NCBI GenBank assembly: GCA_040881665.1
Contig: JBBECT010000004.1
Coordinates: 65,620 to 117,781 of the forward strand
Length of the DNA: 52,162 bases
Origin: Actinomycetota bacterium
GTDB lineage: Bacteria > Actinomycetota > UBA4738 > HRBIN12
Reading direction: 5' to 3'
The translations under genes were made by a program, and so were the position numbers. Each line of letters starts with the position of its first letter. Within the stretch, counting starts at the first letter, position 1. Positions 1 to 52,162 of this stretch are shown piece after piece. The notes beneath the pieces were generated by a model. It worked only from the letters and a program-made list of their open reading frames with translations. It had not been told where the DNA came from and searched no databases.

Positions 1-180
1 ACTGCCCCGGCAACGGGGACGGGAACCACTCGGGCAACCCGCACTGCGACGACGATGACGACTGCCCCGGCAACGGGGACGGGAACCACTCGGGCAACCC
101 GCACTGCGACGACGATGACGACTGCCCCGGCAACGGGGACGGGAACCACTCGGGCAACCCGCACTGCGACGACGAGGACG
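1..180 (+). repeat. Three tandem copies of a 60-bp coding repeat
   Basis: Positions 1-60, 61-120 and 121-180 are the same 60-bp unit. Copies 1 and 2 are identical, and copy 3 differs at one base near its end (gat to gag). The array may extend left of the window. The unit length is a multiple of three, so changes in copy number would keep the reading frame. In the frame that runs on to a stop at 294-296 each unit encodes 20 residues with two cysteines, many Gly/Asn and a run of Asp. Confidence 0.95.
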
Positions 181-296
181 ATGACGACGACGGCTACGAT
201 CGCCGGGTCCTGCCGGGGCTCGTGCTCGCGCTCCTCGGGACCGCGGTGATCCCGGTTCCGCTCCGGGTCCTCCGTCGTCGATCCCGGCGCAACTAG
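3..296 (+). CDS. Acidic repeat surface protein with C-terminal membrane anchor (5' truncated)
   Basis: The open frame enters from the left edge and ends with TAG at 294-296, so only the last 97 residues are visible and no start codon is present. It has three 20-residue repeats of the form CPGNGDGNHSGNPHC followed by an Asp run, then a short Asp-rich linker, a hydrophobic stretch of about 17 residues (LPGLVLALLGTAVIPVP) and a basic tail (RVLRRRSRRN). This order, acidic ectodomain then membrane segment then positive tail, is that of a C-terminally anchored exported protein. The motif LPGLV is not an LPXTG sorting signal, so sortase attachment is not supported. The Asp/Asn/Gly-rich repeats recall calcium-binding or structural repeats, but no known family is recognised. 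The paired Cys in each unit could form disulfides. Function unknown. Confidence 0.7.
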   Translation, partial: CPGNGDGNHSGNPHCDDDDDCPGNGDGNHSGNPHCDDDDDCPGNGDGNHSGNPHCDDEDDDDDGYDRRVLPGLVLALLGTAVIPVPLRVLRRRSRRN

Positions 297-420
297 CCCA
301 TACCTGCGCACCTACGCGACGCGCGGGGCACGGAGAGACCACCCTCGCACCCCGCCCGGCCTGGAGGCACTTTCCACGGACATCAAGCGTCCCGGGCACC
401 CGGCCGATGCCTCAGAGGTC

Positions 421-2385
421 ATGGCGATCGATCCGGCCGGCGAGGCATCCGGCGCCGCTCCCACACCCCGGCACGCGGGGACCGAGGCGGCGGTCCTGTT
501 CTCGCACCTGTTCCACGGAACCGCGGAGGGCCTCGCGGTCGTCCGCCACCGAGATGGGGTGTTCCTGGAGGCGAACGACGCGTTCCTGCGCCTGCTCGGA
601 CTCGACCGCGACGGCGTGGTGGGATCGTCATCCTTCGAGCTCGGCCTCTGGGCGGACCTGGGCGGCCAGGGAGCGGCGCGGGCGATCCTCTCCGAGCGCA
701 CCTGGGTCGAGGATCTGCTCGCCCATGTCGTCCACCCGAACGGCGAGGTCTCGACGCTGCGCGTCGCCGCCGAGATGCTCCGCACCACCGACGAACCGAC
801 GATCCTCGTCCGCGCGACCGAGGCCTCGACCCTGGTTGGATCCGACCGCTTCCGCGTGCTTCGCGAAGCCGAGGCACGGTATCGAGCGCTCGTCGAACAG
901 CTCCCGGCGATCGTCTACAGCGAGGTGCCCGACGAGAACAGTCCCACCGGCTTCCGTGACGTCTACATCTCGCCACAGACCGTGGACAAGCTCGGGTACA
1001 CCGCAGCGGAATGGCAGAACGATCCCACTCTGTGGCAGAAGGTCGCGCATCCCGACGATCTCCCCGACCTCCTGGTTGAGGAGGAACGCTCGAACGACAC
1101 GGGCGACGCGTTCTCGAGCACCTACCGCATGGTCGCGCGCGATGGCGGTGTGCTCTGGTTCCACGACGATGCCGTGCGCGCGACCGATCCGGAGACCGGA
1201 CTCGAGACGTGGAAGGGCATCATGCTCGACATCACCGAGCAGAAGCTGGCCGAGGAGCACCTGCGCGAGGCCGAGGCGCGGTACCGCACGCTGATCGAGC
1301 AGATCCCCTCGATCGTGTACCGCTCGGAGTTCACGACGAACGGAAGGTGGCTCTACGTCAGCCCCCAGATCGAACGGATCCTCGGCTTCACCCCGGAGGA
1401 GTGGCTGCTCCACCCCCATCCGTTCGCGACCTTCTGCCATCCCCACGACCTCGAGAGGATCAACGAGGCGGAGGAACGGTCCCACCTGACGGGCGAGCCC
1501 TTCAAGGCCGAGTACCGGCTCCGCGCCAACGACGATCGCTGGCGATGGATCCTCGACGAGGCCGACGTCGTGCGTGGACCGGAAGGGGAGCCGCTCCACA
1601 TGCAGGGGCTGATGTTCGACATCACCGATCGCAAGGCGGCGGAGGAGCGCGTGCGCGAGGCCCTCGAACGCGAGCGCGCCGCGAACCAGCGGCTCGAAGC
1701 GCTCGACGTGCTCAAGAACACCCTGCTGCACACCGTTTCTCACGACCTGAAGAACCCGCTCACCGCGATCCACGCGGCGGCGAGCACGCTCCGCGACCTC
1801 GGCGACAAGCTCGCCGAGTCAGATCGCGGGGAGCTGATCGGCACCCTGATCTCCCGGTCCGAGCGGATGAACGAGCTGCTGAGCGATCTCCTCGACCTCG
1901 ATCGGCTCGATCGCGGGGCGCTCGAGCCGAGACGCGCCCCCCTGGAGACCGCCGCGTTGATCGAACGGGTCGTGGCCGAGTGCGACGCCGCGAAGGGTCG
2001 CGCTGTCGAGATCGAGGCCTCCGTCGAACCGGTATCGCTCGACCGCACGAAGGTCGAGCGCATCGTCGACAACCTGCTCCGCAATGCCCTGCGCTACGCG
2101 CCCGCGAACACGCCGATCCGGATCGAGGCGACCGTCGAGGGCGACGCCCTCACGCTCGCGGTCGAGGACCGGGGACTCGGCGTGCCCGACGCAGAGAAGG
2201 ACGAGATCTTCCGAGCGTTCCGGCGTGGTGCCGGTAGCCAGGCGTCACCGGAGGGAACGGGGATCGGCCTGTCGCTCGTGGATCGCTTCGCCGAGCTCCA
2301 CGGCGGCCGGGCGTGGGTGGAAGACCGCGAGGGCGGCGGGGCGAGCTTCCGGGTGCTGCTCCCGGGGCACGAAACCTCGGCGTGA
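421..2385 (+). CDS. PAS-domain sensor histidine kinase (soluble)
   Basis: 654 residues from ATG 421, with AGAGG just upstream. Three PAS-type sensor domains are visible: about 20-125 (weak), about 150-275 and about 288-412, the last two each opening with EARYR..(I/V)EQ.P.IVY. A short helix leads to a HisKA dimerisation domain with the phospho-acceptor His441 in SHDLKNP. The HATPase_c domain shows an N box (DNLLRNALRYA), a G1 box (EDRGLGVPD) and a G2 box (GTGIGLSLV). No signal peptide or membrane segment is seen, so it should sense an intracellular cue. The signal and partner are unknown: no response regulator lies nearby, so it is an orphan kinase here. Family assignment is firm. Confidence 0.93.
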   Translation: MAIDPAGEASGAAPTPRHAGTEAAVLFSHLFHGTAEGLAVVRHRDGVFLEANDAFLRLLGLDRDGVVGSSSFELGLWADLGGQGAARAILSERTWVEDLLAHVVHPNGEVSTLRVAAEMLRTTDEPTILVRATEASTLVGSDRFRVLREAEARYRALVEQLPAIVYSEVPDENSPTGFRDVYISPQTVDKLGYTAAEWQNDPTLWQKVAHPDDLPDLLVEEERSNDTGDAFSSTYRMVARDGGVLWFHDDAVRATDPETGLETWKGIMLDITEQKLAEEHLREAEARYRTLIEQIPSIVYRSEFTTNGRWLYVSPQIERILGFTPEEWLLHPHPFATFCHPHDLERINEAEERSHLTGEPFKAEYRLRANDDRWRWILDEADVVRGPEGEPLHMQGLMFDITDRKAAEERVREALERERAANQRLEALDVLKNTLLHTVSHDLKNPLTAIHAAASTLRDLGDKLAESDRGELIGTLISRSERMNELLSDLLDLDRLDRGALEPRRAPLETAALIERVVAECDAAKGRAVEIEASVEPVSLDRTKVERIVDNLLRNALRYAPANTPIRIEATVEGDALTLAVEDRGLGVPDAEKDEIFRAFRRGAGSQASPEGTGIGLSLVDRFAELHGGRAWVEDREGGGASFRVLLPGHETSA

Positions 2386-2391
2386 GCGGCG

Positions 2392-3453
2392 TCAGGCGAG
2401 ACAGCCGGCCGAACCCGCGTCACGGACCCGCTCGGGCCCGATGCCACGGAAGCGCCACCCGTACGCGTCCGGTTCGAGGGTGAGTTCGAGCACCCCGAAG
2501 CTGCCCTCTCCCCGCACCTGACTGCCGGGCTGGGCGCGATCGAACTCGTAGAGCTGGTCCCCTCCCGTCCCCACGACGAACTGACGGACCCCCTCGGGAT
2601 CTCGCCGCCCGCCGACGCCGAGCGGAGCGAACCGTTCGTAGGTTTCGTCGTGTGCGCTCAAGACCAACTCGACCCGGGCGTCGACGAGCAACCGCCACAA
2701 CGGTTCGAGCCGGCCGTAGGGACCGTGCGGACCGGAGCTGAACCGGGGCTCGTGCCACATCGCGAGCTGGCACGTCGCCTCGCTGGTCCGAAGGCGATCG
2801 CGGAGCCACGTCCACTGCTCGCTCCCCGGTTCGCACGACGGCGAGCGGAAGAACGGATACGCGCAGTTCGCGTTCAGCGCGTAGATCTCCCACTCACCGA
2901 CGCGGACCATGTACCAGCCCTTGTCGCGGGCGCCGGCTCGCTGCTTCCAGTAGTCGAAGTATCCGTCCGGCGACCCGGACCAGTACTCGTGGTTCCCGAT
3001 CGCCGGGTAGGTGATGTCCTTGAACCGTCCCCAGCTGTCGTCGTAGACCTCCCGGAACTTCGCGAGCGTCCCGTCGTCGTTCTGCAGGTCTCCGAGACCG
3101 AGGACCGCGTCGGGGTTCAGTTCCTCGACGAGCTTGGCGGTGCGGTGCTGGGCGCAATGGCCGGCCGTGCCCCGACCATCGCGAAGGAACGGATCCTCCG
3201 TGTCGCACGCCACGTCGCCGGCGGCAACGACCGTCGCCGTCGTTCCGGCCGGCTCGGGGGCCGGGGAGTCCTCCGACGTCGGGCTCCCGGACGCAGAAGC
3301 CCCCGGGGCCGACGCAACGGTCGTCGGGACGGAGGTCGGGTCCGGCCCTGCCGCGGAACTCTGCACGCGCGAGGTGGGCCACAGAAGGATGCCGGCCACC
3401 ACGAGCGCAACGAAGGTTGCGGAGGCGCCGGCGACCCGATGGGCGCGGGTCAC
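2392..3453 (-). CDS. Exported calcineurin-like metallophosphoesterase
   Basis: 353 residues from GTG 3453. An upstream TTG at 3516 is also in frame but would overlap the preceding gene by 44 nt, so GTG is preferred. The N-terminus has one hydrophobic segment (ATFVALVVAGILLW) followed by a Ser/Thr/Pro-rich linker, as in a membrane-anchored exported protein. The catalytic part carries the metallophosphoesterase blocks GDVACD, GLGDLQNDD, GNHEYW, AMWHEPRFSSG and SAHDETYERF, which supply the Asp/His/Asn ligands of the dinuclear metal site. It resembles purple-acid-phosphatase-like secreted enzymes, and the substrate is probably an extracellular phosphoester. It lies 19 nt downstream of the phosphodiester-glycosidase-like gene on the same strand, so the two are probably co-transcribed and may act together on exported phosphorylated glycans; that pairing is inference. 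Confidence 0.88.
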   Translation of the reverse strand: MTRAHRVAGASATFVALVVAGILLWPTSRVQSSAAGPDPTSVPTTVASAPGASASGSPTSEDSPAPEPAGTTATVVAAGDVACDTEDPFLRDGRGTAGHCAQHRTAKLVEELNPDAVLGLGDLQNDDGTLAKFREVYDDSWGRFKDITYPAIGNHEYWSGSPDGYFDYWKQRAGARDKGWYMVRVGEWEIYALNANCAYPFFRSPSCEPGSEQWTWLRDRLRTSEATCQLAMWHEPRFSSGPHGPYGRLEPLWRLLVDARVELVLSAHDETYERFAPLGVGGRRDPEGVRQFVVGTGGDQLYEFDRAQPGSQVRGEGSFGVLELTLEPDAYGWRFRGIGPERVRDAGSAGCLA

Positions 3454-3472
3454 GAGGGCCTCGGGGCGCCGA

Positions 3473-5002
3473 TCAGGCGCCCGGCTCCGTCCCGGTCGCG
3501 GCTCGGTACGTGGCAAGGGCGTCCTGGAACTCGGTCGTCGTCGTCACGCCCGCCGGCACCGGACCGAAGACGCCACGGGCGAGCGCGTCGTAGTAGCCGC
3601 CCGTGGAACCGGGGTCGGTCAGGGCCTGCTGCTCGAGCACGCCGGCCATGTCCGGCGGCAGGAGGGTTGCCGAGCTCGTGGAAGCGGTCGTCCGTGCCGG
3701 TTCCTGGGGATCCGCGTGCGGCAGCACCATCAGGGCCGACACCGCCCACCGCTCGGGCGCGTCGGTCGGCCGGTTGACCAGGCAACCGGTCGAGCGGGGG
3801 ACCTCACAGTACGGACCCCGAGGGCGGACCCACATCGTCGCCCCGCCCCCGCCGTCGAGGTTGATCGCCCAGGTGGCGCCGAGCTTGCGGAACTCGTTCG
3901 CGAACCGCTCGAGGTTGACGCCCACCGACCACCCCCGACGTCGTCCGTCGACGACCACGATGAAGGTCTTGCAGGTGTCGGTCGTGCGCTCGGTCGTGCA
4001 GCCGCGATTGATGCCGACGCCGGTGCGTGGGTTCTTGGCGCAGAAGTACGCGAGGGCGCATCCGCCCTTCGGAGCGACGTTCCGCGGCTTGCCGTCGCCG
4101 TCCGGATCGGTCAGCAGCTGCGGGGCGCCGCCGATCACGTCGGTGACCTTCGGGAAGCCCACGGTCCAACGCACGTCGGCCGTGTCGCCGACCTCGAGCG
4201 GCTTGATGAAGTTGTTCGCCTTCGTCGATCCGCGCTTGGTCCCGACCACGACAGCTCCGTCGCCGGCGAAATTCGTCGGGTTGCCGTCCGGGCAGGGGTC
4301 GTTCCACGTCTCGGCGACGCGCATCGTGCGCACGACACCCTCGGTCGTGACCCGTCGACGTCCCTCGGAGCCGTCCACGGGCACCAACCGCACGGAACAC
4401 AGCCTCTTACCCGGATGTTGCTTCTGACCGCCCACGGGCGTCCAGCCCGCGACGTGCCCGCCTTTGCCGTCGCCGGAGTTCCATCGATCGACGATGAAGT
4501 TGACGCCGTCGCCGGTGAGGGGCTGCACGATCGCCTTCGCGCCGGGTCGCTTCGCGAACCCGCGCAGCTCGTCCTGCTGCATCGAGAAGGCGACCCCGGC
4601 CTGCCGTCCGGCGGTCCGAAGATCACCGTCCTCGGCGCTCACGTGGACGGGATAGCCGTCCTTGGCGAAGTCGCCGTTGACCGCGGCGAGCGCCCCGTAG
4701 GACGTGCCGATGTCGCTCGTCTTGCGGTAGCCGCCGAACACGTTGCTGGCCGCACCCACATCGAGCATCGCGTTCTGACGCTGCGGGTCGATGACCGTGA
4801 GGATCCGCATGCGGACGGGCCCCGACGAATAGGTCTTCGTCGAGAGAAAGACGCCCGGCTTCAGCTTGAACGAACGTTTGGAGACCCTTGCCGTCGCCCC
4901 GGTTGCCGGACCGAGCACGACCAGTGCCATAGCGAGCGCCAGACCAGCTCCCAGGATCGTTCGGGCCGCGGTCCGGCGTGGGAGGAACTCGTTTCGGCCC
5001 AC
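3473..5002 (-). CDS. Exported phosphodiester glycosidase (NAGPA-domain) family protein
   Basis: Start chosen at GTG 5002 because an AGGAGGG Shine-Dalgarno sequence lies about 8 nt upstream; the open frame extends to 5053 without such a signal. About 509 residues. The N-terminus (RRTAARTILGAGLALAMALVVLGPATGATA) is a signal peptide or anchor. The body matches the NAGPA/phosphodiester-glycosidase family: AAVNGDF near the start of the domain, then a region with Cys pairs (CSVRL, CALAYFCAKNPRTGVG), VVDGRR and NLDGGGGATMW, the last being the family's hallmark. The C-terminus has DPGSTGG, shared with the paralogue at 39217-40638. Relatives hydrolyse sugar phosphodiesters, but the substrate here is unknown. 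It is upstream of and probably co-transcribed with the metallophosphoesterase. Confidence 0.85.
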   Translation of the reverse strand: MGRNEFLPRRTAARTILGAGLALAMALVVLGPATGATARVSKRSFKLKPGVFLSTKTYSSGPVRMRILTVIDPQRQNAMLDVGAASNVFGGYRKTSDIGTSYGALAAVNGDFAKDGYPVHVSAEDGDLRTAGRQAGVAFSMQQDELRGFAKRPGAKAIVQPLTGDGVNFIVDRWNSGDGKGGHVAGWTPVGGQKQHPGKRLCSVRLVPVDGSEGRRRVTTEGVVRTMRVAETWNDPCPDGNPTNFAGDGAVVVGTKRGSTKANNFIKPLEVGDTADVRWTVGFPKVTDVIGGAPQLLTDPDGDGKPRNVAPKGGCALAYFCAKNPRTGVGINRGCTTERTTDTCKTFIVVVDGRRRGWSVGVNLERFANEFRKLGATWAINLDGGGGATMWVRPRGPYCEVPRSTGCLVNRPTDAPERWAVSALMVLPHADPQEPARTTASTSSATLLPPDMAGVLEQQALTDPGSTGGYYDALARGVFGPVPAGVTTTTEFQDALATYRAATGTEPGA

Positions 5003-5055
5003 GGGGTGATCCCTCCTGACTCCGGGGTCGACTGCCACACCAGATGGAAGCACCG

Positions 5056-5084
5056 AGGATAGCGATGATGGACTAGTCCGTGAA
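5056..5084 (-). promoter_or_regulatory. Candidate promoter with a 10-bp palindrome in the spacer
   Basis: On the minus strand TTCACG (5084-5079) and TATCCT (5061-5056) are 17 nt apart and sit upstream of the glycosidase gene starting at 5002. The spacer contains the perfect palindrome GGACTAGTCC (5070-5079). A second, looser site GACCAAAGTCC lies at 5089-5099. The position suggests an operator, and the GGAC...GTCC form recalls boxes bound by NarL/DosR-type regulators. This is inference from sequence form only. Confidence 0.4.
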
Positions 5085-5216
5085 CCCCGACCAAAGTCCT
5101 AGTCGCTGCGCCGGCCCACCTGCCCTGCCTGGCTCCCGCTCCGTCCGTTCCCTCAGGTCGAGCCGCGTGCCGCCGATATCCGGGGTACCGGAACGGTTTG
5201 GGGATCCTCTTCGTCG

Positions 5217-6932
5217 ATGCCCGAGGGAAAGAAGGAAACTCTCGTGATCTCCGCCAGCAGACCGAACGGCGCCGGCCCTGCCGTGCCCAGGGGAACGAGC
5301 CCGATCCTGCCTGCCACGCCCGCCGCTGCTGCTGCGGCTCCCGGCGACACGGCCTCCCCCGGCGAGCGGCTCCTCGAGGCTGTTGCACGCACGGCGGAGC
5401 GGTTCCTGCGCGCCGAGGACTGGGCCGAACCGGTCCAGGAGGTCCTCGCGGACATCGGAGAAGCCACGGGCGTGGGCCGCGTGTACATCTTCGAGAACCA
5501 CCGGGCTCGCGACGGCACGCTCCTGCACAGCATGCGGTGGGAATGGTGCGCGCCCGGCGTCCGAGCGACGTTCGGGGATCCCGATCTGCAGGATCGTCCC
5601 TACCCCCGGAGCGAGTGGAAGCGCTGGTTCGCGCGGATCGAGGCCGGAGAGACGGTGTTCGCCCACCACTCCGACGAGGCGAGCGAGGCGTCCAAGCGTG
5701 CGATGACGGGGTGGGGGATCGTGTCGATCGCGGTCGTGCCGATCCACGTCGGCGGGTCGTGGTGGGGATACATGGCCTACGACGACGTCGTGGAGGAACG
5801 GCCCTGGGCGGACGGTGAGCTCGAAGCCCTGCGGGCGGCGGCGGGGATCCTCGGCGCGGCGATCGAGCGCGACCGCGCCCGGTCGGAGGGCCGCGAGGCC
5901 GAAGCTCGGTACCGGGCGCTCGTCGAACAGATCCCCTCGGTCGTCTACACGGAGTACCTGGACGGCCCCGACGGCGAAGCGCAAGGCGTTTCGTACATGA
6001 GTCCGCAGGTGACGGCGCTGTTCGGATACACCCCCGAGGAATGGCTCAACCCGAGGGTCTACTGGGATCGCATCGTGCATCCGGACGATCGGACCCGGCT
6101 CGACGGGCTCGCGGACCGCTCGATCGACGAAGGCGTCCCGTGGCACGTCGAGTACCGCATCCGGACGGCGGACGGGGCCGAGCGCTGGGTGCTCGATGAC
6201 TCGGTCATGCTCCGTGGCAAGGACGGAGAACCGCTCGTCTGGCAGGGAACCGTCACCGACATCAGCGCCGCGAAGGGGGCACAGGCCGAGCGCCGCAAGC
6301 TGCTCGCCCGCGTCGTCGAAGCGCAGGAAGAGGAACGACGCCGGATCGCCTCCGACGTCCACGACGACCAGATCCAGAAGCTCACCGCCGTCAGCCTGCG
6401 ACTCCAGACCTTCCGCCGCCACGTCGAGGACCCGACGGCGCTCGAGGACCTCGACCGGCTGGAACGTACCGTCGGTCGTGCGATCGAAGGCTTGCGCCAC
6501 CTCCTGTTCGAACTTCGGCCCAAGCTGCTCGACGATGCCGGACTCAGCGCGGCCCTCACGCAGTACTGCCGTCGCGCCGAGCTCGAATCCGGGATCGAGC
6601 ACCTCGTCGACGGCGATCTGGAGTCCGAACCCTCCGCCCAGACCCGCGGCGTCGCCTACCGGATCGCCCAGGAGGCACTGACGAACGCGCGGCGCCACGC
6701 GAACCCGACGCGGATCACGGTACGGATCAACGGCAGCGAGGAGGCGATCGTCGTGCGGGTTATCGACGACGGCGACGGCTTCGAGGAGGGGCCCGGCCTC
6801 GCAGGAGAGGGCCACCTCGGACTGTCCTCGATGCGCGAGCGCGCCGAGCTGGCGGGCGGCACGTGGCAGCTTCGTTCGTCTCCCGGCCGCGGGACCACCG
6901 TCGAGTTCCGACTCCCGGTCCAACCGCGGTAG
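5217..6932 (+). CDS. GAF-PAS sensor histidine kinase, NarL/DesK (HisKA_3) type
   Basis: 571 residues from ATG 5217. After a Pro/Ala-rich N-terminus comes a GAF domain (about 55-220; VGRVYIFENHRA, VVPIHVGGSWWGYMAYDD), a PAS domain (about 225-355, opening EARYRALVEQIPSVVY), and a HisKA_3 domain with the acceptor His382 in RRRIASDVHDDQIQKL. The C-terminal HATPase carries FELRPKLLDD, AQEALTNARRHA, DDGDGF and GLSSMRERAELAGG. This architecture normally pairs with a LuxR/NarL-type response regulator, which is not present nearby. The enzyme is soluble, so a cytosolic or redox/gas-type cue through GAF/PAS is plausible. Its PAS opening sequence is nearly the same as those of the kinase at 421-2385, indicating related sensor modules. 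Confidence 0.92.
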   Translation: MPEGKKETLVISASRPNGAGPAVPRGTSPILPATPAAAAAAPGDTASPGERLLEAVARTAERFLRAEDWAEPVQEVLADIGEATGVGRVYIFENHRARDGTLLHSMRWEWCAPGVRATFGDPDLQDRPYPRSEWKRWFARIEAGETVFAHHSDEASEASKRAMTGWGIVSIAVVPIHVGGSWWGYMAYDDVVEERPWADGELEALRAAAGILGAAIERDRARSEGREAEARYRALVEQIPSVVYTEYLDGPDGEAQGVSYMSPQVTALFGYTPEEWLNPRVYWDRIVHPDDRTRLDGLADRSIDEGVPWHVEYRIRTADGAERWVLDDSVMLRGKDGEPLVWQGTVTDISAAKGAQAERRKLLARVVEAQEEERRRIASDVHDDQIQKLTAVSLRLQTFRRHVEDPTALEDLDRLERTVGRAIEGLRHLLFELRPKLLDDAGLSAALTQYCRRAELESGIEHLVDGDLESEPSAQTRGVAYRIAQEALTNARRHANPTRITVRINGSEEAIVVRVIDDGDGFEEGPGLAGEGHLGLSSMRERAELAGGTWQLRSSPGRGTTVEFRLPVQPR

Positions 6933-7056
6933 CCTGGCCCGACCCGTTCAGATCGGTGACCCACTGAACGCTCCTCCTCGATCCCTCACCCGGCAACCTC
7001 CTCGCCGCCCGCACCGTGCCCGCGGGCTCGTCGCGCTCGCGCTCGTCGCCTTCTGT

Positions 7057-8526
7057 GTGGCGTCGTCCCTCGCGTCCGCGGCATCGGCCGGCGTACCGGA
7101 TCCGGCGACGGTCACGCTCGCACTCAGCACGCGGAAGCTGCCGGCCGGTTCCTGCCTCGACGCGACGATCACCGTCGGTCCGGACCGCACGGGCCAGGAC
7201 GTCCAACTGCAGCGGGCCACCCGGGAGGGATGGAGAACGATCGCGCGGATCCCGCTCGGACCGGGTTCACAGGCCCTCGTCCGAACCTGCATGCACTGGA
7301 GCGACCTCGGAACGGTGCGGCTCCGATCCCGCTGGCCCCGGCAGGACGCCGACAACGAGACGGGCGTCAGCGCGATCAAGGACGTCAAGGTCGTGAAGGC
7401 ACGATGGATGCGCAAGATCGATCGCCTCGTGCGGAAGCGCTCGATCGGGGTGTCGGTCGGCGCCGGAGCGGTGGGCGGCGATCCGGCGGCGCACACGTTC
7501 CTCTACCGGCGCGCCGATGCCACCCGGCGAGCCCCCGCCTCGAACGAGAAGCTCCTGCTGTCGATGGCGCTGCTCGACCGGCTGGGACCGGACGCGCGCT
7601 TCGCGACGAAAGCCGGCGTCACGCGATGGCGCAACGGGGTCTCCGGCGACCTGTGGATCACGGGGGCCGGCGACCCGGAGGTCGGCCCGGGCAAGATCCG
7701 CTCGCTCGCGACCCGCCTGGTCGACGCGGGCCTGCGGCGGGTCCGCGGGCGCGTCCTCGGCAACCGGGGCGGCTTCGCTCGCGACTGGTGGGCGCGAGGA
7801 TGGAAGCGTTCCTACCGCGACCTCTACATCCCCCTGCCGACGGCGCTGACGTGGCAGGGCAATCGGGCCGGGGGGCGGCACATCCGCGACCCCGAGCGGC
7901 GCGCGGCGGCCTCGCTGCACGAGCAGCTCCGCCGCATGGGGGTGCGGATCGGAGGCCGCCCCGGGGACGGGCGCCCGAAGCGATCGCTCGACACGGTCGC
8001 TCAGGTGGGGTCGGCCCCGCTCGAGGACCTGTTGCGCCGTCAGAACGTGCACTCGAAGAACTTCTTCGCCGAGGTGCTCGGCAAGGCGCTCGGTGCGGCG
8101 CGAGCGGGCGCACCGGGAACGATCGCGAAGGGGGCACGATCGATCGAAGCCTTCACGAAGGGTCTGGAGGTGCGGGCGCGTGCGTACGACTCCTCGGGGC
8201 TGTCCTCGGCGAACCGGATCGCGCCCGGCGGGATCGTCCGGCTCCTGCTCGCGGCCGAAGACGCGAGCTGGTACGAGCCGCTCCGTACGAGCTTGCCTTC
8301 GGCGGGTCAGGGGACCTTGCGCGGCCGGCTGCGGGGCGTCGGGGTGCGGGCCAAGACCGGCACCCTGTCGGGCATCTCAGCATTGTCGGGGTGGGTCTGG
8401 CTCGAGCAGGAGGATCGCTGGGCCACGTTCTCGATCCTGTCGCGCGGCATGTCGAAGTCGACCGCGGTCGCGATCGAGGACCGCATCGTCCGTGCGATCT
8501 CGAACGGGGCCCGGATCCCCGACTGA
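7057..8526 (+). CDS. D-alanyl-D-alanine carboxypeptidase/endopeptidase, PBP4 (peptidase S13) family
   Basis: At least 489 residues from GTG 7057, but this GTG lies inside the hydrophobic core of a signal peptide. The in-frame sequence upstream (RRPHRARGLVALALVAFCVASSLASAASA) is open back past 6964, where a CTG occurs, and no ATG is found, so the true start is probably a non-ATG codon near 6964. Active-site motifs are present: S162-N-E-K (SxxK), S384-A-N (SxN, in YDSSGLSSAN) and K433-T-G-T. These define the S13 penicillin-binding fold that trims or opens peptidoglycan peptides outside the cell. The residues between the signal peptide and the catalytic domain (about 10-125) are a small beta-rich domain of unknown role. 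It follows the sensor kinase after 124 nt. Confidence 0.88.
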   Translation: MASSLASAASAGVPDPATVTLALSTRKLPAGSCLDATITVGPDRTGQDVQLQRATREGWRTIARIPLGPGSQALVRTCMHWSDLGTVRLRSRWPRQDADNETGVSAIKDVKVVKARWMRKIDRLVRKRSIGVSVGAGAVGGDPAAHTFLYRRADATRRAPASNEKLLLSMALLDRLGPDARFATKAGVTRWRNGVSGDLWITGAGDPEVGPGKIRSLATRLVDAGLRRVRGRVLGNRGGFARDWWARGWKRSYRDLYIPLPTALTWQGNRAGGRHIRDPERRAAASLHEQLRRMGVRIGGRPGDGRPKRSLDTVAQVGSAPLEDLLRRQNVHSKNFFAEVLGKALGAARAGAPGTIAKGARSIEAFTKGLEVRARAYDSSGLSSANRIAPGGIVRLLLAAEDASWYEPLRTSLPSAGQGTLRGRLRGVGVRAKTGTLSGISALSGWVWLEQEDRWATFSILSRGMSKSTAVAIEDRIVRAISNGARIPD

Positions 8527-8586
8527 GCGACGACGCTTGCGCTCGAGCGCCCCGCTCGCGGACACGCCTGATCGCCGGCACGCAAC

Positions 8587-9072
8587 TCAAGGCGACGCGT
8601 CTGCGTGCCACACCGTGTGTCTCGGCTCCGGATCCCCATGACCTCGCGTCTGTGTGAGCAGACACCTACGGATGTCGAACGCGAACAGCATCTGAGGTTC
8701 GAGGTCCACGGGAGAAAGCTCGAGATCGGGGCGCTCCCGAACGTAGGTCGCAACGACCCCCTCCCGCACGGTCTGATCGTCGACGGCCAGAGCCTCGCCG
8801 GAGACGTAGAAGGCGTCCTCGTCCTTCTCCGCAGGGAAGGAATGCATCGAGAACAGCCGATTGCGAAGCAGGTCTGAACGCTTCGGCGAGGGGACGATCA
8901 GCGCGAAGAGCCCCTCATCGTGGATCACGGGACACATCGGATGGACGCGCGGGCCGCCATCGGCCCGTACGGTCGCGAGGAACGCCAGCCCGACGCCGTA
9001 TTGGTACAGCAATGCCGCACCCGCATCGGCGAGATCGGGCCGCGCCGCCTTGAACGAGCCCCAATCAACCAT
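8587..9072 (-). CDS. Pyridoxamine 5'-phosphate oxidase-fold (PPOX) family protein
   Basis: 161 residues from ATG 9072. The sequence ADAGAALLYQYGVGLAFLATVRADGGPRVHPM followed by FALIVPSPKRSDLLRN is typical of the split-barrel flavin/F420-binding PPOX superfamily. Such proteins bind FMN or F420 and reduce or oxidise small molecules; the substrate is not deducible. It is the last minus-strand gene after cimA, separated by 58 nt, and has its own candidate promoter, so membership in the amino acid operon is uncertain. No Shine-Dalgarno sequence is visible. Confidence 0.8.
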   Translation of the reverse strand: MVDWGSFKAARPDLADAGAALLYQYGVGLAFLATVRADGGPRVHPMCPVIHDEGLFALIVPSPKRSDLLRNRLFSMHSFPAEKDEDAFYVSGEALAVDDQTVREGVVATYVRERPDLELSPVDLEPQMLFAFDIRRCLLTQTRGHGDPEPRHTVWHADASP

Positions 9073-9080
9073 GCACGGTG

Positions 9081-9109
9081 AGTGTCGGCGGCCGAAATCA
9101 GCAGGTCAA
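9081..9109 (-). promoter_or_regulatory. Candidate promoter for the PPOX-family gene
   Basis: On the minus strand TTGACC (9109-9104), a 17-nt spacer and GACACT (9086-9081) lie just upstream of ATG 9072, leaving 8 nt between the -10 element and the start codon. That spacing fits a leaderless or nearly leaderless transcript. The -10 match is modest. Confidence 0.35.
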
Positions 9110-9130
9110 GGGCTCGAAGGAGGCCGAGCC

Positions 9131-10756
9131 TCAGCCGTCGGCGTGTTCGCGGGGATGGAGCAGACCGAACGTGTAGCCCTCGACCAGGGCCTCCCACGAC
9201 GCCTCGATGATGTTGTCGCTGACCCCGACCGTGGTCCACTCGTGCTCGCCGTTGCTCATGTCGATCAGGACGCGCACGACGGCGCCCGTGCCGATCGTCT
9301 CGTCGAGCACGCGGACGCGGTAGTCCTCCAGCGTCATGTGGTCGAGCTCGGGATAGGCGTTCGCTAGCGCCTTGCGCAGGGCGTTGTCGAGTGCGCCGAC
9401 GGGGCCGGCACCTTCGGCCGTCTCGATGTGCCGCTCCCCGTCGACGACGGCCTTCACCGTCGCCTCCGCGATCGCTCCAGCGTTGCCGCGCTCTTCGACC
9501 TCGGCCTTGTAGCTCTCGATCTCGAAGTAGGCCTGTGTCCATCCCTCGGCCGTGCGCATCAGCAGCTCCAGCGACGCATCGGCGAGATCGAAGGTGTAGC
9601 CCCTCGACTCCAGCTCCTTGAGACGGCCTACGAGCGTGCGCACCGCGTCGTCGTGCAGCTCGACCCCGTACTCGCCCGCCTTCATCTTGAGCGTGGAGCC
9701 ACCACCGAGGTCGCTGGCCACGACGCCGCGATGGTTGCCGACGAGCTCGGGACGGACATGCTCGTAGGCCTCGGCGAAGCGAGCGATCCCGCTGGTGTGC
9801 AAGCCGGCCTTGTGGGTGAACGCGTACCGCCCGACGTAGGGCGCGTGCGACTGCGGCATCACGTTCGCGACCTCGGCGACGTAGTGCGAGAGCTCGGTGA
9901 GGCGCTCGACCGCGCCGTCCGGAAGACACTCGGCACCCAGCTTGAGGACGAGGTTCGCGCTGATCGGCACGATATCGGCGTTGCCGACACGCTCGCCGTA
10001 TCCGTTGACGGTGCCCTGCACCTGGAACACGCCGTGTTCGACCGCGACCAGGGAGTTGGCGACCGCGCAGCCCGCGTCGTCGTGGACGTGGATCCCCAGC
10101 TCGACGGACGCCTGCTGCTTCACCTCGCCGACGATCCGCGCGATCTCGTGGGGAAGCATCCCGCCGTTCGTGTCGCACAGCACCAGGCGTTCGGCGCCTG
10201 CCTCCTCGGCCGCGGCGAGCACCGCCAGCGCGAAGTCGCGATCGCCGCGGTAGCCGTCGAAGAAGTGCTCCGCGTCGAAGAACACCCGCCGCCCCTGCCC
10301 GGCGAGGAAGGCGATCGAGTCCCCGACCATCCGGACGCCCTCGTCGAGGTCTGTCCGCAGCGCCTCGGTGACGTGCACGTCCCAGGACTTCCCGACCAGG
10401 CACACCACCTCGGTGCCGGTGTCGAGCAACTGGCGCAGTACGGCCGAGTCCTCGGCGCGCTCCCCGGCCTTGCGGGTCATGCCGAAGGAGGTCAGCGTCG
10501 CGTGCTTCAGCGGCTCCTTCGTGGCGACCTTGAAGAACTCGGTGTCGCGCGGGTTCGCGCCGGGCCAGCCGCCCTCGATGTAGGGGAACCCCACCTCGTC
10601 GAGCTTGTGGAGGATCCGCAAGCGGTCCTCGATCGTGTACGACAGGTCCGAGCGTTGCGCGCCGTCGCGCAGCGTCGTGTCGTACAGCTCGACCTTCAGC
10701 GTGTCGTCCGTGCGATCCCCAAGCGACTCAACCCCTTCTGTCTGCCTCGTGTTCAT
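9131..10756 (-). CDS. cimA: (R)-citramalate synthase
   Basis: 541 residues. Condenses pyruvate with acetyl-CoA to (R)-citramalate, the first step of the threonine-independent route to 2-oxobutyrate and isoleucine. It belongs to the HMGL-like/LeuA superfamily: YDTTLRDGAQRSDLSYT near residue 25, IEGGWPGANPRD about 60-71, HVHDDAGCAVANSL and VNGYGERVGNADI in the TIM barrel, then a LeuA-type regulatory dimerisation domain at the C-terminus. The motif DGAQ..D and WPG distinguish CimA from LeuA, which has DGEQAPG. ATG 10756 overlaps the leuB stop by 4 nt, so translation is coupled. With leuA, leuB and ilvBNC in one operon, the isoleucine, valine and leucine routes are regulated together. Confidence 0.93.
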   Translation of the reverse strand: MNTRQTEGVESLGDRTDDTLKVELYDTTLRDGAQRSDLSYTIEDRLRILHKLDEVGFPYIEGGWPGANPRDTEFFKVATKEPLKHATLTSFGMTRKAGERAEDSAVLRQLLDTGTEVVCLVGKSWDVHVTEALRTDLDEGVRMVGDSIAFLAGQGRRVFFDAEHFFDGYRGDRDFALAVLAAAEEAGAERLVLCDTNGGMLPHEIARIVGEVKQQASVELGIHVHDDAGCAVANSLVAVEHGVFQVQGTVNGYGERVGNADIVPISANLVLKLGAECLPDGAVERLTELSHYVAEVANVMPQSHAPYVGRYAFTHKAGLHTSGIARFAEAYEHVRPELVGNHRGVVASDLGGGSTLKMKAGEYGVELHDDAVRTLVGRLKELESRGYTFDLADASLELLMRTAEGWTQAYFEIESYKAEVEERGNAGAIAEATVKAVVDGERHIETAEGAGPVGALDNALRKALANAYPELDHMTLEDYRVRVLDETIGTGAVVRVLIDMSNGEHEWTTVGVSDNIIEASWEALVEGYTFGLLHPREHADG

Positions 10757-11811
10757 CCGGAAGCCCCGTCGACGACGAGGTCACCGACCTCGCTCGTCGA
10801 GTAGCCCATCTCACCCGCCCGCATCGACTTCATCTTGCCGGTCGCATGCCGGATGCCCCGGTCGACCTTCGCGGCGGCCTCGGTCTCACCGAGCTGGCCG
10901 AGGAGCATCTGCACCGCGCAGATCGCGGCCAGCGGGTTGATCGTTCCCTTCCCGATGTGATCGGGAGCGGTACCACCGATCGGCTCGAACATCGACACGC
11001 CGACCGGATTGATGTTCCCTCCCGCGGCGATCCCCATCCCGCCTTGGATCATCGCTCCGAGGTCGGTGATGATGTCGCCGAACATGTTGTCGGTGACGAT
11101 CACGTCGAAGCGCGCGGGCCAGTCGAGGAAGTAGATGCATGCGGCGTCGACGTGTACGTAGTCGGTCTCGACCTCGGGGAACTCTGACGCGAGCTCGTCG
11201 ACGACGCGTTGGTAGAGATCACCGGCGAAGGTCAGCACGTTCGTCTTGTGCACGAGGGTCAGCTTGCGTCGTCGATCGGGACGCATCGCGAGCTCGAACG
11301 CGTAGCGCACGATCCGTTCGACGCCGTGGCGCGTGTTGATGCTCTCCTGCACCGCGACCTCTTGCGGTGTTCCCTTCCGGTGGAAGCCGCCGGCACCCGA
11401 GTACAGGCCCTCGGAGTTCTCGCGCACCACGACCATGTCGACGTCGTCCTCCGTGTGGGACGGCACGAGTGTCTCGACCCCGGGGTAGCGCACGATCGGG
11501 CGCAGGTTCACGTACTGATCGAGCTCGAACCGCAGGCGCAGCAGCAGATCGCGTTCGAGGATGCCCGGCTTGACGTCGGTGTGCCCGACCGCGCCGAGGA
11601 ACACGGCGTCCTTGTCCCGGATCCGGTCGAGATCGGCGTCGGGAAGCACCTCGCCGGTTCGCAGGAATCGTTCGCCGCCGAGATCGAACTCCTCCAGGCC
11701 GACCTCGAACCCGTCGCGAACCGCCTCGAGGACCTTGAGGCCCTCGCGGACGACCTCGGGGCCGGTGCCGTCACCGGGGAGCACGCCCATCCGGTAGGTG
11801 CGGTCACTCAC
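10753..11811 (-). CDS. leuB: 3-isopropylmalate dehydrogenase
   Basis: 352 residues from GTG 11811, which overlaps the leuA stop as GTGA; the open frame upstream of 11811 is only a shadow of leuA. Catalyses oxidative decarboxylation of 3-isopropylmalate in leucine synthesis, and by analogy 3-methylmalate in the citramalate route. Motifs are [13 protein letters not shown] at the N-terminus, [32 protein letters not shown], the Lys of [20 protein letters not shown] and [19 protein letters not shown]. The length and the FELD..VNLRP block match the actinobacterial LeuB type. Tartrate or isocitrate dehydrogenases are related, but the operon context settles LeuB. Confidence 0.93.
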
Positions 11812-13439
11812 GGCGTCACCTCGCTGCTCGGGTCGACCTGCGGAGTCGACTGCACCCGGAGGGCTCGGTTGATCGCGGCGAGGAACGCGCGCGCCGAGGC
11901 CTCGACGACATCGGTCGCCACCCCCCGGCCCGACACCCGCCGTCCGTCGACGTCGATCTGCACGACGACATCGCCGAGGGCGTCGGTTCCTCCGGTCACG
12001 CTCGAGACGTTGAAGCTCACGAGTCGGCCCTCGACGCCGGCGGCCCGTTGGATCGCGCCCATCGCGGCGTCGATCAAGCCGTCGCCCATCGCGGACTCCT
12101 CGATCACCTCCTCGCCCTTGCGCAGGTGCACGGTGGCGCGCGGTTCCAGATGCGTGCCGCCGCCGACCTGCAACGACTCGAGCACCAACAGATCGCTGTC
12201 GGCCGCCCCGAGCTCCTCGGCGACGATCGCCGCCAGGTCCTGATCGGTGATCTGCACCTTGCGGTCGGCGAGGTCTTTGAACCGCGAGAACGCGCGGTCG
12301 AGGTGTTCCCCGTCGACGTCGATCCCCATCTTGTCCAAGGCGTCGGCGAACGCGTGACGCCCGGAGTGCTTGCCCAGGACGATCTGGTTGCCCTCGAGGC
12401 CGATCTCGACGGGATCCATGATCTCGTAGGTCGCCCGGTTCGAGAGCACGCCGTGCTGATGGATCCCGCTCTCGTGGGCGAACGCGCTGGCGCCGACCAC
12501 GGCCTTGTTCGCCTGCACCGAGTAGCCCGTGGTCATCGCGACGAGCCGCGACGTACGGACGATCTGGTTCAGGTTCAGCTGGTGGGTGACGCCGAGCGCA
12601 GCACCGCGGGTGCGAACGATCATCGCGATCTCCTCGCCGGCACAGTTCCCGGCGCGCTCGCCGATCCCGTTCACCGCGACCTCGATCTGCCGGGCCCCGT
12701 TGACCATGCCCGCCAGCGAGTTCGCCACCGCCAGGCCGAGATCGTTGTGGCAGTGCGTCGAGATCGTGACGCGCTCGGGAGCGTGCTCGCGGACGATCCG
12801 CACGAGCTCGCCGAACTCGTGCGGCATCGCGTACCCGACGGTGTCGGGCACGTTCAGGGTGGTCGCCCCCGCGTCGACCGCGACCCGGAAACACTCGAGC
12901 AGGAAGTCGAGGTCCGTGCGGGTTGCGTCCTGCGCGCTGAACTCGACGTCGTCGGTGTAGCCGACGGCGCGCTTGACCCCCTCGCGGATCGCCTCGAGCG
13001 CCTGGTCGTGCGACATCTTCAGCATCGCATCCAGCTGGATGTCGCTCGTCGAGATGAACGTGTGGATGCGCCAGCGATCGGCGCCCTTCAGCGCCTCGGC
13101 CGCGCGATCGATGTCGCCGGGCGTCACGCGAGCGAGCGCAGCGATCACGGGACCCTTCACGGTCTGCGCGATCTCTCGGACGGCGTCGAACTCGCCTTCG
13201 GAGCTGACCGGGAAACCCGCCTCGACGATGTCGACGTTCAGCCGCGCGAGCTGTTCGGCGATCTCGACCTTCTCGGCCTTCGTGAGCGCGATGCCGGGTG
13301 CCTGCTCCCCGTCGCGCAGGGTCGTGTCGAAGATACGGACGTGGTCGCCGCCGGCGGCGACACCTCCCGCGCCGACGCCGAACTCCGTCCCCTCGGGTAC
13401 GTCTCCTACGTTTCCTACGTTTCCGTCATCGTTCGTCAC
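11808..13439 (-). CDS. leuA: 2-isopropylmalate synthase
   Basis: 543 residues from GTG 13439, with AAGGTGG upstream; it overlaps the end of ilvC by 14 nt. Condenses 2-oxoisovalerate with acetyl-CoA, the committed leucine step. The barrel motifs are [18 protein letters not shown] (about 36-53), [30 protein letters not shown] and [15 protein letters not shown]. The C-terminal third, about 400-543, is the LeuA allosteric dimer domain normally responsible for leucine feedback. The N-terminus has an extra low-complexity stretch (GNVGNVGD) made by a 9-bp repeat and lying before the conserved domain. Confidence 0.94.
13398..13424 (-). repeat. Three tandem 9-bp units in the leuA 5' coding region
   Basis: On the minus strand GGAAACGTA, GGAAACGTA and GGAGACGTA follow each other, encoding GNV-GNV-GDV near residues 6-14 of LeuA. 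The unit keeps the frame, so copy-number slippage would change only the length of the non-conserved N-terminal extension. Confidence 0.85.
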
Positions 13440-14448
13440 CGGGAACCACCTTCTTGTCGGACTCCAACCAGGGCATCATCTGCCGCAGCTCGCGTCCCAC
13501 CTGCTCCAACTGGGAGGAGCGAGCTGCGCTCCTAAGTCGGAGGAACTCCTCGAAGCCGGCGTCCGCCTCGCCGATCCAACGCTTCGCGAAGGTGCCGTCC
13601 TGGATCTCGGTCAGCACCTGCTGCATCTGGGCGCGCGTGTGGTCGTCCACGATCCGCGGGCCGCTCTGGTAGTCGCCCCACTCGGCCGTGTCGCTGACCG
13701 AGTAGCGCATCCACGACAGACCACCTTCGTAGATCAGATCGATGATCAACTTCAGCTCGTGCAGGCACTCGAAGTAGGCGATCTCGGGCTGGTAGCCCGC
13801 TCCGACGAGGGTGTCGAACCCGCTCTTGATCAGCTCGGAGATCCCGCCGCACAGGACGGTCTGCTCGCCGAACAGGTCGGTCTCGGTCTCCTCTTTGAAC
13901 GAGGTCTCGATGATCCCCGGACGCGCGCAGCCGATCGCCGCTCCGTAGGCGAGCGCGCGGGCCTTCGCCTTGCCGGTGGCGTCCTGGTGGACGGCCACGA
14001 GTCCGGGCGTGCCGTTGCCTTCTTCGTAGGTCCGGCGCACCAGGTGCCCGGGGCCCTTCGGGGCGATCATCGTCACGTCGACGCCCGTCGGTGGCTGCAC
14101 CGTTCCGAAATGGATCGAGAAACCGTGCGCGAACATCAGCATGTCGCCGTCGGACAGGTTGGGCTGGATGTCGGAGGTGTACACGGCTCCGTGGGAGGTG
14201 TCCGGCAACAGGCACATCACGACCTCGGCCTCGCGCACGGCCTCGGCCGTGTCCACGACGCGAAGTCCGGCGGCCTCGGCCTCGGCACGCGAACGAGATC
14301 CCGGACGCAGACCGACGCGCACGTCGAGGCCCGAGTCCTGCATGTTCAACGCGTGCGCGTGCCCCTGGCTGCCGTATCCGAGCACGGCGATCTTCTGGTC
14401 CGAGAGGACGGCGGGGTCGGTGTCCTTCTCGTGATAGATCGTCGCCAT
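13426..14448 (-). CDS. ilvC: Ketol-acid reductoisomerase, class I, NADP-type
   Basis: 340 residues from ATG 14448, with GGAGAGGGAG upstream. Isomerises and reduces acetolactate or acetohydroxybutyrate in valine and isoleucine synthesis. The Rossmann motif is [12 protein letters not shown] (about 25-36). The cofactor loop [12 protein letters not shown] has serines and arginines suited to the 2'-phosphate of NADPH. The knotted C-terminal domain contains [18 protein letters not shown] and the metal-binding acids, and [12 protein letters not shown] is intact. The length is that of the short bacterial class I enzyme. It lies between ilvN (62 nt gap) and leuA (14 nt overlap). Confidence 0.95.
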
Positions 14449-14510
14449 GGTCTCGTTCTCCCTCTCCGGGGCCCTCTATCGAGCCCCGGCTCGTGATGGT
14501 CTGTGTGCGG

Positions 14511-15074
14511 TCAGACTCCTCCACCGGTCCAATCCGGTGAGGAGCGGTCCTCGCCTGAGACGCGCGCCGCGCGGAGCACCCGTTCCCGGATGCCGCGGTC
14601 ACCGCGGGTGAGCGCGATCCGTCCGGTACGCGACAGCTCGACGATCCCGAAGTCCGACAGCAGCTCGAGCAGCGCCTCGACCTTGTCGGGCGCGCCCGTC
14701 GCCTCGATCGTCAGCGTGCGTCGCGAGACGTCGATGATCTTCACGCGGAACACGTCGGCGATCTCCATGATGCGGGCCCGGGCGTCACCCTCGGCGCGCA
14801 CCTTGACCAGGACGAGCTCGCGCTCGACCGAGTCGCGATCGGTGTGTTCGAGGATCTTGATGATGTTGATCAGCTTGTTCAGCTGTTTGGTGACCTGTTC
14901 GAGCGACTTCGACGCCACGTCGACGACGATCGTCATCCGGGACAGCCCACCCTCCTCGGTCGGGCCGACGGCGAGCGATTCGATGTTGTAGCCGCGGGCC
15001 GCGAACAGCCCCGCCACCCGGGTGAGCACACCCGGTTTGTCTTCCACCAGGACGGACAGCGTGTGTCTGCTCAT
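14511..15074 (-). CDS. ilvN: Acetolactate synthase small (regulatory) subunit
   Basis: 187 residues; ATG 15074 overlaps the ilvB stop by 4 nt. The N-terminal ACT domain ([30 protein letters not shown], residues 5-34) binds valine, and the second half is the ALS_ss C-terminal domain (about 83-158). It activates the catalytic subunit and confers feedback inhibition. The Asn in RGYNIESL, important for valine binding in homologues, is present. The last 20 residues are a variable tail. Confidence 0.94.
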
Positions 15075-16819
15075 GCGATCGGTGCCTCCGCGGGATCCTC
15101 GACGGGCTGGAGCTGCTCGGGGCCGGTGATGATCTCGTCGTTCGACGCTCCTGCCGGGATCATCGGGAAGCAGTTCTCCGACTCGTCCACGCGGAAGTCG
15201 ATCACGACGGCTCGGTCGTCCACGGCCAGCGCCTTGTCGATCACGGTCTCGACCTCTTCAGGCCGCTCGGCCCGAAGACCCACGGCCCCGTACGCCTCGG
15301 CGAGCTTGACGTAGTCGGGCACGTCGTAGCCGAGGTGCACCTGCGAGTAGCGCTCGTCGTAGAACAGCTCTTGCCACTGCCGCACCATGCCCAGCGACGC
15401 GTTGTTGATGATCGCCGTGATGAACGGGATCTTCTCGGTCTGGGCGGTGGCGAGCTCCTGGCAGGTCATCTGGAAGCAGCCGTCGCCGTCGATCGCGACG
15501 ACGCGCTTGTCGGGGACGCCGGCGGCCGCACCCAGCGCGGCGGGCACCGCGAATCCCATCGTTCCGAGCCCCCCGGAGTTGATCCAGGTGCGCGGATGGT
15601 CGAACTTCCAGAACTGCGAGGCCCACATCTGGTGCTGCCCCACCCCGGCCACGACCACCGTTTCGCTGCCGGCGGCCTCGTACAGCCGCTCGATCGCGAA
15701 CTGCGGCTTGATCGGACCGTCGGGCTGCTGGTCGTAGCGCAGGGGCTCGTCCCGCTGCCAGCCGCGCAGCGTGTCGAACCAGGCCGAACGATCGGCGAGC
15801 TCGCCGCCCTCGGCGAGCTTGGCCTCGAGCTCGTGCGCCATGCGCCCGGTCACGTCCTTCGCGTCGCCCACGATCGGCACGTCGGCGTTGCGGACCTTGC
15901 CGATCTCGGCGGGATCGATGTCGGCGTGCACGATCTTCGCGTGCGGCGCGAACCCCGCCACCTTGCCGGTTACGCGGTCGTCGAAACGAGCACCCAGCGC
16001 CACGAGCAGATCGGCCTGCTGCAACGCCATCACGGCCGTGTAGTTACCGTGCATGCCGGGCATCGCCAAGCACAGCTCGTGGCTGTCCGGGAACGCTCCG
16101 CGCGCCATCAGCGTGGTGACGACGGGCGCGTTGGCGGCCGTTGCGAGCTGCATCAGCTCCTTCGTGGCGCCGGCCTTGATCACGCCGCCGCCCACGTACA
16201 GCACCGGCTTGCGCGCCTTCATCAGGAGCTTCACGGCCTCGCGGATCTGCCGCGCGTTGCCCTTGGTCGTGGGCCGGTAGCCGGGCAGATCGACGTGCTC
16301 GGGCCACTTCCACGTCGTCTCGCTGACCTGGACGTCCTTCGGCAGGTCGATCAGCACCGGCCCGGGGCGCCCCGTACGAGCGATGTGGAACGCCTCACGT
16401 ACCACCTCGGCGACCTCGCCGGGGTGGGTGACCAGGAAGTTGTGCTTGGTGACCGGCATCGTGAGTCCGGTCATGTCCGCTTCTTGGAACGCGTCGTTGC
16501 CGACGACGGGCGTCGGCACCTGCCCGGTGATCGCCACGATCGGGACGGAATCCATCTTCGCGTCGGCCAGCGCCGTCACCAGGTTGCAGCCGCCCGGTCC
16601 GGAGGTCGCGATGCAGACCCCGACCTTCCCGGTGGCCCACGCGTAGCCCTCGGCGGCATGACCCGCGCCCTGCTCGTGGCGGCACAGCACGTGACGGACG
16701 CTCGACTCGATCAACGGGTCGTAGGCGGGCAGGATCGCACCGCCGGGGATACCGAACACGGTGTCGACGCCCTCCAGCTCGAGGGCCTTGAACATCGCCT
16801 GCGCTCCGGTCAGCTTCAT
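15071..16819 (-). CDS. ilvB: Acetolactate synthase large (catalytic) subunit
   Basis: 582 residues from ATG 16819, 9 nt after a strong GGAGGAGG; a TTG three codons upstream is too close to that signal. A ThDP- and FAD-dependent enzyme that makes 2-acetolactate and 2-aceto-2-hydroxybutyrate, the shared step of valine, leucine and isoleucine synthesis. Motifs are [26 protein letters not shown] with the ThDP-activating Glu49, TSGPGG, FDDRVTG, and the ThDP/Mg block [16 protein letters not shown]...NN followed by [10 protein letters not shown]. It is the first structural gene after the attenuator at 16973-17090. Confidence 0.95.
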
Positions 16820-16972
16820 CTCTCGCAACCTCCTCCACCTGCGATCCCCGTCGTCCGGCGGCGACGGTGTGTCGCTCGCCGGTCGGTTGCGGCGATCCCC
16901 CGACCGTTCGGGTTCCGCCGCTTCCGTCGATCCGCTCCCGGTCCGGTGGTGTGGTGTCGGACCCGGGAAGAG

Positions 16973-16997
16973 AAAACCCCCGCCGGTCGGCAGGGGC
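16973..16997 (-). terminator. Intrinsic terminator inside the ilvB leader (attenuator)
   Basis: On the minus strand CCCCTGCC, a GACC loop and GGCGGGGG form a GC-rich stem that is followed directly by TTTTCTCTT. It lies about 40 nt after the leader-peptide stop and about 150 nt before the ilvB start, so it would stop transcription before the structural genes. Position and form are those of an attenuation terminator. Confidence 0.8.
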
Positions 16998-17001
16998 GTC
17001 T

Positions 17002-17040
17002 GGCGCGGTCCTCCGGGCCTTCACATGGCCCGGCCGCGCC
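17002..17040 (-). promoter_or_regulatory. Long leader hairpin directly after the leader-peptide stop
   Basis: On the minus strand the arms GGCGCGG and CCGGGCC pair with GGCCCGG and CCGCGCC around a 7-nt loop, with four unpaired bases on one side. The stem begins at the last base of the leader TAG codon, so a ribosome at the stop would mask it while a ribosome stalled on the Leu/Val/Ile codons would leave it free. I could not identify by hand the pairing that would compete with the terminator stem. Confidence 0.7.
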
Positions 17041-17090
17041 TAGCGGATAAGTACGAGGGTCTGCTTGCTGCAGGGACTCGTGGTCGACAT
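17040..17090 (-). CDS. ilvB leader peptide, 16 residues
   Basis: ATG 17090 to TAG at 17042-17040 encodes MSTTSPCSKQTLVLIR. Codons 12-15 are CTC GTA CTT ATC: Leu, Val, Leu, Ile, all three branched-chain amino acids in a row, just before the stop. GTA and CTT are poorly used codons in the surrounding GC-rich genes, which would sharpen stalling. The ATG lies 9 nt after the -10 element TACACT, so the transcript is probably leaderless or nearly so. The peptide precedes a hairpin and an intrinsic terminator upstream of ilvB, the arrangement of branched-chain attenuation leaders known in Corynebacterium and Streptomyces. The peptide itself need have no function beyond its translation. Confidence 0.85.
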   Translation of the reverse strand: MSTTSPCSKQTLVLIR

Positions 17091-17099
17091 AGCCCACCG

Positions 17100-17127
17100 A
17101 GTGTACCGGCGTGACCTGCGGTGTCAA
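17100..17127 (-). promoter_or_regulatory. Promoter of the ilvBNC-leuAB-cimA operon
   Basis: Minus strand: consensus -35 TTGACA (17127-17122), 16-nt spacer, -10 TACACT (17105-17100). The predicted start of transcription falls at or just before the leader-peptide ATG at 17090. It is the best sigma-70-like promoter seen in the window. Confidence 0.75.
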
Positions 17128-17142
17128 CCCGAACCCGCAGGT
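17114..17142. promoter_or_regulatory. Inverted repeat overlapping the operon -35 element
   Basis: ACCTGCGG (17114-17121) and CCGCAGGT (17135-17142) are perfect inverted arms of 8 bp separated by 13 bp, and the -35 hexamer TTGACA lies directly inside the left arm. This is a candidate operator for a dimeric regulator between the divergent ilvB leader and the gene at 17180. Confidence 0.45.
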
Positions 17143-17162
17143 CGTACGGGCCGCTCGCGTCC

Positions 17163-17174
17163 CCGGTACACTCG
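17163..17174 (+). promoter_or_regulatory. -10 region for the divergent gene, mirror copy of the ilv -10 region
   Basis: CCGGTACACTCG occurs here on the plus strand and again on the minus strand at 17109-17098. In both cases TACACT lies 7-9 nt before an ATG. No good -35 hexamer is seen for the plus-strand copy. Confidence 0.45.
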
Positions 17175-17179
17175 CCGCC

Positions 17180-18397
17180 ATGAAGATCCTGGTGACCGGA
17201 ACCGGGGGCGTGGGGTCCGCGTTCGCCGCCATCGCCGCCCGTCGTGACTTCTACGAACGCATCGTCCTGACCGACATCGACGAGGCTCGGGCCCGAGCGG
17301 TCGCCGACAAGCACGGCGAACGCTTCGAAGCCGCACGGCTCGACGCATCCGACTCAGCGGGGATCGCTGCGTTCTGCAAGGAACACGCGATCACCCACGT
17401 GCTGAACGCCGCCGACCCGCGGTTCGTGATGCCGATCTTCGACGGAGCCTTCGAGGCCGGCGTGACCTACGTCGACATGGCGATGTCGCTCTCGGAACCC
17501 GATCCCGCGCAGCCGCACGCGAAGGTCGGCGTGAAGCTCGGCGACGAGCAGTTCGCCAAGGCGGATCAGTGGGAGGAACGCGGCCAGCTTGCGCTGGTCG
17601 GCATCGGCGTCGAACCGGGCATGTCCGACGTGTTCGCGCGGTACGCGGCGGACGAGCTGTTCTCGCGGATCGACGAGATCGGGGTCCGCGACGGCGCCAA
17701 CCTCGAGGTCGAGGGGTACGCGTTCGCGCCGACGTTCTCGATCTGGACGACGATCGAGGAGTGCTTGAACCCACCCGTGCTCTGGGAGAAAGAGCGGGGC
17801 TGGTACACCACCGCCCCGTTCTCCGAACCCGAGGTCTTCACGTTCCCCGAGGGGATCGGACCGGTGGAGTGCGTCAACGTCGAACACGAAGAGGTCGTTC
17901 TGATCCCCCGATGGATCGACAGCAACCGCGTCACGTTCAAGTACGGCCTGGGCGACGAGTTCATCAACGTCTTGCAGGTGCTGCACATGACCGGTCTCGA
18001 CTCGACCCGGAAGGTGACCGTCCGCGGCGCGGAGGTCGCGCCACGCGACGTGGTGGCCGCGACGCTGCCCGATCCACTCACCCTCGGCGACAAGATGAAG
18101 GGCAAGACGTGCGCGGGGACCTGGGTGACGGGAACCGGCAAGGACGGCAAGCGACGCGAGGTCTACCTGTACCACGTGGTCGACAACGCCGAGACGATGG
18201 GGCGCGACGGATCACAAGCGGTCGTGTGGCAAACGGCGATCAACCCGGTCGTCGCGCTCGAGCTGCTCGCCAACGGCAGCTGGGAAGGAGCGGGCGTGCT
18301 CGGCCCGGAGGCGTTCGCTCCGACACCCTTCCTCGATCTGCTGAAGGGCGAGTACGACTCACCGTGGGGCATGGAGGAGCGCACGCCCGCTGTGTAA
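17180..18397 (+). CDS. Saccharopine dehydrogenase family NAD(P)-binding protein
   Basis: 405 residues. ATG 17180 is chosen over the upstream frame opening because the conserved N-terminus MKILVTGTGGVGSAFA starts there, 7 nt after a TACACT -10 element. The Rossmann fold (residues 1-130) contains the Gly-rich loop, LTDIDEARARAVA and LNAADPRFVMPIFDGAFEAGVTYVDMA, all typical of the saccharopine dehydrogenase/homospermidine or carboxynorspermidine synthase group. It keeps GVEPGMSDVFARYAADEL, seen in lysine- or polyamine-pathway members. The substrate cannot be fixed; a role in lysine or polyamine metabolism is possible. It diverges from the ilv operon and converges on thrC. Confidence 0.85.
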   Translation: MKILVTGTGGVGSAFAAIAARRDFYERIVLTDIDEARARAVADKHGERFEAARLDASDSAGIAAFCKEHAITHVLNAADPRFVMPIFDGAFEAGVTYVDMAMSLSEPDPAQPHAKVGVKLGDEQFAKADQWEERGQLALVGIGVEPGMSDVFARYAADELFSRIDEIGVRDGANLEVEGYAFAPTFSIWTTIEECLNPPVLWEKERGWYTTAPFSEPEVFTFPEGIGPVECVNVEHEEVVLIPRWIDSNRVTFKYGLGDEFINVLQVLHMTGLDSTRKVTVRGAEVAPRDVVAATLPDPLTLGDKMKGKTCAGTWVTGTGKDGKRREVYLYHVVDNAETMGRDGSQAVVWQTAINPVVALELLANGSWEGAGVLGPEAFAPTPFLDLLKGEYDSPWGMEERTPAV

Positions 18398-18460
18398 GAA
18401 CCGACCGTGCTGGCTGAGCACGTCCTGAAAGAGGCCTTCCATCCGCGCGGGCGGAACCGC

Positions 18461-19708
18461 CTACCCGTTGAGCGCGGCGAGGAACTCGTCGAGGTCGGCA
18501 GCGACGTTGTAAGTGGCCTCGAGGTGGCCCTCGAGGGCCTCGATCGTCTTGTAGCCGTTGCCGGTGACGTAGGCGACGGTCTCCTCGTCCGAGCGGATCA
18601 CGCCCTGCTCGACCAGACGCTTGAGGTTCGCGATCGTCACTCCTCCGGCGGTCTCGGTGAACACGCCCTCGGTCTCGGCGAGCAGCGTGATGCCCTCGAC
18701 CACCTCGTCCTCGGTGCAGTACTCGATCGCTCCACCGGTCTCGCGGGCGGTCTGGATCGCGTACCACCCGTCCGCCGGGTTCCCGATCGCGAGCGAGCGG
18801 GCGATCGTGTTCGGCTTCACGGGGGTGACCTCGGAGGCGTTCTCCTTGAAGGCCTTGGCGACCGGGGAGCACCCTTCCGCCTGCGCGCCGGAGATCCGGT
18901 AGGTCGTATCGGCGACGGCACCGATCGCGGTCAGCTCACGGAACGCGCGGTGGATCTTCGTCATGAGTGCTCCCGAGGCGATCGGCACGACCACGTGGTC
19001 GGGCAGGCGCCATCCCAGCTGCTCCGCGGTCTCGAACCCGAGGCTCTTGGAACCCTCCGCGTAATACGGACGCATGTTCACGTTCACGAACGCCCACGGG
19101 AGGGCTTCGGCGACCTCCGAACAGAGGCGGTTCACATCGTCGTAGTTGCCCTTGACCGCGATCACCTTCGCGCCGTACGCCTCAGTCGCGAGGATCTTCG
19201 CGCGTTCGAGATCCTCGGGAACGAACACGTACGCCGGCATCCCGGCCTTCGCCGCGTGCGCGCCGGTCGCGTTCGCGAGGTTGCCGGTCGACGCGCAGCT
19301 GATCGCCTCGAACCCGAACGCGCGCGCCATCGTCGTCGCCACCGACACGACCCGGTCCTTGAACGAGTTGCTCGGATTGACCGAGTCGTCCTTGATCCAC
19401 AGTCGCTCGAGCCCGAGCCGCGCGGCGAGGTTGTCGGCGCGGCGCAGCGGCGTGAATCCGGCGCCGAGGTCGATCCGGGGCACGTCGGGACCCCCGGGGA
19501 GCAGGGACTCGTAGCGCCAGAGGCTCGCGGGCCCGGCTTCGGCCTGCTTGCGGAAGTCGACGCCATCGACCGCGTCGAGATCGTAGGCGGGCTCGAGCGG
19601 GCCGAAGCACGCCTCGCAGATCGTGAGCGGCGCGACGGGGTAGCGGGCGCCGCACTCGCGACAGGCGAGCGCCGCAGGCGTCGTGATCGTCGTCTCGGGA
19701 GTGCTCAT
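18461..19708 (-). CDS. thrC: Threonine synthase
   Basis: 415 residues; ATG 19708 abuts the ilvD stop codon with no gap, so the two are co-transcribed. A PLP enzyme (fold type II) converting O-phosphohomoserine to threonine. An N-terminal zinc ribbon has C16-x2-C19 and C31-x2-C34. The PLP Schiff-base Lys is K117 in NSFKDR, followed by CASTGNLANATGAHAAKAG and the phosphate-binding SGALMTK region. The Zn ribbon and length match the short class of threonine synthases rather than cysteate synthase or threonine dehydratase. Pairing with ilvD puts threonine and branched-chain synthesis in one transcript, although no threonine deaminase gene is present here. Confidence 0.9.
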   Translation of the reverse strand: MSTPETTITTPAALACRECGARYPVAPLTICEACFGPLEPAYDLDAVDGVDFRKQAEAGPASLWRYESLLPGGPDVPRIDLGAGFTPLRRADNLAARLGLERLWIKDDSVNPSNSFKDRVVSVATTMARAFGFEAISCASTGNLANATGAHAAKAGMPAYVFVPEDLERAKILATEAYGAKVIAVKGNYDDVNRLCSEVAEALPWAFVNVNMRPYYAEGSKSLGFETAEQLGWRLPDHVVVPIASGALMTKIHRAFRELTAIGAVADTTYRISGAQAEGCSPVAKAFKENASEVTPVKPNTIARSLAIGNPADGWYAIQTARETGGAIEYCTEDEVVEGITLLAETEGVFTETAGGVTIANLKRLVEQGVIRSDEETVAYVTGNGYKTIEALEGHLEATYNVAADLDEFLAALNG

Positions 19709-21391
19709 CTATCCGGTCACCGCCCCGTGGTCGGCACTTCCGACAAGCTTGGCGTACTTCGCGAGTGCTCCACGCTCGTAGCGCGGCGTCGGTGGCGTCC
19801 ACCGGGAGCGGCGGTCGGCCAGCACGGTCTCGTCGACCGACACGTCGATCGTGCGCCGGTCGACGTCGATCACGATCTCGTCGCCCTCCTCGATCAGGCC
19901 GATCGGTCCACCGACGGCGGCCTCCGGGGCGATGTGGCCCACCGAGAAACCCTTCGTCGCTCCGCTGAAACGTCCGTCGGTGATCAGCGCGACGTCGTTG
20001 CCGAGGCCGGCCCCGGCCACGGCCGCCGTCACGGCGAGCATCTCGGGCATCCCGGGCGAGCCCTTCGGACCCTCGTAGCGGATAACGATCACGTCGCCGG
20101 CGACGATCGAGCCGCCGGTGAGCGCATCGAACGCCTCCTGCTCGGAATCGAACGGGCGCGCGCGTCCGCGGAAGACGGTTCCCTCCGCGCCGGCGGCCTT
20201 GACCACGGCGCCATCGGGCGCGACCGAGCCGCGCAGGATCGCGATGCCGCCCCACGGATGGATCGGGTCGGACATCGGGTGCACGACGACGCCGTCGGGC
20301 TGCGCAGGAACCAGGTCCGCGAGGTTATCCCCCAGCGACTTCCCCGTGACGGTGAGGCAGTCGCCGTCGATCAGATCGGCGTCGAGGAGCTCCTGCAGCA
20401 CGACCTGAACGCCTCCGACCCGGTCGAGGTCGGTCATGACGAACTTGCCCGCCGGCCGGACGTCGACGAGGTGGGGAACCCGCCGGGCGATCCGATCGAA
20501 GTCGTCCAGCTGCAGGTCGACGTCGATCTCCCGTGCGATCGCGATCAGGTGCAGCACGGCGTTCGTCGACCCCGCGATCGCCATCACGACGGCGATCGCG
20601 TTCTCGAACGCCTGCTTGGTCAAGATCCGTCGCGGGGTCAGCTCCTGCTCGAGCGCGTACGTCAACGCGAGGCCGCTCTCGCGGGCGAGGATCTCGCGGC
20701 GCGCGTCGACCGCCGGTGGCGAGGCCGCCCCCGGCAGGGACATCCCGAGAGCCTCCGCCGCGGCCGCCATCGTGTTCGCCGTGTACATGCCGGCACACGA
20801 ACCGTAGGTGGGGCATGCGTTGCGTTCGATCCCCTTCAGGGTCGCGTCGCTCATCGTCCCCTTCGCGTGCGCACCCACGGCCTCGAACACGTCCTGGATC
20901 GTGATGTCGCGATCCTCGTAGGTTCCGGGGAGGATCGTTCCGCCGTACAGGAACACCGACGGGAGATCGAGCCGTGCCATCGCCATCAGCATCCCCGGCT
21001 CGGACTTGTCGCACCCCGCGATCCCGAGCAGCCCGTCGAAACGCTCCGCGTGCATCACGATCTCGACGGAATCGGCGATCACCTCCCGGGAGACGAGCGA
21101 GGCCTTCATGCCCTCGTGGCCCATCGCGATGCCGTCGGAGATCGCCACGGTCGTGAACTCGATCGGGACGGCACCACCCTGACGGACGCCCTCCTTACCG
21201 AGCGCCGCGAGCTTGTCGAGGTGGTAGTTGCACGGCGTGACCTCGTTCCAGCTCGACGCAACCGCCAGCTGCGGCTTGCTGAAATCGTCTTCGGACAGGC
21301 CGACCGCGCGAAGCATCGCGCGGGCCGGGGCGCGTTCGGGCCCCTCGGTGACCTGCCAGCTCCTCGGTCGATTACCCTGCCTGCGACTCAC
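19709..21391 (-). CDS. ilvD: Dihydroxy-acid dehydratase
   Basis: 560 residues from GTG 21391, after a GGGGGA signal; the open frame continues upstream but lacks homology. Dehydrates dihydroxy-isovalerate and dihydroxy-methylvalerate to the 2-oxo acids. The three iron-sulfur Cys are in [20 protein letters not shown] and [13 protein letters not shown]. The C-terminal part has [27 protein letters not shown]. It follows the family along its whole length. This gene supplies the step missing from the ilvBNC operon and heads the ilvD-thrC transcript, divergent from the FAD oxidoreductase at 21474. Confidence 0.94.
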
Positions 21392-21473
21392 GTGGGTCCC
21401 CCGGTGGTCGGACGCGCGTTGGACAGGCACGATACCAACTGCAGGTGAAGCGAAAGAAAGGCTCCTTCCTCCG

Positions 21474-22895
21474 ATGCGTACATCGCCCGACCTCCCACCC
21501 GACCAGGGACGCAGTTGGTGGCTGCGTGAAGCGCTCGAGGACGATCCCGGAACGTCCTGTCCGCCGATCGAGGGCGACCACGAGGCGGATGTCGTCATCG
21601 TCGGCGGAGGCTACACGGGGATGTGGACGGCCTGGAACCTCCTGGAGCGCGACGCCGGTCTCGACATCGTGCTGCTCGAGCAGGACATCTGCGGTGGGGG
21701 GCCGAGCGGACGCAACGGCGGGTTCACCAACGGGTGGTGGACGAACCTGGAGAGCCTGATCGAACTGTTCGGACCCGAGCACGCGATCGCGCTGTGCGAG
21801 GCCGGCGACGAGAGCACGATCGAGATCGGGACCTGGTGCACATCCAACGGCGTCGATGCCTGGTACGAACGCAGCGGCGACCTCGGCGTTGCCACCTCAC
21901 CCGCCCAGGAGGGCCGTTGGATCGAGCCGGTGGAGACCGCGCGGCGCCACGGGCACGGCGACAAGGTCGAGGAGCTGTCGGCGGCGCAGGTCGCGGAATG
22001 GATCTCGAGTCCTGTGTTCGGCGGCGGGTTACGCAACGTGGTCGCGGGAACCGTGCAGCCGGCGCGGCTCGCCCGCGGACTGCGCCGAGTGCTGCTCGAC
22101 AAGGGTGTGCGGATCCACGAGGACTCTCCGGTCCGTCGGTTCTCACCCGGACCGCCGACGTTCGCCGAGACGCCCGCCGGGCGGGTCCGCGCCGGAGCGG
22201 CCGTGCTCGCCGTGAACGCATGGGCCGGTCACTGGAAGCAGTTCCACTCGCGGGTCACGGTGCGCGGCAGCTACATCGTGCTCAGTGCGCCCGCTCCCGA
22301 TCTGCTGAAGGAGATCGGATGGACGGGCGGGGAGGGCCTGTGGAACTTCCGCGCGTCGGTCAACTACGTGTGCACGACGCCCGACGGGCGGATCGCGTTC
22401 GGTGCGGGTGGCATGCAGCCCGACATCGCGCGACGGATCGGTCCGCGCTTCTCCTTCGACCCGGGATTCGTGGCGCGGACGACCGAACACTTCCACCGGA
22501 TGTTCCCGACGTTCCGCGACGTCCCGATCGATGCGGCGTGGGGTGGGCCGATCGACGTGTCCGGATCGCACATGCCCTCCTTCGGAACGCTGCCCGGCAC
22601 GCGGACCCATTTCGGGTTCGGCTACACGGGCAACGGCGTCGCCCCCAGTCACCTCGGCGGCAAGATCCTCGCCTCGCTCGTGCTCGGCACCGACGACCGA
22701 TGGAGCCGGCTCCCGCTTGCCGGTCATCGCCCCCGGCGCTTCCCGCCCGAACCGATCCGCTCCGCAGGGATGTTCGTCGCGAACAAGGCGATCCTGCACA
22801 AGGACGATGTCGAGGACGCCGGGCGCCACTCGAACCGGCTCGTCAACCTCGTCGCAACGCTCCCTCGGCGACTCGGCTACCACCTCGGTCCGTAA
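21474..22895 (+). CDS. FAD-dependent amine/amino acid oxidase (DAO family, PuuB-like)
   Basis: 473 residues from ATG 21474; the open frame reaches 21228 but that part overlaps ilvD. The N-terminal dinucleotide fold is [21 protein letters not shown]...[21 protein letters not shown], which is characteristic of DAO-family oxidases related to gamma-glutamylputrescine oxidase. A substrate domain follows, and the FAD-contacting C-terminal block [26 protein letters not shown] is intact. The C-terminal extension (about 420-473) ends in a helix-rich tail. It probably oxidises a secondary or primary amine; a polyamine- or sarcosine-like substrate would fit the transporter and sarcosine oxidase further right, but that is inference. 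Confidence 0.85.
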
Positions 22896-22919
22896 CGCGA
22901 GGTTCGGACCGCCCGGCCT

Positions 22920-24317
22920 TCACCCGTCGAACGGCTCGTAGCCCGGTGCGACCGATCGCCAGGGGTTGGCCGACTCCCAACGCGCGCCGAACTCGAGGAC
23001 GAGGCCGTCCCGGAATCGAGGTCCGGTGACCTGCAATCCGAACGGCAGGCCGTCGGGGAGTGTTCCGGCGGGGACCGACAGCGCCGGGTGACCGGTGATG
23101 TTGGCCGCCTGGGTGTTGTACGCGGTGGCCGATCCGGCGGCGGCGGGATCATCGGGCGTCGCCCCCGACGGATCCCACCCCTCGGTCGGCATCGTCGCCT
23201 GCAGCAGCAGGCCGTCCTCCCCGAGCAGATCGTCGAGCGCCCGACAGAACGCGAACCGGCGGCGGCGCGCGGCAAGGTAGGTCTCGCTGTTGATCGACAG
23301 GCCCTCCTGCATCGCCTCCAGGAACCCGGGATCGAGTCGGTAGGCGTTCTCCTCGATCGTCTCGCGCCCAAGGTAGTGCGCGTGTTCGGTGGCGACCGTC
23401 GTGAACCAGTCCTCGTCGATGTTGCCCGCGTCGAAGACGCGCTCGTGCGAGATCGCCTCGACCTCGATCCCGAGCTGGCTCTCCACGTGCCCCAGGGCGT
23501 CCGCGAACGCGTCGGCGACGGGAGCGGGCAGCGGACCGGCGGGCGAGTTGCGCTCCATCGCGTAGACGCGGTGCGGCAGCAGGGTGAGGCCCGGCATCGG
23601 GATCCACGAAGGCAACGCGCCGGGGTCGCCCGCCGCCGGTCCGGCGATCGTCGACAGCAGCAGGCGCACGTCCGCGATCGAGGTTGCAAGCGGGCCGGGC
23701 GTCGAGAAGTCGAGCCAGATCGGGATCGGATCACGGCCGACGATCCCTGCCGTCGGCTTCAGCCCCACGAGGCCGCAGAACGAAGCCGGGATCCGGACCG
23801 ACCCCCCGCCGTCGGTAGCGGTCGCGATCGGCGCGAGTCCGGCGGCAAGCGCGGCGCCGGCGCCCCCGGAGGAACCACCCGGCGACCGGGTCGGCGCCCA
23901 CGGGTTACTCGTCGCTCCGAACACCCGGTTCGCGGTGAAACCGTGGAAGGCGTACTCGGGGGTGTTCGTCTTGCCCACGACGATCGCGCCCTCGGCCCGC
24001 AGCCGCCGGACCGTCGCCTCGTCGGTCGCTGCCGGCGGATCGTCCGCGTGCAGCAACGATCCGTGCGTCGTCCGCATCCCGGCAACGTCTTCCACGTCCT
24101 TGACGAGCACCGGCAGACCGGCGAGCGCTCCGACCTCTTCCCCGGCGGCGATCCGCTCGGTGAGCTCGACCGCCTCAGCGAGGGCCTCGGTGTCGCGCCG
24201 GGCGACGACCGCTCCGATCGCGCCGTCGAGGGCGTCGATCCGGTCGAGGCTGCGGCGGACGAGCTCGGAGGCGGACACCCGCCGTTCTCGGACGTCGGTG
24301 GCGAGTTCGACGAGCAT
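22920..24317 (-). CDS. Amidase, amidase-signature family
   Basis: 465 residues from ATG 24317, 11 nt after the stop of the upstream FAD protein gene. The Ser-cisSer-Lys triad is visible: K73 in [12 protein letters not shown]149 in [14 protein letters not shown] and S173 in [12 protein letters not shown]. Such enzymes hydrolyse amides, including indoleacetamide, aryl amides or GatA-type glutaminyl substrates. The lone gene without gatB/gatC neighbours argues against the GatCAB transamidase. The substrate is not known. The short spacing to the phytoene-desaturase-like gene suggests one transcript. Confidence 0.9.
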
Positions 24318-24328
24318 GAGGGCTCGTC

Positions 24329-25972
24329 CTAGCTTCCGTTGCGACGCGGCAGGAACGGAAGACCGCGGACGCGATCGACGAGGTCCTCGCGCTTGTGATC
24401 GCGGACGATGACGCTCGCGGCGTTCTTCCCGCTCACGCCCATCACGCCACCTCCCGGGTGGGTGCCGGCTCCGCAGAGGTAGAGGTTCTTCACAGGCGTC
24501 CGGTAGTCCCCGTAGCCCGGGACCGGGCGGAACGAGAACAACTGATCGGGGCTGAGCTCGCCCTGCATGATGTTCCCGCCGAGCAGGCCGTAGCGCTCTT
24601 CCATGTCCTTCGGGCTCAGCACCTCCACATGCTCGACGAGGGTGCGCAGTCCGGGGGCGTACTCCTCGATCCCGGCGAGCACGCGGTCGGCGTAGGCCGC
24701 GCGCTCGTCCTCCCATGTTCCGTCCCGCAGCTCGTAGGGGGCGTACTGCGAGAAGCCGAGCATCAGGTGCCTCCCGTCGGGAGCGAGGCCCGTCGGCTCG
24801 TGTGCCGTCGGGAAGACGACCTCGACGTAGGGATGCTCGGCCGCACGGCCGTACTTGCAGTCGTCCCAGGCTCGCTCGAGGAACTCGATCGACGGGGACA
24901 CGGCCATGAGTCCCTTGTGGAGCTCCCCGGGCTGGTCCCACGCGGGGAAGGTCGGGAGCTCGGACAACGCGACGTTCACCTTCACCGAACCCGACCGCGT
25001 GCGGAACCGTTTGATGTCGCCGGCTACCTGCGGCGGCAGCCAGCCCTCACCGACGAGATCGAGGTACGTGGTCTTCGGGTGCGCGTTGGACACGATGCGT
25101 TTCGCGCGGATCTGCGATCCGTCCTCGAGCTCGACGCCGGTCGCACGGCCCTCGGAGTTGATCAGCACGCGGGCGACGGGCTCGGAGACACGAACGTCGG
25201 CGCCGTAGGCGCGTGCGGATGCAGCGAGCGCCTCCGACACCCCGCCCATGCCGCCCTTGACCCACCCCCACGCGCCGAAGTGACCGTCGATATCGCCGAT
25301 CCAATGATGCATCAACACGTAGGCGGAGCCCGGGGACATCGGGCCGCCCCACGCGCCGACGACGGCCTGCGTCGCGAGCGCGCCCTTCACGCGATCGTCC
25401 TCGAACCACTCGTCGAGGAAGTCGGAGGCACTCATCGTGAACAGACGGACGAGCTCGAAGAGATCGCGGCCGCTCCAGCGACGGAACTTGCCACCCGCGG
25501 CAGCGAGCTTGGGCAGTTCCTTGATCGAGATGTTCGGCGGGATCACGAACAGCAGTTCCTTCACCTGCTCCGCGATCCGCTCGAAGTAGGCGTCGAACGC
25601 CGTGTAGGCATCCGCGTCGCGCTTGTTCAGCTTCGCGATGTTCGCGACGTCTCGCTCCAGATCGCCCCACAACGTCAGCGAGCTGCCATCCGGATACGGA
25701 ACGAAGTAGTCGGGCGTGATCAACGAGACCTCGTAACCGAACCGCTTCAGCTCGAGATCGGACACGACCTGCGGCGGCATGAGGCTCACGACGTAGCTCG
25801 CCGACGACACACGGAAGCCCGGCCAGGGCTCCTCGGTGACGGGGGCCCCGCCGAGGACCTCACGCCGCTCGAGGACGAGGACGTCGAGTCCGGCCCGGGC
25901 GAGGTAGCCGGCGCACGCCAAGCCGTTGTGGCCTCCGCCGACGATGACCACGTCGCGTTCGAACCCGCTCAC
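24329..25972 (-). CDS. Phytoene-desaturase-like (PYROXD2-type) FAD oxidoreductase, paralogue 1
   Basis: About 547 residues from GTG 25972; upstream frame sequence would overlap the divergent gene at 26046. The N-terminus [41 protein letters not shown] is the FAD-binding Rossmann fold. The sequence [38 protein letters not shown] and the C-terminal [23 protein letters not shown] are typical of CrtI/PYROXD2-type oxidoreductases. No carotenoid genes are nearby, so a carotenoid role is unlikely. A paralogue lies at 33804-35423. The start is preceded by TACGGT 7 nt upstream, so a leaderless transcript is possible. Confidence 0.87.
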
Positions 25973-26045
25973 GAACGGGACCGTACCGATGCCTCCACCG
26001 AGCTGCAAGCGACCCGGTCCGCGACCTTGATAGGTTGCCGCCTCG

Positions 26046-27188
26046 ATGGACGAACGCCACCGGCAAGCCCTGATCGCGGGCGCGGCGACTTCCCTCGTCG
26101 TCGCCGCGATGGGGTTGTTGTTCTTCGGTCCGAACCGAGACGCCGACCGGCCGAGCGCCGCTCCAACGGGCCCGGAGATCACCTGCGAGGACTGGCACGT
26201 CGTACCCGTGCACGTGCTCGGCCCCGGTGCGAGCGCGCTCCACGACGTCGACGGAACGCCGGGCGATGTCTGGGCGGTCGGGACTCAAGGCACCGGCCCG
26301 CTCGTGCTGCATGGGGTGGACGGTGCGTGGGAGCTCGTCGTCCCGGACCTGCGGGGCGTTCGCGGTCAGGTGGAGTTGAGCGGAGTGTCGGTCCTCGCAC
26401 CTGACGATGTCTGGATCGTCGGTGCGGCCCGAACCGAGCGAGCGGGGCAGAGCCCCGTTCTCCTCCACTGGGACGGGAGAACCTTGCAACCGGACCCGGG
26501 TCCACGACGACCGCCCGACGACACTGCGCTGCTCGCCGTGGGCGCGACCGACGACCTCGTCGTCGCCGTCGGCGGGACGGGGGACATCGCGAAGGGCACA
26601 GGGACCCCGGTGATCTTCACCTCGCAGGGCCGCGCCTGGAGCGTCGAGCGGACCGACTCGGAGACGGGGGTCCTGCGCGACGTCGTCGTCGATGCTCGAG
26701 GATCGATCGTGGCCGTCGGGTTCCGGGGCGACCCGGTCGAGCGAGTGAGCATCCCCTTCGCCGAGGCTCGCAGCGGGCCGCGCTTCCGGGAGTTCCTCGC
26801 GGAGGAACGCGCGCGCAACGCCCTGTACGCGGCCGGTGAGGCGACGGGCGGAGACGTCTGGACTCTCGGAACGATGGCCGCCCTGTTCGACGGACGGAGG
26901 TTCCGGCGCGTGCCGGTCGCGCTCGCGGGAACGACGGTCCTCGGCGTGAGTCAGCCCTCGGCCAAGCGCGCGGATGCGGTCGGCGTGAAGCAGACGCAAG
27001 CAGGCCCGAGGCCGGTGTTCGCGCGCTGGAACGGACGCCGATGGCAACCGTTGAAGGTTCCGGCGACCAGCGAGTTCCCGGGCAGCCTCGAGGCGATCGT
27101 GACGGCCCGCAGCGGATCGGGCTGGGTCGTCGGTACGCGCGAGACGGCCGAGGGCGGCGAGGCGCTCGTGCTTCGCAAGGGCTGCTGA
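26046..27188 (+). CDS. Membrane-anchored, propeller-like exported protein of unknown function
   Basis: 380 residues from ATG 26046. Residues about 8-27 (ALIAGAATSLVVAAMGLLFF) form a signal anchor. The rest has recurring short beta blades with the pattern D(V)W.VG: DVWAVGT (about 78), DVWIVGA (about 121), DVWTLGT (about 275) and GWVVGTR near the C-terminus, each about 40-50 or a multiple apart. This suggests a beta-propeller of the type used in secreted sensor or binding proteins. No catalytic motif is seen. It lies 15 nt upstream of an acyl-CoA dehydrogenase gene on the same strand and is probably co-transcribed with it. No known family was recognised. Confidence 0.65.
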   Translation: MDERHRQALIAGAATSLVVAAMGLLFFGPNRDADRPSAAPTGPEITCEDWHVVPVHVLGPGASALHDVDGTPGDVWAVGTQGTGPLVLHGVDGAWELVVPDLRGVRGQVELSGVSVLAPDDVWIVGAARTERAGQSPVLLHWDGRTLQPDPGPRRPPDDTALLAVGATDDLVVAVGGTGDIAKGTGTPVIFTSQGRAWSVERTDSETGVLRDVVVDARGSIVAVGFRGDPVERVSIPFAEARSGPRFREFLAEERARNALYAAGEATGGDVWTLGTMAALFDGRRFRRVPVALAGTTVLGVSQPSAKRADAVGVKQTQAGPRPVFARWNGRRWQPLKVPATSEFPGSLEAIVTARSGSGWVVGTRETAEGGEALVLRKGC

Positions 27189-27203
27189 GGAGATGGGACG
27201 AAG

Positions 27204-28382
27204 ATGGACCTACAGCTGACCGACGAGGATCTCGAACTCCAACAACGGGCGCGTGCCTTCACCGAGGAAGTCCTGTTCCCGCTCGAGGACGAGTGCGAGG
27301 AGCTCGACGGCCTCACTCCCGAGAGCGCGAGCGGCGCGAAGCAGGCCGTGCTCGACTGGAACTTCAACGGGATCAACCACGCGGTCGCCGACGGTGGGCA
27401 GGGGCATGACCTGTTCCGCCAGCTCCTGATCGAGGAGCAGTGGGGGAAGGCGACGGGGGCGCTGTGGGACATCCCCTGGCGTCCCTCGATCCCGCTTTCG
27501 CTGGGAACGGAGGCCCAGAAAGAACGGTTCCTGCGTCCGGCGATCCGGGGAGAGAGGCGCGACGCGTACGCGATCACCGAGTCCGGAGCCGGTTCGGACC
27601 CGTCGATGGTGCAGACCTCGGCGGTCCGCGACGGCGAGGATTGGGTGCTCAACGGCACGAAATGGCACGTGACCTCCGGCGACGTCGCGGACTTCTTCCT
27701 GGTCCACGCGCACGTGGACGGCGATCCCGCAAAGGCGACCGTGTTCCTGGTCGACAAGGACACGCCGGGGGTCGAGCTCGTCCGAACGCCGAAGTACATG
27801 CACACCTTCGTGTTCGAGCACCCGATCTTCGCCTTCCACGACGTGCGCGTCGGGGACGACCGGGTCCTCGGCGAGGTCGGCGGCGGCTATGACCTCACGA
27901 AGGACTGGTTCGTCGAGGAGCGGCTGATGATCGGCGCGCGGACGATGGGAGCATCGACGCGCGCGCTCGACCTCGCGCTCGCGTTCGCGTCGCGCCGGGA
28001 GCAGTTCGGAACGCCGATCGTCGCGTTCCAGGCGATCGAGTTCATGCTCGCCGACATGGCCGCGGAGATCATGGCCGCGAAGTCGATGCTGTACCGGGTC
28101 GTGTGGCAAGCCGCGCGCGGCGATGCCGCACGCAAGGAGATCCATGCGATGTCGAGCGCGGTCAAGCTCGTCTGCTCGGAGACCGCGGGGCGCGTGATCG
28201 ACAAGGCCGTGCAGATCTTCGGCGGCCGAGGCTATATGCGCGAGTACACGGTCGAGCGCCTCTACCGGGAACTGCGCGTCGACCGGATCTGGGAGGGCAC
28301 CTCGGAGATCCAGCGGCTCGTGATCGGCAACGAGCTCCGCAAGCGCGGCGCGGACGTGTACACGGGATGGCCCTCGCGCTGA
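27204..28382 (+). CDS. Acyl-CoA dehydrogenase family protein, paralogue 1
   Basis: 392 residues from ATG 27204. An FAD-dependent dehydrogenase of the ACAD fold: helical N-domain, beta-domain with YAITESGAGSDPS (about 122-134) and W.LNGTKWHVTSGDVADFFLV, then the C-domain with the flavin contacts RREQFGTPIVAFQAIEFMLADM and IFGGRGYMREY. The catalytic base is E364 in IWEGTSEIQR. Length is typical. The substrate chain length is unknown. A paralogue lies at 37936-39108. It follows the propeller-like gene after 15 nt. Confidence 0.92.
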   Translation: MDLQLTDEDLELQQRARAFTEEVLFPLEDECEELDGLTPESASGAKQAVLDWNFNGINHAVADGGQGHDLFRQLLIEEQWGKATGALWDIPWRPSIPLSLGTEAQKERFLRPAIRGERRDAYAITESGAGSDPSMVQTSAVRDGEDWVLNGTKWHVTSGDVADFFLVHAHVDGDPAKATVFLVDKDTPGVELVRTPKYMHTFVFEHPIFAFHDVRVGDDRVLGEVGGGYDLTKDWFVEERLMIGARTMGASTRALDLALAFASRREQFGTPIVAFQAIEFMLADMAAEIMAAKSMLYRVVWQAARGDAARKEIHAMSSAVKLVCSETAGRVIDKAVQIFGGRGYMREYTVERLYRELRVDRIWEGTSEIQRLVIGNELRKRGADVYTGWPSR

Positions 28383-28386
28383 CCGG

Positions 28387-29058
28387 CTACGAGTCGGAAA
28401 CGCAGCCCACGACCTCGGGGGGCATGCCGGGGAGCGTCAGGTCTTCCCCGCCCTCGACGAAGTCGTAGGGGATGCCGGGCCACTCGCCGGGAAGTCCCGG
28501 ATAGACCTTCGCCTGGGGGTCGCTCGTGTCGAGCTGGAACCCGATCCAGTCCGGCGATCGCCACCCTTCCGAGTCGTAGGGAGCCACGGCGGACACGCCG
28601 GAGCCGAACACGCGGTTCTCGATCAGGAACCGTCCCTGGAGCTCGGGGGCGCGGCGCTGGTAGCCCTTCACGTACCAACGCTCGACCACCCGCAGGTACC
28701 CCTTGTCCGGATCGGGAGGGGACTCCGGCCCCGAGAAGAACCGAAGGTCGTGCACCACGAAGGGGCCCTTCCAGGCGGTCTCGCGCCGGAGCACCCGCAG
28801 GGCCTCGCCGTACTCGGGGTCGCGGGGGTCGGGGGTGACCCACCCCTCGACGCAGTCCTGGGAGACCTTCCCGCGGGTCGGCGGTCTCGGTTGCGGCTCG
28901 TCGGGTGGCTGGGCGTCAACGGGGATCGCTGCTGTGGAGTCCGCGGTGATGACGGGAGCCGGGGCCGGGGTGGTCGCGGTCTCGTCCCCGTCGCAGGCGG
29001 CGAGCACGAGGACGAGCGAACCCGTCGCGAGCATGAGTCGAAGGGATGTATGCACCAT
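28387..29058 (-). CDS. Putative lipoprotein of unknown function
   Basis: 223 residues from ATG 29058; the frame upstream is open but the signal peptide begins here. Lipoprotein signal: MVHTSLRLMLATGSLVLVLAAC with lipobox LAAC, lipidated C22. A Thr/Pro-rich linker (about 27-65) precedes a compact globular domain with many Trp and Tyr (GWVTPDPRDPEYG, WKGPFVVHDLRFFSGP, DWIGFQLDTS). No family was recognised. It diverges from the exported phosphoesterase at 29129 and converges on the acyl-CoA dehydrogenase with 4 nt between the stops. Confidence 0.7.
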   Translation of the reverse strand: MVHTSLRLMLATGSLVLVLAACDGDETATTPAPAPVITADSTAAIPVDAQPPDEPQPRPPTRGKVSQDCVEGWVTPDPRDPEYGEALRVLRRETAWKGPFVVHDLRFFSGPESPPDPDKGYLRVVERWYVKGYQRRAPELQGRFLIENRVFGSGVSAVAPYDSEGWRSPDWIGFQLDTSDPQAKVYPGLPGEWPGIPYDFVEGGEDLTLPGMPPEVVGCVSDS

Positions 29059-29128
29059 GTGTGGAGATGTGTCGGAAACGACGCCGGGAGGATACCGTCC
29101 TCGAACACCGTTGGTAGGGTCCTGACGC

Positions 29129-30559
29129 ATGACGCAACGCGAAACACATATCGAAGATCTGCACGAACGCAGCGTCCACAAGCCCGTCTCTCGCAGGGAG
29201 TTCCTGAGCACCTCCGCGATGGCGTTCGCCGGTGGAGTGCTCTACGCGTGCACCGGCGACGAGCCGCGCGGCGCGCGCGTCACGCCGTCGCCCAGCGCCA
29301 CCGTCGCCGCGACGCAGACCCGGTGGCCGATCAAGCGCGTCGTGTACGTGATGCTCGAGAACCGCAGCTTCGACAACATCTTCGGTCGCTACCCCGGTGC
29401 GAACGGAGCGCGATCGGGCGACAACCTCGGAACCGAGGTGCCGTTGATCGATTGTCCCCAATGGCTTCCCGGCGATCTTCCCCACGATCACTCGGCGGCG
29501 TTGAACTGCTTCAACGACGGCAAGATGGACGGGTTCGGCGGCGGCGCGTTCAATTTCGGCTACGGGTACTCCTCATTCTCGCGGGGTGATCTGCCCAACT
29601 ACTGGCAGTGGGCCGACGACTACGTGCTGTCGGACAACTTCTTCGCGAGCGCGTTCGGACCCAGCTACCCCAACCACATGTACTTCGCGGCGGGAACGGC
29701 GGCCGGCGTGATCGACAACCCGGAGAACATCCTCGTCCGCCGCGAGGACGGCAGGGCGATCAAGAGCTGGGGATGCGACGCGTTCGGCGAGGACGTCTAC
29801 GTGTTCACGATGGACGAGCGGGGAAACCTCGGGAAGCACTCCACCTGCTTCCCGAACCGAACGGTTCCCGAACAGCTCAGCGAGGCGGGCGTGGACTGGG
29901 CCTACTACGCGCCGGAGCCGGCGCAGTCGGGCTACATCTGGTCGGCGCTGTCGGCCTTCGAAGGCGTCTACCACACCGACCTGTGGCCACGACACGTCAA
30001 GCCGGTCGACGACCTGGTGCGCGACATCGAGGACGACCGGCTCCCGGCGGTCACCTGGGTCGTCCCGCGGTTCGAGCTGTCCGATCACCCGCCCTGGAAC
30101 TCGCGATACTCGATGAACTGGGTGACCGACCTGGTGAACGGGCTGATGGCGAGCCCGGCATGGGAACACACGGCCGTGTTCGTCACGTGGGACGAATGGG
30201 GCGGCTTCTTCGACCATGTGGAACCGCCGATGGCCGACAAGCACACGCGGCTCGGGTTCCGCGTTCCCCTGCTGACGATCTCGCCCTGGGCGCGTAAGGG
30301 CATGGTCGATAGTGAGCCGACCGAGTTCACGAGCCCGCTGAAGTTCGTCTCCGACAACTGGGGCCTGGACTACCTCACGCCGCGGATCGCGGACACGAGC
30401 AACCTCGAGCATCTCTTCGATTTCAAGGGCAAGCCTCGCCGTGACGCCCGTCCGCTCCGGAAGGTCAAGGCCGAGGGAAAGCCGTTCACGTTCCCCTCCG
30501 ACTACGAGGGCTGGGGTACGGACGTCGTGCCGGACGAACAGTTCATACCCGACAACTGA
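29129..30559 (+). CDS. Tat-exported phosphoesterase, phospholipase C/AcpA family
   Basis: 476 residues from ATG 29129. Twin-arginine signal SRREFL at residues 21-26, followed by a hydrophobic stretch ending LYACTG, possibly a lipobox. The catalytic domain begins with VVYVMLENRSFDNIFG (ENRSFDN 77-83), the signature of the phosphoesterase family that includes bacterial phospholipase C and AcpA acid phosphatase. Further conserved features are FGPSYPNHMYF, WVVPRFELSDHPP and FVTWDEWGGFFDHVEPP. It should release phosphate or head groups from extracellular phosphoesters. A TAGGGT hexamer 8 nt before the ATG could be a -10 element of a leaderless transcript. Confidence 0.88.
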   Translation: MTQRETHIEDLHERSVHKPVSRREFLSTSAMAFAGGVLYACTGDEPRGARVTPSPSATVAATQTRWPIKRVVYVMLENRSFDNIFGRYPGANGARSGDNLGTEVPLIDCPQWLPGDLPHDHSAALNCFNDGKMDGFGGGAFNFGYGYSSFSRGDLPNYWQWADDYVLSDNFFASAFGPSYPNHMYFAAGTAAGVIDNPENILVRREDGRAIKSWGCDAFGEDVYVFTMDERGNLGKHSTCFPNRTVPEQLSEAGVDWAYYAPEPAQSGYIWSALSAFEGVYHTDLWPRHVKPVDDLVRDIEDDRLPAVTWVVPRFELSDHPPWNSRYSMNWVTDLVNGLMASPAWEHTAVFVTWDEWGGFFDHVEPPMADKHTRLGFRVPLLTISPWARKGMVDSEPTEFTSPLKFVSDNWGLDYLTPRIADTSNLEHLFDFKGKPRRDARPLRKVKAEGKPFTFPSDYEGWGTDVVPDEQFIPDN

Positions 30560-30658
30560 CGCTTCCGATCCCGGGCCACGCACCGTCTCCGCGTGCGACG
30601 CGGACGCGGATACGGCATAGTCCGTCACACGGTGCGTCGCACGGGGGAGGAACGGCGC

Positions 30659-31621
30659 GTGGCGAAGCTGACGGCGGGGATCGACCTGGGGGGCACGAAG
30701 ATCCAGGTGGTCGTCCTTCGCGCGCGGAAGGTCGCCGGGCAGGCCCGTATCCCGACCCCGCACTCGGGGGTCGACGACGTCGCCACGGCGATGGCCGAGA
30801 CCGTGCGGGACGCCCTGGCCGAGGGTGGACTCGCGGCGTCCGACCTCGCGGCGGTGGGGGTCGGAAGCCCGGGCGAGATCGGCCAGGAGAAGGGAACCGT
30901 GGCGCGTTCGCCCAACGTTCCCGGCTTCGAGGGGGCCGACCCCGTGCCGCTGGCCGGCACGCTCTCGCGCAAGCTCCGGCGGGTACCGGTGAAGATAGAC
31001 AATGACGTGCGCGTCGGCATGCTCGGTGAATGGAAACGTGGCGCGGCCCGCCCGTACCAGGACGTGATCGGCGTGTTCGTCGGCACCGGCGTCGGCGGTG
31101 GGCTCGTGCTCGAGAACCGCATGCGTCGTGGACGCGGTTCGGCGGGCGAGATCGGACACACGATCGTCAAAGAGGGCGGACGGACATGCTCGTGCGGCCG
31201 TCCCGGCCACCTCGAGTCGTACGCGGGTCGCGCCCGTATCGAGGCGCACGCGCGCGACCTCGTGAACAAGGGCAAGAAGACCGACCTGTTCGACATCATG
31301 GCCAAGCGGGGCCGTGACCGGGTGACCAGTGGCGTGATCGCGCGCGCGATCGATCACGGCGACAAGCTCACGATCAAGCTGATCGACGAGGCCGTCTGGG
31401 CGCTCGGCATAGCGCTCTCGAACGCCCAGAACCTGCTCGACGTCGAGGCGGTCCTGATCGGTGGGGGTCTCGGCGACCGGCTCGGCGCGCCCTTCGTTCA
31501 ACGGATCGCCGACGCGATGGCGCCGCAGCTGTTCGCTCCGGACCGCGCGCCGGCGATGCTCACGACCGAGCTCGGCGACCTCGGCGGCGCCGTCGGAGCA
31601 GCGGTCCTCGCCGGCGGATAG
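30659..31621 (+). CDS. ROK family sugar kinase (glucokinase-like)
   Basis: 320 residues from GTG 30659, 8 nt after GGGGGAGG. Phosphorylates a hexose, probably glucose, with ATP. Motifs are GIDLGGTKIQVVV (phosphate 1), VGVGSPGEIG, VKIDNDVRVGMLGEW, FVGTGVGGGLVLE and the ROK zinc motif, here GRTCSCGRPGHLESYAGR. The usual third Cys of CxCGxxGC is a His (GH) in this protein, a variant found in some ROK kinases. The C-terminus has IGGGLGDRLGAPF. It stands alone between the phosphoesterase and the convergent acyl-CoA synthetase. Confidence 0.88.
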   Translation: MAKLTAGIDLGGTKIQVVVLRARKVAGQARIPTPHSGVDDVATAMAETVRDALAEGGLAASDLAAVGVGSPGEIGQEKGTVARSPNVPGFEGADPVPLAGTLSRKLRRVPVKIDNDVRVGMLGEWKRGAARPYQDVIGVFVGTGVGGGLVLENRMRRGRGSAGEIGHTIVKEGGRTCSCGRPGHLESYAGRARIEAHARDLVNKGKKTDLFDIMAKRGRDRVTSGVIARAIDHGDKLTIKLIDEAVWALGIALSNAQNLLDVEAVLIGGGLGDRLGAPFVQRIADAMAPQLFAPDRAPAMLTTELGDLGGAVGAAVLAGG

Positions 31622-31630
31622 GCCTCAGCA

Positions 31631-33781
31631 TCATCCGCGCGGGATCACGAGCGCGTCGACGGCGACGCAGCCGTCGGGACCGGCGATGATCGGGTTCACA
31701 TCGAGGGCGGCCAGACGGTCCCCGAGGTCCGCGGCGAGCACCGAGAGCGCGGCGACGGCGCGCGCGACGGCGTCGACATCGGCGGCCGGAGCCCCGCGGA
31801 ACCCGTCGAGCAGCGCGCGGGAGCGCAGGCCGTCGATCATCCGCCGCGCGCCGGCCTGGTCCAGCGGCGGCAACCCCAGACGGCGGTCCTTCAGCAGCTC
31901 GACGAGCACCCCGCCGGCCGCGACGAGCACGAGCGGCCCGAACTGCGGGTCGCCGACCACGCCGAGGGCGAGCTCGACGCCTGCGGGCGCCATCGCTGCG
32001 ACCGACACCTGCGGGCCGAGGCGCGCGGCGAGATCGTCGTAGGCGCCGCCGACCGCATCCTCGTCGACGAGACCGAGCTTGACGCCGCCCACGTCAGACT
32101 TGTGCGCGACCCCGGGGGCGGCGGTCTTCACCACGACGGGGTACCCGATCTTCGCCGCGGCAGTCAGCGCCCCCTCGCGCGTCTCGGCCCGCTCGGCGCC
32201 GATCACCGGCACGCCGTAGTCGGCGAGGAGCTCGAGCCCTTCGAGCTCGTCGAACCCCGTTCCAGACGCGAGCCGCGCACGCCAGCGCTCGCGGACCTGC
32301 GCGTTCGGTGGCGAGGGAGGCCGAACAGGAGCGCGTTCGCGGATCGCGTGATCGTCGAGCAGGTGGCGCAGCGCACGGAGGGAGGACTCCGCCCCCTCCA
32401 GGACCGGGATGCCGAGCTCGCGCAGGTACCGCGCCTCGTCGTTGTCGACGGCGCTCGCGAGGTTCGACTGCACGCAGAACGGTTTGTCGGTCTGCTCCCA
32501 GACCTGCTTCGCGACTTCGAGGTACCCGGCCTCGTACGGCTGGCCCTGGCGCGTCATATCGACCGAGAACACGAGCACGGCGACGTCCGGATCGTCGTGC
32601 AGCGCCCGCAGGCAGTCGACGAAGATCGCGTCCGCGTCGATCCCCGTTCCCCATGCGTCGAGCGGGTTCGCGGCGATCAAGCCGGGGTCGAGCCGCTCCT
32701 GGATCACGGCGGTCGTCGCACCCGAGATCTTCGCGAACGGGACCCCCGCGTCCGCAGCGAGATCGACGAGCAGCACGCGCTCCCCGCCGGAGTCGTGGAG
32801 CGAGGCGATCCCGCTGCCCGATCGCACCCGTCGCGGGGAGCTGAATAGCTCGAGCGTGTCGGCCATCTCATCGAGGCTCGCGACGCGATGAACGCCAGAG
32901 GCGTCGAAGAGCGCCTCGTACGCGCCGTCCTCGCCGGCGAGCGCTCCCGAGTGCGCGGCCACCATGGCCTGGGCGCCCTCAGCTCTGCCGACCTTGCACA
33001 CGATCACCGGGATCCCGCGTTCCGCCGCGCGTTCGAGCGCAGAACGGAAGTGCTCGGGCCGGCGGATCGTCTCGAGGAACAGCCCGATCACACGCGTGGA
33101 GTCCTGGTCGAGCGCGTAGTCGAGGTAGTCGGGGACGCCGGTGACGATCTCCTGTCCGCTGGAGACCAGGATGTTGAAACCGATCCCGCGATCGTTGAAC
33201 GCGACCGCCGCGAACGCCGAGCCCGAGTGGGAGACGAACGCGACGGGTCCCGGACGCATCGCGTCCGGCGTCGGGAACCCGGTCGCGCGAAGCTTCGTCT
33301 CGAGGTTCAGGAACCCCATACCGTTCCCACCGCAGAACGCCATGCCGTTCGCGTCGGCGATCGCCGCGAGCCGCTCGGTCAGGGGCGGCGCTCCTGGCTC
33401 GGGGTCCTCCTCATGGAGGCTCGAGAAGGTCGCCCCGGATCTGGCACCGGCCTCTGCGACGTCCGCCAGCGCCCGCTCGATCCGGTGGTTCGCAACGCCG
33501 AGGATCGCGAGGTCGACCGGTTCGGGCACCTCGGCGATGCTCGGATAGCACCGGTAGCCGTCGATCTCGTCGTAGCCGGGATTCACCGGATACACCGCCC
33601 CGGCGTACCCACCGCGACGGAGCTCGAGCATCATCGACTCGCCGAGGGATCCGGGTTTCACGCTCGCACCGACGACCGCGACCGAGCCCGCCTGCAGCAT
33701 CGTTGCCACCGCCCGCCGGCGCGGATCGGCCACGGCGGGGGTCGGGGTGGCTCCGCTCTGCGTGCTTCCGGAACTGCTCAC
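31631..33781 (-). CDS. ADP-forming acetate/acyl-CoA synthetase (ACD), single-chain
   Basis: 716 residues from GTG 33781. Both ACD subunit types are fused in one chain. The alpha-like part (about 25-480) has a CoA-binding domain (GSVAVVGASVKPGSLGESMMLELRRGGYAGAVYPVNPG), a succinyl-CoA-synthetase-like flavodoxin domain and the phospho-His in MVAAHSGALAGED. The C-terminal beta-like ATP-grasp domain (about 505-716) has YPVVVKTAAPGVAHKSDVGGVKLGL. These enzymes interconvert acyl-CoA and acid with ADP/ATP. The order in ACD fusions and the acyl-CoA dehydrogenases nearby support acyl rather than succinyl substrates. It is 22 nt downstream of the PYROXD2-type gene and likely in its transcript. Confidence 0.88.
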   Translation of the reverse strand: MSSSGSTQSGATPTPAVADPRRRAVATMLQAGSVAVVGASVKPGSLGESMMLELRRGGYAGAVYPVNPGYDEIDGYRCYPSIAEVPEPVDLAILGVANHRIERALADVAEAGARSGATFSSLHEEDPEPGAPPLTERLAAIADANGMAFCGGNGMGFLNLETKLRATGFPTPDAMRPGPVAFVSHSGSAFAAVAFNDRGIGFNILVSSGQEIVTGVPDYLDYALDQDSTRVIGLFLETIRRPEHFRSALERAAERGIPVIVCKVGRAEGAQAMVAAHSGALAGEDGAYEALFDASGVHRVASLDEMADTLELFSSPRRVRSGSGIASLHDSGGERVLLVDLAADAGVPFAKISGATTAVIQERLDPGLIAANPLDAWGTGIDADAIFVDCLRALHDDPDVAVLVFSVDMTRQGQPYEAGYLEVAKQVWEQTDKPFCVQSNLASAVDNDEARYLRELGIPVLEGAESSLRALRHLLDDHAIRERAPVRPPSPPNAQVRERWRARLASGTGFDELEGLELLADYGVPVIGAERAETREGALTAAAKIGYPVVVKTAAPGVAHKSDVGGVKLGLVDEDAVGGAYDDLAARLGPQVSVAAMAPAGVELALGVVGDPQFGPLVLVAAGGVLVELLKDRRLGLPPLDQAGARRMIDGLRSRALLDGFRGAPAADVDAVARAVAALSVLAADLGDRLAALDVNPIIAGPDGCVAVDALVIPRG

Positions 33782-33803
33782 GGCGAGATGTCCGGCGGCC
33801 GGA

Positions 33804-35423
33804 TCAGGTGCCGGACTTCACCATCCGGTCCTTCTTGGCCTGTCGGAACGCCTGCCAGCCGGGGATCCCGCAGACACCTCCCCCGCCGTGGGTCGCCGAC
33901 GAGCCGTGGTACAGCCCCTTGATCGGCGTGCGGAAGTCCGCGTAGCCCGGTGCCGGACGCATGTGGAACAGCTGCTCGACCGACAGCTCGCCGTGGAAGA
34001 TGTTCCCGCCGATCAACCCGAGATCCTGTTCCATGTCGTATGGCCCGATCACCTGACGGTCGATCACCGCACCCTTGAAGTTCGGCGCGAGCGAGGTGTA
34101 CATGTCGATCGCGCGGTCGGCGTAGGCCTCGAGCTCGTCGCGATGCGGCTCGGTGTTCCAGTCGTCGGGCACCCACTGGCTGAACATCGAGAAGATGTGC
34201 ACGCCCTCGGGGGCCAGCTCCTTGTCGAGCGACGTCGGGATCGTTCCGTCGACGAAGGGGCGCGTCGCTCCCTTGCGCCCCATGTGGGCGTCCTGGAACG
34301 CCTCCTCCGCGTAGCCCGGCGAGAAGCACAGCTCGACCGAACCCGTGTGATGGTCCTGGAGGTCCTTACCGGGGTCGGCGGTGAAGTCGGGGAGCTCGGA
34401 GAGCGCCACGTTGATCTTCACCACACCAGAGCGCGTCTTCCACCGTTCGATGTCCTGGACGAAGTCCGCGGGCAGCTCGTGACGGTCGAGCAGCTCGAGG
34501 AACGACAGCTGCGGGTGGATCGTCGTGACGACGACCGGCGCTCGCAGCTCGTCGCCGTTCTCGAGCACCACACCGACCGAGCGCCCGTTCTGCACGAGGA
34601 TCTTCTTGACCTTGGCTTCGGTGCGGATCTCCGCGCCGAACGACTCCGCCGCACGTCGGCAGGCGTCGGACACGCCGCCCATGCCCCCTTGTTGGAACCC
34701 CCACGACCCCAGGTGCCCGTCGCCGACGTCGCCGATCGAGTGATGGAGCATCACGTAGGCTGTGCCGGGCTCGTCCGGCCCCGCCCAGGTCCCGATCACA
34801 CCGTTGACCGCGAGCATGCCCTTGATCTCATCGGACTCGAACCAGTCGTTCAACAGGTCCGAGACACTCATCGTGAACAGGCGGGTGACGTCCGCCACAC
34901 CGCGGACCCCGAGCTTGCGCATCTTCCAGCCCGTCCGCGCCTGGTCGAGGAGGTCGCCGAACTGCATCGAGCCGACCTTGGGCGGCACGTTGAGCAGGAG
35001 CGGACCGAGCACGTCCGCGACGCCCTTCAGCCACTGCTCCCACTCGGGCAGGGTGTCGGCATCCTTCTTGGAGAACTGGGAGATCGACTCGTAGCTCTTC
35101 TTCGCGTCGTCCGCGTAGACCTTGATCGAACGACCGTCCGGGTAGGCCTGGTAGTACGGGCCGAACGGCGTGACGTTGTAGCCGTGCTGCTCCAGGTTGA
35201 GCTCCCGGATGATCGTGGGGGGCATCAAGGACATGACGTAGGAGTAGGTCGTGACGTTGATGTCCGGGTTATCGGGGAACGGAGCGCTCGTGTCGGCCGC
35301 GCCGCCGGTCTTGTTCCGGGCCTCGAGGACGACGGTCTTCGCACCGTTCTTGGCGAAGAATCCCGCGCTTATCAACCCGTTGTGCCCGCCGCCGATCACG
35401 ATCGCGTCGTACACGTTCGCCAT
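33804..35423 (-). CDS. Phytoene-desaturase-like (PYROXD2-type) FAD oxidoreductase, paralogue 2
   Basis: 539 residues from ATG 35423. N-terminal FAD fold YDAIVIGGGHNGLISAGFFAKNGAKTVVLEARNKTGGAADT, central EPGTAYVMLHHSIGDVGDGHLGSWGFQQGGMGGVSDACR and C-terminal GLYHGSSATHGGGGVCGIPGWQA. It is clearly homologous to the protein at 24329-25972 over the full length but diverged. It heads a two-gene unit with the acyl-CoA synthetase. Its promoter region carries a palindrome like those in front of tetR and the second acyl-CoA dehydrogenase, suggesting TetR control and a role in degrading an acyl or aromatic substrate (inference). Confidence 0.87.
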   Translation of the reverse strand: MANVYDAIVIGGGHNGLISAGFFAKNGAKTVVLEARNKTGGAADTSAPFPDNPDINVTTYSYVMSLMPPTIIRELNLEQHGYNVTPFGPYYQAYPDGRSIKVYADDAKKSYESISQFSKKDADTLPEWEQWLKGVADVLGPLLLNVPPKVGSMQFGDLLDQARTGWKMRKLGVRGVADVTRLFTMSVSDLLNDWFESDEIKGMLAVNGVIGTWAGPDEPGTAYVMLHHSIGDVGDGHLGSWGFQQGGMGGVSDACRRAAESFGAEIRTEAKVKKILVQNGRSVGVVLENGDELRAPVVVTTIHPQLSFLELLDRHELPADFVQDIERWKTRSGVVKINVALSELPDFTADPGKDLQDHHTGSVELCFSPGYAEEAFQDAHMGRKGATRPFVDGTIPTSLDKELAPEGVHIFSMFSQWVPDDWNTEPHRDELEAYADRAIDMYTSLAPNFKGAVIDRQVIGPYDMEQDLGLIGGNIFHGELSVEQLFHMRPAPGYADFRTPIKGLYHGSSATHGGGGVCGIPGWQAFRQAKKDRMVKSGT

Positions 35424-35530
35424 GTCTCGCACACACCCTTCCCTCTCGCGGTCCCGCTCCGGACCTGGCACCCTCTCGCGTCGCGGTCGACGTGACCACG
35501 CGGCATACCGCCCGGGATGCTGCCACATGG

Positions 35531-35546
35531 TTGAACCGTCAGTCAA
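35531..35546 (-). promoter_or_regulatory. Candidate TetR operator upstream of the FAD oxidoreductase
   Basis: On the minus strand TTGACTGACGGTTCAA, with inverted arms TTGA and TCAA. It matches the site at 39158-39173 at 14 of 16 positions and shares TGA...TTCA with 35602-35617. The left arm TTGACT could serve as the -35 element of the minus-strand gene starting at 35423. Confidence 0.5.
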
Positions 35547-35570
35547 GTCGAGATCCTGGGCGTCCGGCGG

Positions 35571-35598
35571 TTGACACCGCAGGTAGAGGCCGTAAAGT
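35571..35598 (+). promoter_or_regulatory. Promoter of the TetR regulator gene
   Basis: TTGACA (35571-35576), 16-nt spacer, TAAAGT (35593-35598). The first 14 bases, TTGACACCGCAGGT, are identical to those of the ilv operon promoter on the minus strand near 17127. Confidence 0.65.
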
Positions 35599-35601
35599 CT
35601 C

Positions 35602-35617
35602 CTGAACGGATATTCAG
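35602..35617 (+). promoter_or_regulatory. Candidate TetR autoregulatory operator
   Basis: CTGAACGGATATTCAG, with arms CTGAA/TTCAG, lies 3 nt downstream of the -10 element of the tetR promoter, over the predicted transcription start. The position is ideal for repression of the regulator's own gene. Confidence 0.5.
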
Positions 35618-35683
35618 TTCGGGCGGCCCCGCCGGCCGCCCTCTGAGCGGCGTTCAGGGCGCAGCGCCCTCGCGGAGGTGGCG

Positions 35684-36319
35684 GTGGCCAGCAACCGGCA
35701 GAAGCCAACGAAGGACCGGCACACCGAGATCCTCGATGCCGCGGCGAAGGTGATCACCGACCGCGGTCTGGCCGAGACACGGATCTCCGACATCGCCGAG
35801 CGCGCCGGTGTGTCGCCCGGCCTGATCCTCTACTACTTCGAGTCGAAGGATCGCCTGCTCTCGGACGCGCTCACGCACGTGAACGATCGCTACTACCTGC
35901 AGATGTCTCGCGAGCTGCGTCGGATCGACTCGGCCCGCGAGCAGCTCGAGCGTCTGATCGGCCTGTCGGTGCCGGGGCTGCTCCCCGAGTTCGACCGGCT
36001 CGAGGAGTGGGCCCTCTGGATCGAGGTCTGGGTCCGGGCCCTGCGCGACCCGGAGATGGCCAAGGAGCGGGAGGTCCTCGACCGCCGCTGGCGGGACGCG
36101 ATCAGCGACATCATCCGCCACGGGCAACAAGCCGGAGAGTTCCCGGCCGAAGGAGATGCCGATGAGCTCGCCCTGCGACTAAGCTGCATGATGGACGGGC
36201 TGGCCATCCAAGTGATCATGAACGACTCGGCCGTTCCGCCCGACCGTATGAAGCGCACCTGCATGGAGGTCGCTGCAAACGAGATCGGAGTCGCCTTCGA
36301 TCGCGCCGAGGCTCCCTGA
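35684..36319 (+). CDS. TetR/AcrR family transcriptional regulator
   Basis: 211 residues from GTG 35684, 5 nt after GGAGG; a GTG two codons upstream is also in frame. The N-terminal helix-turn-helix is ILDAAAKVITDRGLAETRISDIAERAGVSPGLILYYFESKDRLL (about 15-58), the canonical TetR signature. The C-terminal domain (about 80-205) includes EEWALWIEVWVRALRDPEMA and MMDGLAIQVIMND, which resembles BetI/AcrR-like effector domains. It diverges from the FAD-oxidoreductase/acyl-CoA-synthetase unit and has palindromes on both sides of its promoter. An acyl-CoA ligand is a reasonable guess from the neighbours. Confidence 0.92.
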   Translation: MASNRQKPTKDRHTEILDAAAKVITDRGLAETRISDIAERAGVSPGLILYYFESKDRLLSDALTHVNDRYYLQMSRELRRIDSAREQLERLIGLSVPGLLPEFDRLEEWALWIEVWVRALRDPEMAKEREVLDRRWRDAISDIIRHGQQAGEFPAEGDADELALRLSCMMDGLAIQVIMNDSAVPPDRMKRTCMEVAANEIGVAFDRAEAP

Positions 36320-36409
36320 GGGGAGCCACGGAGCCACCCCCCCATCTGGACCCCTCCCCTCGTCCGGCCCGATGAGGCCTGCCCCTCGCCGGCCAGAAGC
36401 GACATCGCG

Positions 36410-37939
36410 ATGGTGACCCAGCAGCACACGATCGGCGGCCGCTACGAACTCGGCGCGCTGATCGCTCGTGGTGCGGGCGTGGATGTCTACGAGGCCCGCG
36501 ACCTCCAGCTCGACCGCGATGTCGCCGTGCGGGTGCTCCATGCGGACGTCGCCGCCGACCCTACCCAGCAACAGCGGCTGCGGGCCGGCACGCGCCGGGC
36601 CGCTCGACTGCTCCACCCGAACGTCGTCACGACCTTCGACGGCGGTATCGCGGACGGGCAGACCTTCTTGATCACCGAACGCGTCCGCGGATCGAGCCTG
36701 GCCGAACTGCTCCACGGGTCACCGATGCCGCGCGACGAGCTGCTCCGGCTCGGACTCGATGTCCTCGCGGGGCTCGAAGCGGGTCACGACGGGGGCATCG
36801 TCCACGGGGATCTGGGACCCCACAGCGTGATGCGATCCACGGACGACGCGCGCTGGAAGATCTCGGGATTCGAGAGCGCCGGTGTTCCCGACTCGATGTC
36901 GACTCCGGCGGCGGGCACCTCCTTCCGGGCTCCGGAGCTCGAGGTGACCGGACCCACGAGACGGAGCGATCTGTACTCGGTCGGTGCGATCCTGTTCACC
37001 GCGGCGATCGGGCGCGGCGGAGGCGAACGGTCCGAAGGGGAGACAGCGAGCATCCGGCAGCTGCGTCCCGACATCGACCCTCACCTGGCCGACGTGATCG
37101 AACGGGCGATGGCGCCCGAACCCGAGGCGCGATTCGATACCGCGGGTCTCATGAGCGACGCCCTGCGCGCGAGCAAGCGGGCCCTGGCCCGGTCGGCTCC
37201 CGTGATCGACCTCGCCGCACCGGCGGTGCCCGCCACGCCGTTGGTCGATCTGACGTCGGCGACCCCGGTCGTGGACCTGACCCCACCGCGCCAGCCATAC
37301 GAACACGCGGACGATCGCGCGGCGGCGATCGGCGAGACGAACGAGAGATGGGAGATCGCCGACGAGCAACCGCACGATCCGTCGCAGGCTCCGGGGACAC
37401 GCCGACGTCGAGCGGTCGTCGTCGCCGCTGCAGGCTCGGTCGTCGCGGTCGCCCTCGCGTTCGGCGCCACCCGATTCGCCGACGACGACCCAACACAGGC
37501 CGCACCCGCGCGACAGCAGCCGGTCGTCCAGCTCGAACCTGCCGGTTCGGCCGACCCACTCGACCGGCTCGACGTGATCGTTCCCACGGACGAGCCGGCG
37601 AACGACCGGCCCGACACCGACAAGGATCGGCGGAAGGAACGGGGCGACCGCAAGGACGACCGGCGCCGCAACGATGAGGGCGATCGGAACGGAACCGACG
37701 GCGGCGGCCGGGGTGGGGCGGGGAACACCGCCGACGACGGCGGGACGGGCAGCACGACGGACGGGGGAGGCGGCACCTCCGGCGGAGGCGGCTCGTCCGG
37801 TGGCGGTGGCGACGGTGGCGATGGCGGCTCGACGACGCCCGGCGGCGATGATGGTGGCACGGCCCCCGGGGACGGCGGCGGTGCCCCCGACGGTGGCGGA
37901 AGCCCCGGGGACGGAACCGATCCGCCGCCGACCGGCTAG
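36410..37939 (+). CDS. Membrane pseudokinase (degenerate PknB-like Ser/Thr kinase) with Gly/Asp-rich outer tail
   Basis: 509 residues from ATG 36410. Residues about 12-255 follow the fold order of a PknB-like kinase but the catalytic residues are lost. The Gly-loop is ARGAGVDVY. The ATP-anchoring Lys of VAVK is R41 (VAVRVL). The alphaC Glu is missing (LRAGTRRAARLLHP). HRDLKPxN reads HGDLGPHS (132-139), so Asp134 remains but Lys and Asn are replaced. DFG reads SGF (152-154). The APE motif (174-176) is kept. Then come a Pro-rich linker, a membrane helix after four Arg (about 341-360), and a charged KDRRKERGDRKDD stretch followed by a long Gly/Asp/Ser/Thr low-complexity tail, predicted outside. 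It is unlikely to phosphorylate and is more likely a scaffold or signal-binding protein, as MviN-type pseudokinases are. No partner is evident nearby. Confidence 0.85.
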   Translation: MVTQQHTIGGRYELGALIARGAGVDVYEARDLQLDRDVAVRVLHADVAADPTQQQRLRAGTRRAARLLHPNVVTTFDGGIADGQTFLITERVRGSSLAELLHGSPMPRDELLRLGLDVLAGLEAGHDGGIVHGDLGPHSVMRSTDDARWKISGFESAGVPDSMSTPAAGTSFRAPELEVTGPTRRSDLYSVGAILFTAAIGRGGGERSEGETASIRQLRPDIDPHLADVIERAMAPEPEARFDTAGLMSDALRASKRALARSAPVIDLAAPAVPATPLVDLTSATPVVDLTPPRQPYEHADDRAAAIGETNERWEIADEQPHDPSQAPGTRRRRAVVVAAAGSVVAVALAFGATRFADDDPTQAAPARQQPVVQLEPAGSADPLDRLDVIVPTDEPANDRPDTDKDRRKERGDRKDDRRRNDEGDRNGTDGGGRGGAGNTADDGGTGSTTDGGGGTSGGGGSSGGGGDGGDGGSTTPGGDDGGTAPGDGGGAPDGGGSPGDGTDPPPTG

Positions 37940-39108
37940 CCGACCAAGGGGTCGACGCCGCGCTTGAAGAGCTGCGCGGCGATGATCGAGCGCTGGATCT
38001 CCGAGGTTCCCTCCCAGATGCGGTCGACGCGAACCTCCCGGTAGAACCGCTCCGCGACGTTCTCCCGCATGTATCCGCGCCCGCCGAAGATCTGTACCGC
38101 GCGGTCGGCCACACGGCCCGCCATCTCGCTCGCGTAGAGCTTCGCCATCGAGCAGTACGCGTGTTGCACCTTCACGTCGACGCCCTCGTCGATCGCCTGC
38201 GCGGTCCGGTAGGTCATGAGGCGGGCGGCCCAGAGCTCGGTGAGGGAGTCGGCGAGCATGAACTGCAGAGCCTGGAACTGTGCGATCGGCTGTCCGAACT
38301 GCTCACGCTCCTGTGCGAATGCGCTCGCCTCGGTGATGAGTCGATCCGCCGCGCCGCAGCAGCGGGCGGCGATCATCAACCGCTCGTAGCGGAACCATGC
38401 GTGGGTGAACGACATCCCGTCTCCCTCGGAGCCGACGAGGTTCGCGGCAGGGACCCGGACCTCTTCGAACGCAACGAGCGGATGGTGATCCGCGTACGTG
38501 TGGGAGTAGGCGGGGTTGCGGACGACCCGGATGCCCGGCGTATCGAGGTCGACGAAGAACAGGACGTGCTCGCCCGCGTGCGGTCCGTCCGTCAGCTTCG
38601 CCTGGAAGAAGCAGTAGTCGGCATGGTTGAAGCTCGTCACGTGCATCTTGACGCCGTTCAGCACGTACTCCTCGCCATCGCGGCGCGCCGTCGCGGCGAG
38701 CGCGTCGACGTCCGAGCCCGCTCCTTCCTCGGTGATCGCGTAGCACTCGTGCCGGTCCCCCACGATCGAGGGCTTGATCCACGTGTCGAGCTGATGGTCG
38801 GAGACGACTCCCGGCGCCCACCCCGGCGGCGTGTGCACGACCCACCCGAGCGCATTGGTCACACGGCCGATCTGCTCGGACACCAGCGCCTGCTGGAACA
38901 TCGTGAATCCGCCGCCACCGAGCTCGGTGGGCATGTTCATCGCGTAGAAGCCGAGTTCCTTCACGAGGCGGTCGTGTCGCTGCTTCACCTCTGCGGGAAG
39001 CTCGCCGGCGTTCAGCTCCGCCTCGACCTCGTGCGGGATCAGCTCTTCGTCGACGAACCCGCGGGCCGCGTCCTGGATCCGCCTGTCGTCGTCGCTCATC
39101 GGGTACAT
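37936..39108 (-). CDS. Acyl-CoA dehydrogenase family protein, paralogue 2
   Basis: 390 residues from ATG 39108, with GGGAG upstream; longer upstream frame sequence is antisense to the gene at 39217. ACAD fold with YAITEEGAGSDVDAL, YVLNGVKMHVTSFNHADYCFFQ, REQFGQPIAQFQALQFMLADSL and IFGGRGYMRENVAERFYREVRVDRIWEGTSEIQR; the catalytic base is E366. It is full length and homologous to the protein at 27204-28382. Its stop codon overlaps that of the convergent pseudokinase gene: the two TAGs share CTAG at 37936-37939. A perfect palindrome in its promoter resembles those near tetR. Confidence 0.92.
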   Translation of the reverse strand: MYPMSDDDRRIQDAARGFVDEELIPHEVEAELNAGELPAEVKQRHDRLVKELGFYAMNMPTELGGGGFTMFQQALVSEQIGRVTNALGWVVHTPPGWAPGVVSDHQLDTWIKPSIVGDRHECYAITEEGAGSDVDALAATARRDGEEYVLNGVKMHVTSFNHADYCFFQAKLTDGPHAGEHVLFFVDLDTPGIRVVRNPAYSHTYADHHPLVAFEEVRVPAANLVGSEGDGMSFTHAWFRYERLMIAARCCGAADRLITEASAFAQEREQFGQPIAQFQALQFMLADSLTELWAARLMTYRTAQAIDEGVDVKVQHAYCSMAKLYASEMAGRVADRAVQIFGGRGYMRENVAERFYREVRVDRIWEGTSEIQRSIIAAQLFKRGVDPLVG

Positions 39109-39143
39109 CGGTCGGCTCCCGTTCTGGTGGGCGTCCGTCGCCG

Positions 39144-39173
39144 AGCCTACCCTCGCCTTGAACGACGGTTCAA
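39144..39173 (-). promoter_or_regulatory. Promoter and candidate TetR operator of acyl-CoA dehydrogenase 2
   Basis: The palindrome TTGAACGACGGTTCAA (39158-39173) has perfect 6-bp arms around four bases. Read on the minus strand, its first hexamer TTGAAC can act as -35, and TAGGCT (39149-39144) lies 18 nt further as -10. Operator and -35 therefore coincide, as at 35531-35546. The start codon is at 39108. Confidence 0.5.
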
Positions 39174-39216
39174 CCCTCGTCTCAGCTGGTCCACCCCCGC
39201 CGGCCGGGGCGGTAGC

Positions 39217-40638
39217 ATGCGGCGCAGTCTCGATCCCGACCCAAGCACGGAGGGAGCCATCCGGAACCGCCCGCACCCGCGGCGCGTCACACGCGCAGGC
39301 GCCGGCCTGGTGCTGCTCGCGTGTGTAACGGCTTCGGTCGGAGCGTCCCTCGCGCTCGCGGGCGAGGTTGGGTCCAGCCGATCCGACGGGCCCGTCCCTG
39401 CGCGTGCCGAAGCGATCGCGCCGGGCGTCTCCCTGCTGAAGTACAGGGTCAGCGGTCCCAACCGGGTTCGGGTCCTTCGGATCGACCCGACGCGCGCATC
39501 CGTCGACGTTGGACTCGCGGGCAGCGTGTGGCCCGCGTATGCGACCACCTCCGAGATCGCCCGCGCCCATCGCGCCGTCGGTGCGATCAACGGCGACTTC
39601 GCCATCGACGGGCATCCCTTCCATCCCTACGCGGAAGACGGCGCGGTCGCGACGACCGGTCGCAAGACGGGGTTCGGCTTCAACGTGCGGCTGGACGGCA
39701 CCGACCCGGGCGCCGGCAAGTTCCCGTTCCGGATGTCCGCGACCGACGAGGCGGCCGGGGCCTCGCGGTCGGTGGAACGCTTGAATGACGGTCCGCCGCC
39801 GGCCGGGGCGCTCGGAGGATACACACGGACGGGCGGCAGCGTGGAACGACCGCCGACGAACACGTGCGCGGCGCGGCTCGTACCCGCGGCCGCCCCGGCG
39901 TGGGAACCGGGAGGCAACGGGGTGGTCCGCTCCTATTCGGTCGACGCGCGACGCTGCGCGAAGGACCGTCTCAAGCCGGGTACCGCGAAGCAGGTCGTCC
40001 TCGCCGCCCCGTCCTCGAGCGGGGGCTCGGCCGGCTGGGTCCGTGCCCTGGCGGTCGGCGGCGAGGTGACACTCTCCTGGCGCGTCCCGGATCGACCGTA
40101 CGTGACCGACCAACAGGGCGGATCCCCCTTGCTGCTCGATGACGGCGACATCGTGGCTCCTGCGACCTGCGGTTCGTACTTCTGCGGCAAGAACCCGCGC
40201 TCGGGGGTCGGGTACGCGCCCGACGGCACGGTGTTCTTCGTGACCGTCGACGGACGGCAGACGGGCTCGGTCGGCATGACCCTTCCGCGGTTCGCGGAGG
40301 TGTTCCTCGATCTCGGCGCGACCTGGGCGGTCAACATGGACGGCGGCGCATCGACCACGATGGTCGTCAAGGACGGCGCCGGCTACGACGTCGTGAACTC
40401 GCCTGCGACCTCGAACGGCGCCCAGCGGCTGATCGTCAGCGCCTATCTCGTGCACGCCGGCACCGACGGCGGCGAACCCCCGTCACTCGCGAACGGGCTC
40501 GCGGCACGGACCCTGTCCTCGCCGCCGGCCGACCCGATCGAAGCCGCATCCCACGCGGCGATCGCGGCCGCCGAGCGCTCCGCGCTGGGCGATCCGGGTT
40601 CGACCGGCGGCCTGCTGGAGGCCCGCCTGCGGGGCTGA
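39217..40638 (+). CDS. Exported phosphodiester glycosidase (NAGPA-domain) family protein, paralogue 2
   Basis: 473 residues from ATG 39217. The start is uncertain: a GGAGGG signal lies further in, before an ATC, and the frame is open far upstream only because it is antisense to the acyl-CoA dehydrogenase. Signal peptide: RRVTRAGAGLVLLACVTASVGASLALAG. The domain carries GAINGDFAIDGHPF, a Cys-containing region (CAARLVP, CGSYFCGKNPRSGVGYAPDG), VTVDGRQTGSVGM and NMDGGASTTMVVK, the family hallmark. It matches the protein at 3473-5002 throughout, including DPGSTGG near the C-terminus. It is probably secreted and acts on a sugar phosphodiester of the envelope; the substrate is unknown. Confidence 0.84.
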   Translation: MRRSLDPDPSTEGAIRNRPHPRRVTRAGAGLVLLACVTASVGASLALAGEVGSSRSDGPVPARAEAIAPGVSLLKYRVSGPNRVRVLRIDPTRASVDVGLAGSVWPAYATTSEIARAHRAVGAINGDFAIDGHPFHPYAEDGAVATTGRKTGFGFNVRLDGTDPGAGKFPFRMSATDEAAGASRSVERLNDGPPPAGALGGYTRTGGSVERPPTNTCAARLVPAAAPAWEPGGNGVVRSYSVDARRCAKDRLKPGTAKQVVLAAPSSSGGSAGWVRALAVGGEVTLSWRVPDRPYVTDQQGGSPLLLDDGDIVAPATCGSYFCGKNPRSGVGYAPDGTVFFVTVDGRQTGSVGMTLPRFAEVFLDLGATWAVNMDGGASTTMVVKDGAGYDVVNSPATSNGAQRLIVSAYLVHAGTDGGEPPSLANGLAARTLSSPPADPIEAASHAAIAAAERSALGDPGSTGGLLEARLRG

Positions 40639-40654
40639 ACGCGGCCCCAGAACC

Positions 40655-40674
40655 ACCCCCGGCCGACCCGGGGT
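40655..40674 (+). terminator. Weak candidate terminator hairpin
   Basis: ACCCCCGG, a CCGA loop and CCCGGGGT form an 8-bp stem with one C-C mismatch, 17 nt after the glycosidase stop. There is no T-run, so it is at best a weak or factor-assisted terminator. Confidence 0.3.
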
Positions 40675-40764
40675 CACGGCGATTCACCCGAACGTGCCTT
40701 CCCTTCCGGCCTCCGACCCGCTACAAGGGGGACGATCGAGAGAGGGCGACCCGCAGGAGGAGCC

Positions 40765-42063
40765 ATGTTCGGCCACCCGAAGGAACGACCGACCGCAGAC
40801 CAACTCAGCCGACGGGAGTTCCTCCGGCGCGCAGCCGCCGCGGGCATCGCCCTGCCGAGCGCCGCCGCGATCCTCGCCGCGTGCGGCAGCTCGGACGAGG
40901 GAGGCGGAGGCCCGGGCGGCGGGGACGGCGAGGGCACGGAGCCGTTCCCCCTGGCACGGAAGGACAACCCTGTCTCGCTCCCGCTCTACGACGACAACCC
41001 GGCGATCGCGGACGGCATGCAGCCCGAGTCCGGACCGCTGAAGATCTTCGGCTACAACGACTACATCTGGAAGAAGGTCCGCAACCGGTTCGAGGACCAG
41101 ACCGGAGCCGCGGTCGAGTACACCGTGTTCGACACCCCCGAGGAGATGGTCTCCAAACTGCGCAGCGGCGCCTCGGACTTCGATCTGATCGTGACCGTGA
41201 CGCTCGACAACGTCAGCAAGCTCGCCTACAGCAAGCTGGTCCAGCCGCTGAACCACACCTACCTGGGGAACGTCACCTCGAACGTGTGGCAGACGCTGCA
41301 GGATCCCTTCTACGACCAAGGGCTGCGCTACACCGTTCCGTACGTGATCTACTCCACGGGCATCGGATGGCGCAACGATCTCGTCGACGTCGACATCGCC
41401 GCGATGGACAACCCCTACGAGGTCCTGTGGGATACGAAGTACGCGGGGAAGACCCACGTGCAGAACAACAGCCGTGACCTCATCGCCCTCGCCCTGCTGA
41501 GGAACGGCATCGACGACGTGAACACGGCGAACACCTCCGACCTGGACGCCGCCAAGGCCGACCTGCTCGAAGGCGTGGAGTCGATGAACTGGAAGTTCGA
41601 CCACACCGACTACACGGAGCTGCCCGAGGGCAGCGCGTGGCTGCACCAGTCCTGGTCGGGCAACATGGCCTATGCGCAGTACTACATGCCGAAGGACGTC
41701 TCGATCGACACGATCTCCTACGTCTGGCCGCCGGATGCTCCGTCGGGAACGGCCGGGGTCGCGCAGAACGACGTGTTCATGATCCCGACGGGAGCGCAGA
41801 ACCCGGTGCTGGCGCACACCATGATCGACATGCTCTCGGACACCGAGATCGCGATCGAGAACTACAGTTACGAGGGGTTCCAGCCGACGATCGACGGCGT
41901 TACCCCCGAGCGGATCCTCGCCGACGGCCTCGTGCCCGAGAACCTCGAGTCGATCCTGCTCACCGAGGACGCCGCGATCAACGGCCTCCAGACCCTCGAG
42001 CTCGAACCGCAGGTCGATCAGCTCTACCAGCAGATCTACCAGGAGGTCTCGGGCGGCGCGTAG
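40765..42063 (+). CDS. Spermidine/putrescine-type ABC transporter substrate-binding lipoprotein (Tat)
   Basis: 432 residues from ATG 40765, 5 nt after CAGGAGGAG. The N-terminus has a twin-arginine motif SRREFLRR (15-22) and a lipobox LAAC with C40, then a Gly-rich linker, so it is a Tat-exported lipoprotein. The mature part matches PotD-like periplasmic binding proteins: LKIFGYNDYIWKKVRNRFEDQTGAAVEYTVFDTPEEMVSKLRSGASDFDLIV, YTVPYVIYSTGIGWRNDLV and WSGNMAYAQYY. The ligand is probably a polyamine or related amine. It heads a three-gene importer with two permeases. A TACAAG hexamer about 45 nt upstream may be the -10 element. Confidence 0.9.
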   Translation: MFGHPKERPTADQLSRREFLRRAAAAGIALPSAAAILAACGSSDEGGGGPGGGDGEGTEPFPLARKDNPVSLPLYDDNPAIADGMQPESGPLKIFGYNDYIWKKVRNRFEDQTGAAVEYTVFDTPEEMVSKLRSGASDFDLIVTVTLDNVSKLAYSKLVQPLNHTYLGNVTSNVWQTLQDPFYDQGLRYTVPYVIYSTGIGWRNDLVDVDIAAMDNPYEVLWDTKYAGKTHVQNNSRDLIALALLRNGIDDVNTANTSDLDAAKADLLEGVESMNWKFDHTDYTELPEGSAWLHQSWSGNMAYAQYYMPKDVSIDTISYVWPPDAPSGTAGVAQNDVFMIPTGAQNPVLAHTMIDMLSDTEIAIENYSYEGFQPTIDGVTPERILADGLVPENLESILLTEDAAINGLQTLELEPQVDQLYQQIYQEVSGGA

Positions 42064-42082
42064 CCGCGGGAGAACCGGAGCC

Positions 42083-42997
42083 GTGGCACGCGCCGACGAC
42101 TCGGGAGTCTGGTACCCGCGCTGGTTCTGGCCCGCGTTCGCCGCGCCCGCGGTGATCTGGGTGTCCGCGTTCTTCGTCGTGCCGTTCTACGTGATCGTGT
42201 CGGTCGCGTTCGGCGGCCTCGATCCGATCTTCCTGTCGCCCCTGCCCGAGTACAACCCCGTGCAGTGGGACACCGCGGCGTTCTCCGACGTCGTCGGTCA
42301 GCTGTTCACCGCGGGAAGCGTCACGCAGACGGCGTTCATCCGAACGTTCGTGTACGTGGCGGCGGCGACCGTCCTCTGCCTGCTGATCGGATATCCCGTC
42401 GCGTACTTCATCGCGCGACACGCGGGCCGGTTCAAGGCGTGGTTCCTCGTTGCCCTGCTCGCACCGTTCTGGATCAGCTACATGATGCGGATGCTCGCCT
42501 GGACGAACCTGCTGCAGAACGACGGCTACGTGAACCGCATCCTCGAGGCTCTCGGCGTGCTCAGCGAACCGCGGGCCTGGCTCGAGGGTAAACCGTCGAC
42601 GGTGATCCTCGGGCTCGTCTACGGCTACATCCCGTACATGATCCTGCCCCTGTACGCGGCCCTGGATCGGATCGACTCCTCGGCGCTCGAGGCCGCGCGC
42701 GATCTGGGAGCGGGACAGACCTCGACGTTCCTGCGCGTCACCGTTCCGCAGTCGATCCCCGCGATCGTCGCGGGTGTGGTGATCGTGACGCTGCCGATGT
42801 CGGGTGACTACTACACCCAGGACCTGCTCTCCGCCTCGCGGAACACGGCGATGCTCGGCAACGTGATCGACGGATCGATCCAGAGCTCTCTCGTGCAGAC
42901 CGGCGCCTCGCTCGTGTTGATCCTGCTCGTCGTGTTGCTCGTCCCGATGCTCTCCTACCTGCGGAGCACCTCCCGCGCATCGGCGGCGTCGCTGTGA
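42083..42997 (+). CDS. Spermidine/putrescine-type ABC transporter permease (PotB-like)
   Basis: 304 residues from GTG 42083, 19 nt after the binding-protein gene. Six hydrophobic segments are visible, starting with FAAPAVIWVSAFFVVPFYVIVSVAFGG. The conserved permease EAA loop is SSALEAARDLGAGQTSTFLRVTVPQSIPAIVAG. The sequence LLAPFWISYMMRMLAWTNLLQNDGYVN is typical of PotB. It forms the channel with the next gene, whose GTG overlaps its stop. Confidence 0.92.
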   Translation: MARADDSGVWYPRWFWPAFAAPAVIWVSAFFVVPFYVIVSVAFGGLDPIFLSPLPEYNPVQWDTAAFSDVVGQLFTAGSVTQTAFIRTFVYVAAATVLCLLIGYPVAYFIARHAGRFKAWFLVALLAPFWISYMMRMLAWTNLLQNDGYVNRILEALGVLSEPRAWLEGKPSTVILGLVYGYIPYMILPLYAALDRIDSSALEAARDLGAGQTSTFLRVTVPQSIPAIVAGVVIVTLPMSGDYYTQDLLSASRNTAMLGNVIDGSIQSSLVQTGASLVLILLVVLLVPMLSYLRSTSRASAASL

Positions 42998-43923
42998 GCG
43001 CGGTGGAGGGAACCGTCATCCCACGCCCGAACCGGCCTGCCGGCCGAGGGCCGATCGCCCGGCTGTGGGGCTGGGCGAAGAACCCGTGGGCCCGGGCCCG
43101 GTTCCTGTGGGTGGTCGCCCTCGGCTACGTGGCGTGGACGCTCCTGCCCGTCGCGATCGCCGTGATCTTCTCGTTCAACGATGGGCGATCCCTGAGCGCC
43201 TGGCAGGGATTCTCGACGCGCTGGTACGTGGGGGACGTGAACTCGGTGTGGCAGAACACCGAGCTCCGCTCCGCGCTCGCGCACACGTTCCTGCTGTCGG
43301 GACTCGTGATGGCGATCTCGGTCCCGATCGGCACGGCCTTCGCGATCGCCCTCAGCCGCTGGCGCGGCCGTCCGGCGAAGGCCGCGAACTTCTTCGTGCT
43401 GTTCGCCTTCGTGACGCCGGAGCTCGCCCTGGCGATCGCGCTGTTCCTGTTCTTCACGAACCTGTTCGACGCGGTCGGCCTCGGGACGGGGGCGCAGGTG
43501 CTGGGACTGTCGGTCTTCGAGCTGGCTTATCCCGTCATCATCGTGCGGGCGAGGCTACTCTCGCTCGGCCGTCAGTACGAGGAGGCGGCGATGGACCTGG
43601 GAGCATCCGCCGTACGCGCGCTCGTCCGCGTGACGCTGCCCCTCCTCGCGCCGGCGATCCTCGCGAGCTTCGCGATCGTGTTCGCTTCGACCGTCGACAA
43701 CTTCATCATCACGCGGCAGCTCTCGATCGACGCGTCGACCCAGACGATCGCGATCAAGATCTACTCGTCGGCGCGGACCGGACCGCTCCCGTCGTTGAAC
43801 GCGCTCGCGAGCATCACCCTCGTTTCGTCGACGATCGCGATCGCGCTGGCGGCCGGCTTCTACCGCCGGCTGTCCCGGGGCTCTCGGGACTCGCGACCCG
43901 TGGTGCTGCCTCCCGGCGTGTAG
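42994..43923 (+). CDS. Spermidine/putrescine-type ABC transporter permease (PotC-like)
   Basis: 309 residues; GTG 42994 overlaps the previous stop as GTGA. An N-terminal basic segment precedes six membrane helices (FLWVVALGYVAWTLLPVAIAVIFSFN first). The EAA loop is YEEAAMDLGASAVRALVRVTLPLLAPAILASFAIVFASTVDNFIIT, the PotC pattern. The gene ends 1 nt before the convergent cysteine-synthase-like stop. No ABC ATPase (PotA) is found here, so the transporter needs an ATPase encoded elsewhere. Confidence 0.92.
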   Translation: MSAVEGTVIPRPNRPAGRGPIARLWGWAKNPWARARFLWVVALGYVAWTLLPVAIAVIFSFNDGRSLSAWQGFSTRWYVGDVNSVWQNTELRSALAHTFLLSGLVMAISVPIGTAFAIALSRWRGRPAKAANFFVLFAFVTPELALAIALFLFFTNLFDAVGLGTGAQVLGLSVFELAYPVIIVRARLLSLGRQYEEAAMDLGASAVRALVRVTLPLLAPAILASFAIVFASTVDNFIITRQLSIDASTQTIAIKIYSSARTGPLPSLNALASITLVSSTIAIALAAGFYRRLSRGSRDSRPVVLPPGV

Positions 43924-43924
43924 C

Positions 43925-44962
43925 TCAGAGCTGCTCGAGATCGGCGCGCCGGGCGCGCAGGTGCTCGGCGATCGCGGGATCGATCGCTCGGCGCCGCTGT
44001 GGGATGTCGACCCGCGGTGTCTCCCCGAACAGCTCTCCCGACAGGTACCGCTGTCCCGTGTCGCAGATCGCGGTCACGATGCGTCCGAGGTCGGGGTGGG
44101 CCTGCGCGACGCGGAGTGCGGCGGCGACGTTGATCCCCGACGACGGCCCGCACAACATGCCCTCGGTGCGCGCGAGCCGGCGGGCGGTCTCGAGCGCGGT
44201 CGCGGTCGGGATCGTGACGATGCCGTCGAGCAGGTCGAGGTCGAGGTTGGCCGGGACGATGCCGTCGGAAATCCCCGGTACGCCGTGGACCCCCCAACGC
44301 TCCTCGGTCAGCAACGGGCACTCGGCGGGCTCCACGGCGTACACGCGGACGTCCGAGAGGCGCTGCTTCAGCACGCGCGCGACGCCGCTGATCCATCCTC
44401 CCGTCCCCTGCGCGGCGACGACGGCGTCGACGCGTCCACCGGTCTGGTCGAGGATCTCCTCGCCCGAGATGCTCTGCGCCGCGGGGTTGTCGGGGTTGGA
44501 GAACTCGCCCGGGAAATAGTAGCGATCGGGGTCGGCGTCGACGATCTCACGCATCCGCTCGAACGCGAGCTCGATGTCGGTCCCCGCCCCCGGCGTCAGG
44601 ACGAGCTGCGCTCCGTACGCCTCGATCATCAACTTACGCTCCCGGCTCATGCCCTCGGGCATCACGATCGTGCACCCGTAGCCCTTGATCGCCGAGACCG
44701 CCGCGCACGCGATCCCCGCGTTGCCGGTCGTGCACTCGATCACCGTCATCCCGGGACGCAGGTCCCCGCGCCGTTCGGCGGCCTCGAGCATCGCGCCGTA
44801 GATCCGGTCCTTCACCGATCCCGTCGGTCCGTACCATTCGATCTTCGCGAGCAGCTCGGGTCCCTCGGGGGCGATCCGCTCCAGCCGCACGAGTGGGGTT
44901 CGGCCGAGCGCTTCCAGCAACGATCCGGCGGGGGTTCGCGCGGCGCCCCAGTCGATGCTCAC
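43925..44962 (-). CDS. Cysteine synthase family PLP enzyme
   Basis: 345 residues from GTG 44962, overlapping the iclR stop as GTGA. Fold-type II PLP enzyme of the cysteine synthase/cystathionine beta-synthase group: TPLVRLERI, the PLP-binding K51 in GPTGSVKDRI, TTGNAGIACA for the substrate carboxylate, VAAQGTGGWISGVARVLK for the phosphate, and CGPSSGINVAAAL near the end. It could use O-acetylserine or O-phosphoserine; the sequence does not settle which. Translational coupling to the IclR regulator and the divergent sarcosine oxidase operon suggest a link to serine/glycine/one-carbon metabolism, which is inference. Confidence 0.87.
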   Translation of the reverse strand: MSIDWGAARTPAGSLLEALGRTPLVRLERIAPEGPELLAKIEWYGPTGSVKDRIYGAMLEAAERRGDLRPGMTVIECTTGNAGIACAAVSAIKGYGCTIVMPEGMSRERKLMIEAYGAQLVLTPGAGTDIELAFERMREIVDADPDRYYFPGEFSNPDNPAAQSISGEEILDQTGGRVDAVVAAQGTGGWISGVARVLKQRLSDVRVYAVEPAECPLLTEERWGVHGVPGISDGIVPANLDLDLLDGIVTIPTATALETARRLARTEGMLCGPSSGINVAAALRVAQAHPDLGRIVTAICDTGQRYLSGELFGETPRVDIPQRRRAIDPAIAEHLRARRADLEQL

Positions 44963-45747
44963 CCGACCGTCCCCGCCCGGCGCTCGACGTAGCCGAGCCG
45001 GCGCGACACCGCGGTCGCCGCGTCGATCGTCATCCGGGCGATCCGCGGCAGGTCGACGGCCCGCATCCGGAATGCGGGACCCGACACGCTGAGTGCAGCG
45101 ATCGCCGTTCCGTCTGCCTGGAACACGGGGGCGGCAACGGCGTTCAGACCCTCCTCGAGCTCTTCGAGGGTCTGGGCGTAGCCGCGGCGGCGGGTCTCGG
45201 CGAGCTGGGCGCGGAGGGCGTTCGGGTCGACGACCGTGTCGGGGGTGGCGCGCTCGAGCGGCCGTTCGAGCAGCTTGTCGCGTTCGGCACGATCCATGTA
45301 GGCGAGCAGCACCTTGCCGTTGGACGTGCAGTGCAGTGGCGTGCGGCGACCGACCCAGCTCACGCTCACGATCGATCGGGCGCCGGTCACCTGGTCGATG
45401 TAGACGACTCCCTCGCTCGAGAAGACCCCGAGGTTCACCGTCTCGCGGGTGCGCTCGGCGAGCTCCTCGAGGATCGATCGCGAAGTGCTGACGAGGTCGA
45501 GCCCCGCCATCGCGGCGCCGGCGAGGCGGATCAAGCCGAACCCGAGCCGGTACTTGTCCGTCATCGGGTCGCGTTCCACGAGACCGCGCTCGGCCAGGGT
45601 TGCGGCCAGCCGAGACGCCGTCGCCTTGTGGACCTGCAGACGCCGTCCCAGCTCGGTGACCCCGAGCTCGCCTTGCTCGGCGATCAGCTCGAGAGCCCGG
45701 ATCGCGCGGGAGACCGACCGCAGGTTCCCCGTCTCTCCGCTACCCAT
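44959..45747 (-). CDS. IclR family transcriptional regulator
   Basis: 262 residues from ATG 45747; a TTG at 45777 is in frame but less likely. The N-terminal winged helix is SVSRAIRALELIAEQGELGVTELGRRLQVHKATASRLAATLAERGLVER (about 11-60). The C-terminal IclR effector domain (about 75-255) has ETVNLGVFSSEGVVYIDQV, PLHCTSNGKVLLAYM and RRRGYAQTLEELEEGLNAVAAPVF. It diverges from soxB and is coupled to the cysteine-synthase-like gene, so it probably regulates both directions from the shared 160-nt region. Confidence 0.92.
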   Translation of the reverse strand: MGSGETGNLRSVSRAIRALELIAEQGELGVTELGRRLQVHKATASRLAATLAERGLVERDPMTDKYRLGFGLIRLAGAAMAGLDLVSTSRSILEELAERTRETVNLGVFSSEGVVYIDQVTGARSIVSVSWVGRRTPLHCTSNGKVLLAYMDRAERDKLLERPLERATPDTVVDPNALRAQLAETRRRGYAQTLEELEEGLNAVAAPVFQADGTAIAALSVSGPAFRMRAVDLPRIARMTIDAATAVSRRLGYVERRAGTVG

Positions 45748-45784
45748 CACCGCACCATCCTGTTCCGCCCTCCGCAACGGCGAG

Positions 45785-45819
45785 ACGCTACGTGCCGGGG
45801 CTCTGAGCTGTCAAGACAG
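45785..45819 (-). promoter_or_regulatory. iclR promoter with overlapping palindromic operator
   Basis: Minus strand: -35 TTGACA (45814-45809), 18-nt spacer, -10 TAGCGT (45790-45785). The -35 hexamer is embedded in CTGTCAAGACAG (45808-45819), which has perfect 5-bp inverted arms. The site lies between iclR and soxB and is a candidate IclR operator. Two copies of GTTGCGT at 45833-45839 and 45848-45854 lie further toward soxB. Confidence 0.5.
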
Positions 45820-45907
45820 ATGAACGACGACTGTTGCGTCGAAGATGGTTGCGTGAGGCGCATCCCTCGCGTTGACGCCGCTCGGGCCCTCGCCGACCCT
45901 GGGCGTC

Positions 45908-47125
45908 GTGGATCCGACCGACACCGCTCGCCCCGACCGCTACTGGCGCGCGGCGGAGCCGAAGCCGTCCTACGAGGCGGTGGTCGTGGGCGGCGGCGGC
46001 CACGGGCTCGCCACGGCGTACGAGCTGGCAGCGCGGCACGGCATCACCGATGTCGCCGTGCTCGAGAAGGGCTGGCTCGCCGGCGGGAACATGGCCCGCA
46101 ACACGACGATCATCCGCTCGAACTACCTGTGGGACGAATCCGCCGCGATCTACGAGCACGCGCTGAAGCTGTGGGAAGGACTCGAGGAGGAGCTCGGGAC
46201 CGAGCTCCAGTTCTCCCAGCGCGGCGTGATGAACCTCTCGCACGACGTGGGCGATGTTCGAGCCAGCAAGCGGCGCCTGCACGCGAATCGGCTGAACGGG
46301 ATCGACGCCGAGTGGCTCGAGCCAGACGACATCGTAGAGATCTGCCCGATCGTGAACATCTCCCCCGATCTGCGCTACCCGGTGCTGGGCGCCACGTTCC
46401 AGCGGCGGGGCGGAACGGCGCGCCACGACAAGGTCGCGTGGGGGTATGCGACCGGCGCGGATCGGCTCGGCGTCGACATCGTGGAGCACTGCGAGGTCAC
46501 CGGGTTCGATCTGGACGGCGGCCGGGTCCACGGCGTCGAGACGACCCGCGGCACGATCCACGCGGAGAAGGTCGCACTCGTCGCGGCGGGACATACCTCC
46601 GCGCTCACCGACATGGTCGGGCTGCGGCTCCCGCTGCAGAGCCACCCGCTGCAGGCGCTCGTGTCGGTATTGCTCGAGCCGGTGATCGACACGGTCGTGA
46701 TGTCGAACAAGGTGCACGTCTACGTGAGCCAGGCCGACAAGGGCGAGCTGGTGATGGGTGCGGGCATCGATCCCTACATCGGGTACGGCCAGCGCGGCTC
46801 GTTCCACGTGATCGAACATCAGATGGCGGCCGCGGTGGAGCTGTTCCCGATCTTCGCGCACGCGAAGCTGCTCCGGACCTGGGGCGGCATCGTGGACGTC
46901 TCGCCCGATGCGTCGCCGATCCTCGGTCTGACCCCGATCGACGGACTGTTCCTGAACTGCGGCTGGGGAACGGGTGGCTTCAAGGCGACGCCCGCGTCGG
47001 GCGCGGTGTTCGCGGCCACGATCGCGCGGGATGAGCCCCACCCCCTCGCCCGGCCCTACGCGCTGGAGCGATTCACGACCGGCGCCCTGATCGACGAGCA
47101 CGGCGCGGCGGCGGTGGCCCACTGA
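45908..47125 (+). CDS. soxB: Sarcosine oxidase beta subunit
   Basis: 405 residues from GTG 45908; a TTG at 45872 is also in frame and no clear ribosome site distinguishes them. Carries FAD and the active site for oxidative demethylation of sarcosine. Motifs are [20 protein letters not shown]...[44 protein letters not shown] and the C-terminal [18 protein letters not shown]. The His in TARHD is the residue to which FMN is covalently bound in characterised Corynebacterium enzymes, and it is residue 173 counted from this GTG. It is the first gene of soxBDAG and diverges from iclR. Confidence 0.93.
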
Positions 47126-47138
47126 ACGGCCGGTCGAC

Positions 47139-47399
47139 GTGCTGCTGATCGACTGCCCGTGGTGCGGGCCGCGCGCGGAGGTCGAGTTCCGCTACGGCGG
47201 ACAGGCACACATCGCCTATCCCGAGGATCCGGCCGCGCTGACCGATCAGGAGTGGGCCGACTTCCTGTTCATGCGCGACAACCCGAAGGGGGAATTCCAC
47301 GAGCGATGGTTCCATACCGCAGGGTGCCGCCGGTGGTTCGATGTCGTCCGCGACACCGCGACCTACGTGCTGCGCCCCGACCCGGAGCACGACGCATGA
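47139..47399 (+). CDS. soxD: Sarcosine oxidase delta subunit
   Basis: 86 residues from GTG 47139, 13 nt after soxB. A small zinc-binding subunit of the heterotetramer. The zinc ligands expected for the family are C6 and C9 in CPWCG and H59 and C63 in FHTAGC, all present. AHIAYPEDPAALTDQEWADFLFMRDNPKG is typical. Its stop overlaps the soxA start by 4 nt (ATGA). Confidence 0.93.
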   Translation: MLLIDCPWCGPRAEVEFRYGGQAHIAYPEDPAALTDQEWADFLFMRDNPKGEFHERWFHTAGCRRWFDVVRDTATYVLRPDPEHDA

Positions 47400-50065
47400 G
47401 GCGTCTGGAGAGCGGCGGCCGGATCGACCGATCGAGCCCCGTGCGGTTCTCCTTCGACGGCGTCGTGCTCTCCGGGTTCGCTGGCGACACGCTGGCATCC
47501 GCCCTGCTAGCGAACGGCGTGCACATCGTGTGCCCGAGCCCGATCCTCGGACGTCCGCGCGGCGTGATGACCGCCGGCGTCGAGGAACCAGCCGCGTTCG
47601 TCGAGGTCTCGGCTCCGTCGTTCGACGCGATCGCGCCGGCTCCGACGGTCGAGCTCGTCGACGGACTGATCGCGCGGGGGCTGCCCGGGGTCGGACGACT
47701 CCCGGGACCCGATGCGCAGACCGCTCCGTGTCTGCCGAGGTACGCACACGTGGAAACGCTCGTGATCGGCGGCGGCCGATCGGGTCTGCGAGCCGCGCTC
47801 GAGGCGGTCGCGCGGGGGGATCGCGTGCTGCTCGCCGACGAACGCACGTGGCTCGGTGGCGTCTCGTCCCACGAGGGGGCGCCGCGGGCCGACGCCCCGA
47901 CCGAGCCCGACGGCTTGATCGACGACGTGGCCGATGCACCCGACACGACGCTGCTGACGCGCACGACGGCGCTCGGCATCTACGACGCCGGCTACGTCGT
48001 GCTCTACGAGCGGAGCCGTCCCGTCGAGCGCCTGTGGCACGTACGCGCCGGTCGCGTCGTGCTCGCGTCCGGGGCGCATGAACGCCCGATCGCCTTCGCC
48101 GACGACGACCGGCCCGGCGTGATGCTGGCGGGAGCCGTCCGTCTGTACCTCGAGCGGTTCGCCGTGGTTCCCGGCTCCCGCGCGGTGCTGTTCGCCACGA
48201 ACGACCCCGCGTACGCGACGGCATGGGAGCTGCTCCGTGCGGGTGCGCACGTCGAGGCGATCGTCGACGTCCGTGAGAGCTCTCCCGCACAGGCAGACGC
48301 ACGACGCGAAGGGGTCAAGGTGCTCTCCGGCGCCTCCGTCACCGGCACCGACGGCGATCCGCGGGTGTCGGCGGTTCGGGTGAGGAGCGCCGGCGGCGAG
48401 CCGCGATCGATCGAGGCCGATCTGCTCGCCGTCTCCGGAGGGTGGAACCCGGTCACGCAGCTCGCTCGGACGATCGGGTGTGGGTCCCGCTACGACGAGG
48501 AGCGGGCGTGCTTCGTTCCCGACGGGTCCGGTCCCGACTGGCTCGAGATCGTCGGCCGGGCGGCGGGAGAGGTCCCGGCCTCGGCGGCGTGCTGGTCGGT
48601 CCCGGCCGACGACCGCTCGCGCCACTTCGTCGACTTCCAGCGCGACCAGACCGTCGCCGACATCGAGGCGGCGGTCGGCGGCGGATTGCGTTCGGTCGAG
48701 CACGTGAAGCGCGCCACCTATATCGGGACGGCCGTCGATCAGGGTCGCACGTCGGGGGTGGTGACCGCCGAGGTCGTGAACGGACTCCTCGGCGGCGACC
48801 CCGGTGCGCAGGGACCGTCGAACCCCCGCCCCCCGTACACGCCCGTTCCGTTCTCGGTGCTCGCGGGCCGCCATCAGGGCGATCTGCTCGATCCGATCCG
48901 TCGCACCCCGATCCACCGGTGGCACGAGGAGCACGGTGCCGTCTGGGAGGACGTCGGTCAGTGGAAACGGGCCCGCTACTACCCGGGCGACGGCGAGGAC
49001 ATGAACGCCGCCGTCGCGCGCGAGTGCCTCGCGGTCCGCACGGCAGTCGGGATCCTCGACGCCTCGACGCTGGGCAAGATCGAGGTGGTCGGTCCGGACG
49101 CGGGAGCGTTCCTCGACCGGATGTACACCAACACGATGTCGACGCTGAAGGTCGGAAGGATCCGCTACGGCCTGATGCTCGGCCTCGACGGGATGGTGTT
49201 CGACGACGGCGTCGCGATGCGGCTGGCCGAGGATCGGTTCCTCGTCACGACCACGAGTGGCGGCGCGGCCGCGGTGCTCGACCGGTTCGAGGAGTGGCTC
49301 CAGACCGAGTGGCCCCAGCTGCGCGTGTACTGCACGAGCGTCACCGAGCAGTGGGCCACGATCGGCATCGCCGGCCCGCGCGCCCGCGAGGTCATCGCGG
49401 CGGTGGGCACCGACATCGACCTGTCGGCGGACGCGTTCGGCTTCATGAGGTTCCGCGACGGCGCGGTGGACGGCGTTCCCGCGCGGATCGCCCGCGTGAG
49501 CTTCTCGGGCGAGCTGTCCTACGAGATCAACGTCGACGGTCGCTACGCACAGAGCCTCTGGGAACACGTGATCGAGGCAGGCACTCCCCTCGGGCTCGAG
49601 CCGTACGGCACCGAGGCGATGCATGTGCTGCGCGCCGAGAAGGGTTTCATCATCGTCGGCCAGGACACCGACGGAACGGTGACCCCCGGCGACCTCGGGA
49701 TGGACCGGATCGTGTCCGGCGAGGGCGACTTCGTCGGCAAGCGCTCGCTGTCACGCCCCGACACGGTTCGCAACGACCGCAAGCAGCTCGTCGGTCTGCT
49801 GGCGGTCGATCGTGCGCAGGTGCTCCCCGAAGGAGCGCAGCTCGTCCTCGAAGACACGGGATCGATCCCGATGCCCATGGCCGGCCACGTCACGTCCAGC
49901 TACCGCAGCCCGATCCTCGAGCGAACCTTCGCACTCGCCGTGCTCGAACACGGCCGCGAGCTCCGGGGGGCGTCGGTCTTCGCCCCGCTCCCCGAGGGAA
50001 CGATCGCGGCGACGGTGACCGATCCCGTGTTCTACGACCCGGAAGGAGCCCGCCGTGACGGCTGA
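47396..50065 (+). CDS. soxA: Sarcosine oxidase alpha subunit
   Basis: 889 residues from ATG 47396, coupled to soxD. The N-terminal ferredoxin-like domain (about 15-75; FSFDGVVLSGFAGDTLASALLANG) lacks Cys ligands. An NAD-binding Rossmann domain follows (VETLVIGGGRSGLRAALEAVA, about 117-137). The C-terminal half (about 480-880) is a GcvT-like folate-binding domain (RECLAVRTAVGILDASTLGKIEVVGPDAG, SGELSYEINV, LRAEKGFIIVGQDTDGTVTP), where the methyl-derived formaldehyde is transferred to tetrahydrofolate. Characterised alpha subunits are somewhat longer, near 960-1000 residues, so this one is a compact version. The soxG start overlaps its end by 11 nt. Confidence 0.93.
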   Translation: MRRLESGGRIDRSSPVRFSFDGVVLSGFAGDTLASALLANGVHIVCPSPILGRPRGVMTAGVEEPAAFVEVSAPSFDAIAPAPTVELVDGLIARGLPGVGRLPGPDAQTAPCLPRYAHVETLVIGGGRSGLRAALEAVARGDRVLLADERTWLGGVSSHEGAPRADAPTEPDGLIDDVADAPDTTLLTRTTALGIYDAGYVVLYERSRPVERLWHVRAGRVVLASGAHERPIAFADDDRPGVMLAGAVRLYLERFAVVPGSRAVLFATNDPAYATAWELLRAGAHVEAIVDVRESSPAQADARREGVKVLSGASVTGTDGDPRVSAVRVRSAGGEPRSIEADLLAVSGGWNPVTQLARTIGCGSRYDEERACFVPDGSGPDWLEIVGRAAGEVPASAACWSVPADDRSRHFVDFQRDQTVADIEAAVGGGLRSVEHVKRATYIGTAVDQGRTSGVVTAEVVNGLLGGDPGAQGPSNPRPPYTPVPFSVLAGRHQGDLLDPIRRTPIHRWHEEHGAVWEDVGQWKRARYYPGDGEDMNAAVARECLAVRTAVGILDASTLGKIEVVGPDAGAFLDRMYTNTMSTLKVGRIRYGLMLGLDGMVFDDGVAMRLAEDRFLVTTTSGGAAAVLDRFEEWLQTEWPQLRVYCTSVTEQWATIGIAGPRAREVIAAVGTDIDLSADAFGFMRFRDGAVDGVPARIARVSFSGELSYEINVDGRYAQSLWEHVIEAGTPLGLEPYGTEAMHVLRAEKGFIIVGQDTDGTVTPGDLGMDRIVSGEGDFVGKRSLSRPDTVRNDRKQLVGLLAVDRAQVLPEGAQLVLEDTGSIPMPMAGHVTSSYRSPILERTFALAVLEHGRELRGASVFAPLPEGTIAATVTDPVFYDPEGARRDG

Positions 50066-50603
50066 GCTCCGGGATGCACTCGCTCACCGGTCCCCTGCGC
50101 CCGCCACGGACGGCCTCGAGCTCACCGAGGTGTCCGGGTTGGCGCAGGTGAGCCTCCGCAGCGATCCGCGATCGATCGCCGGCTCCCTCGAGCTCCCGCT
50201 CGAGCCGAACACGTTCCTGGAGCGCGACGGTCGGGTGACACTGTGGCTAGGCCCCGACGAGTGGCTCGTCGTAGCGCCTCACGAACGGTTCCCCTCGCTC
50301 GCCACCGACCTGGATCGGGCACTGGCACCACGCCACCGCTCGGTCGTCGACGTGTCCGCCAACCGCGTGGTGTTGCAGCTCCGCGGCCCGGACGCGCTCG
50401 ACGCGCTCGCGACCGGCTGCCCGATCGACCTGCATCCGCGAGCGTGGACGGCGGGTCAGTGTGCCCAAACACTCGCCATGGACACGCAGGCGATCCTGGT
50501 GCATCTCGGTCACGAGACGAGCTGGGTACTGGTTCGACCTTCCTTCGCCGAACACCTCGTAACCCGATGGGTCGATGGCGCATCATTGCTGATGGCTCGG
50601 TGA
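50055..50603 (+). CDS. soxG: Sarcosine oxidase gamma subunit
   Basis: 182 residues from GTG 50055, which follows a GGAAGGAG Shine-Dalgarno sequence and overlaps soxA by 11 nt. The gamma subunit is GcvT-like but small: LTEVSGLAQVSLRSDP, TLWLGPDEWLVVAP, SVVDVSANRVVLQLRGPDALDALATGCPIDLHPRAW. It closes the soxBDAG operon and completes the heterotetramer that converts sarcosine to glycine, hydrogen peroxide and methylene-tetrahydrofolate. No glyA or purU follows, unlike some other sox operons. Confidence 0.9.
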   Translation: MTAELRDALAHRSPAPATDGLELTEVSGLAQVSLRSDPRSIAGSLELPLEPNTFLERDGRVTLWLGPDEWLVVAPHERFPSLATDLDRALAPRHRSVVDVSANRVVLQLRGPDALDALATGCPIDLHPRAWTAGQCAQTLAMDTQAILVHLGHETSWVLVRPSFAEHLVTRWVDGASLLMAR

Positions 50604-50619
50604 GCTAACTGACACTCCA

Positions 50620-50659
50620 TGTAACTTACCTTGACTGTAACTTACAGGTGGTGTAACTT
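50620..50659 (+). promoter_or_regulatory. Three direct repeats of TGTAACTT at exact 16-bp spacing over a promoter
   Basis: TGTAACTTAC at 50620-50629 and 50636-50645, and TGTAACTT at 50652-50659, start 16 bp apart each time. The core GTAACTTAC is itself a palindrome around a central C. The repeats cover a promoter: -35 TTGACT (50631-50636), 17-nt spacer, -10 TAACTT (50654-50659), with ATG 50666 only 6 nt later, so the transcript is probably leaderless. The tract is AT-richer than its surroundings. It looks like an array of repressor sites. Confidence 0.7.
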
Positions 50660-50665
50660 CGTCTC

Positions 50666-52030
50666 ATGTCATTCGTCAACCGGACAGGGGAACTCGCCGC
50701 CCTCGACCGCTGGTGGTCGACCTCCACGGGGATCGCCCTCGTGTGGGGACGGCGAAGGGTCGGTAAGACGGCCTTGATCCAACGCTTCGCGCGCGGCAAG
50801 CCCACGGTATTCCACACGGGCGCGGGACGCCCGCTTGCCGATGAGCTCAGGATCCTCACAGACGAGGCAACCAAGGTGGCCGATCTCGAACGGCGAAACG
50901 CGCGAATCCGGCCTTTCACCGACTGGGATGACGCCCTTGCCGGGCTCGCCGACGTCCGAAGCCCTTCGCTGCTCATCCTTGACGAGTTCCCGGAGCTCAC
51001 GCGAACGTATCCAGCCCTTCCGTCCGTGTTGCGCGCCTGGCTCGATCGCGAAAGGGGGCGCACAGCCTTGCGCATCCTCGTGTGCGGATCTGCCGTTCGC
51101 ACGATGGAGGCGATGCAGGACGAGCGTTCACCCTTGTTCGGGCGGATCGATCTCCCGCTCCTCGTGCATCCGTTCCGACCACGAGAGGCGTCGACGATGC
51201 TCCGCGTCCTGGATCCCGCGAGTCGTGCGTTGGTGTGGGGCGTCGCCGGCGGGATGCCCCTGTACCTGAGCTGGTGGGATCAGACGGAACCGGTCCGTTC
51301 GAACCTCGATCGCCTGGTCTGTGCCCCTGGGGCCCCCATGCTCACGGAGGGCCAACTCGTGCTCGCTACAGAGGGAGAATCGGGAGAGCTCGGGGGCCTC
51401 GTGCTGCGAGCGATTGCGGCGGGTCGCACGAAACACCACGAGATCGAACAGGCGGTGCGTGCGGAGCCAGCACGAACGCTCGATCGTCTGGCCGAGCTGC
51501 GTCTCGTGGAACGAGTGGTTCCGATCACAGAGAACCCGCGGCGAACCAAACGGACGGTGTACCGGATCGCCGACAACTTCCTCCGATTCTGGCTCACGCT
51601 GGTGGAACGACATCGCGGAGAGATCGAGCGAGGCTTGGGAGGTTCGATCGTCGGATCGATCGAACGGGGCCTCGATGATCACATGGGGGCTGCGTGGGAG
51701 GAGGCGTTCCGGGATCACCTTCGGCACCTCGCGGTCACCGGGCAGATGCCCGAGGAAGTCGAAGCCATCGGACCCTGGTGGGATCGGGACGGAGAGAACG
51801 AGATCGACGCGGTGGCGCTGGCCGGCGTCGATCAAGCGGCGATTCTCGTCGGTGAGGCGAAGTGGGCGCGCGGCGTGAACGGGGCGCGCATCGTGAGTTC
51901 CCTAACGGCGAAGGCGGGACAACTGCCTGCTGTTCGCAAGCATCTCGAGTTGGCGGTGTGTGCTCGAGAAGAGATCAAGAAACCGCCCCCAGGAGCGCGG
52001 ACGTACTCGGCTGTGGACCTCTTCCCCTAG
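50666..52030 (+). CDS. AAA ATPase with PD-(D/E)XK-like C-terminus (archaeal ATPase/DUF234 type)
   Basis: 454 residues from ATG 50666. An N-terminal ATPase has Walker A WGRRRVGKTAL (K34, T35) and Walker B LLILDEFPEL (D106, E107), with a sensor-like ILVCGSAV. A central winged-helix-like region follows (ARTLDRLAELRLVERVVPITE...RTVYRIADNFLRFWL, about 270-310). The C-terminal domain has EID (D381) and GEAKW (E397, K399), the arrangement of a PD-(D/E)XK nuclease fold as in DUF234-type ATPases. Members are often single, horizontally spread genes of unknown function. Codon use is less GC-skewed than in the neighbours (AGG, ACA, CTT occur), which fits acquisition. The phased repeats in its promoter suggest tight repression, possibly by itself. 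Confidence 0.82.
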   Translation: MSFVNRTGELAALDRWWSTSTGIALVWGRRRVGKTALIQRFARGKPTVFHTGAGRPLADELRILTDEATKVADLERRNARIRPFTDWDDALAGLADVRSPSLLILDEFPELTRTYPALPSVLRAWLDRERGRTALRILVCGSAVRTMEAMQDERSPLFGRIDLPLLVHPFRPREASTMLRVLDPASRALVWGVAGGMPLYLSWWDQTEPVRSNLDRLVCAPGAPMLTEGQLVLATEGESGELGGLVLRAIAAGRTKHHEIEQAVRAEPARTLDRLAELRLVERVVPITENPRRTKRTVYRIADNFLRFWLTLVERHRGEIERGLGGSIVGSIERGLDDHMGAAWEEAFRDHLRHLAVTGQMPEEVEAIGPWWDRDGENEIDAVALAGVDQAAILVGEAKWARGVNGARIVSSLTAKAGQLPAVRKHLELAVCAREEIKKPPPGARTYSAVDLFP

Positions 52031-52059
52031 CTGAAACAGTCGCTACAGAGGATTCGAAC

Positions 52060-52128
52060 ATGAGCATCAGCGAGCGGGCGCCTGCCAGGGGGACACCCTC
52101 GTCGGCGGGCGTGGCTCGGACAGAGTGA
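52060..52128 (+). CDS. Possible 22-residue small ORF
   Basis: ATG 52060 to TGA 52126-52128 encodes a 22-residue peptide starting MSISERAPARG. An AGAGGA sequence lies 7 nt upstream. It is too short to recognise and may be chance or the front of a regulatory leader for a gene beyond the right edge. Confidence 0.2.
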   Translation: MSISERAPARGTPSSAGVARTE

Positions 52129-52162
52129 TAGGCATGCGAGGCGCTGACCGGGCGACCGGCGG

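Follow-up and report, generated by a model that had tools for sequence, protein, structure and literature searches.

Which protein reads the regular array of short repeats that precedes an ATPase gene of an actinomycetotal genome, and to what effect, is the question raised by the locus at 50605-52030 of the window, i.e. the whole stretch of 52,162 nucleotides analysed here. The features upstream of the start codon are:

50605-50613, plus strand: degenerate fourth unit CTAACTGAC, 16 bp upstream of unit 1, with 7 of 9 bases as in GTAACTTAC
50621-50629, plus strand: operator unit 1, GTAACTTAC, within TGTAACTTAC at 50620-50629
50631-50636, plus strand: putative -35 element TTGACT, read from the sequence, absent from the consensus-scan calls
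50637-50645, plus strand: operator unit 2, GTAACTTAC, within TGTAACTTAC at 50636-50645, in the promoter spacer
50653-50661, plus strand: operator unit 3, GTAACTTCG, degenerate toward its 3' side
50654-50659, plus strand: putative -10 element TAACTT (TANNNT), inside unit 3, absent from the consensus-scan calls

The two copies of TGTAACTTAC and the copy of TGTAACTT at 50652-50659 are spaced by exactly 16 bp, and the array is followed by 6 bp and the ATG (50666) of the gene for a 454-aa ATPase. The three phased direct repeats of the initial annotation were thus recovered at 50620, 50636 and 50652, and their cores proved palindromic as claimed, except for the centre base of GTAACTTAC (GTAA-C-TTAC). 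With at most one mismatch, TGTAACTTAC has a chance expectation of 0.06 in the whole window, and none of the shuffles gave three matches. The 16-bp-phased pair occurs only once in the 2.46-Mb genome, at this ATPase_2/DUF234 gene. The fourth unit, also picked up by automatic extraction and aligned at lag 16, lies directly 3' of the stop codon of a sarcosine-oxidase gamma gene; sarcosine-oxidase-like genes (FAD oxidoreductase and SoxG family matches) occupy 45872-50603 directly upstream on the same strand. No further GTAACTT-type copies were found within 1.5 kb downstream of the ATPase gene, and a transposon-like or insertion element with terminal repeats was ruled out on this count.

A leaderless promoter had likewise been proposed for this site. 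The -35-like TTGACT shares one base with the second 10-bp copy and is separated by a spacer of 17 bp from TAACTT, the end of which lies 6 bp from the ATG, so that a leaderless transcript is possible. Judged by these elements a promoter at the array is plausible, but the consensus scan, with agreement at 8 of 12 positions, did not report one.

Conservation of the array had to be sought in its geometry. GTAASTTAC pairs were found by exact-sequence search of 396 genomes in the window and one relative only, and this nearly empty result means that a sequence-based conservation test alone would miss the array of the family. Inspected by eye, most homologue upstream regions contain palindromic units that recur every 15 or 16 bp, the sequences of which differ, e.g. 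GTCGGCGAC/GTCACCGAC/GTCGGCGAC (locus L007), GTAGTACAT/GTAGTACAC/GTAGTATTA (L045) and two copies of TGTTAGTAATA (L029). Phasing was quantified per lag as the best ungapped 10-mer self-match of at least 8/10, in upstream regions taken up to start codons that had been set by alignment. In set 1, 37.5 % of the 56 upstream regions had a match at lag 15 and 30 % at lag 16, with every other lag at 0-11 %, versus 7.7 and 2.6 %, respectively, in random windows from the same loci. In set 2 (51 non-redundant genes, another class), lag 15 was present in 70.6 % (controls, 5.7 %) and lag 30 in 19.6 % (controls, 4.2 %). When the pooled set was thinned to at most 60 % protein identity (n = 65 DUF234 ATPases), 75 % had repeats in 15-/16-bp phase no more than about 80 bp from the start codon versus 8 % in shuffles, and neighbouring lag pairs without 15 all remained at or below 17 %. 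The first copy has a median position of -51 from the start codon, and dyads (inverted 10-mers, at least 9/10) were detected in 61 % of upstream regions versus 11 % of controls. AT-rich upstream DNA does produce more random self-matches (about 8 % of shuffles), as would be expected if the arrays were chance or low-complexity repeats; the sharp 15/16 and 30 spectrum in two separately drawn sets, measured against controls and shuffles, and the missing 15/16 signal of a control family (see below) nevertheless refute this explanation at the family level and leave it a negligible probability.

Across the DUF234 family, the phase is conserved and the site sequence is lineage-specific. The initial annotation had looked to conservation of the repeats upstream of homologues, which holds for the geometry (15/16-bp phase) but not for the sequence, a divergence it did not foresee. 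It had named two findings that would speak against a regulated unit, i.e. no conservation among orthologues and widespread copies at unrelated sites; both were looked for and neither was found. Its cooperative operator array, forming a self-contained regulated unit, is strongly supported by the family-wide phase, and binding by a multimer is what we infer from it. Arrays were detected in Actinomycetota, archaea, Bacteroidota, Pseudomonadota, Campylobacterota and Rhodothermota. A phased array is present at 15 of the 17 loci drawn from plasmid and phage records (haloarchaea, Rhodothermus, Mesorhizobium, Rhizobium, Bacteroides, Vibrio, Arcobacter, a Streptomyces plasmid and a gut phage-like record), and among relatives on viral contigs it is present in the strongest 7 and absent in 6 weaker ones. 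A clear array is absent in the family members L056, L099, L123 and L185. Many genes of an actinomycetotal clade (L022-L036) have GTTCGGCTGTGGCAAACTTCGG-like DNA right before the start codon; the array there consists of two units with TTCGG 16 bp apart and is weaker and less palindromic than elsewhere. Paralogues residing in the same genome can possess differing operators (L039, L048 and L049 in genome G156; L029 and L047 in G371), which fits insulated circuits.

As a control family served the DUF4143 ATPases, one member of which was verified as a PDC-S01 match. Considered as carriers of the 15/16-bp phase, they were rejected: 28 members from the same phylum showed 3.6 % at lag 15 and 0 % at lag 16. 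Of these two families, DUF234 alone is marked by the 15/16 phase. DUF4143 upstream regions show a direct-repeat excess at 22-23 and 32 bp as well as many long dyads, and this far larger sister family possibly has a second self-operator geometry. The DUF4143 upstream regions concerned are those of L224, L230, L205, L210, L206 and L223, with near-exact 23-bp tandem copies, for instance, in L224 and L230.

The window gene and the region of its product predicted to recognise DNA have the following coordinates:

50666-52030, plus strand: gene for the 454-aa protein with ATPase_2, winged helix and DUF234 (PD-(D/E)XK-like) domains, PADLOC candidate PDC-S27 (from Pfam, PADLOC and AlphaFold)
51386-51568, plus strand: predicted winged helix, residues 241-301 (AlphaFold model)
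51455-51481, plus strand: residues 264-272 (VRAEPARTL), turn and start of the recognition helix, ranking first for operator correlation in set 1 and after pooling

The protein matches PF01637 (ATPase_2, E = 5e-12), PF03008 (DUF234, E = 1.8e-18) and the PADLOC PDC-S27 models (E = 7e-26 and 1e-23), and Walker A (GRRRVGKT) and Walker B (LLILDE) motifs are conserved. The AlphaFold model (mean pLDDT 87, pTM 0.84) consists of ATPase, winged helix (helices 241-251, 257-264 and, for recognition, 269-277; wing strands 281-284 and 298-301) and C-terminal PD-(D/E)XK-like domain. In the DUF234 domain GEAKW is located at 396-400, and D381 is invariant across 33 sequences; the lysine is variable in some relatives. 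At this position, the putative catalytic one of the PD-(D/E)XK-like motif, L007, L022 and L028 carry a different residue (GEAEW, ASARW and ASCHW, respectively), so that some DUF234 proteins may possess an inactive nuclease-like domain. The best fold matches in the PDB are SSO1545 (2fna, E 2.8e-10) and Pab2304 (2qen, E 5.7e-12), followed by Orc1/Cdc6 initiators, one of them solved on origin DNA (2qby).

According to PMC12988326, PDC-S27 joins an ATPase to the PD-(D/E)XK superfamily and was proposed from guilt-by-embedding; 3503 archaeal and 4562 bacterial genes are taken there as defence candidates, and most such candidates await validation. The DUF234 ATPase family, as PDC-S27, is accordingly a candidate phage-defence system. 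In the searched genomes of the taxonomic family, a close relative (59 %) was present in only one other genome and a distant relative (34 %) in one, a patchy distribution consistent with the earlier suggestion that the gene was probably acquired, which may stand at that strength. L008 (G022:C3), a close relative, has an intact two-unit array and lacks approximately codons 1-49, including Walker A, besides having an internal stop; it is a decaying gene copy with its operator retained.

Short palindromes across a promoter are the typical target of TetR- or MerR-like regulators, and a separate host transcription factor of this kind could occupy the array, the ATPase gene being a mere target. Against such a factor, the phase accompanies the ATPase in both bacteria and archaea, each time with another site sequence, the window genome contains no second phased pair and so shows no regulon, and the close flanks of 17 annotated plasmid or phage loci contain no conserved adjacent regulator. 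Half-site and recognition helix, moreover, shift together in the window clade. We consider a host factor quite improbable.

This joint shift was followed in the 15 members of the window clade with readable arrays. At the start of the predicted recognition helix, EP[AS]RT goes with GTAA half-sites (window protein, L003 (mixed), L004, L008 and L194-196), EPSR[LI] with GTTA half-sites (L192, L193 and L197-199) and DPTRT with GTCG half-sites (L006, L007 and L070). For L008, AEP[AS] was predicted from its GTAACTTAC array beforehand, and AEPARTL was then found. When the winged helix was excluded from tree building, the GTTA members and the GTCG members each formed a monophyletic group among GTAA relatives, which implies two coincident changes of helix and half-site. 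These groups are set apart by 15 and 26 positions over the whole protein, of which only two in each case fall in the turn/helix; discriminating positions are thus only mildly concentrated in the helix, and the match in the window clade alone is suggestive. In a blind scan, 9-residue protein windows (approximately 446) were compared with operator similarity while controlling for the remaining protein. In set 1 (n = 41), residues 264-272, the recognition-helix start in the AlphaFold model, ranked first (partial r -0.34/-0.35; permutation p 0.003-0.004, values that are too optimistic in that shared ancestry remains in them). The same residues ranked first in the pooled scan (r -0.25); set 2 alone gave no winged-helix peak, its best window being 170-178. 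Overall, the covariation of helix and operator is supportive, not decisive.

Two traits of a self-binding autoregulator are present at the locus, namely an operator-like array at the gene's own promoter region and a predicted winged helix (241-301) in the gene's own product. With a probability of roughly 0.77, the array is an autoregulatory operator, by which the ATPase binds, as a multimer, and probably represses its own promoter. That the phased pair occurs only at the ATPase gene in the window genome and that the array exists in both domains make the ATPase the likeliest ligand; since promoter machinery differs between archaea and bacteria, the ATPase would be the one shared factor. The Orc1/Cdc6 fold relatives, of which 2qby was solved on origin DNA, speak for the same reading. 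The placement on the promoter suggests repression, which could instead be activation, and units 1.4-1.5 helical turns apart on alternate faces suit a cooperative multimer. Each 9-11-bp palindrome would be occupied by two paired winged-helix domains of the ATPase, and the distance of 15-16 bp would place adjacent protein pairs on alternating DNA faces and allow cooperative binding. In the window, where the units extend over the putative -35 element, the spacer and the -10/start region, occupancy would exclude RNA polymerase and the ATPase-nuclease would be kept low. A signal, possibly an invader, may alter the ATP or oligomeric state, upon which its level would no longer be held low.

Alternatively, the array could be a non-promoter assembly site, i.e. 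origin-like, partition-like or a loading/cutting site of the ATPase-nuclease, with any effect on transcription secondary. The fold relatives Orc1/Cdc6 are AAA+/winged-helix initiators binding DNA repeats, the ATPase is fused to a PD-(D/E)XK-like domain, and ParA-type ATPases, as described in the available part of PMC8465637, assemble on their own promoters too. Yet the arrays lie about as far from the start codon as a promoter would (median first copy at -51), that of the window coincides with the putative -35/-10 spacing, and no copy follows the window gene within 1.5 kb. An assembly site is accordingly unlikely, and the autoregulatory operator is preferred.

Considerably more tentative, and rather to be doubted in its entirety, is the extension that DUF234 ATPases are one-chain circuits: a single polypeptide would serve as sensor ATPase, as sequence-specific repressor and as nuclease, and would be kept on its own promoter in the form of a phased multimer. 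Helix and operator would co-diversify, insulating paralogues even within one genome, and loss of the multimer, e.g. to competing invader DNA or a phage factor, would lead to derepression and nuclease activation.

Thousands of DUF234 genes are without known biochemical function, the domain is scarcely named in the open-access library searched, and no description of such arrays was found there. A cis-regulatory signature shared by the family in both prokaryotic domains suggests that the promoter of each DUF234 gene is recognised and controlled by the gene product, and provides a testable handle on the DNA bound, on assembly and on nuclease restraint. The pairing of helix and half-site permits specificity swaps and could yield orthogonal repressor/operator pairs.

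Among known systems, the window protein is a member of PDC-S27, for which the available part of PMC12988326 mentions neither a promoter array nor autoregulation. IniR and MalT, STAND ATPase transcription factors, resemble the window ATPase as proposed here in being ATPase signal proteins on promoter DNA, and the ATPase domain of IniR resembles SSO1545 (PMC5760070). IniR differs in its MalT-like domain III, its separate C-terminal DNA-binding domain and its described target, iniBAC rather than its own gene. SSO1545 (2fna) and Pab2304 (2qen), the best fold matches, are archaeal Walker-type ATPases about 100 residues shorter than the window protein. By fold match, AAA+ and winged helix are shared with Orc1/Cdc6 (2qby). 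Orc1/Cdc6 initiators bind repeated DNA, often beside their own gene; the window system differs from them by the added nuclease-like domain, the promoter-overlapping sites and the strict 15/16-bp phase. Phased palindromes over the own promoter are also used by restriction-modification controller proteins and by antitoxin repressors, which in this way hold down a harmful effector. In contrast to these, the window protein combines ATPase, DNA-binding and nuclease-like domains in a single chain.
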